From an uncultured Pseudomonadota bacterium (lineage in GTDB: Bacteria > Pseudomonadota > Gammaproteobacteria > Methylococcales > Methylomonadaceae): a stretch of DNA of 57,059 nt. The notes below the pieces were generated by a model, which worked only from the letters and a program-made list of their open reading frames with translations, had not been told where the DNA came from and did no database searches. Position 1 is the stretch's first letter. Each line of letters starts with the position of its first letter. Below, in pieces: positions 1 through 57,059 of the stretch. The stretch is taken from the NCBI GenBank assembly GCA_903875455.1, contig CAIQWF010000206.1:1-57059 (forward strand), read 5' to 3'. The position numbers and the translations under genes are program-made.

Positions 1-3000
1 GCGAGATTATTCTCGATGGTGGCAATAGTGGTGTCGTGCAGGTAAATGGTAAGCTAGACGTTAGCGGCAATAATAGCGGCGGTACGATTAAAGTTCTTGC
101 GGACATGGAAAACGGCACTGTGAGTGTCGGAGGGGTATTGGATGCTTCTGCACCGAATAGCGGCAACGGAGGTTTTATTGAAACATCGGCAGCGCATGTA
201 AGCGTGGCTGATTCTGCTAAAGTCAGCACTTTAGCGGCAAATGGTGCAACCGGAAATTGGGTAATTGATCCGATTGATTTCACCATTACGGCTGGCAATG
301 CTCCGCAAACTGTTTCTGGCATGGGCGCAGATGTGCTTTCAGCCAGCTTGGCCAATAGCAACGTCACCATTAGCACCGATACCTCAACAACAGGCAATGG
401 CGATATTTTCGTCAATGCTGCCATCAGCAAAACTTCCGGTATTGACACTATTCTGACACTGAACGCCTATCGTAATATTGATGTCAACGCAAATATTGGC
501 TCTACTTCTGGCAAACTGAATATGGTTTTTAATGCAGATACAGCAAATTCAGGCACTGGAGCTATCAATCTTGGCAATGTCACCTTGGATACTAAAGGAG
601 GGACAATTAATGCCGCAGCAGAAACGGTAAATATCAACCCAGGTGCAACAACAAATTTAAAATCTCCACTCAATGTTGCAAAGCTTAATATTGTTAATAG
701 CACACTTAACAGTAATAGTGCTACGACTGTGAGTAATGCGTTGTTTTTAAACGATGGCACTCTGGCAGGTACAGGGACTACGGTGGTTAACCTAGGCGGC
801 ACATTGACTATGTCTGGAGGTGTACTTGATGCCCAAACCTTGACATTAAATTCAACTGCAACTGGCAGTACGTGGACAGGCGGAACGACTCGCTTTTCCA
901 ATAACCCAACCTTCAATAACCAGGGAACTTTTGCACTACAGGGAAATGGTCAATTTGGCTGGGGCAATAATGGAGTTTTCAACAATTTCGGTACGTTGAT
1001 TCGTGATACCACCGGTACGGGCACTGCTGAAATTTATTCCGCTTTCAACAACACCGGCGCAGTCCACCTACTAAATACAGGTTCTTTAAGCCTGTTAAAT
1101 GGTGGGAATTCTAGCGGCGACTTTACCGAAGCTGCGGGAACCACGCTGACCTTTGGCAATTATTCAGGAGGTACCACGAATTTAACCGGCACTATCAGCG
1201 GTTCGGGTAATATTGCGTTTGAACGTGCCAAGTTTGTACTTAATGGCAGTTATAGTTTGTCAGGCGATATGACTGTTGCCACTTACAGTACGGTTGATTT
1301 TAAAGCTAACAGCATTACCACTCCCAATCTCACCGTTTCCAGTGGCAGCAGACTTATCGATACAGGTAGTATTACAGTAAAAAACGTCCTTAACCTAAAC
1401 GATGGTACTTTGGCAGGCGCAGGCTCTACAGTAGTCAATTCTGGCGGCACACTAACAATTAATGGCGGCGGACTTGATACCCAAACTTTGACATTAAGCT
1501 CCGGTGCAACCGGTGAATGGACAGACGGCACAGTTCGTTTTGCCAATAATCCAACCTTTAATAACCAAGGCACCTTTACACTAAAAGCTAATGACTATTT
1601 TGGCTGGGGCAATAATGGAGTTTTCAACAATTTCGGTACGTTGATTCGTGATACCACCGGTACGGGCACTGCTGAAATTTATTCCACTTTCAACAACACC
1701 GGCGTAGTCAACCTAAATACAGGTTCTTTAAGCCTGTTAAATGGTGGGAATTCTAGCGGCGACTTTACCGAAGCTGCGGGAACCACGCTGACCTTTGGCA
1801 ATTATTCAGGAGGTACCACGAATTTAACCAGCGCTGCCAAAATCACCGGTTTGGGCAATATTGCATTCAGTCATGCTACTTTTGTGCTGGATGGATATTA
1901 TAGCTTGCCCGGTGATATGACTGTCACCGATAACAGCATCGTTGATTTTAAAAACAACGACATTAACACTCCTAATCTCACCATTTCCAACTGGTCTAAT
2001 CTTGTCAATAATAAAACAGTCACAGTCAATAAATCCCTCAACTTGATCAACAGCGGTTTTTTGTCAGGTACTGGGAGCACAATAGTCAATTCCGGCGGCA
2101 CACTAACAATTAATGGCGGTATTCTTGATGCTCAAACCTTAACATTAAGTTCAGGTGCAACAGGGCAATGGACGGGAGGAACTTTTTATTTTGCAAATAA
2201 CCCAACCTTCAATAACCAAGGCAGTTTTACTCTACTAGCAAATGACCATTTTGGCTGGTGCTGCAATGATGGCATTTTCAATAACTCAGCCAATTTGATT
2301 GTAGATGTCGGCACTGGCGGTATTGCTGAAATCAATTCTTCATTCAATAGCACCGGGATAATAAACTTAAAATCTGGCTCCTTAAGCTTGCCATTTAATA
2401 TCTCCAGCAGTAACTTTTTGAGCAACGTGTTGAACGCCTCAAAGGATTCCACCTTTAATCTTTTAACCAGCAATATCGATAATATTCCACTTGGCGCCAT
2501 AGTAGCTGCGCAAAAATTTGGCTTAGGAGAAAATCACAGTAACCACTCCAGCAATAATCCGACGATATATGATGCAAGTAATAGTTTCGATCCCGAATCC
2601 AGAGGGATGAATGCGCTTTTTGGAGAGAGTAACGGCCAGCTTATCCATCCGACCCTGACTGTACAAAACAGTGCCGGACGGGTGCAAAGTCTGCAAATGA
2701 GCGCCAATAAACAATTTTTATCATTATTGCTGGAAGACGGTTCGGTTCGAGTATGGGATTTTCAGACCGGAGTCCAACGGCAGATTAATACCCAAGGCCA
2801 GCAATTATTAACTGACATCAGCGGGGTAGATGATAAAGGCGAATTAGTGTCAGTTGCCGGCAAAAAAGGTATTGGTGCTTACGATATGATTGGCGCAAGT
2901 GCCAACCTGATTATCGACAAGAATGATGCCAATCATTTTGCCTCATCCAGTGATGGCAAGCTGTTATTTCTCAATACCGGAACAAATGGCCTGAGTTTGT

Positions 3001-4871
3001 GGGATACCAAGCAAAATAACCAATTGTGGCAATCCTCTTATCAGCGTGGCGAAGTGACTAATCTGGCATTAAGCAGTAATCAGCGATACGGTGCGGTATT
3101 AGGCTACCAGCAAGGCGCTTATATGCTCTCTGCTGATTTGGAACTAAAACCGTTAATCGATGCTGTAGACATTGTTGATTTAACTTCTGGAAAAATCCTC
3201 AAATCCTTACCGAATTTAGGCGACCCGATTATTCATATCCGGTTTAAGGATAACGATACTTTAGAACTCGGCTTGGCCAGTGGGCAAATAGTGGACTGGT
3301 CTATTGCCGCGCAAACGCCAAAAATAGTTGCTGATTTTGCAGAAGCCATCACTGCGGTTGATGTGGCTAACGATACCTACGCCTATATTCTTAATGATGG
3401 CACGGTTCAGGTTGGTAATGGCCAAGGACAAGTTCAGTTAAGTGTCAAAAACAAGGAAAATCCATTTCAAAAAGCTCTGCTGCTGGAAGAAGGTAAAAAG
3501 TTGCTCGCCATTATGGCCAACGGTGATATGTCTGTTTGGGATGTGGCCTCGGCAAAAAAAATGCTGCGTTTATTTTCCACGCGCGATGGCTGGATAGTGA
3601 TGGATGCCTTTGGCCGTTTTGATGGCTCAGAAGAAGCTTTGGATCATTTCAGCTGGTCAGCGAATGATGAAAATATTCCATTGGATAATTTTTCTGAAAA
3701 TTATTACGAACCCGGTTTATTAACCAACGTGTTGCAAAATCAGGATTACTTAAATGGCAGTCTTAACGCGGTTATGGCTGGATTCACTCTGCCGCCAAAA
3801 CTCAATTTGCAGCTGGCCAATCAACAAGTTCAGGGAGATAAGGTCAAATTAGAAGTCGATATTTATGATCGTGGCGGCGGCATTAACAAAATTCAGGTAT
3901 TCCACAATGGCAAGGCCCTTGATAATGACAGCGTGATTTCCAACCAGAAAATTCAGGAAGAAAATGATGGCGAACATCGGACTTTTACTTTGAATATCAG
4001 CCCAAGCGCCGGTAAAAACACTATTCAGGTAGCGGCCAGCAATGAAATGGGCATTGAAAATAACAGTGCCGAATTAAGCTTTGACGGAAAAAGTAAGGCT
4101 TACGTCTCAGACATCAAACTTTTTACCGTGGGAATCAATGAATACAGCGACAAACGCTTAAACCTGTCTTATAGCGTTGCTGATGCAGCCTCGATTGCTC
4201 AGGTGATGAAAAATCATGCAAAAATTGCCAACAGTAAAAATTTGTATGACCAACATGCCACCAAAACCAAAATTTTGGCCGAACTTAAGGAGTTAAGCCA
4301 GGGCGCGCAAAAAGATGTTCTGGTTATTTACTTTGCCGGACATGGCATGGTTCTGGGCAAGGAATGGTACTTTTTGCCTCATGAAACCAAGCTTCAGGGT
4401 TCCCGGGAAAAACTCGTCGAATCAGGCATCACGGCTACAGAGTTAGGGGAAATTTTCAAAAAATCAAAAATACAGCATATCCTGTTAATGGTTGACTCCT
4501 GTTATTCAGGAGCAGGAATGGATACTTTTACCCAACTGGAAAACAGACAACGTTATGTAACCCGGCAATTGAGTCGATCTTTGGGAATTACCGTGATTAC
4601 TGCCGCTGCCAGAGATCAACAAGCTGCGGAGCTGAAAAGTCTGGGACATGGATTGTTTACCTATTTGGTAACTCAAGAACTGCAAAAGCAGAATGGAAAA
4701 GAGCCGGTTACCGCCCACAACATCAAGGAAAAAATTGAAAAAGAATTGCCGGCTTTTTCCAGAAAAATGGTAGGAATCACTCAGGAACCAGCCGCTTATA
4801 CCCATGGTAATGATTTTCTGTTGATAGACGCAATCAAAAAAACGGCCAAAACCACACCGCCTCTGAAATAA
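1..4871 (+). CDS. TpsA-like beta-helix / WD40-like propeller / caspase-fold exoprotein, copy 1 (5' end outside window)
   Basis: The reading frame is open from base 3, upstream of the first in-window Met (base 36), so the gene starts outside the window. The first bases match bases 5780 onward of the next gene in frame, which places the missing part as the ESPR signal and TPS domain. Bases 1-2600 encode Asn/Gly/Thr-rich beta-helix repeats including three copies of a unit of about 215 residues. From about 2640 to 3660 lies a WD40-like propeller (motif VRVWDF), then an Ig-like sandwich (about 3790-4090), then a caspase/peptidase C14 fold (about 4110-4835). The catalytic dyad is visible: His in FAGHG (codon 4341) and Cys in DSCYSG (codon 4500). 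Inferred role: a secreted or surface-bound cysteine protease. It sits 46 bp before its paralogue, so the two probably form an operon. No TpsB transporter is visible. Confidence 0.85.
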   Translation, partial: EIILDGGNSGVVQVNGKLDVSGNNSGGTIKVLADMENGTVSVGGVLDASAPNSGNGGFIETSAAHVSVADSAKVSTLAANGATGNWVIDPIDFTITAGNAPQTVSGMGADVLSASLANSNVTISTDTSTTGNGDIFVNAAISKTSGIDTILTLNAYRNIDVNANIGSTSGKLNMVFNADTANSGTGAINLGNVTLDTKGGTINAAAETVNINPGATTNLKSPLNVAKLNIVNSTLNSNSATTVSNALFLNDGTLAGTGTTVVNLGGTLTMSGGVLDAQTLTLNSTATGSTWTGGTTRFSNNPTFNNQGTFALQGNGQFGWGNNGVFNNFGTLIRDTTGTGTAEIYSAFNNTGAVHLLNTGSLSLLNGGNSSGDFTEAAGTTLTFGNYSGGTTNLTGTISGSGNIAFERAKFVLNGSYSLSGDMTVATYSTVDFKANSITTPNLTVSSGSRLIDTGSITVKNVLNLNDGTLAGAGSTVVNSGGTLTINGGGLDTQTLTLSSGATGEWTDGTVRFANNPTFNNQGTFTLKANDYFGWGNNGVFNNFGTLIRDTTGTGTAEIYSTFNNTGVVNLNTGSLSLLNGGNSSGDFTEAAGTTLTFGNYSGGTTNLTSAAKITGLGNIAFSHATFVLDGYYSLPGDMTVTDNSIVDFKNNDINTPNLTISNWSNLVNNKTVTVNKSLNLINSGFLSGTGSTIVNSGGTLTINGGILDAQTLTLSSGATGQWTGGTFYFANNPTFNNQGSFTLLANDHFGWCCNDGIFNNSANLIVDVGTGGIAEINSSFNSTGIINLKSGSLSLPFNISSSNFLSNVLNASKDSTFNLLTSNIDNIPLGAIVAAQKFGLGENHSNHSSNNPTIYDASNSFDPESRGMNALFGESNGQLIHPTLTVQNSAGRVQSLQMSANKQFLSLLLEDGSVRVWDFQTGVQRQINTQGQQLLTDISGVDDKGELVSVAGKKGIGAYDMIGASANLIIDKNDANHFASSSDGKLLFLNTGTNGLSLWDTKQNNQLWQSSYQRGEVTNLALSSNQRYGAVLGYQQGAYMLSADLELKPLIDAVDIVDLTSGKILKSLPNLGDPIIHIRFKDNDTLELGLASGQIVDWSIAAQTPKIVADFAEAITAVDVANDTYAYILNDGTVQVGNGQGQVQLSVKNKENPFQKALLLEEGKKLLAIMANGDMSVWDVASAKKMLRLFSTRDGWIVMDAFGRFDGSEEALDHFSWSANDENIPLDNFSENYYEPGLLTNVLQNQDYLNGSLNAVMAGFTLPPKLNLQLANQQVQGDKVKLEVDIYDRGGGINKIQVFHNGKALDNDSVISNQKIQEENDGEHRTFTLNISPSAGKNTIQVAASNEMGIENNSAELSFDGKSKAYVSDIKLFTVGINEYSDKRLNLSYSVADAASIAQVMKNHAKIANSKNLYDQHATKTKILAELKELSQGAQKDVLVIYFAGHGMVLGKEWYFLPHETKLQGSREKLVESGITATELGEIFKKSKIQHILLMVDSCYSGAGMDTFTQLENRQRYVTRQLSRSLGITVITAAARDQQAAELKSLGHGLFTYLVTQELQKQNGKEPVTAHNIKEKIEKELPAFSRKMVGITQEPAAYTHGNDFLLIDAIKKTAKTTPPLK

Positions 4872-4917
4872 CAAGCCGCTACTTTCCCTTAAATGTCCGA
4901 ATCAGGTAAATAGATAC

Positions 4918-7900
4918 ATGAACCACAGCTATCGCAGCATTTGGAGTGAATCATTAGGTACTTGGATAGCTGTTTGTGAAAACAGCAAACGCAGAGGAAA
5001 GCGTAGCACTTCAGTTTGTCATAAATTATTAGCAACCAGTTTATTGATGTGCTCTGTCAATGGCTGGGCGTTGCCAAGCGGTGAGCAGGTTGTCGCCGGG
5101 CAAGTGAATGTTGCCAAACCAAATACCGGGCAGATGCAAATCAACCAGAGCAGCCAGCAGGCTATTGTCAACTGGCAGGGCTTTTCAATTAACGCTAACG
5201 AGAGCGTCAACATTCAACAACCGAATGCCAGCGCCACCTTGCTTAACCGGGTGATAGGCATGGACGCCAGCGTAATACAAGGTCAACTTAATGCCAACGG
5301 CCAGGTTTATTTAGTCAATCCAAACGGCGTGTTGTTTAGCAAAACCGCGCAGGTCGATGTCGGCGGTTTGGTTGCGACAACGCATAACCTCAGCAATGCC
5401 GATTTTTTAAACGGCAATCTTCATTTTACTCAGGACAATGCCAACGGCACCATTAGTAATCAGGGTTTCATTAAAACCCCGGAAGGTGGTGTAGTTGCGT
5501 TAATTGGCATACAAGTCAGCAATGAAGGAACCATTGAAACACCCAAAGGCTCAACCATTCTGGCAGCAGGCAAGACGGTTGATATGGATTTGAAAGGCGA
5601 TGGCCTGGTTGAAGTTAAGGTGCCAGAAGCTGTGTTAAATGCCCAGATTAATAATAAAGGCGCAATTTTGGCTGATGGTGGCCGGGTGGTTTTGACCGCG
5701 CAAGCCGCCGGGCAATTGACCGAAACAGTGCTGAATTCTGAAGGGTTGATACAGGCAAAAAGCTTGGTTGACCGCAACGGCGAGATTATTCTCGATGGTG
5801 GCAATAGTGGTGTCGTGCAGGTAAATGGTAAGCTAGACGTTAGCGGCAATAATAGCGGCGGTACGATTAAAGTTCTTGCGGACATGGAAAACGGCACTGT
5901 GAGTGTCGCAGGGGTATTGGATGCTTCTGCACCGAATAGCGGAAACGGAGGTTTTATTGAAACTTCGGCAGCGCATGTGAATATTGCTGATTCAGCAAAA
6001 ATCACCACTCAAGCAAATAATGGCAAAACTGGCTTGTGGGTTATTGACCCCTTTGATTTCAACATAGCTGCCAGTGGCGGCGACATTACCGGTTTAGCTC
6101 TTGGCACAATGTTGGATAGCAATAGTGTCATGATTAGTACAATTGCCGGAACCAATACAGCGACAAATCTTTATGCCTCAACAGCTGGAAATGGCGATAT
6201 TTTTGTTAATGATACAGTTAGTTGGTCGTCAAATAACATACTTACTTTATCAGCTTGGCGCAATATTTATATTAATGCAAACATCAGCGGCTCTGGAACA
6301 GCATCAAAACTGAACCTTTCTTATGGTCAAAGCAGTACTAATGGCGGGCTTGATGATAATTATTTTCTGGATAACGGAGCGAAAGTTAATTTACCAGCCG
6401 GTGTAAATTTTTTCACCCAAAAAGGAGCAGATACTGCCAATTTGAAAAGTTACACGGTCATCACTGATTTAGGCATTGTTAATGATGCAAGCAGTACATC
6501 TTTACAGGGAATTAAAAATAATTTGGCTGGTTATTATGCGCTAGGGGCAAATATTAACGCATCAGTAACATCTGGTTGGACTTCAGCAACTGGCACAGGA
6601 TTTGAGCCAATTGGCACAGATCCTTATATGTTTACCGGACAATTTCATGGTTTAGGGCATTCAATTTCATCATTGACTATACATACTAATGTTAGTAGGA
6701 ATGCCTCCGGCTGGTGGGTTGATGTTGGTTTGTTTGGAGATGTTAGTACTGGTGGAATAGTGCGAGATGTCGGTTTAGTTGATGCTGCGGTGAGCTCCCC
6801 TAGCTCAGGTGGGCACTTTGCAGGTGCACTGGTTGGATACAATTTTGGTAATATTTTCAACTCATACGCAATGAGTGGTGTTATTGGATTTAGTGGCGCT
6901 AGTGATGTTGGCGGATTGGTAGGAAATAATATCGGCACTATTAGCAATTCTTATGCAACAGGTAGCGTAAATGGCACTAGTGCTATTGGCGGACTGGCAG
7001 GTAGAAACAGCGGGACGATTACCAATTCTTATGCAACAGGTAGTATTAGTGGTTCTAGTTATGTTGGTGGGTTAGTTGGAGCTAACTCTGGTAGTATTAA
7101 AAACACCTACACAACAGGCAGTGTTAGTGGTTCTAGTTATGTTGGCGGACTGGTGGGGTACAACGGCAGTACTGTCGACAACTCCTATTTTGACCAAACC
7201 AAGAATCCAACTCTTAATGCAATAGGTAATAATGTTGGAACTTTAGTCAATGTTGCTGGCAAAACTACAGATCAAATGATGCAAGCAAGCACCTTTGCAG
7301 CTTGGGGAAGTGATATTAGCTCAACAGGAGGAAGCTCTGCTATTTGGCGAATTTATGAAGGCAACACTTATCCTTTATTACGTAGTTTTCTAACACCTTT
7401 AACTCTTGCAAATACAACTGTAAGTTATAACGCCACTCCTCAGTACGGCATTTTCACCAGCGGAATGTCAGGTTCTGCTGCTACCGGTACAGACCCAGGC
7501 TTTTACAATAATAACTATTTTTCCGCCCAGCAAGGCTTTGATATTAGCGGAGGAAATTTAACCATTACCACCGACAATCCTGTTGCAAATTCAATTTCGA
7601 GCATAATCACGACACTGCAAACGACAACTTCTCTTCCTCCTGTATCCACAGGACAAAGTAGCACAGGAGCTATTACTCTAATAGAACCCGCTATCCTCGA
7701 CACTACCAGTGATTTTTCCGGTAATGCTAATCCAGCTGCTTCGCCTTCGCCCTCACCCAGCAGCAACCCATTAATCACTGTTTTGTCCATACAAGAAAGC
7801 AGCAGTCCGCTTATTCAACCGGTACTCACCATCCAAAACAGCGCAGGAAAAGTAAAACAGTTGCAACTGAGTGCCAACCGGCAGTTTTTGTCCTTATTGC

Positions 7901-10053
7901 TGGAAGATGGCTCAGTCCGGGTCTGGGACTTTCAGCGCGGTATGCAGCGGCAAATTGTGAATCAAAACCTGTCACTGACAAACATTAGCGCAGTTGATGA
8001 CAATGGCGAGTTGATTTCAATTGCCACCCCAGCAGAAATTAATGCTTACGATGTCATCAGCGCAAGTTCTGACGCTTCTGTGAAAGAATCTGAGATTAAC
8101 CATTTTGTCACCTCCAACGACGGCAGCCTGCTGTTACTCAACAGCGGCAATAACAACGTCACTTTGCGGAATAACAAACAAAACCAGAAAATTTGGCAAC
8201 TGCCCTATCAGCGCGGCACAATCGAAAATCTGGCATTAACCGACAACAAACATTATGCCGCAATACTCGCTCGGACAAATGGCTCGTACCAGATTCCCCC
8301 TAATCTGCAATTAAACTCCCTGACCGATGCTCTCGATCTTGTTGACCTTAAAACCGGCAAAATCATCAACTCCTTACCCAACCTGGGTGAACAGGTTGTT
8401 TATCTGCGTTTTAAAGACAACAACACCTTGCAGATAGGACTCAGCACCGGCGAAATACTGCACTGGTCTATCACCGGCAAGCAACTCAAAACCGTTGCCA
8501 ACCTGGCCGAAACCATTACCGCCATGGATACCGACAAAGACATCTACACTTACATTCGCAAGGACGGCACGGTGCGGGTTGTTAATGCCGAAGGTCAGAT
8601 TCAGCTAAGCATTAAAAACAGGGAAAATCCGGTTCAACATGCTCTTTTACTGGAAAACGGAAAACAATTGCTAACCGTGTTGGCCAGCGGCGATTTGGCT
8701 CTCTGGAATATCGGCGCGGGCAAAAAAGTATTGCGGCTGTTTTCAACCCGGCAAGGCTGGACAGTGATGGATGCGTTCGGGCGTTTTGATGGTTCGGAAG
8801 AGTCGCTGGAAAACTTTACCTGGTTAGCCAATGAAGAAGATATTCCGCTGGATAGTTTTTCTGAAAACTATTATGAGCCGGGATTATTGGCCAACGTCAT
8901 CCAAAATCAGGATTATCTGAATGATGCCACACTTAACGCGGTCAAAAACGGTATTCGTCTGCCGCCTAAAGTAAATTTACAGTTAGCCGACCAGCAGGGC
9001 GCAAATGACAGCGTGACATTGCAATTAGACCTTTATGATCGCGGCGGCGGTATTAACAAGGTGCAGGTTTATCATAACGGCAAACTTCTCAACACTGAAA
9101 AGGTGATTGTGGCTCAGCAAATAATGGAAGAGAACAACAGCGAACACCGTGTCCTGACTTTGAATATTACCCCCAGCCCCGGCAAAAACAGCCTTAAAGT
9201 CACGGCCAGCAACAATATGGACATTGAAAATGGCAGCAGCGAATTAAGTTTTGATGGCAAAACCAAAGCCTACACCTCACAAATCCGCCTTCTGACTGTT
9301 GGCATTAACCGCTACAGCGATCAAAATCTTAATTTGGCTTATAGCGTCCCGGATGCCCAATCCATTGCCGAAACCTTAAAAAACTATTCAAAAGTCGCTG
9401 TCAGCAAAAGCCTGTATAACGAAAATGCCACCAAAACCAAAATTCTGGCGGAACTTAAAGAATTAAGCCAGGGTTCGCAGCAGGATGTACTGGTGGTTTA
9501 TTTTGCCGGACACGGTATCGCCTCCGGTAAGGAGTGGTACTTTTTGCCGCACGAAACCCGGTTGCATCCAACTTTGGAACAAATCACCGCCACCGGCATT
9601 ACCGCCAGCGAATTAAGCGAGATTTTTAAATACTCGAAAATACAGCATATTCTGCTAATGGTGGATGCTTGTTATTCAGGTGCGGGCATGGATGCTTTTG
9701 GCAAATTGCAAAACGGTCAGCGTTATTTTTCCCGGCAACTCAGTCGTTCCTTGGGGATTACCGTCGTCACCGCGTCGGCAAAAAATCAGGAAGCCTCAGA
9801 GCTGGAAAGCCTTGGACATGGCTTGTTTACCTATTTGATGACTCAGGAGTTGCGGAAAAAGGATGTGAATGAACCGATCACGGCACATGGGATTGCGAAA
9901 AAAATGGTTAAAACCTTGCCGATTTTGTCGCAAAAACTGATAGGTTCCAGCCAGGATCCGGCTGCCTATACTCATGGCAGTGATTTCATCTTGACTAGCC
10001 AGGCTAAAGAATCCACTTCGGACAGCGCAGAAAAAAATAACGCCGAACCGTAA
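4918..10053 (+). CDS. TpsA-like exoprotein with GLUG repeats, WD40-like propeller and caspase domain, copy 2 (complete)
   Basis: This 1711-residue protein starts with an extended signal peptide (ESPR-like, residues 1-30, pattern YRSIWSESLGTW). A hydrophobic segment and a likely cleavage site after NGWA (near residue 51) follow. Residues about 52-290 are a haemagglutination-activity/TPS secretion domain with the NPNG motif near residue 136. The stalk carries GLUG-type repeats (about 630-760, pattern VGGLVG...NSYATGS), then a Ser/Pro linker (SPSPSPSS). The WD40-like propeller (about 970-1295), an Ig-like domain and a caspase fold (about 1456-1690) complete it. His1532 (FAGHG) and Cys1585 (DACYSG) are intact. 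By family knowledge the TPS domain directs export through a TpsB pore, which is not in the window. The propeller-Ig-caspase half is very similar to copy 1, while the stalk differs. The substrate is unknown. Confidence 0.9.
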   Translation: MNHSYRSIWSESLGTWIAVCENSKRRGKRSTSVCHKLLATSLLMCSVNGWALPSGEQVVAGQVNVAKPNTGQMQINQSSQQAIVNWQGFSINANESVNIQQPNASATLLNRVIGMDASVIQGQLNANGQVYLVNPNGVLFSKTAQVDVGGLVATTHNLSNADFLNGNLHFTQDNANGTISNQGFIKTPEGGVVALIGIQVSNEGTIETPKGSTILAAGKTVDMDLKGDGLVEVKVPEAVLNAQINNKGAILADGGRVVLTAQAAGQLTETVLNSEGLIQAKSLVDRNGEIILDGGNSGVVQVNGKLDVSGNNSGGTIKVLADMENGTVSVAGVLDASAPNSGNGGFIETSAAHVNIADSAKITTQANNGKTGLWVIDPFDFNIAASGGDITGLALGTMLDSNSVMISTIAGTNTATNLYASTAGNGDIFVNDTVSWSSNNILTLSAWRNIYINANISGSGTASKLNLSYGQSSTNGGLDDNYFLDNGAKVNLPAGVNFFTQKGADTANLKSYTVITDLGIVNDASSTSLQGIKNNLAGYYALGANINASVTSGWTSATGTGFEPIGTDPYMFTGQFHGLGHSISSLTIHTNVSRNASGWWVDVGLFGDVSTGGIVRDVGLVDAAVSSPSSGGHFAGALVGYNFGNIFNSYAMSGVIGFSGASDVGGLVGNNIGTISNSYATGSVNGTSAIGGLAGRNSGTITNSYATGSISGSSYVGGLVGANSGSIKNTYTTGSVSGSSYVGGLVGYNGSTVDNSYFDQTKNPTLNAIGNNVGTLVNVAGKTTDQMMQASTFAAWGSDISSTGGSSAIWRIYEGNTYPLLRSFLTPLTLANTTVSYNATPQYGIFTSGMSGSAATGTDPGFYNNNYFSAQQGFDISGGNLTITTDNPVANSISSIITTLQTTTSLPPVSTGQSSTGAITLIEPAILDTTSDFSGNANPAASPSPSPSSNPLITVLSIQESSSPLIQPVLTIQNSAGKVKQLQLSANRQFLSLLLEDGSVRVWDFQRGMQRQIVNQNLSLTNISAVDDNGELISIATPAEINAYDVISASSDASVKESEINHFVTSNDGSLLLLNSGNNNVTLRNNKQNQKIWQLPYQRGTIENLALTDNKHYAAILARTNGSYQIPPNLQLNSLTDALDLVDLKTGKIINSLPNLGEQVVYLRFKDNNTLQIGLSTGEILHWSITGKQLKTVANLAETITAMDTDKDIYTYIRKDGTVRVVNAEGQIQLSIKNRENPVQHALLLENGKQLLTVLASGDLALWNIGAGKKVLRLFSTRQGWTVMDAFGRFDGSEESLENFTWLANEEDIPLDSFSENYYEPGLLANVIQNQDYLNDATLNAVKNGIRLPPKVNLQLADQQGANDSVTLQLDLYDRGGGINKVQVYHNGKLLNTEKVIVAQQIMEENNSEHRVLTLNITPSPGKNSLKVTASNNMDIENGSSELSFDGKTKAYTSQIRLLTVGINRYSDQNLNLAYSVPDAQSIAETLKNYSKVAVSKSLYNENATKTKILAELKELSQGSQQDVLVVYFAGHGIASGKEWYFLPHETRLHPTLEQITATGITASELSEIFKYSKIQHILLMVDACYSGAGMDAFGKLQNGQRYFSRQLSRSLGITVVTASAKNQEASELESLGHGLFTYLMTQELRKKDVNEPITAHGIAKKMVKTLPILSQKLIGSSQDPAAYTHGSDFILTSQAKESTSDSAEKNNAEP

Positions 10054-10071
10054 GGCAGGTTTTTATCTACA

Positions 10072-13000
10072 TTAGATTTCATTCACGGCCCGCCACACCG
10101 GCAAAACAACCTGTTCGCAGAAATCGACAAAATCATCGCCCAACAAGACAGAAAAATCGGTCATCGCTCCATATAAACGTTGCAGTTCAGGTTCGTAATC
10201 CTGTTCCAGACTCAAGATTAATTTTTCCTGCGCAAATTGCAGCGCCGGTTTTTGCGCCCTGCTGCTATTTTCCAGGGTATAGGTCTGTTTTACATAATCC
10301 AGCACACTCTCGGTAAATAACGCATCGGGGCGCTGCTGCCCTTGCAAATAAATCCGCAAAAATTCGCCCAGCATCTCGGCAGTGATTATTTCAGGCGGGA
10401 AAACCAGCAGCCCATCCAGGCTCAGCAAATAGCCGGTATGCGGCTGAGTCTGATTTAACAAACCAAGTTGCAATAAAGCGTTGAGTAAATCTTTGCCTTT
10501 TAATTTGGCAAAACGATAAAACAGACAGCCGTTTTCATAGCGATTGCCGAGTTTGCCGACTAAGCGAAAATCGCCAAAGTTTAAATCAACGGCCAAATCG
10601 GCAATTTTTTCGCCCAGATTCAAGGAGTTTATCCTGTCGACAAATTCTGTAATCCTAGTTTCCTGACGCCTAAATTCCATCTCCCCCATCACCCCGGACA
10701 ACCAGCGGCCCTGCGCTTGCAGTTTTGCGACCTCAAAGTTTTCGCCGTTCAATAACACATTAATCCAGTCGTGATTAATCGCGTAACTTTCCAAGCCTTC
10801 TATCGAAAACGGCTCACGCTCTTCGGGGTCTGCCTCTAAAGTTTCCAAGCGCAAATCCAGTTGCCGGCGTAAAAAATAGCGTTGCGGATGGCGATAAAAC
10901 GCGAACAAATCGGCCAGTTCAATGAGATGATTGCTTTCTGTCTCAATTGCACCTTGCCACCAGATTTTAAGTTCCGGCTTCAGTGCATTTAACGCCAACG
11001 CCGTTTCATAATCGGCTTTGGCATAACTAAACAGTTTTGGGTCTGCACCGCTAAAATAGCGCTGGCTGAACGGTTGCAGCGGCTGCTTAATCACCACGTC
11101 TTTTAGCTGATATTCAAATTCCAGCACCTCCAGCAGTTCACTAATCACCACCGACGGTGGAATGCTCTGATTTTGCGCCAGGGATTGGCCGATATAGGTC
11201 ATAATCAACTGTTGCCGCGCTGACAATAATAATTCCAGAAATTGTTGCCGGTCATCGCTGCGTTGCGACGGGTCGCCCGGACGGACATTTTCTGCCAGCA
11301 AATCAAAAGTCGGATGTTTATCGGCGCGGGGAAAGTCACCGTCATTCATGCCCAGCACCGCGATAACCTGAAACGGAATTCCGCGTACCGCCGTGATGGA
11401 ACAGAAAGTTAATGAGCCGCGCAACAAACCGCTGGCGGATTTTTGTTCAGAGATGGCCTGTTCCAGCCAGTGGATAATCACCGTCAGTTCCAGCGGATAT
11501 TGATGCACTGCGGTAAATTTTTCGGCAAAATCAGCCAATAACTCATTGAGCTGCTGCCGTTCACCGGGATTAATTTGTCCGAACAATAAATCTGCGTAGT
11601 GAAAAAGCTGTTCGCTCCATGCCTGCAAGGTTCTGGGCTGGGTTAAAGTTTCACTTGCGCTGAAAAGTAGCGAGATAAAATCACACAAACCGCCTAAAGC
11701 CTGTGCCGATGAGCCTTCCAAGTCTTTATACGGCAACACATTATCAACAAAACTTTCATCATCACCGACTGCATACCCCATCAGCAAGCGTTCCAGACTT
11801 TGCCGCCAGGTATTTTCGGCGAATGGCGGCAATCCCAGCTGCTGCTTATGTTCGGCAGATTTACCCCAGCGGACATGAGTATCGTTTAACCAGTGTTTCA
11901 CCAGTTCCAGATCAGCTTCGGATAAATCAAAGTTAGGGTAAACGTTGGGCTGTTCCAATAAATCCAGCACGGCCTGCCAGCCAAAACGACTGCGGCAAAG
12001 CTTTAGAAAGCTGACAAAACTATTCAATACGCCATTGCTTAATTGCAAACCGCGTCCGGCAATGTGATGCGGAATGTCGGAAAAAACAGCGCTGATAAAA
12101 GGCGCGTAAACCTGAATATCTGGAGCGGTGACAATACAGTCCCGCAGTTGCAGGGCAGAATTATTTTCCAGTGTTTGCAAAAGCTGGTTTTTTAACACTT
12201 CAACTTCGCGCATTCTGGAATGGCAGGCGTGAATGCTGATTGAGTCATCATTGGGATAAAACTTCCAGTTTTTTGCAGTCTCGATGCGCTGAAGCTGGGA
12301 TAAATCATGCTGGAATTGTTGCAGAACGGTGTGTGGCTCAGAACTCGCAGAAAGGCAAAACTTTGCCTCTTTGTCCTGATTTTGCCTGACTAAAGCTTGT
12401 CCAAACTCAAGTCCTTGCTGCCCTAAACTGGCCAATAACGGATGCAGGGTTGCGGCATTGCTTTCCAGAGCCGGTAACGGATTCAGCCAGTAAAAATGCA
12501 CTTCACAATGGGCGGCAATGGCGTTTAAAAACGCTAACCACAAAGGTGGCAAATTGCTGACTGCAAACACAAACAACCGCTGCGGCAATTGATATTTCAG
12601 CGCCTCTGCCGAACTGTGTTTCAGTTTATCTATCGCCTGCTGCCACAACAACCCTTGATGAGCTTCACCGCATTGGGCGGTGATTTTTTGCCACAAGGCT
12701 TGCTGCCAAGATTCGGCTGAGTTTTGGGTTTGCAAGAAGCCCTGCTGCCAGTTCGCCAGTAACTCAGGGCGCAGCAATTGATAGTTTTGAAACAGCCGCG
12801 CCAGTTGTGTTGCCAGCTGATAACGTTTAACGCCGTTATTTTCGCCGCTGAGATATTGTTTGATGGGCAGAAAAACCGCATCGTCTATCTCATGCAGCAA
12901 ACCTTCCAGCCGCCATAACATCAGTTCGGCATCAAAATCAGGATTGTGCAAACTGCTGTCTATTTTTCGCGCCAGCTGTCTGAAAAAAGGTTCCGGCAGC

Positions 13001-13188
13001 AAAAACTGATAATTGGCAAATACCCCAAACTGCTGTGCCAGCTGTTGCGACAGCCAGCGCTCCATGCCAGAACTTGCCACCAGAAACGCTTCCTGGGCGA
13101 AAACTGTTTTCAACGGTTGATTTTTCAGGGTGTCGATAAGATCGGCGAGTAATTGTTCGCTGTTTGCGGCGCTGTGAAGTATAAGCAT
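10072..13188 (-). CDS. recC: Exodeoxyribonuclease V gamma subunit RecC
   Basis: This is the RecC subunit of the RecBCD helicase-nuclease, which repairs double-strand breaks and recognises Chi in the cytoplasm. The protein is about 1038 residues (E. coli RecC is about 1120). It opens with MLILHSAANSEQ, like the short N-terminus of other RecC proteins, and carries the family landmark GMNDGDFPR in the helicase-like part, followed by the inactive nuclease-like C-terminal domain. The ATG at 13188 is preferred. A longer reading from a TTG at 13245 adds 19 residues that do not resemble RecC. recB is not adjacent, and recD lies about 36 kb away at 49625, so the usual recC-recB-recD cluster is broken. 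The gene converges on the caspase exoprotein gene with only 18 bp between the stops and is divergent from miaB. Confidence 0.92.
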   Translation of the reverse strand: MLILHSAANSEQLLADLIDTLKNQPLKTVFAQEAFLVASSGMERWLSQQLAQQFGVFANYQFLLPEPFFRQLARKIDSSLHNPDFDAELMLWRLEGLLHEIDDAVFLPIKQYLSGENNGVKRYQLATQLARLFQNYQLLRPELLANWQQGFLQTQNSAESWQQALWQKITAQCGEAHQGLLWQQAIDKLKHSSAEALKYQLPQRLFVFAVSNLPPLWLAFLNAIAAHCEVHFYWLNPLPALESNAATLHPLLASLGQQGLEFGQALVRQNQDKEAKFCLSASSEPHTVLQQFQHDLSQLQRIETAKNWKFYPNDDSISIHACHSRMREVEVLKNQLLQTLENNSALQLRDCIVTAPDIQVYAPFISAVFSDIPHHIAGRGLQLSNGVLNSFVSFLKLCRSRFGWQAVLDLLEQPNVYPNFDLSEADLELVKHWLNDTHVRWGKSAEHKQQLGLPPFAENTWRQSLERLLMGYAVGDDESFVDNVLPYKDLEGSSAQALGGLCDFISLLFSASETLTQPRTLQAWSEQLFHYADLLFGQINPGERQQLNELLADFAEKFTAVHQYPLELTVIIHWLEQAISEQKSASGLLRGSLTFCSITAVRGIPFQVIAVLGMNDGDFPRADKHPTFDLLAENVRPGDPSQRSDDRQQFLELLLSARQQLIMTYIGQSLAQNQSIPPSVVISELLEVLEFEYQLKDVVIKQPLQPFSQRYFSGADPKLFSYAKADYETALALNALKPELKIWWQGAIETESNHLIELADLFAFYRHPQRYFLRRQLDLRLETLEADPEEREPFSIEGLESYAINHDWINVLLNGENFEVAKLQAQGRWLSGVMGEMEFRRQETRITEFVDRINSLNLGEKIADLAVDLNFGDFRLVGKLGNRYENGCLFYRFAKLKGKDLLNALLQLGLLNQTQPHTGYLLSLDGLLVFPPEIITAEMLGEFLRIYLQGQQRPDALFTESVLDYVKQTYTLENSSRAQKPALQFAQEKLILSLEQDYEPELQRLYGAMTDFSVLLGDDFVDFCEQVVLPVWRAVNEI

Positions 13189-13494
13189 GGGATTGGAATC
13201 AAGATTATCCGGCCGGAGGATTGCTGAAATTTTAAATGACGCCAAACTATTTTAGCGCAATAAAAGAGTTCAGCGATTATATTCGCCGTCATCATCAAGT
13301 CGGCTCGCCTTCAAGTTGGTGCAAATTCTGCGTTTTCACTGCAATTTTTACCCTAATGAAAATTACTTGTTTGCACTTGTTTCACGATATAATCAGCCAC
13401 ATATTATCAGGTCCAAGATTCGCTTCGCCCCTGATACTTTATAGCTTGCCACTGTTTTTTGCAGTGTGTTGAAGGTAAATTTTTTAAGCAAAAT
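13189..13494. promoter_or_regulatory. recC-miaB divergent intergenic region with -10 element and two leader hairpins
   Basis: This 306-bp gap holds no credible gene. On the plus strand a perfect TATAAT (13388-13393) with only a weak -35 about 17 bp upstream could start the miaB transcript. Downstream lie two inverted repeats in the predicted leader: TATCAGG (13405-13411) with CCTGATA (13430-13436), and CACTG (13450-13454) with CAGTG (13462-13466). Neither is followed by a T-run, so they look like leader structure rather than terminators. A purine patch (GAAGG, near 13471) is far from the miaB start. Promoter assignment is by eye. Confidence 0.35.
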
Positions 13495-14868
13495 ATGACG
13501 CAAAAACTCTATATCCAAACTAACGGCTGCCAAATGAATGAATACGATTCCGACAAAATGCGGGATGTGCTCATCGCTTCACACGGCATGGAAATCACCG
13601 AAATTCCTGAAGAAGCCGACGTGTTATTACTCAATACCTGCTCGATTCGCGAAAAAGCCCAGGAAAAGGTTTTTTCCGCTCTGGGCCGCTGGCGCAAACT
13701 GAAGAAAAAACGCCCGGACATGATTATTGGCGTTGGTGGCTGCGTTGCCAGTCAGGAAGGCGCGGCAATCCAAAAACGTGCCCCGTATGTGGATATTGTG
13801 TTTGGGCCGCAAACCTTGCACCGCTTGCCGGAATTGCTCAATCAGGCCCGTAGCGGCCAGCAGCATGTGGTGGATATTTCCTTCCCGGAAATTGAAAAAT
13901 TTGATTCCCTGCCGGAACCGCGCGCCGAAGGGCCAAAAGCCTATGTCTCAGTAATGGAGGGGTGCAGCAAATACTGTTCGTTTTGCGTAGTGCCTTACAC
14001 ACGCGGCGAGGAAATCAGTCGGCCATTAGAAGATGTCATGGCTGAGATTTCGACATTGGCGGCACAGGGTGTGCGGGAAATCAATTTACTTGGGCAAAAC
14101 GTCAATGCTTATCGGGGGGAAATGGCAGACGGTGACATCGCCAGCTTTGCGCTGTTGTTGCATTATGTGGCGGCGATAGAAGGCATCGACCGGATTCGTT
14201 TTACTACTTCACATCCGATTGAGTTTACCGATGACATTATCGAAGCCTTTGCGCAAATTCCGCAGTTGGTAAATCATCTGCATTTGCCGGTGCAAAGCGG
14301 CAGCGATAATGTGCTGGCGGCGATGAAACGCGGCCACACCCGCGCCGATTATCTGGAAACCATGGCAAAAATGAAAGCCGTGCGTCCGGGTATCAGTTTA
14401 TCTTCAGATTTTATCGTCGGTTTTCCCGGTGAAACGGATGAAGATTTTGAAGACACCATGGCGTTGATTGAAGAAATCGGTTTTGATTTGTCCTACAGCT
14501 TTTTATACAGCGCAAGACCCGGCACCCCGGCAGCAGAATTGCCGGATGATATTAGCGAAGAGGTGAAAAAAGAGCGTCTGGCGCGATTGAAACAACGCAT
14601 CGAAGAAATGACCATGGCGATTTCAGAGGCAATGGTTGGCACGGTGCAGTCGATTCTGGTCGAAGGCGTATCGAGAAAAAATCCGTTGCATATCACTGGC
14701 CGCACCGAAAATAATCGGGTGGTGAATTTTATCGGCCATCCGCGCCTTGCAGGGCAGTTTGTGGATGTATTAATCACCGAAGCGTTGCCGAATTCGTTGC
14801 GCGGGAAAATGGTAGCCTCGTCTGTTGAAAAAATAACCACCTCAAGTGTCGCCTGTGAATCCTGTTAA
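13495..14868 (+). CDS. miaB: tRNA-2-methylthio-N6-dimethylallyladenosine synthase MiaB
   Basis: A radical-SAM methylthiotransferase that converts i6A37 to ms2i6A37 in tRNAs reading UNN codons. From the ATG at 13495 ([19 protein letters not shown]) the protein is 457 residues. It has the three Cys of the N-terminal MTTase cluster (TNGCQMN, NTCSIRE, GGCVASQ), the radical-SAM CxxxCxxC (Cys157, Cys161, Cys164) and a C-terminal TRAM region. An upstream in-frame extension to 13459 is not typical of MiaB. The gene leads the miaB-ybeZ-ybeY-ybeX block found in many gammaproteobacteria, and the next gene overlaps its end. Confidence 0.95.
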
Positions 14869-15883
14869 TTCTGAAAAGCCTGTGAATCGGTTCAATCATT
14901 TTTCCCAACATATCATTTTAATGCCGAATGACAATGCCAGACTGGCCAATTTTTGCGGTGAGCGCGATAGTCATTTACGCCAAATCGAACAGCGTTTGCA
15001 GGTGGAAATTGCCAATCGCGGCCATGAATTTGATGTCAACGGTTTTGAACCGGCGGTGAAAGCGGCCTGTGCGGTGATGGAAAATCTGTTCAAAACGGCG
15101 GCGACTGAGCAAATCACTCCTGAACTGGTACATCTTGCCATGCAGGATGCCACCATCGACCAGATTTTGACGGAACCGGTGGCGGTGGAGGAATTTGTCG
15201 ATCCGATTGAACCGATTGCGATTAAAACCAAGCGCGGCACCATTCGCGGACGCGGTAAAAACCAGCAGGATTATTTAACCAAGATTCTCACCCACGATAT
15301 TAATTTTGGCGTTGGCCCGGCTGGAACCGGCAAAACCTATCTGGCGGTGGCCTGTGCTGTGGAAGCCTTGCAAACCGAGAAAGTCCGGCGGATTATTCTG
15401 GTACGTCCGGCAGTGGAAGCGGGTGAAAAACTGGGCTTTTTACCCGGCAACATGGCACAAAAAGTTGACCCCTATTTACGCCCGCTTTACGATGCCTTAT
15501 ACGAAATGCTAGGCTTTGATCGGGTGGAAAAACTGATTGAGCACAATATTATTGAAATCGCACCGCTGGCTTTCATGCGCGGCAGAACTTTGAACGATGC
15601 CTTTATCATTCTGGATGAGGCGCAAAACACCACCACCGAACAAATCAAAATGTTTCTGACCCGGGTTGGTTTTGGCTCAACTGCGGTGGTGACCGGCGAT
15701 GTCACCCAAATAGATTTGCCCAGTGCAAAGCTGTCAGGACTCACCCACGTTCTGGAAGTGTTAAAAGAGGTGGACGGCATCAGCTTTACCTTTTTCGGGG
15801 TGCGTGATGTGGTCAGGCATCCATTGGTGCAGCGCATTGTCGCGGCGTATGAGTTATATGATAAAAAGCATCCGTCATCATGA
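14846..15883 (+). CDS. ybeZ: PhoH-like ATPase YbeZ
   Basis: A PhoH-family P-loop ATPase, probably an RNA helicase-like partner of YbeY in RNA or ribosome quality control. Walker A is GPAGTGKT and Walker B is FIILDEAQN, followed by the conserved [10 protein letters not shown] region typical of PhoH proteins. The start is uncertain because no ATG precedes [11 protein letters not shown] codons at 14846, 14855 and 14882 are all in frame, and the 14882 start would give an N-terminus closest to E. coli YbeZ. The coding region overlaps miaB by 23 bp at the longest start and shares the ATGA overlap with ybeY, so all are likely co-translated. Confidence 0.92.
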
Positions 15884-16329
15884 ATCAACTGGAACTGCAA
15901 ATAGAAACCACTGCGGCTGACTTGCCCGGCGAAGCGCAATTTCAAACCTGGATTGATGCCGCTCTGGCAGATCAGGACAAAGAATTTGAAGTGGTGATTC
16001 GTCTGGTTGACGAAGAAGAAAGTGCCCAGTTAAATCAAGAATATCGCGGCAAAAGCGGCCCAACCAATGTCCTCAGCTTTGAATTTGAAGTGCCGGACGG
16101 CATCCCGCTGAACCTGTTGGGCGATTTGGTCATTTGTGCGCCGCTGGTGGCAAAAGAAGCCTTGGAACAGCACAAACCGATAGAACATCACTGGGCGCAT
16201 CTGGTGATTCACGGTGTGCTGCATTTACGCGGTTATGACCATCTCGACGAGACGGAAGCCGACGAAATGGAAGCCAAAGAAATAAACATCTTAAAACAAT
16301 TAAACATCCCTAATCCGTATCAGGAATAA
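15880..16329 (+). CDS. ybeY: Endoribonuclease / rRNA maturation factor YbeY
   Basis: A single-domain metal-dependent endoribonuclease (UPF0054) needed for 16S rRNA 3' maturation and 70S quality control. The 149-residue length fits the family. The zinc-binding motif HGVLHLRGYDH supplies His111, His115 and His121, with an Arg in the usual position. The ATG overlaps the ybeZ stop by four bases (ATGA), which indicates translational coupling. ybeX follows after 9 bp. Confidence 0.95.
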   Translation: MNQLELQIETTAADLPGEAQFQTWIDAALADQDKEFEVVIRLVDEEESAQLNQEYRGKSGPTNVLSFEFEVPDGIPLNLLGDLVICAPLVAKEALEQHKPIEHHWAHLVIHGVLHLRGYDHLDETEADEMEAKEINILKQLNIPNPYQE

Positions 16330-16338
16330 ATAGACAAA

Positions 16339-17187
16339 ATGAACGACGATAAACCTCCAAGTAGTCACACTCCGCATAAAAGTTGGATCAGCCGTTTAGG
16401 ACAACTTTTAACCGGAGAAGTTCAGGATCAAGACGAATTATTAGATATTTTAAAAGACGCGCAGGAAAAACGCCTGCTCGACTCTGACGCACTTTCGATG
16501 ATGGAAGGGGTGCTGCAAGTCGCAGAAATGCGGGTGCGGGACATTATGATTCCACGGGTGCAAATGGTGGCAATCCCCGAAGAAGCCGAGCTGGAAACCA
16601 TTTTGCCGCTGGTGATTGAGTTTGCCCACTCGCGTTTTCCGGTGATTGAAGATGACAAAAGCAAAGTGGTTGGGGTGTTGATTGCCAAAGACTTGCTGGC
16701 ACATTTGTTTGATGGGAAAAAACTCACGGTACGCGACATTATGCGCCCTGCCTATATTGTCCCTGAAAGCAAACGACTGAACGTGTTGCTGAAAGAATTT
16801 CGCACTGAACGCAATCACATGGCGATTGTGGTGGATGAATACGGCATGGCGGCAGGCTTGGTCACTATTGAAGATGTGTTAGAGCAAATTGTCGGTGAAA
16901 TTGAAGATGAGCATGATGATGCAGAACATGAAGAGGAGTTTATTTCCCAGCGCAGTGACCGCGAATTCATTTTAAAAGCCATTACCCCGATTGAAGAGTT
17001 TAATGAACATTTTTCAGCCGATATTCACGACGGCGAGTTTGATACTATCGGCGGTTTGATTACCCATGAACTGGGACATTTGCCGAAAAAGGGCGAAAAG
17101 TGGGAAATCGGCAAATTTCGCTTTGAAATCCTGCGCTCAGACAGTCGCCGTGTGCATTTGATTAAATTAAAACTAAAAAAGGCCTAA
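16339..17187 (+). CDS. ybeX: CorC/YbeX-like CBS-domain protein (magnesium/cobalt homeostasis)
   Basis: This 282-residue cytoplasmic CBS-pair protein with a C-terminal CorC_HlyC domain is the usual fourth member of the miaB-ybeZYX block. Visible landmarks are the region RVRDIMIPRVQMV before the first CBS motif, VRDIMRPAYIVPES in the second, the DEYGMAAGLVTIEDVLEQIVGEI segment (conserved, positions about 165-190) and the acidic linker EDEHDDAEHEEE before the CorC domain. In E. coli lnt follows, but here a P-type ATPase gene comes next after 183 bp. Family members are linked to Mg2+/Co2+ tolerance and ribosome maintenance. The precise activity is unsettled. Confidence 0.9.
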   Translation: MNDDKPPSSHTPHKSWISRLGQLLTGEVQDQDELLDILKDAQEKRLLDSDALSMMEGVLQVAEMRVRDIMIPRVQMVAIPEEAELETILPLVIEFAHSRFPVIEDDKSKVVGVLIAKDLLAHLFDGKKLTVRDIMRPAYIVPESKRLNVLLKEFRTERNHMAIVVDEYGMAAGLVTIEDVLEQIVGEIEDEHDDAEHEEEFISQRSDREFILKAITPIEEFNEHFSADIHDGEFDTIGGLITHELGHLPKKGEKWEIGKFRFEILRSDSRRVHLIKLKLKKA

Positions 17188-17370
17188 TCAAAATCTGTTT
17201 CCGGTGGGCAAAATAGCTTGTTCACCGCAAATTATTCCAATATCGTTTCCAAAAACGAGCCTTCCCTCCTAAACTCCGACTGAGATTCATCTTCATTTGG
17301 GCTTTACATTGACACTGATGCGTAAATATTTGCTGCCTAAAATTGCTATTTTCCATCCAAAAATACCAAC

Positions 17371-19320
17371 ATGACCACATCAAAAAAAACCGCTAAAAAG
17401 ACCATCAGCAGCGAAGGCAAAAGTGCCCTGCTAAGCCTGTTCGGCATTGGAATTTATCTGGTATTGCGCTACGGTCTGGCCATCAACGATGAACTCTACA
17501 CTCTGACATTTCAAAGCGATTTAACTTCAGCGACGGCTAATCTCTACAGCGGCCAATTCAGTTATCAGCTGTCGCGCTTTGATTTGCCATTAATCACGGT
17601 TTTAATTCTGGGCGGTTTGCCGTTGGTTTATGAACTAACGGTAAAGTTATTGCAGGGCAATTTAGGCGCAGATTTATTGGCAGCACTTTCGATTGTCACT
17701 GCGGTATGGCTGGATGAATATCTGGCAGGCAGCCTGGTGGTGCTGATGTTATCCGGTGGCGCGGTATTGGAATCCTATGCGGTGCGCAAAGCCTCGTCAG
17801 TGCTGGAAGCGCTGGCCAAGCGAATGCCATCCATCGCTCATCGCAAAACCGGCGACAAATTAGCTGACATCGACACCGAGCAGGTCAACATCGGCGATAT
17901 GCTGCTGATTCTGCCGCATGAAATTTGTCCGGTAGACGGTACGGTGCAGGAGGGCTCCGGCACCATGGACGAGTCCTATTTAACCGGTGAACCGTATATG
18001 ATGTCGAAAATCTGCGGTTCGCAAGTGTTGTCTGGGGCGATTAACGGCGAGTCGGCGTTGCTGATTCGCGCCGACAAACTGGCGATTGATTCGCGCTACG
18101 CCAAAATCATGGAAGTAATGCGTTCTTCTGAACAACATCGCCCGCATTTACGCAGACTGGGTGACCAGCTCGGCGCACTTTACACGCCGATAGCGGTTAT
18201 TCTGGCTTTGCTGGCCTGGTTTTATAGCGGCGATGAGGTCCGGTTTTTGGCGGTGCTGGTGATTGCCACCCCTTGCCCGTTATTAATCGGTATTCCGGTG
18301 ACCATTATCAGCTCGATTTCACTGGCAGCGAAACGGGAAATCATCATCAAAAATCCGGCGATTCTGGAAACCATCGGCACTTGCCGTACCGCAATTTTCG
18401 ACAAAACCGGCACTTTAACTTACGGTCGCCCTTCCTTAACGGGATTAATTCCGACAGCAAATTTTACTGAAGCCGAAGTTTTAACGCTGGTCGCCAGTCT
18501 GGAACATTATTCCAAACATCCTTTGTCTCATGCCATTTTGAAAGCAGCTGAACAAGCTTCCCTAACTTTGCTGGATGTGGCGGACATTAAAGAGCAGCCC
18601 GGTACCGGTTTAGTTGGCGACGTGGCGGGAAAACGAATTCAAATCACCAGCCGCAAACACTTTTTAACCTTGCCGACGGCTGCTGAAACTTTATTGCCGG
18701 AGCTGTGCGGCGGTCTGGAATGTATTGTGTTAATCAACGATGATTACGCAGCAACCTTGCAGTTTCGCGATGAAGTGCGCAGCGACAGTTCTGACTTTAT
18801 CAACCATTTGCAACCGAATCATTTATTTGACCGGGTGATGCTGGTTTCCGGCGACCGGGAATCGGAAGTGCGCTATTTGGCGGAAAGGGTCGGGATTGAG
18901 CATGTTTATTTCAGCCAAAGCCCGGAGCAAAAGCTGCAACTGGTGCGTGAGGAAACCGCCAAAGCCAAAACTGTGTTTTTAGGCGATGGCATTAACGATG
19001 CGCCGGCTTTAACCGCTGCCACTATTGGTATTGCCTTTGGCAAAAACAGTGATATTACTGCCGAATCTGCGGATGCGGTGATTATGACCAGTTCGCTGTC
19101 AAAAGTGGATGAACTGCTGCACATCGGCGCCAGAATGCGCTCAATTGCCTTGCAGTCTGCAGTGGGCGGAATGGCGTTGAGTGTGGTGGGGATGATTTTT
19201 GCCGGATTTGGTTATTTGACCCCGGTGGCAGGTGCAATTGCACAGGAAATTATTGATGTGCTGGCGGTATTGAATGCGTTGCGGGCGGCGATTCCGCCGA
19301 AAACCTTGTCGGACTATTAG
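17371..19320 (+). CDS. P1B-type (heavy-metal) P-type ATPase without N-terminal metal-binding domain
   Basis: A 649-residue inner-membrane ion pump. The phosphorylation motif DKTGTLT (Asp344), the actuator motif TGEP, the P1B-specific SKHPL motif in the nucleotide domain and [10 protein letters not shown] in the hinge are all present. The transmembrane metal-binding motif is TPCPLL with Cys302. It is a CPL rather than the CPC of copper pumps, so the ion cannot be read directly. No HMA/CxxC domain is present; the N-terminus is a short Lys/Ser-rich tail before the first membrane segment. It stands alone between ybeX and the permease gene. The start ATG at 17371 has no strong ribosome-binding site. 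Confidence 0.85.
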
Positions 19321-19650
19321 TTTTGCCGGAAAAATGCGAGTCTGCACAAAACAAAAATCCGCTCATGCTGAGCTTTGTCGAGCCGCAATACCCTTTCGAT
19401 AAACCCAAGCCGAACGCTTGATTTAGAAATCGGGAGGTCGTTTTTTAGCCATATCCTAGACTCATCAACTTGAGCAAATCTATAGCCATTTTTAAGTGAA
19501 GTGGCTACACTAAAGCGGCTCAATAAAGGCGTACTTTGTTGCCGGTAGATTAGCATTTGCAGCATGAAGCACCTTAATTTTACGCACGAAAAGTGATAAC
19601 AGAGCAAACACTTATTTGAATTTCCAAAGACTCATAATCTCAACGACACC
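19321..19650. repeat. Intergenic region with degenerate REP-like element
   Basis: This 330-bp stretch contains no credible gene. At 19359-19416 it carries a degraded element of the family that includes CTGAGCTTGTCGAA-type repeats (here CTGAGCTTTGTCGA near 19368, then CCCTTTCGATAAACCCAAG). A better preserved relative lies at 56688-56746. Downstream an inverted repeat TAGCCA (19483-19488) / TGGCTA (19502-19507) could form a hairpin. A minus-strand ORF across the region is a translation of the repeat and was rejected. No clear promoter for the following permease gene is visible. Confidence 0.4.
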
Positions 19651-21051
19651 ATGTCAGAAACAACAGACCTAGCAAAAAATTCACTCAATACCCTTGAATC
19701 CGCAGTCATGGGGATTGCCGGCACGGCACCGGCCTTCAGCGTAGCAGTGACTACAGCAGCTATTGTCGCTTCGGTTGGCACACTGTCGGTAGGCAGTGTG
19801 TTTTACTGCGGCCTGATTATGTTTGGCATTATGCTGGCCTTTATCCATCTCAGCAAAATTACCCCGCACGCTGGCGCGGCCTATGCTTGGGTAGGTCATG
19901 TATTTGGGAAAAAATGGGGTTTTTTTGCCGGTTGGGGATTGCTGGTGGCATCGATATTTTTCATGGTTTCGGCAACAATACCGGCGGCGACCTCAACCTT
20001 GGTATTTATTGCTCCTGAGCTGGTAGAAAGCACTACCTGGGTGACGGTAACGGCGGCAATCTGGCTGACTTTGGTGACGGTTGTGGTCACCAAAGGTATC
20101 AAACATGCCAGCTATACCCAGATGATTTTGACCGCACTTGAAACCATCGTCATTTTCGCGCTGCTGATTGCCGCCTTTGTTGAATATGGCGATAAACCCG
20201 CGCACGTCCCGTCATTAATCTGGTTTTCGCCGTTTTCATTTACGCCGCAACTGTTCGCCACCGGCGCTTTAACCGCGATTTTCTTTTACTGGGGCTGGGA
20301 TGTCACCATGAACCTGAGCGAAGAGACCAAAGAGGGCGAAGAAGATGCCATGCACCCGGCCGGAAAAGGGGCGTTTTGGGCGATGATTAATTTGATTCTG
20401 TTCTTCATCATCATGATGATTGTGGTGCTGATAGTGTTGACCGATGCCGAGATTGCCGAGGCCAATACCAACGTGCTCTACGCGATAGCCAACAAACTGT
20501 TTCCAACGCCGTGGAATTATCTGGCGGTGCTTTCTACCATTCTTAGCACCGTCGGCACCATTGAAACCCAGATTTTACAATTTAGCCGCAGCATGTTTGC
20601 AATGGCGCGTGATGAAATGCTGCACCCGCGTTATGCCAAGATTCACCCTGAGTGGCAAACCCCTTGGGTGGCAACTTTTGTAATCTGGTTTTTAGGCGTG
20701 CTGTTGCTGTTCAGTTCTTCCTATATGCCCTCAGTGAAAATCATTTTGCAAAGCTCAATTCTCGCGATTGGTTTTCAAATCTGTTTCTATATGAGTCTGG
20801 CCGGTTTTGCCTGCGCCTGGCATTACCGCAATAAATTAAAAGCTGGCATTAACAATGCTGTTTCCTATGTGCTCTGGCCTTTACTGGCTGCACTGTTCAT
20901 GGTGTTCATTGCCTTATATAGCATTCCAACGTTTGATGTTATCACCAATGTGATGGGGATTGGCGGCATCTTGTTAGGTTTTATACCGCTGCTGCTGGGC
21001 GAGTCACGACGTGCGAATAATGGCCGTTCATCAGCTGATAAGACTGTTTAA
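19651..21051 (+). CDS. APC-family amino acid / polyamine permease
   Basis: A 466-residue inner-membrane secondary transporter of the amino acid-polyamine-organocation family. It has about 12 hydrophobic segments and the glycine-rich first helix (VMGIAGTAPAFSVAV) typical of APC proteins. The helix 6 region is FFYWGWDVTMNLSEETKEGE, with the conserved NLSEE/ET pattern. It is 18 bp upstream of a PotF-like binding protein, so amino acid or putrescine uptake is the most likely role, but the substrate cannot be read from the sequence. The ATG at 19651 follows an ACGACACC context without a clear Shine-Dalgarno. Confidence 0.85.
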   Translation: MSETTDLAKNSLNTLESAVMGIAGTAPAFSVAVTTAAIVASVGTLSVGSVFYCGLIMFGIMLAFIHLSKITPHAGAAYAWVGHVFGKKWGFFAGWGLLVASIFFMVSATIPAATSTLVFIAPELVESTTWVTVTAAIWLTLVTVVVTKGIKHASYTQMILTALETIVIFALLIAAFVEYGDKPAHVPSLIWFSPFSFTPQLFATGALTAIFFYWGWDVTMNLSEETKEGEEDAMHPAGKGAFWAMINLILFFIIMMIVVLIVLTDAEIAEANTNVLYAIANKLFPTPWNYLAVLSTILSTVGTIETQILQFSRSMFAMARDEMLHPRYAKIHPEWQTPWVATFVIWFLGVLLLFSSSYMPSVKIILQSSILAIGFQICFYMSLAGFACAWHYRNKLKAGINNAVSYVLWPLLAALFMVFIALYSIPTFDVITNVMGIGGILLGFIPLLLGESRRANNGRSSADKTV

Positions 21052-21069
21052 AAAAACGGGCTGAAAATT

Positions 21070-22155
21070 TTGCTTAAAGCCGTTTTGCTGTTGTTGAGTT
21101 TAACTTTAATCAGCTGTGCAAATCCGCCTGATGAAAAACTGGTCAACGTTTACAACTGGTCGGATTATATTGACCGGGAAATTCTGAAACAATTCACCGC
21201 CGAAACCGGCATCAAAGTGGTTTATGATGTTTATGATTCCAATGACGTGCTGGAAACCAAGCTGCTGGCGGGACACTCGAATTATGATGTGGTGGTGCCG
21301 ACCGCTGATTTTTTAAGCCGACAGATTCAGGCCGGCGTTTATCAAAAACTGGATAAAGCCAAACTCGGCAACTTAGGCAATATGTGGCAAGCCATCAGCA
21401 AACGTACTGCCGCTTACGACCCTGATAACGCTTATTCAATAAATTATATGTGGGGAACTGTTGGCATTGGTTACAACGTCAAAAAACTGCAACAGCGTTT
21501 GCCGAATGCGCCATTGAACTCCTGGAAACTGTTTTTTGATCCGAAAATTCTCGCCAGATTTGCCGATTGCGGTGTGCAAGTGCTGGATTCTGCCAATGAC
21601 ATCATTCCAGCGGCTCTGAATTACTTAGGCGAAAATCCTGACAGTAAGAATTCTGCCGTGATTGCTAAAGCTGAAGCAGTGTTAATGGCGATTCGTCCGT
21701 TCGTGCAAAAATTTCACTCCTCAGAATATATTGATGCGTTGGCGAATGGCGACATTTGTCTGGCGGTGGGTTATTCCGGCGATATTTTGCAGGCGCGAAA
21801 TCGGGCCATTGAAGCGGGCAAAGGTGTGGAAATCAATTATCTGGTTCCTGATGAAGGTGCGATGATTTGGGCAGATCAAATGGCAATCCCCGCCGATGCT
21901 CCGCATTCTGACAATGCCCACCGCTTTATTAACTATATGATGCGTCCTGAAATTATTGCCACAGTTTCAAATTACGTCAGTTATGCGAACGGCAATAAAG
22001 CGTCGCAAACATTTTTAAATCCAGCTGTCATCAATAACCCGGCGATTTATCCCGCCGAGACGGTGATGGCGCGGCTCTATACCATTTCTCCTTACAGCAT
22101 GAGAGTGCAACGGGTTTTGACCCGGATTTGGACGCGCGTTGTCACCGGCCAATAA
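21070..22155 (+). CDS. potF: Putrescine/spermidine-binding protein, PotF/PotD-like, predicted lipoprotein
   Basis: The substrate-binding component of a polyamine ABC importer (361 residues). The mature N-terminus NVYNWSDYID, the YDVVVPTADFLSRQ region and the WADQMAIPADAPH segment are characteristic of the PotD/PotF family. The start is a TTG at 21070, giving MLKAVLLLLSLTLISCAN, a short signal peptide ending in an LISC lipobox. The protein is therefore predicted to be a membrane-anchored lipoprotein, whereas E. coli PotF is a soluble periplasmic protein. It begins the potFGHI cluster and its end is close to the ATPase gene. Specificity for putrescine over spermidine is inferred from the PotG/H/I similarity. 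Confidence 0.88.
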   Translation: MLKAVLLLLSLTLISCANPPDEKLVNVYNWSDYIDREILKQFTAETGIKVVYDVYDSNDVLETKLLAGHSNYDVVVPTADFLSRQIQAGVYQKLDKAKLGNLGNMWQAISKRTAAYDPDNAYSINYMWGTVGIGYNVKKLQQRLPNAPLNSWKLFFDPKILARFADCGVQVLDSANDIIPAALNYLGENPDSKNSAVIAKAEAVLMAIRPFVQKFHSSEYIDALANGDICLAVGYSGDILQARNRAIEAGKGVEINYLVPDEGAMIWADQMAIPADAPHSDNAHRFINYMMRPEIIATVSNYVSYANGNKASQTFLNPAVINNPAIYPAETVMARLYTISPYSMRVQRVLTRIWTRVVTGQ

Positions 22156-22183
22156 TCGGCACTTTAAATTCACTGTTTGCAAA

Positions 22184-23332
22184 ATGCCTGAAATAAATTC
22201 GCAAGTTCGTCAAACCTGGGCACCGTGGAATCAGCCGGATAAGAAACCGTTTGTCCGCATTGAAAATCTTAGCAAAACGTTTGATGACATCGTGGTCATC
22301 AACAATATTTCCCTGACAATTTATGAAGGCGAGTTTTTCTCGCTGCTGGGGCCGTCCGGTTGCGGCAAAACTACTTTGCTGCGGATGCTGGCCGGTTTTG
22401 AAACCCCGGATGCGGGGCGGATTGTTATCGATGGTGAGGATATGTCGAACGTGCCGCCGTATCGCCGCCCGATAAACATGATGTTTCAGTCTTACGCTTT
22501 GTTTCCGCATTTAAGCGTTGAACAAAACATTGCTTTTGGCCTGAAACAGGACCGGATGGCGAAAGCGGATATTCAGGCCAGAGTTGAACAAATGCTGGCG
22601 TTGGTCAAGTTGCAGGGATTCGGCAAACGCAAACCGGAACAACTGTCCGGCGGCCAAAAGCAGCGGGTGGCTTTGGCACGCAGTCTGGCCAAAAATCCGA
22701 AGCTGTTATTGTTGGATGAGCCGTTAGGGGCGCTGGATAAAAAACTGCGCGAAGAAACCCGCTTTGAATTAATGACCATTCAGGAAAATTTGGGGGTGAC
22801 GTTCATTATCGTTACCCATGACCAGGAAGAAGCCATGACCGTTTCATCACGGGTTGCGGTGATGGAGCAGGGCCAACTGGCGCAAGTGGCAACGCCCGCC
22901 GATATTTATGAGTACCCCAATTCCCGCCACGTTGCCGAATTTATCGGCGCAATTAATCTGTTTGCAGCACAGCTGGAAACCGTGGAAACCGACCGCGCTA
23001 CGTTTAGGGTAGCCGGTATCGACCTGCCTATTTGCACTGGGCGCAGCGTCAATGCCGCAGTGGGGGAAACCTTGTGGATCGGAATTCGCCCGGAAAAAAT
23101 GCGCATTAGCAGAACCGCGCCGGAAAAAACCGGCGAAAACATGCTCACTGGTGAAGTCTGGGATATTGCCTATTTAGGCAATCTGTCAGTGTTTGTGGTG
23201 CGCTTGGATAATGGCAAAATGGTTCGGGTGCAGTGGACTAACCGCACTCGTAGCCCTGAAGCCGATATTAGCTGGAATGACCGGGTTTATGTCTCCTGGG
23301 CGGCGGATGCGGCAATGGCAATGCGGCATTAA
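22184..23332 (+). CDS. potG: Polyamine ABC transporter ATP-binding protein PotG
   Basis: The cytoplasmic ATPase of the polyamine importer. Walker A is GPSGCGKTT, the signature is LSGGQKQR, Walker B is LLLLDEPLGALD, and a C-terminal TOBE-like regulatory domain follows (IGIRPEKMRI, GEVWDIAYLGNLS). The segment VPPYRRPINMMFQSYALFPH is almost the same as in E. coli PotG. The ATG at 22184 (MPEINSQ) gives 382 residues. A longer reading starts at a TTG inside potF and adds an unlikely 15 residues. potH follows after 12 bp. Confidence 0.93.
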   Translation: MPEINSQVRQTWAPWNQPDKKPFVRIENLSKTFDDIVVINNISLTIYEGEFFSLLGPSGCGKTTLLRMLAGFETPDAGRIVIDGEDMSNVPPYRRPINMMFQSYALFPHLSVEQNIAFGLKQDRMAKADIQARVEQMLALVKLQGFGKRKPEQLSGGQKQRVALARSLAKNPKLLLLDEPLGALDKKLREETRFELMTIQENLGVTFIIVTHDQEEAMTVSSRVAVMEQGQLAQVATPADIYEYPNSRHVAEFIGAINLFAAQLETVETDRATFRVAGIDLPICTGRSVNAAVGETLWIGIRPEKMRISRTAPEKTGENMLTGEVWDIAYLGNLSVFVVRLDNGKMVRVQWTNRTRSPEADISWNDRVYVSWAADAAMAMRH

Positions 23333-23344
23333 CCGGAACACGAA

Positions 23345-24262
23345 ATGAATCGAATCGATTTTTTATCAACATGGCGGAATCGCTTAAACCTGAGCGGGCG
23401 AACTTTTGTGATTGCGATTCCTTATCTATGGTTACTGTTGCTGTTCCTGCTGCCGTTTCTGATTGTGTTCAAACTCAGCTTTGCCGAAACCCGCCTCGCC
23501 ATTCCACCTTATACCGAGCTAGTCGAATATGCGCAGGACGGGCATTTGCGTATCATCCTGTTTTTGCGCAATTACCTTTTTTTAACCGAAGACCCGCTGT
23601 ATTGGAAAGCTTATTTAAGCAGTGTGAAAATTGCCACCATTGCCACCAGTATGGCGTTGCTGGTCGCTTATCCGGTGGCTTATGGCATGGCAAAAGCGCC
23701 AAAACGTTATCAGTCAACGCTGGTGATGCTGGTGATTTTGCCGTTCTGGACTTCGTTTTTGATTCGGGTTTATGCCTGGATTGGCATTTTGAAAACCGAG
23801 GGTTTTTTAAATCATTTCCTGTTGTGGCTGGGCGTAATTAATGAGCCGCTGCATATTTTGCACACGCATGTTGCGGTGTATATCGGCATGGTGTATTCAT
23901 ATCTGCCGTTTATGTTGTTGCCGCTGTATGCGAATCTGGAAAAAATGGATGTGAGCTTGTTGGAGGCTGCGGCGGATTTGGGTTGTACGCCGATGCAGGC
24001 TTTCTGGAAAATCACGGTGCCGTTGTCTATGCCGGGCGTGATTGCCGGTTGTTTGCTGATGTTTATTCCGGCGGTCGGTGAATTTGTGATTCCGAGTTTA
24101 TTAGGCGGTTCAGAGACCTTGATGATAGGCAAAACCTTGTGGACAGAGTTTTTTAATAACCGTGACTGGCCGTTGGCTTCAGCGGCGGCGGTGGTGTTGC
24201 TGTTGATTCTGGTTGCGCCGATTATGTGGTTTCAAAGGACTCAGGCGAAAGGTGCGGTGTGA
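23345..24262 (+). CDS. potH: Polyamine ABC transporter permease PotH
   Basis: A 305-residue inner-membrane permease with about six helices and the cytoplasmic EAA loop that docks on the ATPase (EAAADLGCTPMQAFWKITVP). The first helix (YLWLLLLFLLPFLIVFKLSF) and the segment TSFLIRVYAWIGIL match the PotB/PotH family. It forms a heterodimer with PotI. Its TGA stop overlaps the GTG start of potI, so the two are translationally coupled. Confidence 0.93.
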   Translation: MNRIDFLSTWRNRLNLSGRTFVIAIPYLWLLLLFLLPFLIVFKLSFAETRLAIPPYTELVEYAQDGHLRIILFLRNYLFLTEDPLYWKAYLSSVKIATIATSMALLVAYPVAYGMAKAPKRYQSTLVMLVILPFWTSFLIRVYAWIGILKTEGFLNHFLLWLGVINEPLHILHTHVAVYIGMVYSYLPFMLLPLYANLEKMDVSLLEAAADLGCTPMQAFWKITVPLSMPGVIAGCLLMFIPAVGEFVIPSLLGGSETLMIGKTLWTEFFNNRDWPLASAAAVVLLLILVAPIMWFQRTQAKGAV

Positions 24263-25050
24263 ACAAATCTTTTTCTACGTTTAACGTAGTTTCACTGATT
24301 ATCGGCTATGCCTTTCTATATATTCCGATTTTGCTGTTGGTGATTTACAGCTTTAACGAATCGCGGTTGGTAACGGTATGGAGCGGCTTTTCCAGCAAAT
24401 GGTATGGCGAATTGTGGCAAAACGAAGAACTGCTGGATGCAGCCAAAGTGACGTTGCAAGTTGGACTGGTGGCTTCAACGCTGGCAACGATTTTAGGCAC
24501 AATCGCAGGCGTGGTTTTAACCCGGTTTGGCAATTTTACCGGTCGCATTTTATTTAATGGCATGATTTACGCGCCGCTGGTAATGCCGGAGGTGATTGTC
24601 GGATTGTCGTTGTTGTTGATGTTTATCACCATATCAGTCGACAGAGGCTATTGGACTGTGACGTTAGCGCATACCACGTTTTCGATGTGCTATGTCGCGG
24701 TGGTGATTCAATCGCGCCTGAGCAGTTTTGACCGCTCGATTGAAGAAGCGGCCATGGATTTGGGCTGTCCGCCGCTGAAAACCTTTTTTCTGATTACCCT
24801 GCCGGTGATTATGCCGGCGGTGGTGTCGGCGTGGTTGTTGTCGTTTACTTTGTCGCTTGATGATTTGGTGATTTCCAGCTTTGCCACCGGCCCCGGCGCA
24901 ACGACTTTGCCAATGAAGATTTTTAGTCAGATGCGCTTGGGCGTTACGCCGCAGATTAATGCAGTTTCGACGATTTTGATTGGCTTGGTGGCTACCGGGG
25001 TGACGATTTCATCAGTGATTCGCAAAAGGCAGGAAGTGCGCAAACTGTAA
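24259..25050 (+). CDS. potI: Polyamine ABC transporter permease PotI
   Basis: The second permease half (263 residues), similar to E. coli PotI/PotC. The N-terminal helix (IGYAFLYIPILLLVIYSFN) is followed by SRLVTVWSGFS, the EAA loop is EEAAMDLGCPPLKTFF, and SLDDLVISSFATGPGATTLP lies near the C-terminus. The GTG at 24259 is chosen because it overlaps the potH stop (GTGA), has AAAGG about 8 bases upstream, and yields the usual N-terminus. A longer frame reaching 24226 would add 11 non-homologous residues. The gene ends the pot operon, and zapD converges on it. Confidence 0.93.
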   Translation: MNKSFSTFNVVSLIIGYAFLYIPILLLVIYSFNESRLVTVWSGFSSKWYGELWQNEELLDAAKVTLQVGLVASTLATILGTIAGVVLTRFGNFTGRILFNGMIYAPLVMPEVIVGLSLLLMFITISVDRGYWTVTLAHTTFSMCYVAVVIQSRLSSFDRSIEEAAMDLGCPPLKTFFLITLPVIMPAVVSAWLLSFTLSLDDLVISSFATGPGATTLPMKIFSQMRLGVTPQINAVSTILIGLVATGVTISSVIRKRQEVRKL

Positions 25051-25249
25051 TTCTCAAACCAAACCCAATTTTTGCTTGGTACGAGCATTTAAATAAAGTT
25101 AAACAACAAATTTTGGATTATCTCTGCACTGGAGAGCTTGGGTTAATCGCTGAAAATAATCTGCTATCAGCCGGTGAAAAAACGGCTGCTTGATAAAACT
25201 ATTAAAGCCTAAAACAACAGGGCATTCGACACTGGAGTTGTTGTCGGCA

Positions 25250-26025
25250 TTACATTTGACAGCAGGTTAACAGGAACGGCACATCGCGATTGGTTTGGAC
25301 GGGACGATCACTATCCAGTCCCAGCGACATGAAACGCACGGTGAAACGATGTTTTCCACCGCTAATTTCAGCGAAATAGGGGGTTGTTTTCTCGACTTGC
25401 ACCCGCAATAACTGCACGGATTCGTTCACTTCCAAAGGCAGTGATAACTGAAAAAAACCACCTTTGGCAACTTCCTCGGTTGGATCATTGCTTTGGCGAA
25501 TAAAATTCAGCACCAGCTCTATTGCCTCATGAATTTCCAAAAATGGCTTGATCCACTCATCCAGCTGTTTTGCCAGCACGGCTTCATCTTGCATCAACCA
25601 ATAATGAAAAGCCGGCAAATCAAACGAACAACTGCCGCCAGGAATGGCACTTCGTTGTGACACACATTGAAATAAATTATTACTGATTAATTTTCCCCCC
25701 ACTTTTCCGCTGCTGGCATAAAGATTATTTTTAGTCTCCTCTAGTTTACGCAGCATATCCTGTAATTTTTTGGTATCAACCTCAGGGCTGCTGGCAACAA
25801 TTCCAAGCACTCTTGATAAACGCTCAATTTCTATCAGCAATTCGGACTTTAAATTATTGCGACTAAAAATTGACAATATATCAATTAGTGTCGTCATCAC
25901 AGCGCGTTTATCCAACGCTGAACTTCCGCCTAAAAATGCTTGAGCTGAATAAAAAGATGCTCCAGGCGCATAAAAACCCGCATCCGCTCATTAAGCGGAA
26001 ATTCGTAGGTGGTTTGGGTATTCAC
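25250..26025 (-). pseudogene. zapD: Cell division protein ZapD (YacF), apparently frameshifted
   Basis: ZapD binds FtsZ and promotes protofilament bundling. The intact C-terminal part (25250-25915, ending PFLLTCCQM) contains landmarks such as SIPGGSCSFDLPAFHYWL and SGGKHRFTVRFM. The normal ZapD N-terminus is found in a different frame just upstream: from a GTG at 26025 it reads VNTQTTYEFPLNERMRVFM, then RLEHLFIQLKHF, and hits TAG (minus strand, bases 25932-25930). The two frames join at a T5 run (A5 on plus, 25932-25936). One extra T would restore a continuous protein of about 258 residues, near the family length. This may be a real inactivation, a sequencing or assembly homopolymer error, or -1 slippage. 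Position downstream of coaE is the standard one. Confidence 0.8.
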
Positions 26026-26038
26026 AAATAAATCTATC

Positions 26039-26641
26039 CTAAGCTGAACTTAACAAAAGGTATGAATTGTGCAGATTTTTAACCTGTTCTGCAAGGTGTT
26101 TAGCTGATTTTGAGTTATCAATAATATCATCTGCAATTGCCAGCCGCTGTTCTCTTGAAGCTTGTGCGGCAATAATGGCGTGAACTTCTGAATCATTAAG
26201 CTGACTTCTGTTTTTGACTCGCTCGATTTGCAATTCAACCGGACAATCAACCACTAAAACCCGATTTAGTTTCAACGGATTGATGGCATAGGTTTCCACC
26301 AATAACGGAATAGAAATAATGCAATATGCGGCGTTAAGCTGGCTAATTTGAGTGGCAATTTCGGCATAAACCAAAGGATGCAGCAGACTTTCCAGCTGCC
26401 ACTTTTTTTCTGGTTCAGAAAAAACTATGGTTCTTAATTTACTCCGATTTAACGAGCCATCAATATTGAGGATTTCCTTTCCAAAACATTGCACAATATT
26501 TTGAAAAGCGGATTGTTCAGGTTGTGAGAGTTGGTGGGCAATAAGGTCAGCATCAATGACTGGCACATCAAAACTGGCAAAAAGCTCTGTTGCAGTTGAT
26601 TTACCGGAGCCAATGCCACCGGTTAAGCCAATTTTCAGCAT
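26039..26641 (-). CDS. coaE: Dephospho-CoA kinase
   Basis: Catalyses the last step of coenzyme A synthesis, phosphorylating the 3'-OH of dephospho-CoA. The 200-residue length is standard. The P-loop is GLTGGIGSGKS at the N-terminus, and the conserved DADLIAHQL and HPLVYAEI segments (substrate and lid regions) are present. The gene overlaps the pilD stop by one base and precedes zapD by 13 bp, as in the conserved pilD-coaE-zapD cluster. Confidence 0.95.
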   Translation of the reverse strand: MLKIGLTGGIGSGKSTATELFASFDVPVIDADLIAHQLSQPEQSAFQNIVQCFGKEILNIDGSLNRSKLRTIVFSEPEKKWQLESLLHPLVYAEIATQISQLNAAYCIISIPLLVETYAINPLKLNRVLVVDCPVELQIERVKNRSQLNDSEVHAIIAAQASREQRLAIADDIIDNSKSAKHLAEQVKNLHNSYLLLSSA

Positions 26642-27519
26642 TATGGCTGTAAACCAGCCGCCGCCAAATAGAGATTGATAATATCATTGCCCCAGAGCAG
26701 TGCCAGCCAGCCAGCTGCTGCCAGATAAGGTCCGAAGGGAATCGGCACATTATGGTCGCGGTCGCCAAAAACGACCATTGAAACGCCGATAACTGCTCCG
26801 ACCAATGAGGACAATAGTATAATCATCGGTAAGAACTGCCAGCCCATCCATGCTCCAAATAATGCCAGCAATTTAAAGTCGCCATAACCCATGCCTTCTT
26901 TGCCGGTTACGATTTTAAACAGATGATAGACCATCCACAATGACATGTAGCCTGCCACTGCGCCGATAATGCTGTTAACAGGGTCGGTATAGATATGAAA
27001 CAGGCTCATCAACAACCCTAACCATAATAACGGCAGAACAATAGAGTCGGGCAACAGTTGTTTGTCAATATCAATAAAACTTAAAGTAATTAAAGCCCAG
27101 GTTAGCAACAAGGCAAAAACCAGTTCTATGCCATATCCAAAATGGTAGGCAGCAATTGCCGAACATAAACCGGTAAAAGCTTCTATTAAGGGATAGCGCA
27201 AGGAAATCGGCTCTCCGCATTGTGCACATTTGCCTTTTAAAAACAGATAACTGAAAACTGGGATATTTTGATAGGGCTTGATAGCGGTTTTGCAGTGCGG
27301 ACAACGCGACAAAGGCAGGAACAAGTTAAATGGTTCGCTGTCAGTATTATCGGGTTCAAGACCAAGAAACTCTTTACAGTCGCAACGCCAGCCGCGTTCC
27401 ATCATAATTGGCAGCCGATAAATCACCACATTAAGGAAGCTGCCCACCATCAAGCCGACAATAGTGCACAAAATGGTCAATAGCAGTGGATCAGAGAGAA
27501 AAACAGAAAGTTCTTGCAT
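26641..27519 (-). CDS. pilD: Type IV prepilin peptidase / N-methyltransferase PilD
   Basis: An inner-membrane aspartic protease that cleaves and N-methylates prepilins and pseudopilins (292 residues). The N-terminal cytoplasmic loop has the zinc-binding Cys pairs (CPHCK and CAQCG, preceded by CDCKE). The catalytic Asp residues lie in SFIDIDKQLLPD and GMGYGDFKLLALFGAWMG. About eight hydrophobic segments are seen. It sits downstream of pilC after 63 bp and overlaps coaE by one base, as in pil operons of Pseudomonas and relatives. Confidence 0.95.
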   Translation of the reverse strand: MQELSVFLSDPLLLTILCTIVGLMVGSFLNVVIYRLPIMMERGWRCDCKEFLGLEPDNTDSEPFNLFLPLSRCPHCKTAIKPYQNIPVFSYLFLKGKCAQCGEPISLRYPLIEAFTGLCSAIAAYHFGYGIELVFALLLTWALITLSFIDIDKQLLPDSIVLPLLWLGLLMSLFHIYTDPVNSIIGAVAGYMSLWMVYHLFKIVTGKEGMGYGDFKLLALFGAWMGWQFLPMIILLSSLVGAVIGVSMVVFGDRDHNVPIPFGPYLAAAGWLALLWGNDIINLYLAAAGLQP

Positions 27520-27582
27520 AGAGTTTTTTAATATGTGCCGATAATAAAGTTAGCTTTTAACAAAGGTTTTGCACGGTTATTG

Positions 27583-28821
27583 TTAGCCTACCGCTTCGCC
27601 CATCGCGAAAATAGGCAAATACATCGCCACAATCAAACCGCCAATCAGAGTTCCCAGCACCACCATAATGAACGGCTCCATCAAGGCACTCATATTATCA
27701 ACCAAGTTATCAACCTCTTCGTCATAAAAATCGGCCACTTTTTCCAGCATACTGTCAACTCGACCTGATTCTTCGCCAATTGCGACCATTTGCATCATCA
27801 TATTCGGGAAAATTTTCGCTTGTTCCATAGAGAATTGCAGCCTTTGCCCCGATGAAATATCAACTTGCATTTGCATTACCGCATCGAAAAACACGATATT
27901 GCCACACGCTCCAGCTACCGATATCAGTGCTTCCACTAACGGCACACCGGCTGCTGACATGGTGCCTAAAGTCCGCGCAAAACGGGCTAACGCGGACTTA
28001 TAAATAATCTGCCCAAAAATGGGGGCTTGCAGCAGGGCTCTGTCTACCATCTGCCGGAACTTTTCAGATCTGACAAACACAAACTTCCAGGTTTTTACCA
28101 CAATAAAAATGCCACCGACCACTTTCCACCATTCTTCCTGCATCCAGCCTGACATAGCCACTACCATTTGGGTAAAAGCAGGCAATTCCTTACCAAAGCC
28201 TTTGAACATGGAGTCAAATACCGGCACCACGAAAATCAGCAAAATCGCAGTAACAATAAAAGCCACCACCAATACCGCAATCGGGTAAGTTAAAGCCTTT
28301 TTAACTTTCTTGCGCATGGATTCGGACTTTTCTTTATAGGAGGCAATTTTGGCAAGTAAGCCTTCCAGAATCCCCGCCTGTTCACCGGCTGCCACCAGAT
28401 TACAGAATAAATCATCAAAATAAAGCGGCCTTTTTCTTAATGATTCAGCAAAGGTATCCCCGCCCTCAACATCAGCCTTAATTGCCATAATCATGTCACC
28501 CATGCTGGCGTTGTCATGTCCTTTACCGATAATATCGAACGACTGCACCAAAGGCACGCCGGCTTGCATCATCGTGGCAATTTGCCGGGCAAAAATGGAA
28601 ATATCCTGCGTTGTTATCGGTTGAGCCTTGCTGGCAAACAGAGGTTTTGGTTTGGGTTTTATCTTGATAACCCGAACGCCCATGCTACGCAGATCAGCAC
28701 GTGCCGCCGCTTCCGTCAGGGCTGTCACTTCGCCTTTAGCAGGATCCCCTTTTTTATCTTTGCCTTCCCAGATAAAATCAATAGGGCCTTCTTTTTCTTT
28801 CTCTTTAGCGGTAGCAGCCAT
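27583..28821 (-). CDS. pilC: Type IV pilus inner-membrane platform protein PilC
   Basis: The polytopic GspF/PilC platform protein (412 residues) that couples the PilB and PilT motors to pilin assembly. It has two repeated T2SSF domains: the first includes FARQIATMMQAGVPLVQSFD, the second LARFARTLGTMSAAGVPLVEAL. Three membrane segments are seen, including AVLVVAFIVTAILLIFVVPVF and the C-terminal IMVVLGTLIGGLIVAMYLPIF. The gene begins two bases after pilB ends, so the pair is co-translated. Confidence 0.95.
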   Translation of the reverse strand: MAATAKEKEKEGPIDFIWEGKDKKGDPAKGEVTALTEAAARADLRSMGVRVIKIKPKPKPLFASKAQPITTQDISIFARQIATMMQAGVPLVQSFDIIGKGHDNASMGDMIMAIKADVEGGDTFAESLRKRPLYFDDLFCNLVAAGEQAGILEGLLAKIASYKEKSESMRKKVKKALTYPIAVLVVAFIVTAILLIFVVPVFDSMFKGFGKELPAFTQMVVAMSGWMQEEWWKVVGGIFIVVKTWKFVFVRSEKFRQMVDRALLQAPIFGQIIYKSALARFARTLGTMSAAGVPLVEALISVAGACGNIVFFDAVMQMQVDISSGQRLQFSMEQAKIFPNMMMQMVAIGEESGRVDSMLEKVADFYDEEVDNLVDNMSALMEPFIMVVLGTLIGGLIVAMYLPIFAMGEAVG

Positions 28822-28823
28822 GA

Positions 28824-30539
28824 TTATTCCTCAGTCACTCGATCAACTTCTTCTATGGTGGTAATGCCTTGCATGATTTTCAAAATACCAGACCTTCTTA
28901 AGTCATTTACCCCTTCCTCTATAGATAAGGCAGCAATTTCCATGGCATTCCCTTTTGCTAAAATCAAGGCTTTTAGTCTTTCTGTCATCGGCATAACCTG
29001 ATACATACCAACCCTGCCTTTGTAACCCTCGTTACATTGGTCGCAACCCACCGCCTTATAAATTGTTAATCCTTCCAATTGCTGAGGTGTAAAACCGAAA
29101 TGCAACAAAAACTCATCAGGATAATCGGCTTTAGCCTTGCAGGCATTGCATAGACGCCGTGCTAACCGTTGCGCCATTACCAAGTTTACTGCTGCAACAA
29201 TGTTGAAAGGCTCCAGGCCCATTTGCATTAACCGGTTAATGGTTTGCGGCGCATCGTTGGTATGCAGGGTTGATAACACCATATGTCCGGTTTGCGCTGC
29301 TTTTACCGCGATACTGGCGGTTTCGATATCCCGAATCTCCCCGATCATGATGACATCAGGGTCTTGCCGCAGGAAGGCTTTTAATGCTGAGGCAAAGGTT
29401 AAGCCGGCTTTGGGGTTAACGTTGACCTGGTTAATCCCTTCCACAGTAATCTCAACCGGGTCTTCAGCAGTGGAAATATTGCGGTCTATGGTGTTAATCA
29501 TGTTTAAACCGGTATAGAGCGATACCGTTTTACCGCTACCGGTAGGCCCTGTTACCAACACCAAACCATATGGCCGATTAATTGCACGCACAAACAGTTC
29601 TTGCTGCACCGGTTCAAACCCCAATTTTTCAATCCCAATTGAAGCACTGCTGGGGTCGAGAATCCGCATACAGACTTTTTCGCCAAACAGGGTAGGACAG
29701 GTGTTAATCCGAAAATCAATGGCCTTGGTTTTGGAAAGCTTTAACTTAATCCGTCCGTCTTGCGGCACACGACGCTCAGCAATATCCAGTTTGGACATAA
29801 CCTTAATCCGCGACACTAGTCGTCCGCAAATTGCCAACGGTTTCCGGTCGTATTCAAACAGCATACCGTCGCCACGAAACCGAATCCGAAATATTTTCTC
29901 GTAAGGCTCAAAATGTAAGTCAGATACGCCTTTTTTAATCGCATCCAGCAAGACTTTATTTACATATTTTACAATTGGCGCGTCATCAGGGTCTGAGGTA
30001 TTAAGAATGTCGCCGTCACCTTCACCTTCATCGGCAAACTCCAGATTGCCTAAATCATCATCCAAGCCTGACATACTGGTATCTGAGGCATCCAGAGCTT
30101 TTTCGATAGCTTTGGCTAATTTATTTTCCTCTACCAGAATCGCTTCGGTATTAAGACGGGTGTTGAACTTTATTTCATTTAACGCAACCGTATTGGCCGG
30201 GTCGGAAGTGGCAATATAAAGTTTGTTGCCCCGTTTGAATAAAGGTAAGACGTGATGCTGCTCAATCAGTTTGGGTGTGACCAGAGTCATCGGCAAGGTA
30301 GACAAATCAATCGCATCCAAATCCAGCAGCGGTACCCCAAATTCCAGTGAAGCATGATTTGCTATAATCTGCGCGTCCAGTAGTTTTTTAGACACCAGGT
30401 AGCTTATCAGCGGAACTTTATCTGTCAGTGCCGCCTGCATGTATTTTTGTACATCCACTTCATTTAAATAGCCTTCGCGAATCAGGCTACGCATTAAGCC
30501 GCTTAGCGGTAAATCAGGTTTTGTAGGTGCAGTTGCCAT
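28824..30539 (-). CDS. pilB: Type IV pilus extension ATPase PilB
   Basis: The cytoplasmic GspE/PilB motor that powers pilus extension (571 residues). It has an N-terminal MshEN-like domain, Walker A GPTGSGKT, an Asp box (STAEDPVEITVEGINQVN region), Walker B with DPDVIMIGEIRD, a His box (GHMVLSTLHTNDAP) and the zinc-binding Cys tetrad CNAC...CDQC. It is first in the pilB-pilC-pilD-coaE-zapD run, 209 bp downstream of valS on the same strand. A terminator-like hairpin separates it from valS. Confidence 0.96.
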   Translation of the reverse strand: MATAPTKPDLPLSGLMRSLIREGYLNEVDVQKYMQAALTDKVPLISYLVSKKLLDAQIIANHASLEFGVPLLDLDAIDLSTLPMTLVTPKLIEQHHVLPLFKRGNKLYIATSDPANTVALNEIKFNTRLNTEAILVEENKLAKAIEKALDASDTSMSGLDDDLGNLEFADEGEGDGDILNTSDPDDAPIVKYVNKVLLDAIKKGVSDLHFEPYEKIFRIRFRGDGMLFEYDRKPLAICGRLVSRIKVMSKLDIAERRVPQDGRIKLKLSKTKAIDFRINTCPTLFGEKVCMRILDPSSASIGIEKLGFEPVQQELFVRAINRPYGLVLVTGPTGSGKTVSLYTGLNMINTIDRNISTAEDPVEITVEGINQVNVNPKAGLTFASALKAFLRQDPDVIMIGEIRDIETASIAVKAAQTGHMVLSTLHTNDAPQTINRLMQMGLEPFNIVAAVNLVMAQRLARRLCNACKAKADYPDEFLLHFGFTPQQLEGLTIYKAVGCDQCNEGYKGRVGMYQVMPMTERLKALILAKGNAMEIAALSIEEGVNDLRRSGILKIMQGITTIEEVDRVTEE

Positions 30540-30710
30540 GATGATGTTCTGTATTCAAAGTTTAAGCTAACTATAGATGAAATAATGGGATTGTCCAAGT
30601 CATTGACGGGTAAACATAACAATTTCGATACTCTGGTTTAAAACGCGCTTTTAAAATTCCTATCAATGTTGCTGACAATAGTTTTACAGGCTGTTTATCC
30701 GATTTTAAAG

Positions 30711-30741
30711 GCTGGATTCCCTTGCTTTTTAGGAATCCAGC
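30711..30741. terminator. Hairpin between valS and pilB
   Basis: A perfect 10-bp inverted repeat, GCTGGATTCC (30711-30720) and GGAATCCAGC (30732-30741), has an 11-base loop. It lies just past the valS stop, in the 209-bp gap before pilB. On the plus strand it runs into GATTTTTT. On the minus strand, the direction of valS and pilB, it is flanked by an A/T-rich stretch with only a short T-run. It may terminate valS transcription or may be a REP-like element. Confidence 0.5.
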
Positions 30742-30748
30742 AGATTTT

Positions 30749-33556
30749 TTACAGGGCCTTTATCTTATCAAATTGTTGTTGAAGATTGGCCAAAGATGAT
30801 TCTAGCGCCGCAAGTTTGTTTTTTTCTGCTTCAAGAACCGCAGCTGGAGCTTTATCGACAAAACCAGGATTGTTCAATTTGCCAACAATGCGTGGCAGCT
30901 CTTTATTGATTTTCTGGATTTCTTTTTCCAGCCGCGCCAGTTCGGCCTCTTTGTCAATTAAACCGGCCAGCGGGATTAAAATCTTCATCTCACCGACTAA
31001 CGCCATTGCCGATTCTGGTGCGGTTTCTTCATGCGACAGCCAGTGAATACTTTCCAGTCGGGCGATTTTTTCCAGATAAATCCGATTATGCGCTAATGAA
31101 ACTTTATCTTTAATTGCGCCGTTTTGCACCAGTACCGGTAGCAGTTTTCCGGGGGCGATGTTCATTTCGCCACGGATTTTACGCACTCCCAACACAAACT
31201 TCATCAACCATTCAACTTCAACCATTGCGGTATGCTGAATTTGTGCTTCATCGGCTTTTGGATAAGGCTGCAACATAATGGTCGGTGCCGAAATACCAAC
31301 TAACGGCGCAACCCGTTGCCAGATTTCTTCAGTGATAAAGGGCATTAAAGGATGCAACAGGCGCAGAATATTTTCTAAAACAGTTACTAAGGTTTTGCGG
31401 GTGCCGCGCTGCAAGGCTTCATTGTCGGATTGCAATGCAACTTTAGTCAGTTCCAGATACCAGTCACAGTATTCATTCCAGGTAAATTCGTACAGTAATT
31501 GCGCAGCCAAGTCAAAACGGTAAGTTTCGATAGCCTGGCAAGTTTCGCCAATCACTTGATTGAGTCTTGAAATAATCCAGTGATCAACTTGACTATATTC
31601 ACAAACCCCAGACAATCCGACATCCTGTTCTTCTGTATTCATTAACACATAACGCGCCGCATTCCATAGCTTATTGCAGAAATTACGGTAGCCTTCAGTG
31701 CGGGCCAAATCAAAGCGAATGTCGCGACCGGTGGAAGCCAGCGACGCAAAAGTAAAGCGCAGTGCATCGGTGCCATGAGAAGTAATGCCGTCAGGAAACT
31801 CTTTGCGGGTGGCCAGCTCAATTTTTTTCGCCAGATGCGGCTGCATCATACCCGCCGTACGTTTGGTAACCAGCGTTTCCAAATCAATGCCGTCAATAAT
31901 ATCCAACGGATCAAGAATGTTGCCTTTGGATTTCGACATTTTCTGGCCTTCGGCGTCCCGCACCAAGCCGTGAATATAAACTTCCTTAAACGGCACTTGT
32001 CCCTGAAATTTCAGCCCCATCATAATCATTCTGGCAACCCAGAAGAAAATAATATCGAAACCGGTCACTAACACGCTGGTTGGATAATGTTTGGCCAGTT
32101 CTGGTGTTTTATCCGGCCATCCCAAGGTTGAAAAAGGCCACAACGCAGAAGAAAACCAGGTATCCAGCACGTCTTCGTCCTGCTTTAAGCTGTAGTCAAA
32201 GGGCAGATTATGCTGTTTCCGAATCGCCGATTCAGAACGCCCCACATAAACATTGCCGTGCTCGTCATACCAGGCCGGAATTCGATGTCCCCACCAGATT
32301 TGCCGGGAAATGCACCAATCCTGAATATTGCGCATCCATTCAAAATAAGTGTTTTTCCAGTTATCAGGTACAAATTTAATATCGCCGCTTTCTACTGCCT
32401 CAATAGCCGGTTTGGCCAACGGCGCAACTTTCACATACCATTGGTCGGTTAATAATGGCTCAATCACGGTGCCGGAACGGTCGCCACGCGGCACCATCAA
32501 TTTATGATCTGCAACTTTTTCCAACAGATTCAGGGCTTTTAAATCATCAACAATTTGTTTGCGGGCAGTAAACCGCTCCAAATCATGATACAGCTGTGGA
32601 ATCAGATTATGTTCGTCACTATCATTGTTGCGAATGGTGGCATCAACCGTGAAAATATTAATCAAACCGCCGTGCGGTAAATTGGCAATCGCCGAACTGT
32701 CACGATGCCGAAGCCAGACTTCATAATCATTAAAATCGTGGGCAGGAGTGATTTTTACGCAGCCTGTTCCAAATTCAGGATCAACATAGTCGTCGGCAAT
32801 AATGGGAATGAAACGCCCGGTCAGGGGAATTTCCACCAGTTCGCCAATTAAATGTTTATAGCGCTCATCACTGGGGTGAATCGCAATCGCCGCATCACCA
32901 AGCATGGTTTCCGGGCGGGTGGTGGCGACAATTAAATGGCCGGTGCCGTTGGAAAGCGGATAACGGATATGCCACATAAATCCATTTTCTTCTTCGGATA
33001 GTACTTCCAGATCAGAGACTGCGGTGTGCAAAACCGGATCCCAATTTACCAAACGTTTGCCGCGATAAATCAGTCCCTCTTCATAGAGACGGATAAATAC
33101 TTCCTGCACCGCATCGGACATGCCATCGTCCATGGTAAAGCGTTCGCGATTCCAGTCTAAAGAAGAGCCCATTCGCCGCAATTGCTGAGTAATCGTGCCG
33201 CCGGACTGTTTTTTCCATTCCCAGATTTTTTCTACGAACGCCTCGCGTCCGTAATAATGACGGCTTTTACCTTCGGCATTGGCTAAACGCTCCACCACCA
33301 TTTGCGTGGCAATCCCCGCATGGTCCGTTCCTGCTTGCCAAAGAGTGCTACGGCCTTGCATCCGATGATAACGGATCAAGGCATCCATAATGGTGTCCTG
33401 AAACGCATGACCCATATGCAGGCTGCCGGTGACATTCGGCGGCGGAATCATAATGCAGTACGACTCACCCTCAGCACTGGGGGCAAAATAGCCTCGTTCT
33501 TCCCAAGTTTGATACCAGCGTTGTTCGATTGAATGCGGAGAGTAGGTTTTTTCCAT
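30749..33556 (-). CDS. valS: Valyl-tRNA synthetase
   Basis: A class I aminoacyl-tRNA synthetase charging tRNA-Val in the cytoplasm; 935 residues, close to the bacterial norm. The HIGH motif appears as [15 protein letters not shown], the KMSKS motif as [10 protein letters not shown], and the editing (CP1) domain contains [10 protein letters not shown]. The C-terminus ends in the ValS coiled-coil arm (from about residue 865). It is the distal gene of the pepA-holC-valS arrangement, although two accessory genes now separate it from holC. Confidence 0.97.
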
Positions 33557-33586
33557 AATGCAGGTCTGTTTTTTATAAATTTGTTA

Positions 33587-33624
33587 ATTATATTTGGACT
33601 GGGTAGAGCGAAAGTAAAACCCAG
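33587..33624 (-). promoter_or_regulatory. Possible valS promoter and upstream hairpin
   Basis: On the minus strand, between the HEPN gene stop (33655) and the valS start (33556), a hairpin with arms CTGGGT/ACCCAG (33599-33604 and 33619-33624) is followed by a perfect TATAAT (33592-33587). No good -35 is seen at 17 bp. Together these hint that valS keeps its own transcription start despite the insertion upstream. Confidence 0.3.
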
Positions 33625-33654
33625 CAAAAATCAATGTTAAAAGTCTGTTATAGC

Positions 33655-34515
33655 TTAATTTATTGCAAACTCACGGAATGACAAGTTATTGCTGTTTCTT
33701 AGGTCAATCAAATCTACACTGTGAATATAAAGATTTATCCAACCATTTTTGTCACTATCAATTTTATCAAAGTTCTTTAACAGAAATGCTGTAGGAACTT
33801 TAAATACTCGAAAGTTTTTGTTTTCGTAGTCCAGTGCGCCAACCAAAATAATAAACTCATTTGACTTTAAATTATCCTCAGAAAAATTAAACCACCAATT
33901 ATCAAGATAGTTTTTCTTTTCATTTTTTTCATACATTCGGCTTGCTGTTATCTTGTATTTTAAAAACTCAGGAAAATTCTTAGTTAGAAATGGCTTAGTA
34001 TTTACTCGGAGTTTTGCTTTAGCTAAAGGGGATTGGGAAGGCAAAGATTTAGCCTTTGTGTTTATTGGTGAAGCAGGGCTTGCTAATTTATTGAAAAGTA
34101 CTTTTTTCTGGTTGCTTACTATTGCAAGTTTGTCTTGAGATGTTTCAAAAGCTTTCAACAATCTTTCGATAGTATCTACATATCTATAACAAGTTTCATC
34201 ATCTATTCCATCTACTGAAGCATGGGCTAATGTATTGCGAATATGTTGTGCCTCTTTAAGCCAAGTACGGACGATTGTCTCAAAACTATAAAACTCGGAA
34301 AGAATATTCCAGTTTTGTTCTGCAATCCTCAGAAGTGCCGCTAAATCAAATTGCTCAAGTGAATCTGGCTGATATTTACGAGCAAAACGCTGTTGATCAA
34401 AAGTTAATTTTTCAATAACTAACAATCTCCACCAATCAGATGATATTTTAGGAAGCACGAGTTTAAGAACATCAATTAATTGCTGTGTCAGAATTTTAAG
34501 GGCTTCTGCTTCCAT
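33655..34515 (-). CDS. HEPN-domain protein (Swt1-like HEPN) with an unassigned C-terminal domain
   Basis: The product is 286 residues. The N-terminal ~130 residues form an alpha-helical domain with the HEPN ribonuclease signature RN-x3-H (Arg93, Asn94, His98 in RNTLAH), preceded by a WWRLLVIEKL helix that resembles the Swt1-type HEPN group. A basic linker (about 135-170) follows, then a C-terminal alpha/beta region with many aromatics (DNWWFNFSE, EFIILVGALDY, FRVFKVPTAFLL) that I cannot assign. HEPN domains are common RNase effectors in defence and toxin systems. That role here is inference. It lies between a DUF29 gene and valS, on the same strand, inside an otherwise conserved operon, and looks more A/T-rich than its neighbours. 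Confidence 0.7.
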   Translation of the reverse strand: MEAEALKILTQQLIDVLKLVLPKISSDWWRLLVIEKLTFDQQRFARKYQPDSLEQFDLAALLRIAEQNWNILSEFYSFETIVRTWLKEAQHIRNTLAHASVDGIDDETCYRYVDTIERLLKAFETSQDKLAIVSNQKKVLFNKLASPASPINTKAKSLPSQSPLAKAKLRVNTKPFLTKNFPEFLKYKITASRMYEKNEKKNYLDNWWFNFSEDNLKSNEFIILVGALDYENKNFRVFKVPTAFLLKNFDKIDSDKNGWINLYIHSVDLIDLRNSNNLSFREFAIN

Positions 34516-34591
34516 AAAATAATTCTTAAAGTGTTGTAGTGGCTAGTGCACAGATGACTCAAATAGAGCATATTTTTTAAAGAAGATTTAT

Positions 34592-35032
34592 TTAGCTTGG
34601 TAAAAACTCAAAATCAAACAATTGCTCTATTGTGTAAGGGCAACTTTCTGGAAAAGTCGATATGGGTAGTTTGGTTTCAACAGTCGCGTAACGTTTGGCA
34701 TAAGCATAACAATCATCAACACGTTGCTGATATTGATATTTCAAACTGGGATTTTGTTTTAAAATTTTATCAATGCCAATGCGTTGTTTGCCAATTGATT
34801 TTTGCCAACTGCTGCCTTTTCGTTCCGGTTGAAACTGCCATTTCAATAAATGCAACATTAACTCAATTAAACGACTTTCTAATGCGTTTCGCTCACTTGC
34901 CCCCATGCTTTCAACTTCCTCGGCTAAATGCTCAACATCAATTTTGTCAAATTGCTTGGCTTTAATCAGTTGCGCCATTTCCAAAGCCCAAGCATAAAAA
35001 TCGGTTTCATAAAGCGTTGCTAAACTAGACAT
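34592..35032 (-). CDS. DUF29 family protein
   Basis: A 146-residue protein with the DUF29 pattern: LYETDFYAWALEMAQLIK at the N-terminus, then DVEHLAEEVESMG, a segment around LLKWQFQPERKGSSW, and a Tyr/Ala-rich end. DUF29 proteins are common in cyanobacteria and other environmental bacteria, often in multiple copies or near mobile or toxin-antitoxin loci, and have no established function. It is 12 bp downstream of holC and 76 bp upstream of the HEPN gene on the same strand. Confidence 0.8.
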   Translation of the reverse strand: MSSLATLYETDFYAWALEMAQLIKAKQFDKIDVEHLAEEVESMGASERNALESRLIELMLHLLKWQFQPERKGSSWQKSIGKQRIGIDKILKQNPSLKYQYQQRVDDCYAYAKRYATVETKLPISTFPESCPYTIEQLFDFEFLPS

Positions 35033-35044
35033 AATCCAACCTCA

Positions 35045-35485
35045 TTAAATGTGATGCGTTATTGGCTCAATCCCCAATCGTTTGTACTGACGAAATCGCT
35101 CCCGGCCCATCGCCTTAATTTGCTCATCATTATCCAGAATTTCTAAAAGCCGCTCTGTGTTACTTAAATCAACCGGAGGCTGGTTTGCCAAATTCAGGAT
35201 GGTTGTTTGCCATTGCGCGGGTGCAGGTTGATGGCCAATTAATACCGTATTCGGAAACTGCGGCAACTCATTCTGATAGATTTGATGCGGAATAAAACTG
35301 TTTTGCCGATATGTCCACAACAATTCATCTATCGTATGACTTTGCTGCGGCGAATCAGTCTGGACATAACAAAAACTGCCTTTGCGATAAGCGGTTTCAA
35401 TCAACTTGCAGGCGAAACGATACCGCTCCTGCATCCCAGCCGTTGATAAAACATAAAAACTAATCTGAGTTTCAGCCATGAGCAC
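35045..35485 (-). CDS. holC: DNA polymerase III chi subunit
   Basis: HolC (146 residues) links the clamp loader to SSB at the replication fork. The N-terminal strand QISFYVLSTAG, the region KLIETAYRKGSFCYVQTDSP and the LLWTYRQNSFIPHQI segment match the family. The start may be either Met1 or Met3 (MAETQISFY). It overlaps the pepA end by 14 bp, as in the conserved pepA-holC pair. In E. coli valS comes next; here a DUF29 and a HEPN gene intervene. Confidence 0.9.
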   Translation of the reverse strand: MLMAETQISFYVLSTAGMQERYRFACKLIETAYRKGSFCYVQTDSPQQSHTIDELLWTYRQNSFIPHQIYQNELPQFPNTVLIGHQPAPAQWQTTILNLANQPPVDLSNTERLLEILDNDEQIKAMGRERFRQYKRLGIEPITHHI

Positions 35486-36959
35486 GATTAAGCAAATATT
35501 GCATTAATAAAGCGACAGGACGGCCTGTTGCACCTTTATGACTTCCGGTGCGCCATGCGGTGCCGGCAATATCCAGATGCGCCCAGCGATAGTCTTCAGC
35601 AAAACGGGACAGGAAACAGGCGGCGGTAATGGTTCCGGCATCGCGGCCACCGACATTCGCCAAATCGGCAAAATTGGACTTTAACTGCTCTTGATACTCT
35701 TCCCACAACGGCAAACGCCAAACACTATCACAGGCGGTTTCGCTGGCATGGAGCAAGGCATCGCATAATTCATCATCATTGCCCAACAAACCGCTGGCAA
35801 CCCGACCTAGCGCAATTAAACAGGCGCCGGTTAAAGTCGCCAAATCAATCACCACGTCAGGGTGAAACTTTTCTGCATAAGTCAGAGTGTCACACAATAA
35901 CAACCGACCTTCGGCATCAGTATTCAACACTTCAATAGTTTTGCCGGACATGCTGGTGACAATGTCGCCGGGTTTGTTGGCATCACCATCCGGCATGTTT
36001 TCAGAACTGGGCACCAGTCCAACGATGTTTAACGGCAACGCCAGTTGCGCTGCGGCTTGCAAAACGCTGATAACCGTGGCACCGCCGCACATGTCATATT
36101 TCATTTCATCCATGCCTGCGCCTGCCTTCAACGACACGCCGCCAGAGTCAAAAGTCAGACCTTTGCCAATTAATACAATCGGTTTGGCCTGTGCTGCACC
36201 GCCCTGATAATGCAAACAGATTAATTTCGCTGGTTGCCTGCTACCGCGAGAGACTGATAACAAAGCGCCCATTCCCAGTTTGTGCATATCGGATTCTTCC
36301 AGAATCTCGACATTCATATTAGCGAAACTATCTGCAATTTTAACGGCTTGGTGCGCTAAATAAGTTGGGGTGCAAATATTACCGGGCAAATCAGCCATCA
36401 GTTTGGTGGAATCAACTGCTGCCGCAATTGCAATGCCTTGAGCCAGTCCGGTCTGTGCCTGTTTTTTTAGTTCTTCCGGGGCGCTGATTTCTACTTTTTG
36501 CAAAGTAATAGCGGTCGGCTTTATGCTTTTGGTTTCGCTATATTGATAAACCGCATCATTAAACACTTCCACAATCTGGCGGATTTTCCATTCCCAGTCG
36601 GCGTTTTTTAACTCAACTTCGGCTAAAGCACAGCTAACTGAAGTGACTGACGTGGTTTTAATGACTTTTACCGCTGCGGCCAAGGCTTTGCGGTATAGTT
36701 TGGGAGAGATTTTATCCGCATCACCCAAACCGACAAGCAACACCCGCTGCAAATGGCTGTCCGGCACAATATTAATTAACAGGGTTTCACTGTTTTTGCC
36801 TTTAATATCACCTCGTTCAACCAAATTGCTAATCAATTGGTGAGTGCTATTGTCAATCACGGTTGCTGATGGCGTAAATTGACGATTGGTATAAATACCA
36901 ACAATAACGCAATCAGTTTCTGTTTTGTCTAATGCCCGGCTTTCTATAGAATAGTCCAT
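35472..36959 (-). CDS. pepA: Leucyl aminopeptidase PepA
   Basis: A cytoplasmic M17 zinc/manganese aminopeptidase (495 residues). The catalytic C-terminal domain has GKGLTFDSGG (Lys and Asp ligands), KYDMCGGA and the signature NTDAEGRL. The N-terminal macro-like domain precedes it. E. coli PepA is also a DNA-binding accessory factor in Xer recombination, but whether this one is cannot be told. It heads the minus-strand pepA-holC block, divergent from lptF across 138 bp. Confidence 0.96.
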   Translation of the reverse strand: MDYSIESRALDKTETDCVIVGIYTNRQFTPSATVIDNSTHQLISNLVERGDIKGKNSETLLINIVPDSHLQRVLLVGLGDADKISPKLYRKALAAAVKVIKTTSVTSVSCALAEVELKNADWEWKIRQIVEVFNDAVYQYSETKSIKPTAITLQKVEISAPEELKKQAQTGLAQGIAIAAAVDSTKLMADLPGNICTPTYLAHQAVKIADSFANMNVEILEESDMHKLGMGALLSVSRGSRQPAKLICLHYQGGAAQAKPIVLIGKGLTFDSGGVSLKAGAGMDEMKYDMCGGATVISVLQAAAQLALPLNIVGLVPSSENMPDGDANKPGDIVTSMSGKTIEVLNTDAEGRLLLCDTLTYAEKFHPDVVIDLATLTGACLIALGRVASGLLGNDDELCDALLHASETACDSVWRLPLWEEYQEQLKSNFADLANVGGRDAGTITAACFLSRFAEDYRWAHLDIAGTAWRTGSHKGATGRPVALLMQYLLNRAHG

Positions 36960-37097
36960 GTTCGTGAGGTGCTTTAATATAAATGGTGAAAGTTAAACGA
37001 GGTTTGAAATAAAAATTCTGGCTGTTGTTTAGCGTTGTTATAAAATCAAATCCCTAATGTGTAATTATACATCAGTATTTTATGTGAGGAGAGTCGC

Positions 37098-38234
37098 TTG
37101 GCTATAGAGTTGGAAAAAAGGCAAAACCGCAAATCTTACCGTTTTTTCAGAATTCTGGACCGGATGGTGGCGTGGGATTTGTTAAAAACCGTTGTCGCTG
37201 TCTTATCGGTGATTGTGATTATTATTGTCAGTCGCAAGTTCATCAAAATTCTGGCACTGGCGATTGACGGCGCTATTTCCGGTGAAACGGCAATGAATAT
37301 TCTAGGTTTAAAAACCATTGTCGTGATTGTCAACTTCTTGCCCGCCGCAATTTTTATGGCCATCCTGATGGTACTGGGCAGAATGTATAAAGAGCAGGAA
37401 ATGTCAGCGATTGCCTCAGCGGGCGGTGGTGCCATGACTTTGTATCGCGCCGTGTTTTTATTGATTATGCCGCTAAGCGTGGTCACAGGCGGATTGTCGC
37501 TGTATGCCGCGCCATGGGCCGAAGCACAAATGTTGTTACTCACCAGCAAGGATATGGAAACTGCTGATTTAAGAGGGATTGCCGCCGGACGTTTTACCGA
37601 ATACAGTCACGGCGACCTGATTTTTTACACTGAAGAAATAGACTCTCACCTTGGAATGCACAATATTTTCATTCAGGACCGCCAGCATGGTGAACCTAAC
37701 ATCATCAGCGCCAAACGCGGGGTATTAAAAGAACTGCCAACCGGTAAATATGTGGTGCTGGAAAATGGGGAACGCAGCCAGGGCATTCCCGGCACCGGCA
37801 ATTTTATTTTGGAAACCTTTAACGAATATGCCGCCCGCATCGACACCAAAACCACGCCGGTCAATTACAGCCTTGAAGCTCTTGATACCCGGGATTTACT
37901 GGAGTCCGACAAAATCGCTGAGCAGGTGGAATTGCAAAAACGCTTTTCACCGCCGTTAAGTGTGCTGTTTTTAAGTTTTCTCGCCGTGCCTTTAGCCAAA
38001 CTTTCACCACGCGGCGGCGTTTATGGCAGCCTGATTTTTGCCTTTTTGATTTATTTTATCTACGGCAACATCAGCCAGGTTAATCGCAGCTGGATGCTGC
38101 ACGAAGCCATTCCGCTGTGGTTAGGTTATGTTTGGGTACCTGTGTTTTTGCTTTCACTCGGAACCACACTTTTGGTCAGGGTCTATGGTTTACGCTGGAT
38201 ACTGCAAAATCTTGGCGCAGGGAAAACAGCATGA
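37098..38234 (+). CDS. lptF: LPS export ABC transporter permease LptF
   Basis: One half of the LptB2FG inner-membrane complex that extracts lipopolysaccharide. The protein is 378 residues with six membrane segments (for example VIVNFLPAAIFMAILMVLG and the C-terminal LGYVWVPVFLLSLGTTLLV) and a periplasmic beta-jellyroll in the middle. The start is TTG at 37098, supported by a strong GAGGAG ribosome-binding site at 37086-37091 ahead of it. It overlaps lptG by four bases (ATGA). Confidence 0.94.
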   Translation: MAIELEKRQNRKSYRFFRILDRMVAWDLLKTVVAVLSVIVIIIVSRKFIKILALAIDGAISGETAMNILGLKTIVVIVNFLPAAIFMAILMVLGRMYKEQEMSAIASAGGGAMTLYRAVFLLIMPLSVVTGGLSLYAAPWAEAQMLLLTSKDMETADLRGIAAGRFTEYSHGDLIFYTEEIDSHLGMHNIFIQDRQHGEPNIISAKRGVLKELPTGKYVVLENGERSQGIPGTGNFILETFNEYAARIDTKTTPVNYSLEALDTRDLLESDKIAEQVELQKRFSPPLSVLFLSFLAVPLAKLSPRGGVYGSLIFAFLIYFIYGNISQVNRSWMLHEAIPLWLGYVWVPVFLLSLGTTLLVRVYGLRWILQNLGAGKTA

Positions 38235-39301
38235 ACATCTTAACCGCTTATATTGTCAAAGAAGTTTTAAAAGGCTCGTTCCTGGCACTGTTATTGTTAT
38301 TAACCCTGTTTAATTTGTACACTCTCAGCGATGAGTTGAAAGATTTGGGTAAAGGCAGTTATCAGCTACGCGAAATTTTCACCTATATTGCCTTAACAAC
38401 CCCGACGATTTTTTACGACCTGGTACCCTCTGCCGCTTTAATCGGCAGTATTTTTGTGTTGGGGGCTATGGCAAATAACAGTGAAATTATCGCCATGCGG
38501 GCGGCGGGGCTGTCAATATTTGCCATTATCCGTGCGGTGATGCTGGCGGGTGTGATTTTAGTCAGCGTTTCAATTGCGGTGGGAGAGTTTGTTGCTCCCG
38601 ATACCGATCGTGCGGCACAGGCATTGAGAACAAAGGCTCAGAACAATCGGGTAGTAATGAGAACAAAATACGGCATCTGGCTGAGAGAAGGCAATAGTTT
38701 TATAAACATTCGTAATATTGAAGAAAAATCCCGGTTTGCCGATATAAGTTACTATGAGTTGGATAAAGATCGTCATCTTACCGAGGTAAAGCACGCGCAA
38801 ACCGGCAAGTTTATCGGTGACAAGCAGTGGCAATTAGAAAATGTGCAAAGCACCCAGTTATTTGCAAGCAGTGTCAAAGCCCGCAGCGACAAGCAGGATT
38901 ATTGGAAAACTTCTATTGCCCCGGAGTTGTTGAGCATTGTGGTTGAAACCTCGACAAATCTTTCTTCTGTCGACTTGGCTAAATATATCGACTTTTTGAA
39001 ACGCAACAATCAAAAATCGCAGGTTTTTGAGGCGGCATTCTGGGCAAGAATATTGAATCCGTTTGTGACCTTTGTGATGCTGCTGCTTTCTACCCCGTTT
39101 GTGATTGGGATAAAACGAGGAACCGGGGTTGGCGGGCGCTTGCTGATCGGCATCGTGATCGGATTAGGTTTTAATATTTTGGATCAAATTGTCAGTCACT
39201 TGGGGATAGTTTATAACCTTAATCCGCTGCTGATGGCGGCATTGCCCAGCACACTGGTTTTAATTGCCGCCTCTTACGTCATTAATCGCCTTAAAACATA
39301 A
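38231..39301 (+). CDS. lptG: LPS export ABC transporter permease LptG
   Basis: Partner of LptF in the LPS extractor (356 residues). The ATG at 38231 overlaps the lptF stop and gives the typical N-terminus MNILTAYIVKEVLKGSF. A longer reading from 38117 lies inside lptF and is rejected. Six membrane segments and the central periplasmic domain are seen; PFVIGIKRGTGVGGRLLIG near the C-terminal membrane region is family-typical. It ends 119 bp before the convergent corA-like gene. Confidence 0.95.
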   Translation: MNILTAYIVKEVLKGSFLALLLLLTLFNLYTLSDELKDLGKGSYQLREIFTYIALTTPTIFYDLVPSAALIGSIFVLGAMANNSEIIAMRAAGLSIFAIIRAVMLAGVILVSVSIAVGEFVAPDTDRAAQALRTKAQNNRVVMRTKYGIWLREGNSFINIRNIEEKSRFADISYYELDKDRHLTEVKHAQTGKFIGDKQWQLENVQSTQLFASSVKARSDKQDYWKTSIAPELLSIVVETSTNLSSVDLAKYIDFLKRNNQKSQVFEAAFWARILNPFVTFVMLLLSTPFVIGIKRGTGVGGRLLIGIVIGLGFNILDQIVSHLGIVYNLNPLLMAALPSTLVLIAASYVINRLKT

Positions 39302-39334
39302 TACAAAAGTTCTTCGGTATTTAGTTGCTAGGCC

Positions 39335-39362
39335 GGAGTCTAAACTCATGAGTTTGGACTCC
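39335..39362. terminator. Hairpin between convergent lptG and corA-like genes
   Basis: An inverted repeat of about 12 bp with a T-G wobble (GGAGTCTAAACTC paired with GAGTTTGGACTCC) lies centred between two convergent genes, where a bidirectional terminator is expected. It lacks a T-run on either side, so factor-independent termination is uncertain. The fragment TTTGGACTCC also occurs upstream of the corA-like gene near 40525. Confidence 0.45.
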
Positions 39363-39420
39363 AAAATAGATCGGAAAATTTATGTTTCCCCCACTTAGAA
39401 AAAACGTATCAGTCATTTGC

Positions 39421-40485
39421 TTATAGCCACTTTTTACGCTTGAAATATGCAATCAAACTCAGCGAAATGGTAATAAAAAAACACCACAATGCCGGATATG
39501 CCCAACGCATTTTTAATTCCGGCATGTACTCGAAATTCATCCCATAAACCCCGGCAATAAAGGTCAGCGGAATAAAAATCGAGGCAAACACTGTCAGCAC
39601 TTTCATGGTTTCACTCATTTTGTTATTCACACTCGACAGGTAAATATCCATCATGCCGGTGATGAGCTCCCGATACGACTCCATCGCCTCAATCACCCGC
39701 AAAGCATGGTCATAAACATCGGCAAAATAACGCCGGTTCATGTCATCAATCAATGGCGAATCCGACCGCTGAATCCCTGATAATAACTCGCGTAACGGTG
39801 AAATGGATTTGCGCACAAAAATCAGTTCCCGGCGGATTTTTTGAATCATGTTTAAGGTGGTCAAAGTAGGGTCAACCAGCAATTCATCTTCAAGTTGTTC
39901 GATTAACTCATCCAAAGAATCCTGCAAGGAAAAATATTCATCCACCACGGTATCCAGCACCACATAAGCCAGATAATCGCTGCCAAATTTGCGGATTCGT
40001 CCCCTTTTGTTCTGAATTCTGATTTTAATCGGGTCAAATAGCAGAGTTGGTTTTTCCTTGAAGGTAAAAATAAAATTCTCAAAAACCAAAATGCTGATTT
40101 GCTCATATTCGATGTCAAATTCTCCCAGTCCTAAGGATAAATTTTTTACCGTCATAAACAGATAGCTTTCAAAATCCTCAAATTTGCAACGCTGGTGGGT
40201 ATGCAAAATATCTTCCTGCACCAAGGTGTGAATCTTAAAGCTTTGGCCGATGCGGCGAATCAGTTCCACATCCCGCAGGCCGTCAACATTTACCCAGGTT
40301 GTTGATGGCAAATCTTTGTAAGGTAACATCTCCTCAACGCTGGTAATGATTTTTTCTTCCAGGGTATTAGCGTCATAATTAATCAGGGTGATAAGGGTGT
40401 CGTTATCAAAAATTTCGCCGACATGAACCAGTGAGCCAGGCGACAAGCCACTTTTTTCAGAGCTGCTGGAGAGTGATTTAGTCAT
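39421..40485 (-). CDS. corA: CorA-family magnesium/cobalt transporter
   Basis: A 354-residue CorA/Mrs2 channel. The ATG at 40485 (MTKSLSSSSEK) is preferred over a TTG nine codons upstream. A cytoplasmic domain is followed by two C-terminal membrane helices, with the signature YGMN (in FIAGVYGMNFEYMPEL) at the first helix end, and a basic Cter KRKKWL. The N-terminus (SPGSLVHVGE) resembles the Thermotoga-type CorA rather than the shorter E. coli type. Magnesium is the expected substrate; cobalt or nickel is possible. Confidence 0.93.
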   Translation of the reverse strand: MTKSLSSSSEKSGLSPGSLVHVGEIFDNDTLITLINYDANTLEEKIITSVEEMLPYKDLPSTTWVNVDGLRDVELIRRIGQSFKIHTLVQEDILHTHQRCKFEDFESYLFMTVKNLSLGLGEFDIEYEQISILVFENFIFTFKEKPTLLFDPIKIRIQNKRGRIRKFGSDYLAYVVLDTVVDEYFSLQDSLDELIEQLEDELLVDPTLTTLNMIQKIRRELIFVRKSISPLRELLSGIQRSDSPLIDDMNRRYFADVYDHALRVIEAMESYRELITGMMDIYLSSVNNKMSETMKVLTVFASIFIPLTFIAGVYGMNFEYMPELKMRWAYPALWCFFITISLSLIAYFKRKKWL

Positions 40486-40558
40486 GAAATTAAGACCTGA
40501 GGAAAAAGGCAAGGAAAAGATTTTGGACTCCCGGATACCATTTGATTATTGTGATATG

Positions 40559-41347
40559 TCATTTTACTTGTAAGTCTGTTGCCCAAACCAACTCACAAGC
40601 GCCATCGCCGGTATCCTCCCGTGATAAAGAACTGCGCCATTTCCAGCCGTCACTGGCGTTTGCCTCAATCAAAAATCCTTTAAGATAGACAACCTGGCCT
40701 TTTTTGACTGCACTTAATGCTTTTGCCACTGCGGGCGTTGCCGGAATAATGTGCATGTTACTGGAATGGCTGCTGATTTCGCGCCCCAATTCCTGGGTAA
40801 AGTCATGGGCAACATACCAATAATACCAGCGGTTGCTTTGGCTAATCGAAACTTTGTCCAATAGCTCCTTTGTCGCCATTGGCCCCCAGCCCAAAGCCAA
40901 ATCGGTGGGCGACAAATCGGCGGTGCGGCCTAACCAATAGCTTTCGCTGGAAAGAACCTTGGCTTCCAGTTCAAACACGGCTAACGGGGTTAATTGATAA
41001 CCATTTTTTTCAAAACCGGGAATTTTTCCGTCCAGCATAATTTGAATCGGATCTTTCGCTAACGTCGCAGCTGGAAGGTTTGTGATTTCAATAGTCAGCG
41101 GTCCAGAAACAGACTGTGGTTTTGAAGGACGATTTTTCCAGTAGAGCGCTCCGGCTATCAGCACAGACACAACCAGCATCAGACTTAAAAGTCCTTTCCA
41201 GGGGGGGGTCTTGACTGGAGTATCGTGTTTTTGCAGCTGATTTATTTTCAACGCTTTACAATACGCCACGCCACAATTCGGGCATTGCCAATCCGGGCAG
41301 CCGTCTGACAGTTTTCGTTGATAGCCGCATTTAGGACAAATCTGCAT
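40559..41347 (-). CDS. Zinc-ribbon membrane-anchored protein of unknown function
   Basis: This 262-residue protein starts with a zinc ribbon (MQICPKCGYQRKLSDG, then CPNCG), followed by a Pro/Lys segment, one membrane helix (LLSLMLVVSVLIAGALYW) and an extracytoplasmic domain of about 190 residues. In that domain, motifs such as DLALGWGPMA, RWYYWYV and GQVVYLKGFLIEA are visible. I do not recognise the family. The ATG at 41347 is chosen because AAAGGTGG sits about 8 bases ahead; an upstream ATG at 41365 lacks that. A C8 run (plus strand G8, 41201-41208) falls in the coding sequence just before the membrane helix. Confidence 0.75.
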   Translation of the reverse strand: MQICPKCGYQRKLSDGCPDWQCPNCGVAYCKALKINQLQKHDTPVKTPPWKGLLSLMLVVSVLIAGALYWKNRPSKPQSVSGPLTIEITNLPAATLAKDPIQIMLDGKIPGFEKNGYQLTPLAVFELEAKVLSSESYWLGRTADLSPTDLALGWGPMATKELLDKVSISQSNRWYYWYVAHDFTQELGREISSHSSNMHIIPATPAVAKALSAVKKGQVVYLKGFLIEANASDGWKWRSSLSREDTGDGACELVWATDLQVK

Positions 41348-41455
41348 GGCCGCCACCTTTTGCATTATGCTGACCCATCTTGGTTAGTCTGGAAAATAAA
41401 TCGTTGAATTTGGCTAGAATAGCAAATCTTTTGTTAGAATCATTTTATTTTTTCA

Positions 41456-42196
41456 ATGGAATTTCCTTTGCTGTCCAACATTAAAATCGTCTTAGTTGAA
41501 ACTTCGCATCCCGGCAATATTGGCGGCGTGGCACGAGCCATGAAAAATATGTGCATGAATCAGTTGCGTCTGGTGAACCCGAAAATTTTCCCTCATGCCG
41601 AAGCCACTTCCAGAGCTTCCGGTGCCGATGATTTGTTAGCCAGAGCCGGCATTTACCCCACTTTGCAGGAGGCGATTGCCGATTGCCAGTTAGTAATCGG
41701 TGCCAGTGCCCGTTCCCGCACCATCAGCTGGCCGGAAATCAGTCCCAGAGAATCAGCGGCAAAGTGTTTGGCACAATCGGCAGAAACCAACATCGCCCTG
41801 GTATTTGGCCGGGAAAACTCCGGCCTGACCAATCAGGAACTGGATTTGTGTCAATATCTGCTGAAAATCCCTTGCAATTCTGAATATAGCTCGTTGAATC
41901 TGGCCGCTGCCGTGCAAGTGGTGTGCTACGAATTATTTATCTCTGCCGGAGAAAAACAGCAGAATTCACAGACTGATAAAGACGAAACACCGTTAGCTTC
42001 CGCCGAACAAATGGAGTCTTTTTATCAGCATCTGCAACAAACTTTGGCGGATATTGGCTTTTTGCAACCGGAGAAAACCCAGTCGTTGATGCGTAAACTG
42101 CGCAGAATTTACAACCGCACCCTGCTTGATACCAAAGAACTGGACATATTGCGCGGTATTTTGCGGTTTTCTCAAAATCATAATCAGGATAACTAA
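41456..42196 (+). CDS. trmJ: tRNA (cytidine/uridine-2'-O-)-methyltransferase TrmJ
   Basis: A SPOUT-class methyltransferase acting on position 32 of certain tRNAs (246 residues). It has the family start [23 protein letters not shown], the trefoil-knot motifs ([16 protein letters not shown]) and the C-terminal [20 protein letters not shown] extension typical of TrmJ. It lies directly before cysE, a common order in gammaproteobacteria (trmJ-cysE-iscR). Confidence 0.93.
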
Positions 42197-42198
42197 GT

Positions 42199-42951
42199 AT
42201 GTTCAGCCGAATAAAAGAAGATATTAATTGCATCTTCGACCGCGACCCTGCTGCGCAAAGCATGTTTGAGGTTATGACCTGCTATCCGGGGTTTCACGCG
42301 ATGATGATTCACCGGTTCAGCCATTATTTCTGGCAGCACGGTTTTAAATGGCTGGCCCGCTTTACCGCGCATTGCGGACGCTGGCTGACCGGCATTGAAA
42401 TTCATCCCGGCGCCCAAATTGGCAAGCGCTTTTTTATAGATCACGGCATGGGGGTGGTGATTGGTGAAACTGCGGTTATCGGCGATGATTGTACCCTTTA
42501 TCATAGCGTGACTTTAGGCGGCACCAGCTGGAAAAAAGGCAAGCGTCATCCGACTTTGCATAATGGCGTGGTCATCGGTGCCGGAGCCAAGGTTTTAGGG
42601 CCGATTGAAATTGGTGCCGGGGCGCGGGTGGGGTCAAATTCTGTGGTGTTGAAAAATGTTCCGCCTGGTGCAACGGTGGTGGGAATTCCAGCGCATATCG
42701 TCGATAGCAAAAAGAAAAAAGCCGAGGTTGAGCGCGACCAGATTGCCAGCAAAATGGGTTTTGACGCTTATGGTACCACAGCCGATTTGCCTGACCCTAT
42801 TGCCCATGCGATTAACCACATGCTGGATCATATTCATCAAATGGACAAACAGGTTGAATGCTTAAAGCGGGCTCTGCATGAAGCCGGCATAGACTGCAAA
42901 ACCCAGGAGTTGCCTGAGCTGGACGATTGCGAAATTGACGGTGGCGAATAG
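42199..42951 (+). CDS. cysE: Serine O-acetyltransferase CysE
   Basis: Makes O-acetylserine from serine and acetyl-CoA, committing carbon to cysteine. The 250-residue protein has the N-terminal helical region ([17 protein letters not shown]), the catalytic [17 protein letters not shown] and left-handed hexapeptide repeats ([18 protein letters not shown]). It is two bases after trmJ and just ahead of the iron-sulfur genes, so cysteine made here could feed the downstream desulfurase. Confidence 0.95.
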
Positions 42952-42992
42952 AAGATTCTTAAATCCGGTTTTTTTCAGCTAATTAGTCAACA

Positions 42993-43025
42993 ATAGTTGA
43001 CTGTATTTCTAGGTTTATTTATAGT
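42993..43025 (+). promoter_or_regulatory. iscR promoter with overlapping IscR type 1-like site
   Basis: A near-consensus sigma70 promoter is visible: TTGACT (42997-43002), a 17-base spacer and TATAGT (43020-43025), about 38 bp upstream of the iscR GTG. The sequence ATAGTTGACT (42993-43002) opens a stretch similar to the E. coli iscR operator (ATAGTTGACC...), which would let [2Fe-2S]-IscR repress its own operon. The site match is by eye. Confidence 0.7.
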
Positions 43026-43062
43026 GCGGTAATTGTCTATTTTTTAATGAAGGATTACTACT

Positions 43063-43548
43063 GTGCGTCTCACTACTAAAGGCCGCTATGCCGTGACAGC
43101 CATGCTGGATCTTGCTTTTCACAGTCAAATAAATCCGGTTACTTTAACCGATATCGCCACCCGGCAAACCATTTCATTATCTTATCTGGAGCAACTGTTT
43201 GCGCGATTACGTAAAGCAGGGATGGTGAAAGGTGTCAGAGGTCCGGGTGGCGGATATAAATTAAGCCGCGACCCCAAGGACATCAGCATTGCGCAAATTA
43301 TAACCGCTGTGGATGAACCGATTGACTCCACCAAATGTGGCAACAAAAAGAATTGTCGCAAAGACAATCAACCTTGCCTGACTCATGATTTATGGATGGG
43401 ATTGAGCAGCCAGATTCGCAGTTATCTGGAAGGTATTAGTCTGGCTGAAGTTTTAACCAGAGAACCGATTTTAGAACTGGCGAAAAAACAATCCCAGGAA
43501 GCACACGTTATTGAAATCCGCCAGCACACAAAAATGTCAGCCGCGTAA
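43063..43548 (+). CDS. iscR: Iron-sulfur cluster transcriptional regulator IscR
   Basis: An Rrf2-family winged-helix repressor (161 residues) that senses Fe-S status through a [2Fe-2S] cluster. The N-terminus MRLTTKGRYAVTAMLDLA, the helix KGVRGPGGGYKLSRDP, and the ligand cysteines Cys92, Cys98 and Cys105 are all present. The GTG at 43063 follows an AAGGA ribosome-binding site. It leads the iscR-desulfurase-iscA operon and is likely self-regulated at the upstream site. Confidence 0.95.
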   Translation: MRLTTKGRYAVTAMLDLAFHSQINPVTLTDIATRQTISLSYLEQLFARLRKAGMVKGVRGPGGGYKLSRDPKDISIAQIITAVDEPIDSTKCGNKKNCRKDNQPCLTHDLWMGLSSQIRSYLEGISLAEVLTREPILELAKKQSQEAHVIEIRQHTKMSAA

Positions 43549-43551
43549 GCG

Positions 43552-44652
43552 ATGATTTATTTTGACCACAATGCCACCACACCGGTTGATGAACAGGTTT
43601 TGGAGGCGATGCTGCCGTTTTTCAGCCGCTATTACGGCAATCCTTCCAGTTTGTATAAAGCCGGACGACTGGCGCGTAGTGCCATAGACACTGCCAGAGA
43701 ACAGATTGCGGCTTTGGTTGGCGTTCAGCCCGCGCAAGTGATTTTCACCAGTGGCGGCACGGAAGCAAATGCTTTGGCCTTGCATTCCTGCAATTGTGAA
43801 ATGCGATTAATCCATTCTGCGATCGAACATCCTTCCGTCAGCGAAACGGCACAAAGATTTAGAAAACAGGGCAGAACCGTTGATATTATCAAGGTTGATC
43901 ATAATGGCCTGATTGCAGAATCCGCACTTGACGAGCTGCAAATAAAATCCCCTGCAATTGTTTCCATCATGTTAGCCAATAATGAAACCGGCTGCATTCA
44001 GGACGTTGAAAAATATGCGAATAAACTTCGCGCCAGTGGTGCGATTATTCATAGTGATGCTGTGCAAGCTTTGGGAAAAATTCCGCTGGACTTCAAAAAG
44101 CTGGGCGTACAGCGGATGTCAATTTCCAGTCACAAAATCTATGGCCCCAAAGGCTGCGGCGCCTTAATCGTTGATGAGAATAGCGCGATAGAGCCATTGC
44201 TGGTGGGAGGCGAACAGGAAAAAGGCAGGCGGGCAGGCACTGAAAATGTCGCCGCCATTGTTGGCTTTGGCAAAGCCGCAGAATTGGCATTAAAGGAATT
44301 GGCAACCAGAAAAGAGCATTTATTGAAGCTGCGTTTGTTTCTGGAGCGGGCCTTAATGCAAATTCCGCATCTGACCATTTTTTCTCAAAACGCGAACAGA
44401 TTACCGAATACCGTGCAATTTGGCATTGAAGGAATGGATGGGGAAATGCTGTTGATGCGACTGGATCAAAAGAATATTGCCGTTTCCAGCGGCTCGGCCT
44501 GTGCTTCCGAAGGCGGACAGCCCAGTCCGGTTTTAACGGCGATGGGGATTGAACCATCATTAGCGAAAAGTGCTATCCGCATCAGTTTAGGCTGTCAAAA
44601 TACCAAATCAGAGTGCGATCACTTCATCACCATTTTAAGAACTTTGCTTTAA
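43552..44652 (+). CDS. iscS: Cysteine desulfurase (NifS/IscS-like)
   Basis: A PLP enzyme that takes sulfur from cysteine for Fe-S assembly and thiolation. Lys195 (SSHKIYGPKG) is the PLP lysine, and Cys317 (SSGSACASEG) is the persulfide cysteine. With 366 residues and the start MIYFDHNATTPVDEQV it is closer to the short NifS-type than to the ~404-residue IscS. It follows iscR by 3 bp. Because there is no iscU in the cluster, its scaffold partner is not evident here. Confidence 0.92.
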   Translation: MIYFDHNATTPVDEQVLEAMLPFFSRYYGNPSSLYKAGRLARSAIDTAREQIAALVGVQPAQVIFTSGGTEANALALHSCNCEMRLIHSAIEHPSVSETAQRFRKQGRTVDIIKVDHNGLIAESALDELQIKSPAIVSIMLANNETGCIQDVEKYANKLRASGAIIHSDAVQALGKIPLDFKKLGVQRMSISSHKIYGPKGCGALIVDENSAIEPLLVGGEQEKGRRAGTENVAAIVGFGKAAELALKELATRKEHLLKLRLFLERALMQIPHLTIFSQNANRLPNTVQFGIEGMDGEMLLMRLDQKNIAVSSGSACASEGGQPSPVLTAMGIEPSLAKSAIRISLGCQNTKSECDHFITILRTLL

Positions 44653-44674
44653 AAATTAACTCAAGAGAACCTGT

Positions 44675-44998
44675 ATGGCGATTACATTAACAGAACGTGC
44701 CGCAAAACAAATCAGCAAACAACTCAGCAGACGCGGCAGTGGTTTGGGCTTAAAGCTGGGTGTGAAAAAATCTGGCTGTTCCGGTTTTGCCTATACGCTG
44801 GATTATGCCGATGCTGTTACCGACGAGCAATCCGTTTTTCAGCAGTTTGGCGTAAACGTGATTGTGGCAAATAGTGATTTGGAATTTCTGGATGGAACCG
44901 AGTTGGATTACAGCCGCGAAGGGATTAATGAAGCGTTCAAATTCAATAATCCGAATGTGAAAGGCACTTGTGGTTGCGGGGAGAGCTTTGCGGTTTAA
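44675..44998 (+). CDS. iscA: A-type iron-sulfur carrier IscA
   Basis: A 107-residue HesB/IscA carrier. The three conserved cysteines are present: Cys35 in KSGCSGFAY, and Cys99 and Cys101 in TCGCGES near the C-terminus. It is third in the iscR operon, 22 bp after the desulfurase, with a weak AAGAGAA ribosome-binding site. The iscU, hscBA and fdx genes that usually surround it are missing from this place. Confidence 0.92.
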   Translation: MAITLTERAAKQISKQLSRRGSGLGLKLGVKKSGCSGFAYTLDYADAVTDEQSVFQQFGVNVIVANSDLEFLDGTELDYSREGINEAFKFNNPNVKGTCGCGESFAV

Positions 44999-45077
44999 GC
45001 TTATAAATTAGGAACTTGGGTGCAACCAATAAAAAACGCAGTTGGTTTTGCCGTTGGCGGTTTTGTTTTTGATAAAA

Positions 45078-45371
45078 TCAAGTGTGATGAAGCTCTTGCC
45101 GAATCGTCTCGCGGACAATAGTAGCTAAAGTCAGCCCTTGTGCAAATTGTTTCAAGGCTTCATTCATCAGTGTTTGATAGCTGCCACCAGTGATTTCTGC
45201 TCGTGCCTTGAAAATAGCCAAGGTTTCATTGTCAATGCGCATGGTAATACGGGATTTTCCGCCCTGTTCGGCTTGCAGTTTTGCAAGAGCCGGAATTTGG
45301 GCAACCGATTTAGCTTCGCTAAAATCCATATCAGCATATTGGTTAAATAAAGGGTCAGAATTGCTGTTCAT
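45078..45371 (-). CDS. brnA: BrnA-type antitoxin
   Basis: A 97-residue ribbon-helix-helix DNA-binding antitoxin of the BrnA family. The RHH core is RITMRIDNETLAIFKARAE, followed by YQTLMNEALKQFA. It neutralises BrnT and would autoregulate the operon at the palindromes upstream. Its start overlaps the toxin gene end by 17 bp, so the pair is translationally coupled with the toxin first, the usual brnTA order. Confidence 0.85.
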   Translation of the reverse strand: MNSNSDPLFNQYADMDFSEAKSVAQIPALAKLQAEQGGKSRITMRIDNETLAIFKARAEITGGSYQTLMNEALKQFAQGLTLATIVRETIRQELHHT

Positions 45372-45630
45372 AACGTCTCCGTTGTGGTTGATTGGCTTTC
45401 CAGGCTGAAATTAGACGTACACATTCGCCGCGCAACGTCCAAACGACAATAAGAATACGATTTTTTGCTCCCATCCCTAATGTGATAAAGCGTTGTTCGC
45501 CATTAACATCCACATCTTCACGAGTCAGCGCGTAAGGGTCTAGCAGCACAAGTTTGACCTCATCAAAAGTCACGCCGTCATGGTTTAGTGGATTTACTGC
45601 GGCTTTGTCGGGGTCATATTCAATTCTCAT
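45355..45630 (-). CDS. brnT: BrnT-type ribonuclease toxin
   Basis: A 91-residue RelE-like RNase toxin of the BrnT family. The start EYDPDKAAVNPLNHDGVTF, the RFITLGMG strand and the ending LISAWKANQPQRRRYE are recognisable. Most family members have Arg where this one has Trp in the ISA[R] segment. Whether this affects toxicity is unknown. Together with brnA it forms a type II toxin-antitoxin module between the isc operon and the kinase operon. Confidence 0.85.
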   Translation of the reverse strand: MRIEYDPDKAAVNPLNHDGVTFDEVKLVLLDPYALTREDVDVNGEQRFITLGMGAKNRILIVVWTLRGECVRLISAWKANQPQRRRYEQQF

Positions 45631-45642
45631 GCACTAATGATA

Positions 45643-45656
45643 TGTACATTTGTACA
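45643..45656. promoter_or_regulatory. brnTA operator, paired TGTACA palindromes
   Basis: Upstream of the brnT start lies TGTACA-TT-TGTACA (45643-45656), each half itself a palindrome and the whole nearly symmetric. It sits within 30 bp of the toxin start, where the BrnA ribbon-helix-helix dimers would bind to repress. A TTGAAA, with a TATTCT 15-16 bp on, can be read just upstream on the minus strand as the promoter. Confidence 0.55.
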
Positions 45657-45915
45657 GAATAACAATAAAAAAGCCGTTTCAAGTTTTGACGGTGAATTTA
45701 CTTTAGCCCTCCCTACCTTCCCCTGATTCATCTCCTCCACAAAGCGGCTGCAAAATTACAATCACCCGCGCCTAAAACAATCGACTGATAGTGCTTGTAA
45801 TAGTTTTGTAAACTCCCCCTTAACCCTTTAAACTATCCCCCAAAACACTCTCTTGGTTAAATAGCCAAATCAAAATTTATCAAGCATTTAAAAAACTCCG
45901 CCGCCCTTAACTCTT
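45657..45915. other. AT-rich intergenic region, no gene seen
   Basis: This stretch separates the toxin-antitoxin pair from the kinase operon. I see no coding capacity and no clear RNA gene. The kinase promoter should be here, but I could not find a good -35/-10 pair by eye. Confidence 0.4.
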
Positions 45916-47823
45916 ATGGATTACACAGAACACACCCATTGCCCCAACTGCTTTAAACCCAGCTTCAAAGCGGTTTGCCCCAGCTGTTTTTTTGACCGCA
46001 ACAGCTATTTACAACAGGAAGCCGCCTCCCACCATTTACCATTATTTATACGACTGGACAAAGGCTATGTGCTAGGGCGCGTTATCGGTGAAGGCAGTTT
46101 TGCAATTGTTTATGCCGCCATCAGGGAAAAAGACGGCCTGCCTTGCGCGGTCAAGGAATATTACCCGCAAGACTTGGCACAACGCGGCTTGGACGGCATC
46201 ACCGTTAATCCCAAACGCAATCAGGCCCAACTGAATACCTGGCAGGAACGCTTTATTCAGGAAGGCGAACTGCTGCGCTGCTGTTATGACTATCCGTCGG
46301 TAGAATCCGGCGTAGTGCGCTACATGGCGATGATAAAACAGCACGGCACCGCTTATCTGGTAATGGAACGGTTGAATGGCGATAACCTCGGCCACTATTT
46401 AACCACGCAACGGATTTTATCCGGCCAGCAGATTTGTTTATGGCTGAAACCGTTGCTGGAAACCTTGCAGAAACTGCACGCCAAAGAAATTTTCCACCGC
46501 GACATCAGCCCGAATAATATCTTTTTATGCGGTCCAAATAATCCGGTGCTGATGGATTTTGGTCTGGCACGGGAAGGAGCGCGGGATGAAGTATTAAAGT
46601 CTTCCACTTTAGGGGCCGGCACTTTTATCGCCCCGGAACAACTCACCGGCGGCTATTGTGATCAGCGTACCGATTTATATGCGTTAGGCGCAGTGATTTA
46701 TCTCTGTCTGCACGGTGAAGCGCCGCCACCGGTGGAAGCGCGTCGCCAAGGTGCGCCGTTAAAACGCCTGATTCAACCGGACAATATCAGTTTTGCTTTG
46801 CAAACTGTTGCCACCCATTGCTTGCAGCTGGACTTACAAAGCCGCCCCAGAAATGCTGCGCAGATTTTGGCAGAACTTGGGCCGTGCTGGACAATGCAAA
46901 GCACTTTTTCAAACTCGTCAATGCGCACGATTATTCCCGATCAGGCCAATCCCAATCCGCATTTATCCAATCCTCTGCCGCCTAATCCGCCGCCGGTTAT
47001 TGAGCAAGTGCCGCCACCTGTAACAGAGCCCAGTTTTTTCAAAAAAGCGGTTAAATTTTTACTCTGGGCAGGCGTGGCTTACGGCGGTTTTGTCGCTTAT
47101 CAAAGCTATACGGAAGAGCAGGAGAAAATCAACAAACAGGAACGGCGGATGTTTGCCGAAGCGCAGTCGCTAGGCGATTTCAAGGCATATCTGGAGCAAT
47201 GTCAGATTTGTGAAGCCAAACAGGATGCCACCAACAAAATTGCCCAAATCGAGCACGATCAGCAGGTGAAACAGGAAAAGCAGGAAAAGAAAAAGCAGGA
47301 GCATCTGGCTTATATTCAGGCGCAAAGCATTGATGATTTGAAAAACTATCTGGCAACCTGTGAAATCTGTCAGGACGGGAAAAAAGCCGAATCGGAATTA
47401 AAACAAAAACTGGCCGCCGAAGAAAAAGCCAAGGCTGAAGAGGAAGCCAACAAGCCGTCGTTATTAAACCAAGTGGCACAACCGATTTTGAACTCAGCCA
47501 TTGAAGTGTTGCAGGATGCCGCCAAAGGCAAGAGCGAAGCGGAGTTGAAAGCTCAGGCGGAAGCAGAGGCCAGAGCTAAAGCCGAAGAAGAGCAACAAAA
47601 AGCCAAAGCGGAAGCCGAAGCTAAAGCCCAGGCCGAAGCGGAAATAAAAGCCGAGATGGAAGCCGAAGCCAAGGCGGAAAGAGAGGCGCGGGCCAAAGCC
47701 GAAGCCGAGAAAAGAATCAAATCAGAAGAGAAATTAAAATCCGATGTTGAAAACGCCATCAGACGTTCAACCGGCATTGATATCACCGAAATTCAACGAA
47801 TGCTGGATGCAAATAAAAAATGA
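45916..47823 (+). CDS. Membrane Ser/Thr protein kinase with zinc ribbon and long coiled-coil tail
   Basis: A 635-residue eukaryotic-type kinase. A zinc ribbon (Cys9, Cys12, Cys21, Cys24) precedes the kinase core: GEGSFAIVY loop, catalytic Lys80, HRDISPNN (Asp196, Asn201), DFG (Asp214) and APEQL. One membrane helix (about 375-395) follows a Pro-rich linker. After it come two related segments, AEAQSLGDFKAYLEQCQIC and IQAQSIDDLKNYLATCEIC, each with a CxxC, and then a Lys/Glu/Ala-rich coiled coil (about 500-600) like the TolA/TonB stalk. The kinase side would be cytoplasmic and the tail periplasmic. It leads the operon with TerD and PH-like proteins. Confidence 0.85.
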   Translation: MDYTEHTHCPNCFKPSFKAVCPSCFFDRNSYLQQEAASHHLPLFIRLDKGYVLGRVIGEGSFAIVYAAIREKDGLPCAVKEYYPQDLAQRGLDGITVNPKRNQAQLNTWQERFIQEGELLRCCYDYPSVESGVVRYMAMIKQHGTAYLVMERLNGDNLGHYLTTQRILSGQQICLWLKPLLETLQKLHAKEIFHRDISPNNIFLCGPNNPVLMDFGLAREGARDEVLKSSTLGAGTFIAPEQLTGGYCDQRTDLYALGAVIYLCLHGEAPPPVEARRQGAPLKRLIQPDNISFALQTVATHCLQLDLQSRPRNAAQILAELGPCWTMQSTFSNSSMRTIIPDQANPNPHLSNPLPPNPPPVIEQVPPPVTEPSFFKKAVKFLLWAGVAYGGFVAYQSYTEEQEKINKQERRMFAEAQSLGDFKAYLEQCQICEAKQDATNKIAQIEHDQQVKQEKQEKKKQEHLAYIQAQSIDDLKNYLATCEICQDGKKAESELKQKLAAEEKAKAEEEANKPSLLNQVAQPILNSAIEVLQDAAKGKSEAELKAQAEAEARAKAEEEQQKAKAEAEAKAQAEAEIKAEMEAEAKAEREARAKAEAEKRIKSEEKLKSDVENAIRRSTGIDITEIQRMLDANKK

Positions 47824-47856
47824 TTTTTTCAGCCAGAAACTTACCAGGAATCTGAA

Positions 47857-48978
47857 ATGAACAAACTACAAGCAGGTGGCAATGTCGCTATTGGCAATGC
47901 CGAATCGGTTGATGTGCTGATTTCATGGCTGCCGCATAATGCAGCGATTGATGTCGGCGCGTTTGTGTTAAATGCCAATCAAAAAGTTGGCAGCGATGAT
48001 GATTTCATTTTTTATAATCAGCCCGATGCCAAAGCCGGTTTTCTGCGCTTGCTGAGCAACTCAAATCATCAGCCTTATTTTCATGTCGAGTTTGCCAAAA
48101 TCCCGCCGCAGATTGAAAAAATCGTCTTTGCGGCAACCACTAGTGGCAGCCTGGCGGCACTTGCCGATTTGACCATTGAAATTGCCAATGTTGCCACCTT
48201 CACGCCAGCACTTGAAGATATGCAGTCTTTGCTGCTGGGCGAGCTTTATTTAAACAAGGGGCAATGGAAGTTCAGGGCGGTTGGACAGGGATTCAAACAA
48301 GGACTGGAGGCGTTGGCCAATCGCTACGGCGTAAATCTTGATAATGTTAATCAGAATGTTGTAGCCGCTCAAAAATCAGCCGAAACTAGCAGTTCATCTG
48401 TGATAAAAGTGGGATATGACCACGATGCTCAGTCTCCGGCAGCAGGACAACATTTAACCCGCGCTGATACTTCGGTAGTAAAAGTGGAGCCGGAAATTGA
48501 GGTTTTGCCGCCCGCACGTCATCACCTTAACGCGCTGCAAATCAGTATCAAAATGATTAAAGAGCTATCGTGGACCTGGGTATTTTCCAGTTTTGGGGTG
48601 TTTGTAGTGCTGGAACTGTTTTTGGGCGGCGTTATTGGTGGAGTAGTGCTGAGTCGCTTTGTACCGCACATGCTGACTTATCAAATTGAAGTGTTATTAA
48701 CCTTAAGCAGCTTTTTTATTGGCGGTGCGATTGTGGGTCTGATTTCACCAACTGTCAGAATTCTCGAACCGGCACTGGCAGCTTTTGGCAGTGTGTTATT
48801 GACTCTATCCATCAGCTTTTTTTCCCCTTATCAGTTTATGTCTTTTACTTGGACTAAAGTGCTTGTCGGCGGCGGCATTGCTTTTCTGCTGGCATTATTC
48901 GGGGCGAGGTTCGGGGAAAAACTTTCCGCCAGAATGGGTAATAAAAACTCGCAGGAAGTTTTTGGCGATGGCAAGTAG
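47857..48978 (+). CDS. TerD-domain membrane protein
   Basis: The N-terminal ~160 residues are a TerD-like domain (tellurite-resistance/stress family, calcium-binding beta sandwich), shown by AIDVGAFVLNANQKVGSDDDFIFYNQP and by FVFAATTSGSLAAL-like segments. A linker and then about four membrane helices (about 230-350, including FFIGGAIVGLI) follow. The Asp cluster DDD in the GSDDDF loop fits metal binding. It is 33 bp after the kinase gene and 56 bp before the PH-like gene, so the three are probably one operon. TerD linked to a Ser/Thr kinase fits the Ter-associated signalling systems described for many bacteria. Confidence 0.8.
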   Translation: MNKLQAGGNVAIGNAESVDVLISWLPHNAAIDVGAFVLNANQKVGSDDDFIFYNQPDAKAGFLRLLSNSNHQPYFHVEFAKIPPQIEKIVFAATTSGSLAALADLTIEIANVATFTPALEDMQSLLLGELYLNKGQWKFRAVGQGFKQGLEALANRYGVNLDNVNQNVVAAQKSAETSSSSVIKVGYDHDAQSPAAGQHLTRADTSVVKVEPEIEVLPPARHHLNALQISIKMIKELSWTWVFSSFGVFVVLELFLGGVIGGVVLSRFVPHMLTYQIEVLLTLSSFFIGGAIVGLISPTVRILEPALAAFGSVLLTLSISFFSPYQFMSFTWTKVLVGGGIAFLLALFGARFGEKLSARMGNKNSQEVFGDGK

Positions 48979-49034
48979 TTTTGCCAGCTTCAACAGTGTC
49001 ATAACCTGCCAAACCAAACACCAGGAAACCTGCC

Positions 49035-49628
49035 ATGCTTAATTTACCTGCGGAAATTCAAAGCAAAATCAACCAGGAATTAAAACGCGGCGAAGTTGTA
49101 AGATGGGCAGAACAACCGAATCTGGAAAAGTTCATCAGAAAAGTCAGCGCTGGCAGTTTTTTAATCTGGCTGCTTTTTATCCCGTGGACCGCTTTTTCAG
49201 TTTTTTGGATTGCCGCCGCAGCCGGATTTAAAATTCCTGATTTTTCCCAGCCCTCTTTCCAGTTATTTTTTCCACTGTTTGGCGTTCCTTTTTTGTTGAT
49301 AGGAATTTGCGGTTTAGCCGCGCCTTTTTTTCTGCCGCTTTTTTTGAAACAGAAAGCCGCCAATATGATTTATGTAATCACCAATTTAAGAGCTGTTATT
49401 ATTCAGGCAGGCAAGACCACCACTTATAAATCCTATTATCCCAAGCAACTTATCAATCTGGAACGCACAGAAAATCCCGACGGCTCCGGCAATATCATTT
49501 TTGCAAAAGATGGCAGTGGGCCCCGTATTCAGAATAAAAATTTTAAAGGCGAAGGCTTTTGGGCGATTGAAAATGTAAAAAAAGTCGCTGCTTTACTGGA
49601 AGACTTAGCCAACGGCTCTAGCGCTTGA
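49035..49628 (+). CDS. Membrane protein with bacterial PH-like domain
   Basis: A 197-residue protein with two or three membrane helices (about 38-60 and 72-105) followed by a PH-like beta domain: KQKAANMIYVITNLRAVII, then YYPKQLINLERTENPDGSGNIIF. Such proteins are widespread and of unknown function. The start at 49035 follows an AGGAAACC ribosome-binding site. Its stop overlaps the TTG start of recD (TTGA), which is unusual linkage of this operon to a recombination gene. Confidence 0.7.
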   Translation: MLNLPAEIQSKINQELKRGEVVRWAEQPNLEKFIRKVSAGSFLIWLLFIPWTAFSVFWIAAAAGFKIPDFSQPSFQLFFPLFGVPFLLIGICGLAAPFFLPLFLKQKAANMIYVITNLRAVIIQAGKTTTYKSYYPKQLINLERTENPDGSGNIIFAKDGSGPRIQNKNFKGEGFWAIENVKKVAALLEDLANGSSA

Positions 49629-51280
49629 GAAAACTTTTGTCTATCTCCCCCGCCTCCTCATTTAATCGCCTCGATCAGGCTTTTGCTGAATTTTTAGCCC
49701 AGCGCAGCGGTTTAGAGCCCGCACAAATCCCGCTTTTTACCAATCTTGTCGCCCGTCTGTCATTTGAACAAAGTCAGGGGCATAGCTGCATTTTTCTTGA
49801 GCCACAACAGCAGGCTTTAGTGCTGGCCTCAGGATTAGCGTTGCAGCTTGAAATTTCCCAGGCTCTGGAAATCAGGGAAATTTCGCCGCTGGTGTTACAA
49901 AACCAGTGTTTATATAGCCATCGTTACTGGTTTTATGAAACCCGCTTGGCAACACAACTCAAACAGTTGTTAAAGCGCGATTATCAGATTCACAATCTGG
50001 AAGCTGCTTTGGATAATCATTTCAAAGCCGCTGAAAATAATGAAACCGATTGGCAACGTGAGGCGGCAAAACTGGCGTTGGCTCATGCGTTTGCCATTGT
50101 CACCGGCGGCCCCGGCACCGGAAAAACCACCACGGTGGTGAAAATTTTGGCCCTGTTGCAAGAGCTGGCAGAGCAGCCGCTGCATATTGCCCTGGCCGCA
50201 CCGACCGGTAAAGCCGCGATGCGGTTGCAGGAATCTATCGGTGCAAGCATTAAAGGTTTATCTTCTACAGAGGAGATAAAGCGGCAAATTCCCGATGAGG
50301 TGAAAACCTTGCATCGTTTACTGGGTGCCCGCCCGCCATCACCTTATTTTCACCATGATGCAGACAAGCCGTTGCCCTATGATGTGGTGGTGATTGATGA
50401 AGTGTCGATGGTGGATTTGGCCTTGATGAGCAAACTGGTCGATGCGCTAAAAGTTGGGGCGCGGCTGATTTTATTAGGCGATAAAGACCAGCTTGCTTCG
50501 GTAGAATCGGGCGCAGTGCTGGCTGATTTAACCTCCAGCCTGAAAAAACACACGGTGGAGTTGCAAAAATCGCATCGTTTTCAGGGCGAGATTAAGGATT
50601 TGGCGGTCGCGGTCAATCAACAGGATGGAAAAACGGCCTGGGATTTATTGGCAACTGGAGGTGATAAAATCAGCTTGTTGCAGGATGACTTGATTGTCTA
50701 TATCGCCGGAAAACAGCTGCCCTATTTAACGTTGATTAAACAGGGGGCAGATTTTAAACAGGTTTTTGCCGTCTTTAATGAGTTTCAGGTGTTGTGCTCA
50801 AACCGCCAGGGCGTGAACGGAATTAGCGATATTAATCATCGGGTGGAAAAACAGCTGCATTTGTCTGGACATTGGTATAGTGGCCGACCGGTTATGATGA
50901 CGGAAAATAATGCCGCAATGCAGCTTTATAATGGCGATATTGGTATTTGTATGCCCGATAAAGACCAGCAAAATCGTTTGATGGTGTTTTTCTTGCGCCC
51001 TGACGGTTCAGTGAAAAAAGTGTTGCCGACCCGTTTGCCGCCGCATGAAACAGTGTTTGCAATGACCATTCATAAAAGTCAGGGGTCAGAGTTCAATGAG
51101 GTGCTGATTGCCTTGCCGGATAAAATGAATCCGGTTTTGACCAAAGAGTTGATTTATACCGCGATTACCAGAGCAAAACAGACGGTGAAAATCGTTGCGG
51201 CTGCTGAAGTTTTTGCCAGTGCGGTAAAACAGAAAATTCAGCGTTATGGCGGGCTGGCTGCGAAATTGCAGGACCTATAA
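49625..51280 (+). CDS. recD: Exodeoxyribonuclease V alpha subunit RecD
   Basis: The 5'-3' helicase subunit of RecBCD (551 residues, slightly short for RecD). The Walker A is GGPGTGKTTT, Walker B includes VVVIDEVSMVD, and the C-terminal motif TIHKSQGSEFNEV is RecD-like. The start TTG at 49625 overlaps the upstream stop. An internal TTG at 49637 is a possible alternative. recB is not in the window and recC is at 10072, so the RecBCD genes are dispersed here. Confidence 0.9.
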   Translation: MRKLLSISPASSFNRLDQAFAEFLAQRSGLEPAQIPLFTNLVARLSFEQSQGHSCIFLEPQQQALVLASGLALQLEISQALEIREISPLVLQNQCLYSHRYWFYETRLATQLKQLLKRDYQIHNLEAALDNHFKAAENNETDWQREAAKLALAHAFAIVTGGPGTGKTTTVVKILALLQELAEQPLHIALAAPTGKAAMRLQESIGASIKGLSSTEEIKRQIPDEVKTLHRLLGARPPSPYFHHDADKPLPYDVVVIDEVSMVDLALMSKLVDALKVGARLILLGDKDQLASVESGAVLADLTSSLKKHTVELQKSHRFQGEIKDLAVAVNQQDGKTAWDLLATGGDKISLLQDDLIVYIAGKQLPYLTLIKQGADFKQVFAVFNEFQVLCSNRQGVNGISDINHRVEKQLHLSGHWYSGRPVMMTENNAAMQLYNGDIGICMPDKDQQNRLMVFFLRPDGSVKKVLPTRLPPHETVFAMTIHKSQGSEFNEVLIALPDKMNPVLTKELIYTAITRAKQTVKIVAAAEVFASAVKQKIQRYGGLAAKLQDL

Positions 51281-51358
51281 AAACACAGTAACCAAGATTT
51301 GCGGGCAATCGCGTTGCCGGCTGTTCGCTGATTAGATAAGCCGGTTAAAAAGCCAAGC

Positions 51359-51413
51359 GGTTTTGCTGACTGACTCAGGCTCCTGCATAATATTCTGGAC
51401 GCACCGCAAAACC
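51359..51413 (+). promoter_or_regulatory. Possible promoter and inverted repeat upstream of the binding-protein/kinase operon
   Basis: In the 185-bp gap after recD, TTGCTG (51363-51368) and CATAAT (51386-51391) are 17 bp apart and could form a sigma70 promoter, with a TG two bases before the -10. They sit between an 8-bp inverted repeat, GGTTTTGC (51359-51366) and GCAAAACC (51406-51413), which overlaps the -35 and could be an operator. Confidence 0.4.
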
Positions 51414-51465
51414 GGCTGTTAGTGAAAAAACTCTCCCGAAAAAAATCAAACCAGGAACATAAGAA

Positions 51466-52698
51466 ATGAGCCAGAAAAACATTTTCCAGACACTGGCGCT
51501 GTTAGCTGGATTACTCGCCAGCATCAGCGTATTTGCTGCGCCTGCTAATCCGAAACTGGCGCCGGTTGTGATTGGTTTTGACGGTGAATTCGGCTATCAG
51601 GGCAGCACTTCAGCGGAAGCGATCAGTGCCGGCATTAAAATCGCCCTTACAGAAATCAACCAATCCGGCGGCGTGTTGGGCGGACGAGCTTTAACACTGG
51701 TGGAAAAAGCCAATCATTCCGTACCGGCCCGCAGCATTGCCAACATTAAGCAATTTGCCAAAATTCCTGATCTGGTCGGAATATTTTGTGGCCGCTTCAG
51801 TCCTACGGTGTTGGAAGCGCTGCCTACCTTAATCGCGCTAAAAATCCCCTTGTTAGACCCTTGGGGCGCTGCCGATGCGATTATTGATAACAAAACCAAT
51901 CCCAATTATGCTTTTCGGTTATCCCTGCGCGATAGCTGGGCAATGCCGATGATGCTGGATTATGCCTTGGCTGTAAAAAAAGCTCATAAAGTTGGTTTGC
52001 TGTTGCTAAACACCAGTTGGGGGCGTGGTAATCTGGAAGTGGCTGAAAACTATATTACTGAACATCCCAACTTGGTGATTGTTGGAAAACACTGGTTTAA
52101 CTGGGATGACAAGAGTTTTTTGGATCGGTATAAAAACCTGCAGGAGCAAGGAGCACAGGCTATTTTGCTGGTGGCCAATGCTAATGAAGCGGCTATTTTA
52201 GTCAAGGAAATTGCAAGCTTGCCTGTGGAACAGCGACTGCCGGTTATTTCTCATTGGGGGGTAGGCGGCGGACAGATGGCGGAAATGTCGGGTGCAGCGT
52301 TACATGAGGTCGATTTTTCGTTGATACAAACCTACAGTTTTATTGGCGATACAGACCCTGTTGCCCTGAGTGTGGCAGCTGCGGCAGAAAAAATCTTCAA
52401 GGTTAATTCCGAGCGGCAATTGCCATCGCCAACCGGCATCGCTCATGCTTATGATCTGACTCACATTCTGGCTTTGGCCATTAATAAAGCCGGCTCTACT
52501 GATCGGGAGAAAATCCGCGCAGCACTGGAGCAGGTTGAATTCTACTCCGGTTTAATTAAAGATTATTATCCGCCTTTTTCCCTGAACAATCATGAGGCTT
52601 TGAGTATCGAGCAGGTTTTTATTGCCAAGTATGACAAGCAGGATAATGCCCTGGTGCGGGTATGGCCTGAACTCCCCAAAAAACGCAGCAAAAAGTAA
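51466..52698 (+). CDS. ABC-type periplasmic binding protein (LivK/urea-amide type), probably a sensory input
   Basis: A 410-residue type I periplasmic binding protein. A signal peptide (LALLAGLLASISVFA, cleavage near residue 25) precedes the fold: VIGFDGEFGYQGSTSAEAI, then AGIKIALTEINQSGGVLGG, typical of the Leu/Ile/Val and short-chain amide family. No permease or ATPase for it is nearby. Instead its TAA overlaps the ATG of a hybrid histidine kinase by one base, so I infer that it presents a ligand to the kinase's extracellular domain rather than to a transporter. Confidence 0.85.
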   Translation: MSQKNIFQTLALLAGLLASISVFAAPANPKLAPVVIGFDGEFGYQGSTSAEAISAGIKIALTEINQSGGVLGGRALTLVEKANHSVPARSIANIKQFAKIPDLVGIFCGRFSPTVLEALPTLIALKIPLLDPWGAADAIIDNKTNPNYAFRLSLRDSWAMPMMLDYALAVKKAHKVGLLLLNTSWGRGNLEVAENYITEHPNLVIVGKHWFNWDDKSFLDRYKNLQEQGAQAILLVANANEAAILVKEIASLPVEQRLPVISHWGVGGGQMAEMSGAALHEVDFSLIQTYSFIGDTDPVALSVAAAAEKIFKVNSERQLPSPTGIAHAYDLTHILALAINKAGSTDREKIRAALEQVEFYSGLIKDYYPPFSLNNHEALSIEQVFIAKYDKQDNALVRVWPELPKKRSKK

Positions 52699-55600
52699 TG
52701 CAAAGTTTTATTAAAAACTGGTTGTCCGCCAGCATCGGTCACAGAATCCGCTTTTATGCGTTAATTCTGACTACAATTCTGATTGTGTTTTTTGCTGCGG
52801 TTTCCTATACCGCACTGTGGCTTGCTATTTCAAACAGTGTGCAGCAAAAAATCAATAATGAAAGCCAGCAGCTGAGCCGTTTTTTTTCCTTAGTGCTGAA
52901 CGGAATGGCGAAAGATGTAGAGGGCTTGTCCAAAAATTCATTTATTGCCAATGGACTGGTTGATTCAACCGGCAAAGAGCTGTATTTACTGCCTTTTTTG
53001 CGTGATCACCAGAATCCTTTTAATTTGCCCGCCAACATGGTTTTGGTTGATTTTCAAGGGATCGCCATTGCCGCAAATAATGCTGACAATCTTAAACACT
53101 ATCAACCTGGCAACGAAGTCAGGCAAAGCTTGGAATCGGGCAAAAATATTGCTGCTATGGTTATGGACAAGGAAAAAGGCCCGCAGTTGTTGTTGGTTGC
53201 GCCGGTTATTTTTCCGCCCACTCAGCAAACTGAAGGAGCCTTAGTGGTCAAAATTGATTTCAGGGAGCTTTTTAACCAGGGTTTAAAATGGATAAACCCT
53301 GATTTCCATGCCGAGTTAGCGCTGGGCGCTGTCAAGCAGCGTTGTCACCAGATTATTGATATGGATAGCAGCCATTTTATTCAGGCAAATCAAAAAATCA
53401 GCCTGACTGAGCCGTTCACGCCATTAACATTCAATCTGCGCATTGGCCAGGAAAAAAGCATTGCCTTTAGCAATTTGCGCTGGATTACCATTGCTTTTGC
53501 GATTATCGCCCCTGTTATGTGGCTGTTGGTGTTTTTTATCACCGGGCGCATGGCAAACCGCCTGGCCAAGCCGATTCTGGAGTTGAACAAAACCGCCGCC
53601 GAAATTGCCGGCCTTGATAATGATGAATCAGAACCAGGCGATGAAATCAGGCAATTAACCGCCAGTTTCAATTTGATGCTGGAAAAGCTGCGTGAAAGTT
53701 ACGCCTCTATGGAACAAAAAGTGGCGCAGCGCACCGAAATGCTGCAACAAAGTGAAAAGCATTTCCGTCATTTAATTGCCCGGTCGCCAATCCCGATGGC
53801 GATTAATAGTGACGAGGGCAAAATTGAGTATTTGAATGAGCAGTTTGTTAAAACTTACGGTTACGACCTCGATGATGTAAGCAGCCTTGATGAGTGGTGG
53901 CAACAGGCTTATCCAGAGCCTGAATACCAACAAAAAATATCCCGGACATGGCAGGAAGCATTGGCAAAGGCTAAATCTGAAAATAGAGATATTCCACCGA
54001 TAGAGTACAACATTACCTGTAAAAACGGCGCACTTCGCATTGCTGAAATTTGTGGCGCATTAATTGGCAACAAGGTTTTGGTCATTTTTAACGACATCAG
54101 CGAGCGCAAAACAATGGAAAACGCTTTGCGTGACAGCGAGCGGCGCTTGTACGAAATTATCAACATGATGCCGCTTGCCGTGTTTGTAAAAGACCCGCAG
54201 AGCCGGATTGTACTGATGAATAAAGCTTGTGAACTGCAATGGGGAGCGAATTTTAACCAGATTGCCAACACCACCGGCAGCAGTATTTTTCCTCCAGAGC
54301 AAATGGCGCTGTTCCTGGAGTCGGACCGACAGATTCTTGCTACCGGTAAAGTCTTTGAAAACGAGCTTTTGATCTGGAATGCCGAGTTGCAAAGCCAGCG
54401 CACGGTTCATGTTTATAAAAAACCGGTTTTTGATGAAGCAGGCCAGCCTGCGTATTTAATCGGCATTGTGATTGATATTACCGAAACCAAACAGCAGGAA
54501 CAAAATCTGCAACAAGCGAAGCTGGCAGCAGAAAAAGCCAATCATGCCAAAAGTGAGTTTTTGGCGAATATGAGCCACGAAATTCGCACGCCAATGAATT
54601 CAATTCTAGGATTTAGCGATATTTTAAGCAGTCTGATTACTGATTCAGCCCAGCTCTATTATCTGGATGCCATTCACCGTAGCGGCAAAACTTTGTTGCA
54701 ACTGATTAATGACATTCTGGATTTGTCGAAAATTGAAGCAGGCAAGTTCACTTTGCAATATAGCCCGGTTTCAGTACGGGCTTTAGTGGAAGATGTCAGG
54801 ATAGTTTTTGCGCAAAAAGCCGCAGATAAGGATATTGATTTTTCAGTGCTGATAGATGAAAAACTGCCCGACAGTTTGCTGCTGGATGAGGTTCGGGTGC
54901 GGCAAATTTTATTGAATCTGGTCGGCAATGCCATTAAGTTTACCCATCGCGGTTTTGTAAAAATATTCGTTGAAGTGAGTTTTACAGCGCCTGCCGGAAA
55001 GGTAAACCTAAGCATTGAAATTTATGATAGCGGAATTGGCATTCCCAAAGAGCAACATGACAGGGTTTTTGCCGCTTTTACCCAGCAAAATAACCAAAGT
55101 CTGGAATATGGCGGCACAGGTTTGGGACTCACAATTTCAAAACGGTTGCTGGGGTTAATGAATGGCGACATTGCCGTTGAAAGTGAAGTCGGCAAAGGCA
55201 GCTGTTTTACCTTATGCCTGAATAACGTTGAAATTGTTGCTGATACAGACAAGCCAAAGCAGCCAGCTTCGTCACCGGACTTTGGCGCCGTTCATTTTCA
55301 GCCCGCACGGATTTTGCTGGTAGATGATATCGCCATGAACCGGCTGCTGATTAGTTCCTATCTGGTCGAATTTCAGGAATTGACTTTCATCGAGGCGGAA
55401 AATGGCCAACAGGCGATCGACCTGGTGAAAAGCCAGCATTTTGATTTGATTTTGATGGACAGAAAATTACCGGATATTGATGGTGATAGTGTCTGTGAAA
55501 AAATCAAAGCCTTGCCGAACTGTATGGACATTCCGATTATTATGATTACGGCTTCAGTGCTATCGGCACAAGAAAAACATCCGCCACTGTTTTATCAGAT

Positions 55601-56003
55601 GCAGCTTAACAAACCGGTGAATAAAGAAGAATTGCTTGCGGCGATGCAGACGCTGCTGCCAGTTGCTGAAAGTGCGGAAGCCTCCGCCGCCACAGTCGCA
55701 ACAGTTGAAAGAGCGCTTAAACGAGCAACTGCCGCAGAAAATCTACCCGAATTGCTGGGATTGTTGAGTGATAGCTATCAAAAACAGATTACCGACCTTA
55801 ATAACTCCGGTGGATTGCAGATAAATACCATCATTGATATAGCAGATGAATTATTGCAGATTGCAGGACAATATCATTGCCCGGATTTGACTGACTGGGC
55901 AACGAAGTTAAAAAATCAGGCTGAATTGTTTGATTTGGAGAAACTGCCGAAAACCTTAAAAAACTTTGCTGTCTTGCTTAAACAATTAGCAGACGGGCAA
56001 TAA
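52698..56003 (+). CDS. Hybrid sensor histidine kinase with Cache-like, HAMP, PAS and receiver domains
   Basis: A 1101-residue membrane kinase. TM1 (about 17-41), an extracytoplasmic domain of about 210 residues (Cache-like by placement), TM2 (about 255-280), HAMP, two PAS domains (about 355-475 and 480-600), HisKA with phospho-acceptor His627 (MSHEIRTPMN), an HATPase domain (GTGLGLTISKRLL), and a receiver with phospho-Asp921 (LILMDRKLPDIDG). The C-terminal ~120 residues look like a degenerate Hpt-type helical region without a clear HxxKG. The domain order resembles BarA/TorS-like phosphorelay kinases. The partner binding protein overlaps its start. No response regulator is adjacent. Confidence 0.88.
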   Translation: MQSFIKNWLSASIGHRIRFYALILTTILIVFFAAVSYTALWLAISNSVQQKINNESQQLSRFFSLVLNGMAKDVEGLSKNSFIANGLVDSTGKELYLLPFLRDHQNPFNLPANMVLVDFQGIAIAANNADNLKHYQPGNEVRQSLESGKNIAAMVMDKEKGPQLLLVAPVIFPPTQQTEGALVVKIDFRELFNQGLKWINPDFHAELALGAVKQRCHQIIDMDSSHFIQANQKISLTEPFTPLTFNLRIGQEKSIAFSNLRWITIAFAIIAPVMWLLVFFITGRMANRLAKPILELNKTAAEIAGLDNDESEPGDEIRQLTASFNLMLEKLRESYASMEQKVAQRTEMLQQSEKHFRHLIARSPIPMAINSDEGKIEYLNEQFVKTYGYDLDDVSSLDEWWQQAYPEPEYQQKISRTWQEALAKAKSENRDIPPIEYNITCKNGALRIAEICGALIGNKVLVIFNDISERKTMENALRDSERRLYEIINMMPLAVFVKDPQSRIVLMNKACELQWGANFNQIANTTGSSIFPPEQMALFLESDRQILATGKVFENELLIWNAELQSQRTVHVYKKPVFDEAGQPAYLIGIVIDITETKQQEQNLQQAKLAAEKANHAKSEFLANMSHEIRTPMNSILGFSDILSSLITDSAQLYYLDAIHRSGKTLLQLINDILDLSKIEAGKFTLQYSPVSVRALVEDVRIVFAQKAADKDIDFSVLIDEKLPDSLLLDEVRVRQILLNLVGNAIKFTHRGFVKIFVEVSFTAPAGKVNLSIEIYDSGIGIPKEQHDRVFAAFTQQNNQSLEYGGTGLGLTISKRLLGLMNGDIAVESEVGKGSCFTLCLNNVEIVADTDKPKQPASSPDFGAVHFQPARILLVDDIAMNRLLISSYLVEFQELTFIEAENGQQAIDLVKSQHFDLILMDRKLPDIDGDSVCEKIKALPNCMDIPIIMITASVLSAQEKHPPLFYQMQLNKPVNKEELLAAMQTLLPVAESAEASAATVATVERALKRATAAENLPELLGLLSDSYQKQITDLNNSGGLQINTIIDIADELLQIAGQYHCPDLTDWATKLKNQAELFDLEKLPKTLKNFAVLLKQLADGQ

Positions 56004-56019
56004 TAACTTCCCTAAAGCC

Positions 56020-56039
56020 CTTCGCTGAGTCAGTCGAAA
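56020..56039. repeat. Short inverted repeat between convergent genes
   Basis: TTCGCTGAGTCAGTCGAA, in the 46-bp gap between the kinase stop and the lipoprotein stop, can fold with TTCG/CGAA arms and resembles the TGAGC-TTGTCGAA elements at 19359 and 56688. It may act as a bidirectional terminator. The match is partial. Confidence 0.35.
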
Positions 56040-56049
56040 CACAGCCGCA

Positions 56050-56616
56050 TCACCAGTGATATTTTCTGGCATCATCCATCAGCCGGTCCAGCTGCCGTTC
56101 TGCCGAATACAAGTCATCACGCAATTGCTGGCGTTTAATGTCCATATTTCTAATCTCATCGCGAATAGCGCGGCGATTTTTATCAGTCAGTTTTTTGTCC
56201 TGCAACGAGCTTTCTTTGCTGACAATTGAGCTATCCATACTTTTCAGCTCCTCTCTTCTTTGGTAAACCTGATAGGCAGTGTCGTTATAACGCTGAAAAG
56301 TATTGTGAATTGCCGACGGGCAAACCGATTGATAGCGAAGTCCGCGCAAACCGGTTTCGATGGCGTTTTCCAGCTGGCAATAATCTTGCAAGCCCTGTTC
56401 ACGACCGGCTAAATACCGCTGTTTATCAGGGCTGACACCGTATTGGCGGCAAGCTTCCTGATGCTTGATAAAACGGCTGGCTTCTTCACCTTCGCGGCCA
56501 TCTTTAATCCCCAGGCCGTTCCAGTCACCGTACAGGCAATCTTCACGGCTTAAGCTGGCGCAGCCTGCGGTGGAAAGTAATAAAACAACAGCGATAACTT
56601 TAAATAAATTCATCAT
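56050..56616 (-). CDS. DUF2799-like lipoprotein
   Basis: A 188-residue lipoprotein: the signal peptide ends in LSTAGC, with Cys19 as the lipidated residue, and the mature N-terminus SLSREDCLYGDWNGLGIKDG matches the DUF2799 family. A second half of helical, charged sequence (about 120-180) may form a coiled coil. Cys residues recur (CRQYG, DYCQLE, VCPS), so disulfides are likely. DUF2799 has no known function. It lies alone between the kinase and a REP-like repeat. Confidence 0.8.
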   Translation of the reverse strand: MMNLFKVIAVVLLLSTAGCASLSREDCLYGDWNGLGIKDGREGEEASRFIKHQEACRQYGVSPDKQRYLAGREQGLQDYCQLENAIETGLRGLRYQSVCPSAIHNTFQRYNDTAYQVYQRREELKSMDSSIVSKESSLQDKKLTDKNRRAIRDEIRNMDIKRQQLRDDLYSAERQLDRLMDDARKYHW

Positions 56617-56687
56617 AAAACACTCCGTAGCCGCAAAAAATCAGGTCGGCATCATATAACTAACACACTCTAAATTGATTATAAAAC

Positions 56688-56746
56688 CCCGTTTGCACTG
56701 AGCTTGTCGAAGTGCTGTGATGGTTCGACAGGCTCACCACCAACGG
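56688..56746. repeat. REP-like inverted repeat
   Basis: Arms TGAGCTTGTCGAA (56699-56711) and TTCGACAGGCTCA (56724-56736) are inverted with one mismatch over 13 bp and a 12-base loop, flanked by CCCGTTTG and CCAACGG. Such GTTCGACAAGCTCA-type elements are scattered in many gammaproteobacterial genomes as intergenic repeats. A degraded copy is at 19359. Confidence 0.7.
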
Positions 56747-56801
56747 CTTAACCTTGTTTCAAATACCAGAAAACTTTTGTTTATCTACTTATTAAAAATA
56801 A

Positions 56802-56945
56802 TTAGCCGTAACGGCTCCAAAGCGATAGCAGCACAACAATTACCAGTAACAGCGCAACAATAACATCAGCTTTCAGAGTTTTGACTATCAACATCACAAT
56901 AGTTGCTGACATGCTTAAGCCGTCCATTAGCTGTTCAAAATTCAT
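56802..56945 (-). CDS. Putative small membrane protein (47 aa)
   Basis: An ATG-started minus-strand ORF of 47 codons begins MNFEQLMDGLSMS and is mostly hydrophobic (TIVMLIVKTLKADVIVALLL and VIVVLLSLWSRYG), suggesting one or two membrane helices. The frame ends at TAA. No clear Shine-Dalgarno is seen, so it may not be expressed. If real, it resembles small membrane proteins of no known function. Confidence 0.4.
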   Translation of the reverse strand: MNFEQLMDGLSMSATIVMLIVKTLKADVIVALLLVIVVLLSLWSRYG

Positions 56946-57059
56946 TTTTTTAGGCAACAATACTTCGGACAGTTTTAACAAGACACAGCCCCGAAGTTAC
57001 AAAGTGCCTCATAAGATGAAGACGATTTAATCAAACTCAGATCCAAGGCAAAGTTGCAA
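56946..57059. other. Terminal stretch, no gene seen
   Basis: The last ~110 bases show no ORF, RNA gene or repeat that I can support. The window ends here. Confidence 0.3.

What the first reader, a model, noticed from the sequence alone, without database searches (positions are those of the whole stretch)
1..10053. Tandem pair of secreted TpsA-propeller-caspase fusion proteins
Two adjacent genes encode proteins of the order beta-helix stalk, WD40-like propeller, Ig-like domain and C-terminal caspase fold with intact His and Cys. The complete one also has an ESPR signal and a TPS domain. Propeller-plus-caspase proteins are known as intracellular signalling proteins in bacteria. Their attachment to a two-partner-secretion exoprotein would place a caspase-type protease outside the cell or on its surface. 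I know of no described system of this kind. It could act in contact-dependent killing, self-recognition, surface proteolysis or programmed cleavage of its own stalk.
Basis: partly seen in the sequence, partly recalled or inferred. Interest (0 to 1): 0.9.

Follow-up and report, generated by a model that had tools for sequence, protein, structure and literature searches.

The report
Surface-exported caspase-like proteases in methanotrophs
Methane-eating bacteria carry giant proteins built to be pushed out of the cell with a caspase-like cutting enzyme at the tip, which would move an enzyme fold best known from cell death and signalling inside cells to the bacterial surface.

Summary
Gene 2 (4918-10053, 1711 aa) has ESPR, TPS domain, GLUG-type stalk, WD40 propeller, Ig-like domain and a C-terminal C14 caspase domain. 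Gene 1 (3-4871) is the same type; its TPS start lies on contig C231, which overlaps the window start by 113 bp. It is not an assembly artefact: the own genome has four such genes; its taxonomic family has 19 long-form modules in 12 of 237 genomes, with tandem pairs in two others. Eight of 16 loci lie beside a gene of one TpsB subfamily. Catalytic His, Cys and two presumed S1 Asp are invariant in all 33 modules aligned. The fusions form one clade (100/100) among 14 shorter homologues, many with a Sec-like start by eye. The most fusion-specific conserved stretch (rank 1 of 723 windows) is a flexible Lys-bearing linker, FDGKTKAY, directly before the caspase. Best reading: a TPS exoprotein presenting an Arg/Lys-specific caspase-like protease outside the cell, possibly self-cleaving at that linker. 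Contact-dependent toxin delivery is unlikely (conserved C-terminus, no general immunity gene). A second TPS-caspase fusion lineage turned up in other Gammaproteobacteria. Activity and location are untested; I found no description of the fusion in the open library.

The parts
3..4871 (+). Gene 1: 5'-truncated (contig start) TpsA-propeller-Ig-caspase; 1622 aa on this contig, ESPR-TPS start on contig C231
1..113 (+). Exact overlap with the end of contig C231 (the same 113 bases also occur at 5780 inside gene 2)
2691..4868 (+). Gene 1 propeller-Ig-caspase module
4080..4091 (+). Gene 1 linker motif FDGK (FDGKSKAY) between Ig-like domain and caspase
4128..4796 (+). Gene 1 C14 caspase domain; catalytic His 4341-4343, Cys 4500-4502
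4918..10053 (+). Gene 2: complete 1711-aa TpsA-propeller-Ig-caspase, starts 46 bp after gene 1
4918..5043 (+). ESPR (extended signal peptide region)
5074..5820 (+). TPS secretion domain
5821..7836 (+). Stalk, beta-helix type inferred, with GLUG repeats; very variable in length among homologues
7837..8823 (+). WD40-type beta-propeller (about residues 974-1302)
8953..9249 (+). Ig-like domain (about residues 1346-1444)
9250..9273 (+). Fusion-specific linker FDGKTKAY (residues 1445-1452), candidate self-cleavage site
9292..9873 (+). C14 caspase domain (Pfam span); His1532 at 9511-9513, Cys1585 at 9670-9672, Asp1583 and Asp1479 of the presumed S1 pocket

Best explanation
A two-partner-secretion (type Vb) exoprotein that carries a caspase-fold cysteine protease. 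Proposed steps: (1) ESPR and Sec take the protein across the inner membrane and a TpsB of the C17/C243 subfamily recognises the TPS domain and threads it through the outer membrane [inferred from domains and tpsB neighbours]; (2) the stalk folds outside and carries the C-terminal propeller-Ig-caspase module to or beyond the cell surface [inferred]; (3) the WD40 propeller binds a target or ligand and the caspase domain cuts after Lys/Arg [dyad and acidic residues seen in sequence, fold predicted; activity inferred]; (4) the conserved flexible linker FDGKTKAY just before the caspase is a self-processing site that activates or releases the protease [inferred]. The most likely job is proteolysis of surface, matrix or neighbour-cell proteins, or timed release of the protease or stalk, rather than delivery of a toxin into another cell.
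For: ESPR, TPS and C14 in one ORF. 15 of 19 long-form modules lie in an ORF with a TPS match (one of them partial); of the other 4, gene 1 has its TPS on C231, one has it in the preceding overlapping ORF, two are cut by contig ends. TpsB gene beside 8 of 16 loci; these eight are 47-83% identical to each other and 55-69% to own C243, against 18-21% to the TpsBs of the own TPR-CHAT loci. Own genome: 4 such proteins. His1532, Cys1585, Asp1583, Asp1479 in 19 of 19 long and 14 of 14 short modules. VIA-align ranks MALT1 and metacaspases at the top; both cut after basic residues (PMC4357240, passages). Purifying selection on the caspase: dN/dS 0.04-0.14 in 6 of 6 pairs that I chose. One clade beside shorter, probably exported homologues. 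FDGKTKAY ranks 1 of 723 windows for fusion-specific conservation and falls on a low-confidence loop of both models. A second TPS-C14 lineage exists elsewhere.
Against: No activity, secretion or processing data. No tpsB next to the window pair, and none seen at 8 of 16 loci (some cut by contig ends); the tpsB beside L042 is broken into two frames and L031's is separated by another TPS gene. Foldseek, unlike VIA-align, puts human caspases (Asp-specific) first for the same model. The C-terminus of some TpsA proteins stays in the periplasm (recalled for FhaB and CdiA), so surface exposure of the caspase is not certain. The linker could be an interdomain contact or ligand loop instead of a cleavage site; it was noticed before it was ranked, and two of 19 rows lack its first Lys (L032a, L038). 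The S1 Asp were assigned by a weak alignment (E 0.008), not by a bound structure.
Confidence: 0.5

Rival explanations
1. Contact-dependent inhibition-type toxin: the caspase is a C-terminal toxin delivered into neighbouring cells, with a cognate immunity protein.
For: TPS exoprotein with a C-terminal protease; C-terminal caspase-like domains were predicted as toxins in polymorphic toxin systems (PMC3482391, section 11). A pair of small genes (one with a signal-like start, one with hydrophobic stretches) lies beside the fusion at 3 of 16 loci, on the opposite strand.
Against: C-terminal module conserved (median 63% identity over 14 complete proteins, range 56-98%), about as much as the TPS domain; no pretoxin domain in Pfam; among the same-strand ORFs of 40 aa or more starting within 400 nt of the 19 fusion ends, tpsB is the only evident recurrent gene; the small pair's second gene matches at E <= 1e-5 in 4 of 12 fusion genomes and 1 of 20 others, one in each group weakly; shorter homologues exist outside any TPS.
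Confidence: 0.1
2. The caspase stays in the periplasm (as the FhaB prodomain or CdiA C-terminus are held) and acts as a periplasmic signalling or death protease, with the stalk outside as sensor.
For: Closest homologues are short proteins, several with Sec-like starts by eye, so the ancestral module probably worked in the periplasm; the stalk varies from 309 to 2915 aa while the module does not, as expected if only the stalk meets the outside.
Against: Several TpsA proteins are secreted whole (recalled); no transmembrane or periplasm-anchoring signal was searched for.
Confidence: 0.25
3. The caspase works only on its own protein: it is a built-in maturation protease that trims the C-terminus and releases or anchors the stalk; it has no other substrate.
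For: Fusion-specific Lys linker; some TpsA proteins are matured by proteases whose genes lie outside the TPS operon (PMC5422565, passages).
Against: The module also exists without the fusion and has a propeller, which suggests other binding partners.
Confidence: 0.2
4. Assembly artefact or decayed genes.
For: Draft of 265 contigs; the first gene is cut at a 113-bp repeat; L037 is split into two frames.
Against: Long form in 12 genomes, including a 1.74-Mb contig (L032) and three others over 80 kb (L031, L036, L040); low dN/dS.
Confidence: 0.01

Closest known systems
LepA/LepB of Pseudomonas aeruginosa (TPS-secreted protease; LepA listed in PMC5422565, passages)
   Same: TPS exoprotein whose effector is a protease; trypsin-like, cleaving after Arg (recalled)
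   Different: Serine protease, not clan CD (recalled); no propeller-Ig-caspase module (recalled)
C-terminal caspase toxins and releasing caspases of polymorphic toxins (Zhang et al. 2012, PMC3482391, section 11 and passages)
   Same: Exported multidomain protein with a caspase-like domain, some at the C-terminus
   Different: That section names T7SS, PVC, TcdB/TcaC and T2SS for caspase toxins, not T5SS; here the C-terminus is conserved and no general immunity gene was found
Bacterial WD40-caspase (meta/orthocaspase) proteins (Asplund-Samuelsson et al. 2012, PMC3501461, abstract and passages; cyanobacterial survey PMC8283722, passages)
   Same: C14 plus WD40, the commonest accessory domain in both surveys
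   Different: 'agglutin' has 0 hits in both texts, so no haemagglutinin/TPS architecture is named under that word
MALT1 paracaspase
   Same: Top of the structural list (Z 23.8, rmsd 2.5, 211 aligned); Ig-like domains next to the caspase domain
   Different: 15% identity; MALT1 has a death domain and Ig domains on both sides (PMC4357240, passages), here one Ig-like domain before the caspase and an export apparatus
Gingipains and clostripain (exported clan CD proteases; PMC3482391 section 11 and PMC4357240 passages)
   Same: Exported bacterial clan CD proteases
   Different: Families C25 and C11; here family C14 with a TPS secretion domain

Membership tests
TpsA exoprotein (type Vb) | TPS secretion domain near the N-terminus | tested here: met
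   PF05860 E 3.3e-33, residues 53-301; TIGR01901 E 6.2e-21
TpsA exoprotein (type Vb) | Extended signal peptide or Sec signal before the TPS domain | tested here: met
   PF13018 ESPR E 1e-11, residues 1-42
TpsA exoprotein (type Vb) | Cognate TpsB transporter gene | tested here: met
   Beside 8 of 16 homologous loci, including own C17; not on C206 or C231
TpsA exoprotein (type Vb) | Beta-helical stalk | tested here: inconclusive
   GLUG repeats; stalk not modelled
Family C14 peptidase (caspase/metacaspase/paracaspase) | Caspase/haemoglobinase fold | tested here: met
   PF00656 E 2.7e-14; predicted fold matches Z 20-24
Family C14 peptidase (caspase/metacaspase/paracaspase) | Catalytic His and Cys | tested here: met
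   33 of 33 modules
C14B (basic P1 specificity) | Acidic S1 residues (Asp at Cys-2 and on helix 1) | tested here: met
   Asp1583 and Asp1479 in 33 of 33; both align with Asp of metacaspase-4 (weak, E 0.008); not shown in a structure
C14B (basic P1 specificity) | Cleavage after Arg/Lys | not testable with these tools
   needs an assay
CDI/CdiA toxin | Sharply variable C-terminal toxin | tested here: not met
   module identity median 63%, range 56-98%, 14 proteins
CDI/CdiA toxin | Immunity gene directly downstream | tested here: not met
   Gene 2 has no same-strand ORF of 40 aa or more (ATG start) within 400 nt; over 19 fusion ends tpsB is the only evident recurrent one. A small gene pair on the opposite strand recurs at 3 of 16 loci
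LepA-type TPS protease | Trypsin-like serine protease domain | tested here: not met
   no such Pfam match up to E 0.1; C14 instead

The most novel reading that the evidence does not exclude
A self-cleaving exported caspase: when an ancestral periplasmic propeller-caspase was fused to a TpsA stalk in methanotrophs, it gained a Lys-bearing recognition loop (FDGKTKAY) directly before the protease domain, so the exoprotein carries its own caspase-type maturation protease and releases or switches on the enzyme at the cell surface. TPS-exported caspases would then be a recurrent kind, having arisen at least twice with distant caspase subfamilies.
Probability: 0.3. Interest if true: 0.82.

Novelty: new variant of a known kind. 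Interest (0 to 1): 0.72.

Why it matters
Bacterial caspase homologues are mostly discussed as intracellular death or signalling proteases, with few known substrates (general knowledge). Here the genetics suggests a direction: the enzyme is built to leave the inner cell, with a matching transporter family. That makes substrate hunting tractable (culture supernatant and surface proteins), gives a sharp testable cleavage site, and offers a clear case of a periplasmic-type caspase recruited to a secretion stalk. A second recruitment in other Gammaproteobacteria suggests that exported caspases may be a wider bacterial strategy.

Tried and rejected
Rejected: assembly artefact (recurrence); catalytically dead domain (33 of 33 dyads intact; low dN/dS, though dS exceeds 1 in four of the six pairs); CDI toxin. 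Led nowhere: sequence search of the PDB with the Ig-caspase profile gave only weak metacaspase matches (best E 0.0082); the plasmid collection has 216 records with a match to gene 2, none covering 80% of it; the phylum-wide PF00656 survey (128 of 398 genomes) listed only its best matches, so long ORFs could not be picked out there. Ten literature searches: nine aimed at the fusion or its parts and one at S1 pockets; I judged them by their listings, which show no paper on a TPS-caspase fusion, and the library lacks most subscription papers. VIA-align of the whole module was filled by propellers, so the C-terminal part was folded and searched alone. Membrane topology of the C-terminus was not tested. 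A class-wide search with the propeller-caspase profile was not run; outside the order it was sought only by the pattern scan.

Limits of counts: one search scored at most 4 candidates a genome and at most 7, so copies can be missed. In one search the near-duplicate row L036 was left out of the fusion set (18 rows). Identity figures use 14 complete proteins of 19. L048 (weak, Armatimonadetes) was left out of alignments, conservation counts and tree. The linker was spotted in the alignment first and ranked afterwards. Of the C14 matches only those with frames of 1000 aa or more (14 loci, own genome apart) were fetched, so shorter TPS-caspase proteins would be missed. Neighbour clustering used ORFs of 90 aa or more in 18 entries, two of which (L035, L087) are one locus; one search looked at same-strand ORFs from 40 aa, ATG starts only.

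Full report
OBSERVATION. The window is a whole contig (C206, 57059 bp) of a draft genome of 3.49 Mb in 265 contigs. Gene 1 (3-4871, open at the contig start) and gene 2 (4918-10053) are read from translated ORFs. Pfam finds in gene 2 ESPR, TPS, GLUG repeats, WD40-type propeller matches and a C-terminal C14 domain, and in gene 1 the propeller and C14 parts.

THE MISSING START. Contig C231 ends in an open frame with a TPS domain, and its last 113 bases equal window 1-113. These bases also occur at 5780 in gene 2, so the break is a repeat of the kind at which assemblers stop. The 5' part of gene 1 is 93% identical to gene 2 in DNA (977 columns) and the likeness continues at 94.8% through window base 230; the stalks are then unlike apart from short pieces, and much of the C-terminal module is about 72% identical. 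The pair is therefore a mosaic: shared secretion end, exchanged stalk, more diverged effector end.

FOLD. AlphaFold2 with a 21-row alignment gives pLDDT 83.2 and pTM 0.83 for residues 954-1711; the Ig-caspase part alone gives 78.2 and 0.66. The propeller matches WD40 structures. For the C-terminal part VIA-align gives MALT1 paracaspase (Z 23.8, rmsd 2.5, 211 aligned), Arabidopsis metacaspase 9 (Z 22.0) and caspase-9 (Z 21.0); Foldseek gives human caspases first and then Ig domains. By sequence the PDB offers only weak metacaspase matches.

RECURRENCE. The own genome has four TPS-C14 proteins (C206 twice, C103, C17) and one shorter homologue without TPS (C64). With the module profile at E <= 1e-60, 22 of 237 genomes of the family match; within the order 22 of 311, all of them in that family. 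My count from the rows: 19 long-form modules in 12 genomes of 6 genera; the other 10 genomes have only the short form. Tandem pairs recur in L032 and L034. The scan of 84,980 species genomes with two short peptide patterns gave 18 loci; those outside this group (L046, L047, L048) have no TPS match in the module's ORF. The pattern scan is not exhaustive.

TPS AND TRANSPORTER. With home-made profiles, 14 of 19 long-form modules have a full TPS match in the same ORF and one a partial match (L038); gene 1 has it on C231, L037 in the preceding overlapping ORF, L033 and L041 are cut by contig ends. A TpsB gene lies beside 8 of 16 loci (C17, L031, L032, L035, L040, L041, L042, L044; in L031 a second TPS gene lies between, in L042 the tpsB is convergent and broken into two frames). 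Pfam confirmed POTRA and ShlB in the three of them scanned. These eight TpsBs are 47-83% identical to each other and 55-69% to own C243, but about 20% to the TpsBs beside TPR-CHAT genes on own C87 and C5. C243 has no TPS hit on its contig and is a candidate transporter for the window pair (inference).

ORIGIN. In a maximum-likelihood tree the 19 long-form modules form one side of a branch with support 100/100 against 14 short forms; the nearest short forms are own C64 with L043, and L069, their order unresolved. Many of the short forms begin with what looks like a Sec signal peptide (by eye; no predictor was run). Most simply, an exported, probably periplasmic propeller-caspase was fused once to a TpsA protein in this group. 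Rooting is by midpoint; the two far rows (L046, L047) have long branches.

FUNCTIONAL CONSTRAINT. His1532, Cys1585, Asp1583 (two before Cys) and Asp1479 are identical in 19 of 19 long and 14 of 14 short modules. Metacaspases and paracaspases prefer basic P1 residues, and in TbMCA2 Asp95 and Asp211 belong to the presumed S1 pocket (PMC4357240, passages); the weak alignment with metacaspase-4 places each of our two Asp on an Asp. dN/dS of the caspase region is 0.04-0.14 in 6 of 6 pairs chosen, with dS above 1 in four. Stalk length runs from 309 to 2915 aa while TPS (median 65%) and module (median 63%) stay conserved, over 14 complete proteins.

THE LINKER. Between Ig-like domain and caspase the long forms carry FDGKTKAY: F, D, G and the second K in 19 of 19, the first K in 17 of 19; the 14 short forms do not show it. 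Among 723 windows of 8 residues it ranks first for conservation in long forms minus presence in short forms (0.94 against 0.07). It also falls on a loop where both models lose confidence (residues 1449-1452 and 1449-1453). A conserved, flexible, Lys-bearing loop beside a protease with a presumed acidic S1 pocket is what a self-processing site would look like. It could also be a contact or ligand loop. This is inference.

A SECOND LINEAGE. Among 369 genomes drawn from the class, 68 have C14 at E <= 1e-10. Of 14 non-own loci with frames of 1000 aa or more that I fetched, three (two genomes, G426 and G631) encode TPS plus C-terminal C14, with intact dyad and no propeller match. Their caspases share 21-26% identity with ours; L100 has a TpsB gene directly upstream and L102 a weak partial match. 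Their own C14 subfamily is wider: 36 of 369 genomes at E <= 1e-40, but only these three proteins match over nearly the whole profile with scores near 600 bits or more. Most simply, TPS-caspase fusion has happened at least twice.

WHAT IT IS NOT. CDI proteins have abruptly variable C-termini (PMC5422565, passages) and immunity genes. Here the C-terminus is conserved. No gene except tpsB evidently recurs on the same strand after the 19 fusion ends. One pair of small genes recurs at 3 of 16 loci on the opposite strand; its second member matches in 4 of 12 fusion genomes and 1 of 20 others, so it is not a general partner. LepA is the known TPS protease (same paper, passages); that review has no 'caspase'. 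Zhang et al. 2012 name T7SS, PVC, TcdB/TcaC and T2SS for caspase toxins (section 11). Asplund-Samuelsson et al. 2012 and a cyanobacterial survey have no 'agglutin'. The listings of nine searches of the open library gave no report of the fusion (see Tried and rejected); this is not proof that none exists.

VERDICT. Architecture real and recurrent (near certain). Export through TpsB very likely. Arg/Lys-type protease likely. Location of the caspase outside rather than in the periplasm, and self-cleavage at the linker, are open and directly testable.

Noticed in passing
L100:1432-7137 (+), L101:120-3809 (-), L102:813-7268 (+) (other Gammaproteobacteria): Separate TPS proteins ending in a C14 domain of another subfamily, without propeller match; L100 has a TpsB gene directly upstream.
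   Followed up: partly
L020:2821-3585 (+), contig C231, about 70 bp before gene 1's start: Small cyclase-like protein (phmmer to adenylate/guanylate cyclase 7r65, E 4e-9; no Pfam match over cut-off), possibly co-transcribed with the pair.
   Followed up: partly
L035:14110-16549 (-) and L040:14741-17153 (-): Next to the TpsB of two fusion loci: a two-gene set of Ser/Thr kinase with DUF4384 and an OmpA-family protein (Pfam run on L035; L040 by similarity).
   Followed up: no
L025 (own C87) and L028 (own C5): TpsB genes beside TPR-CHAT genes; CHAT is a caspase-related domain (recalled), so the genome links caspase-fold domains to TPS in a second way.
   Followed up: no
L022:2241-3097, L034:12234-13142, L036:6148-7062: The same pair of small genes (about 115-148 aa) lies beside the fusion gene in three loci on the opposite strand; no family above cut-off for the L022 pair; second gene in 5 of 32 genomes tested.
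   Followed up: yes
L105:572-5569 (+): OmpA-WD40-C14 fusion in another genome: a further possible way of placing a caspase at the envelope.
   Followed up: no
L037:4417-6456 and 6422-12142 (+): Fusion split into two overlapping frames: a frameshift in the genome or an assembly error.
   Followed up: no
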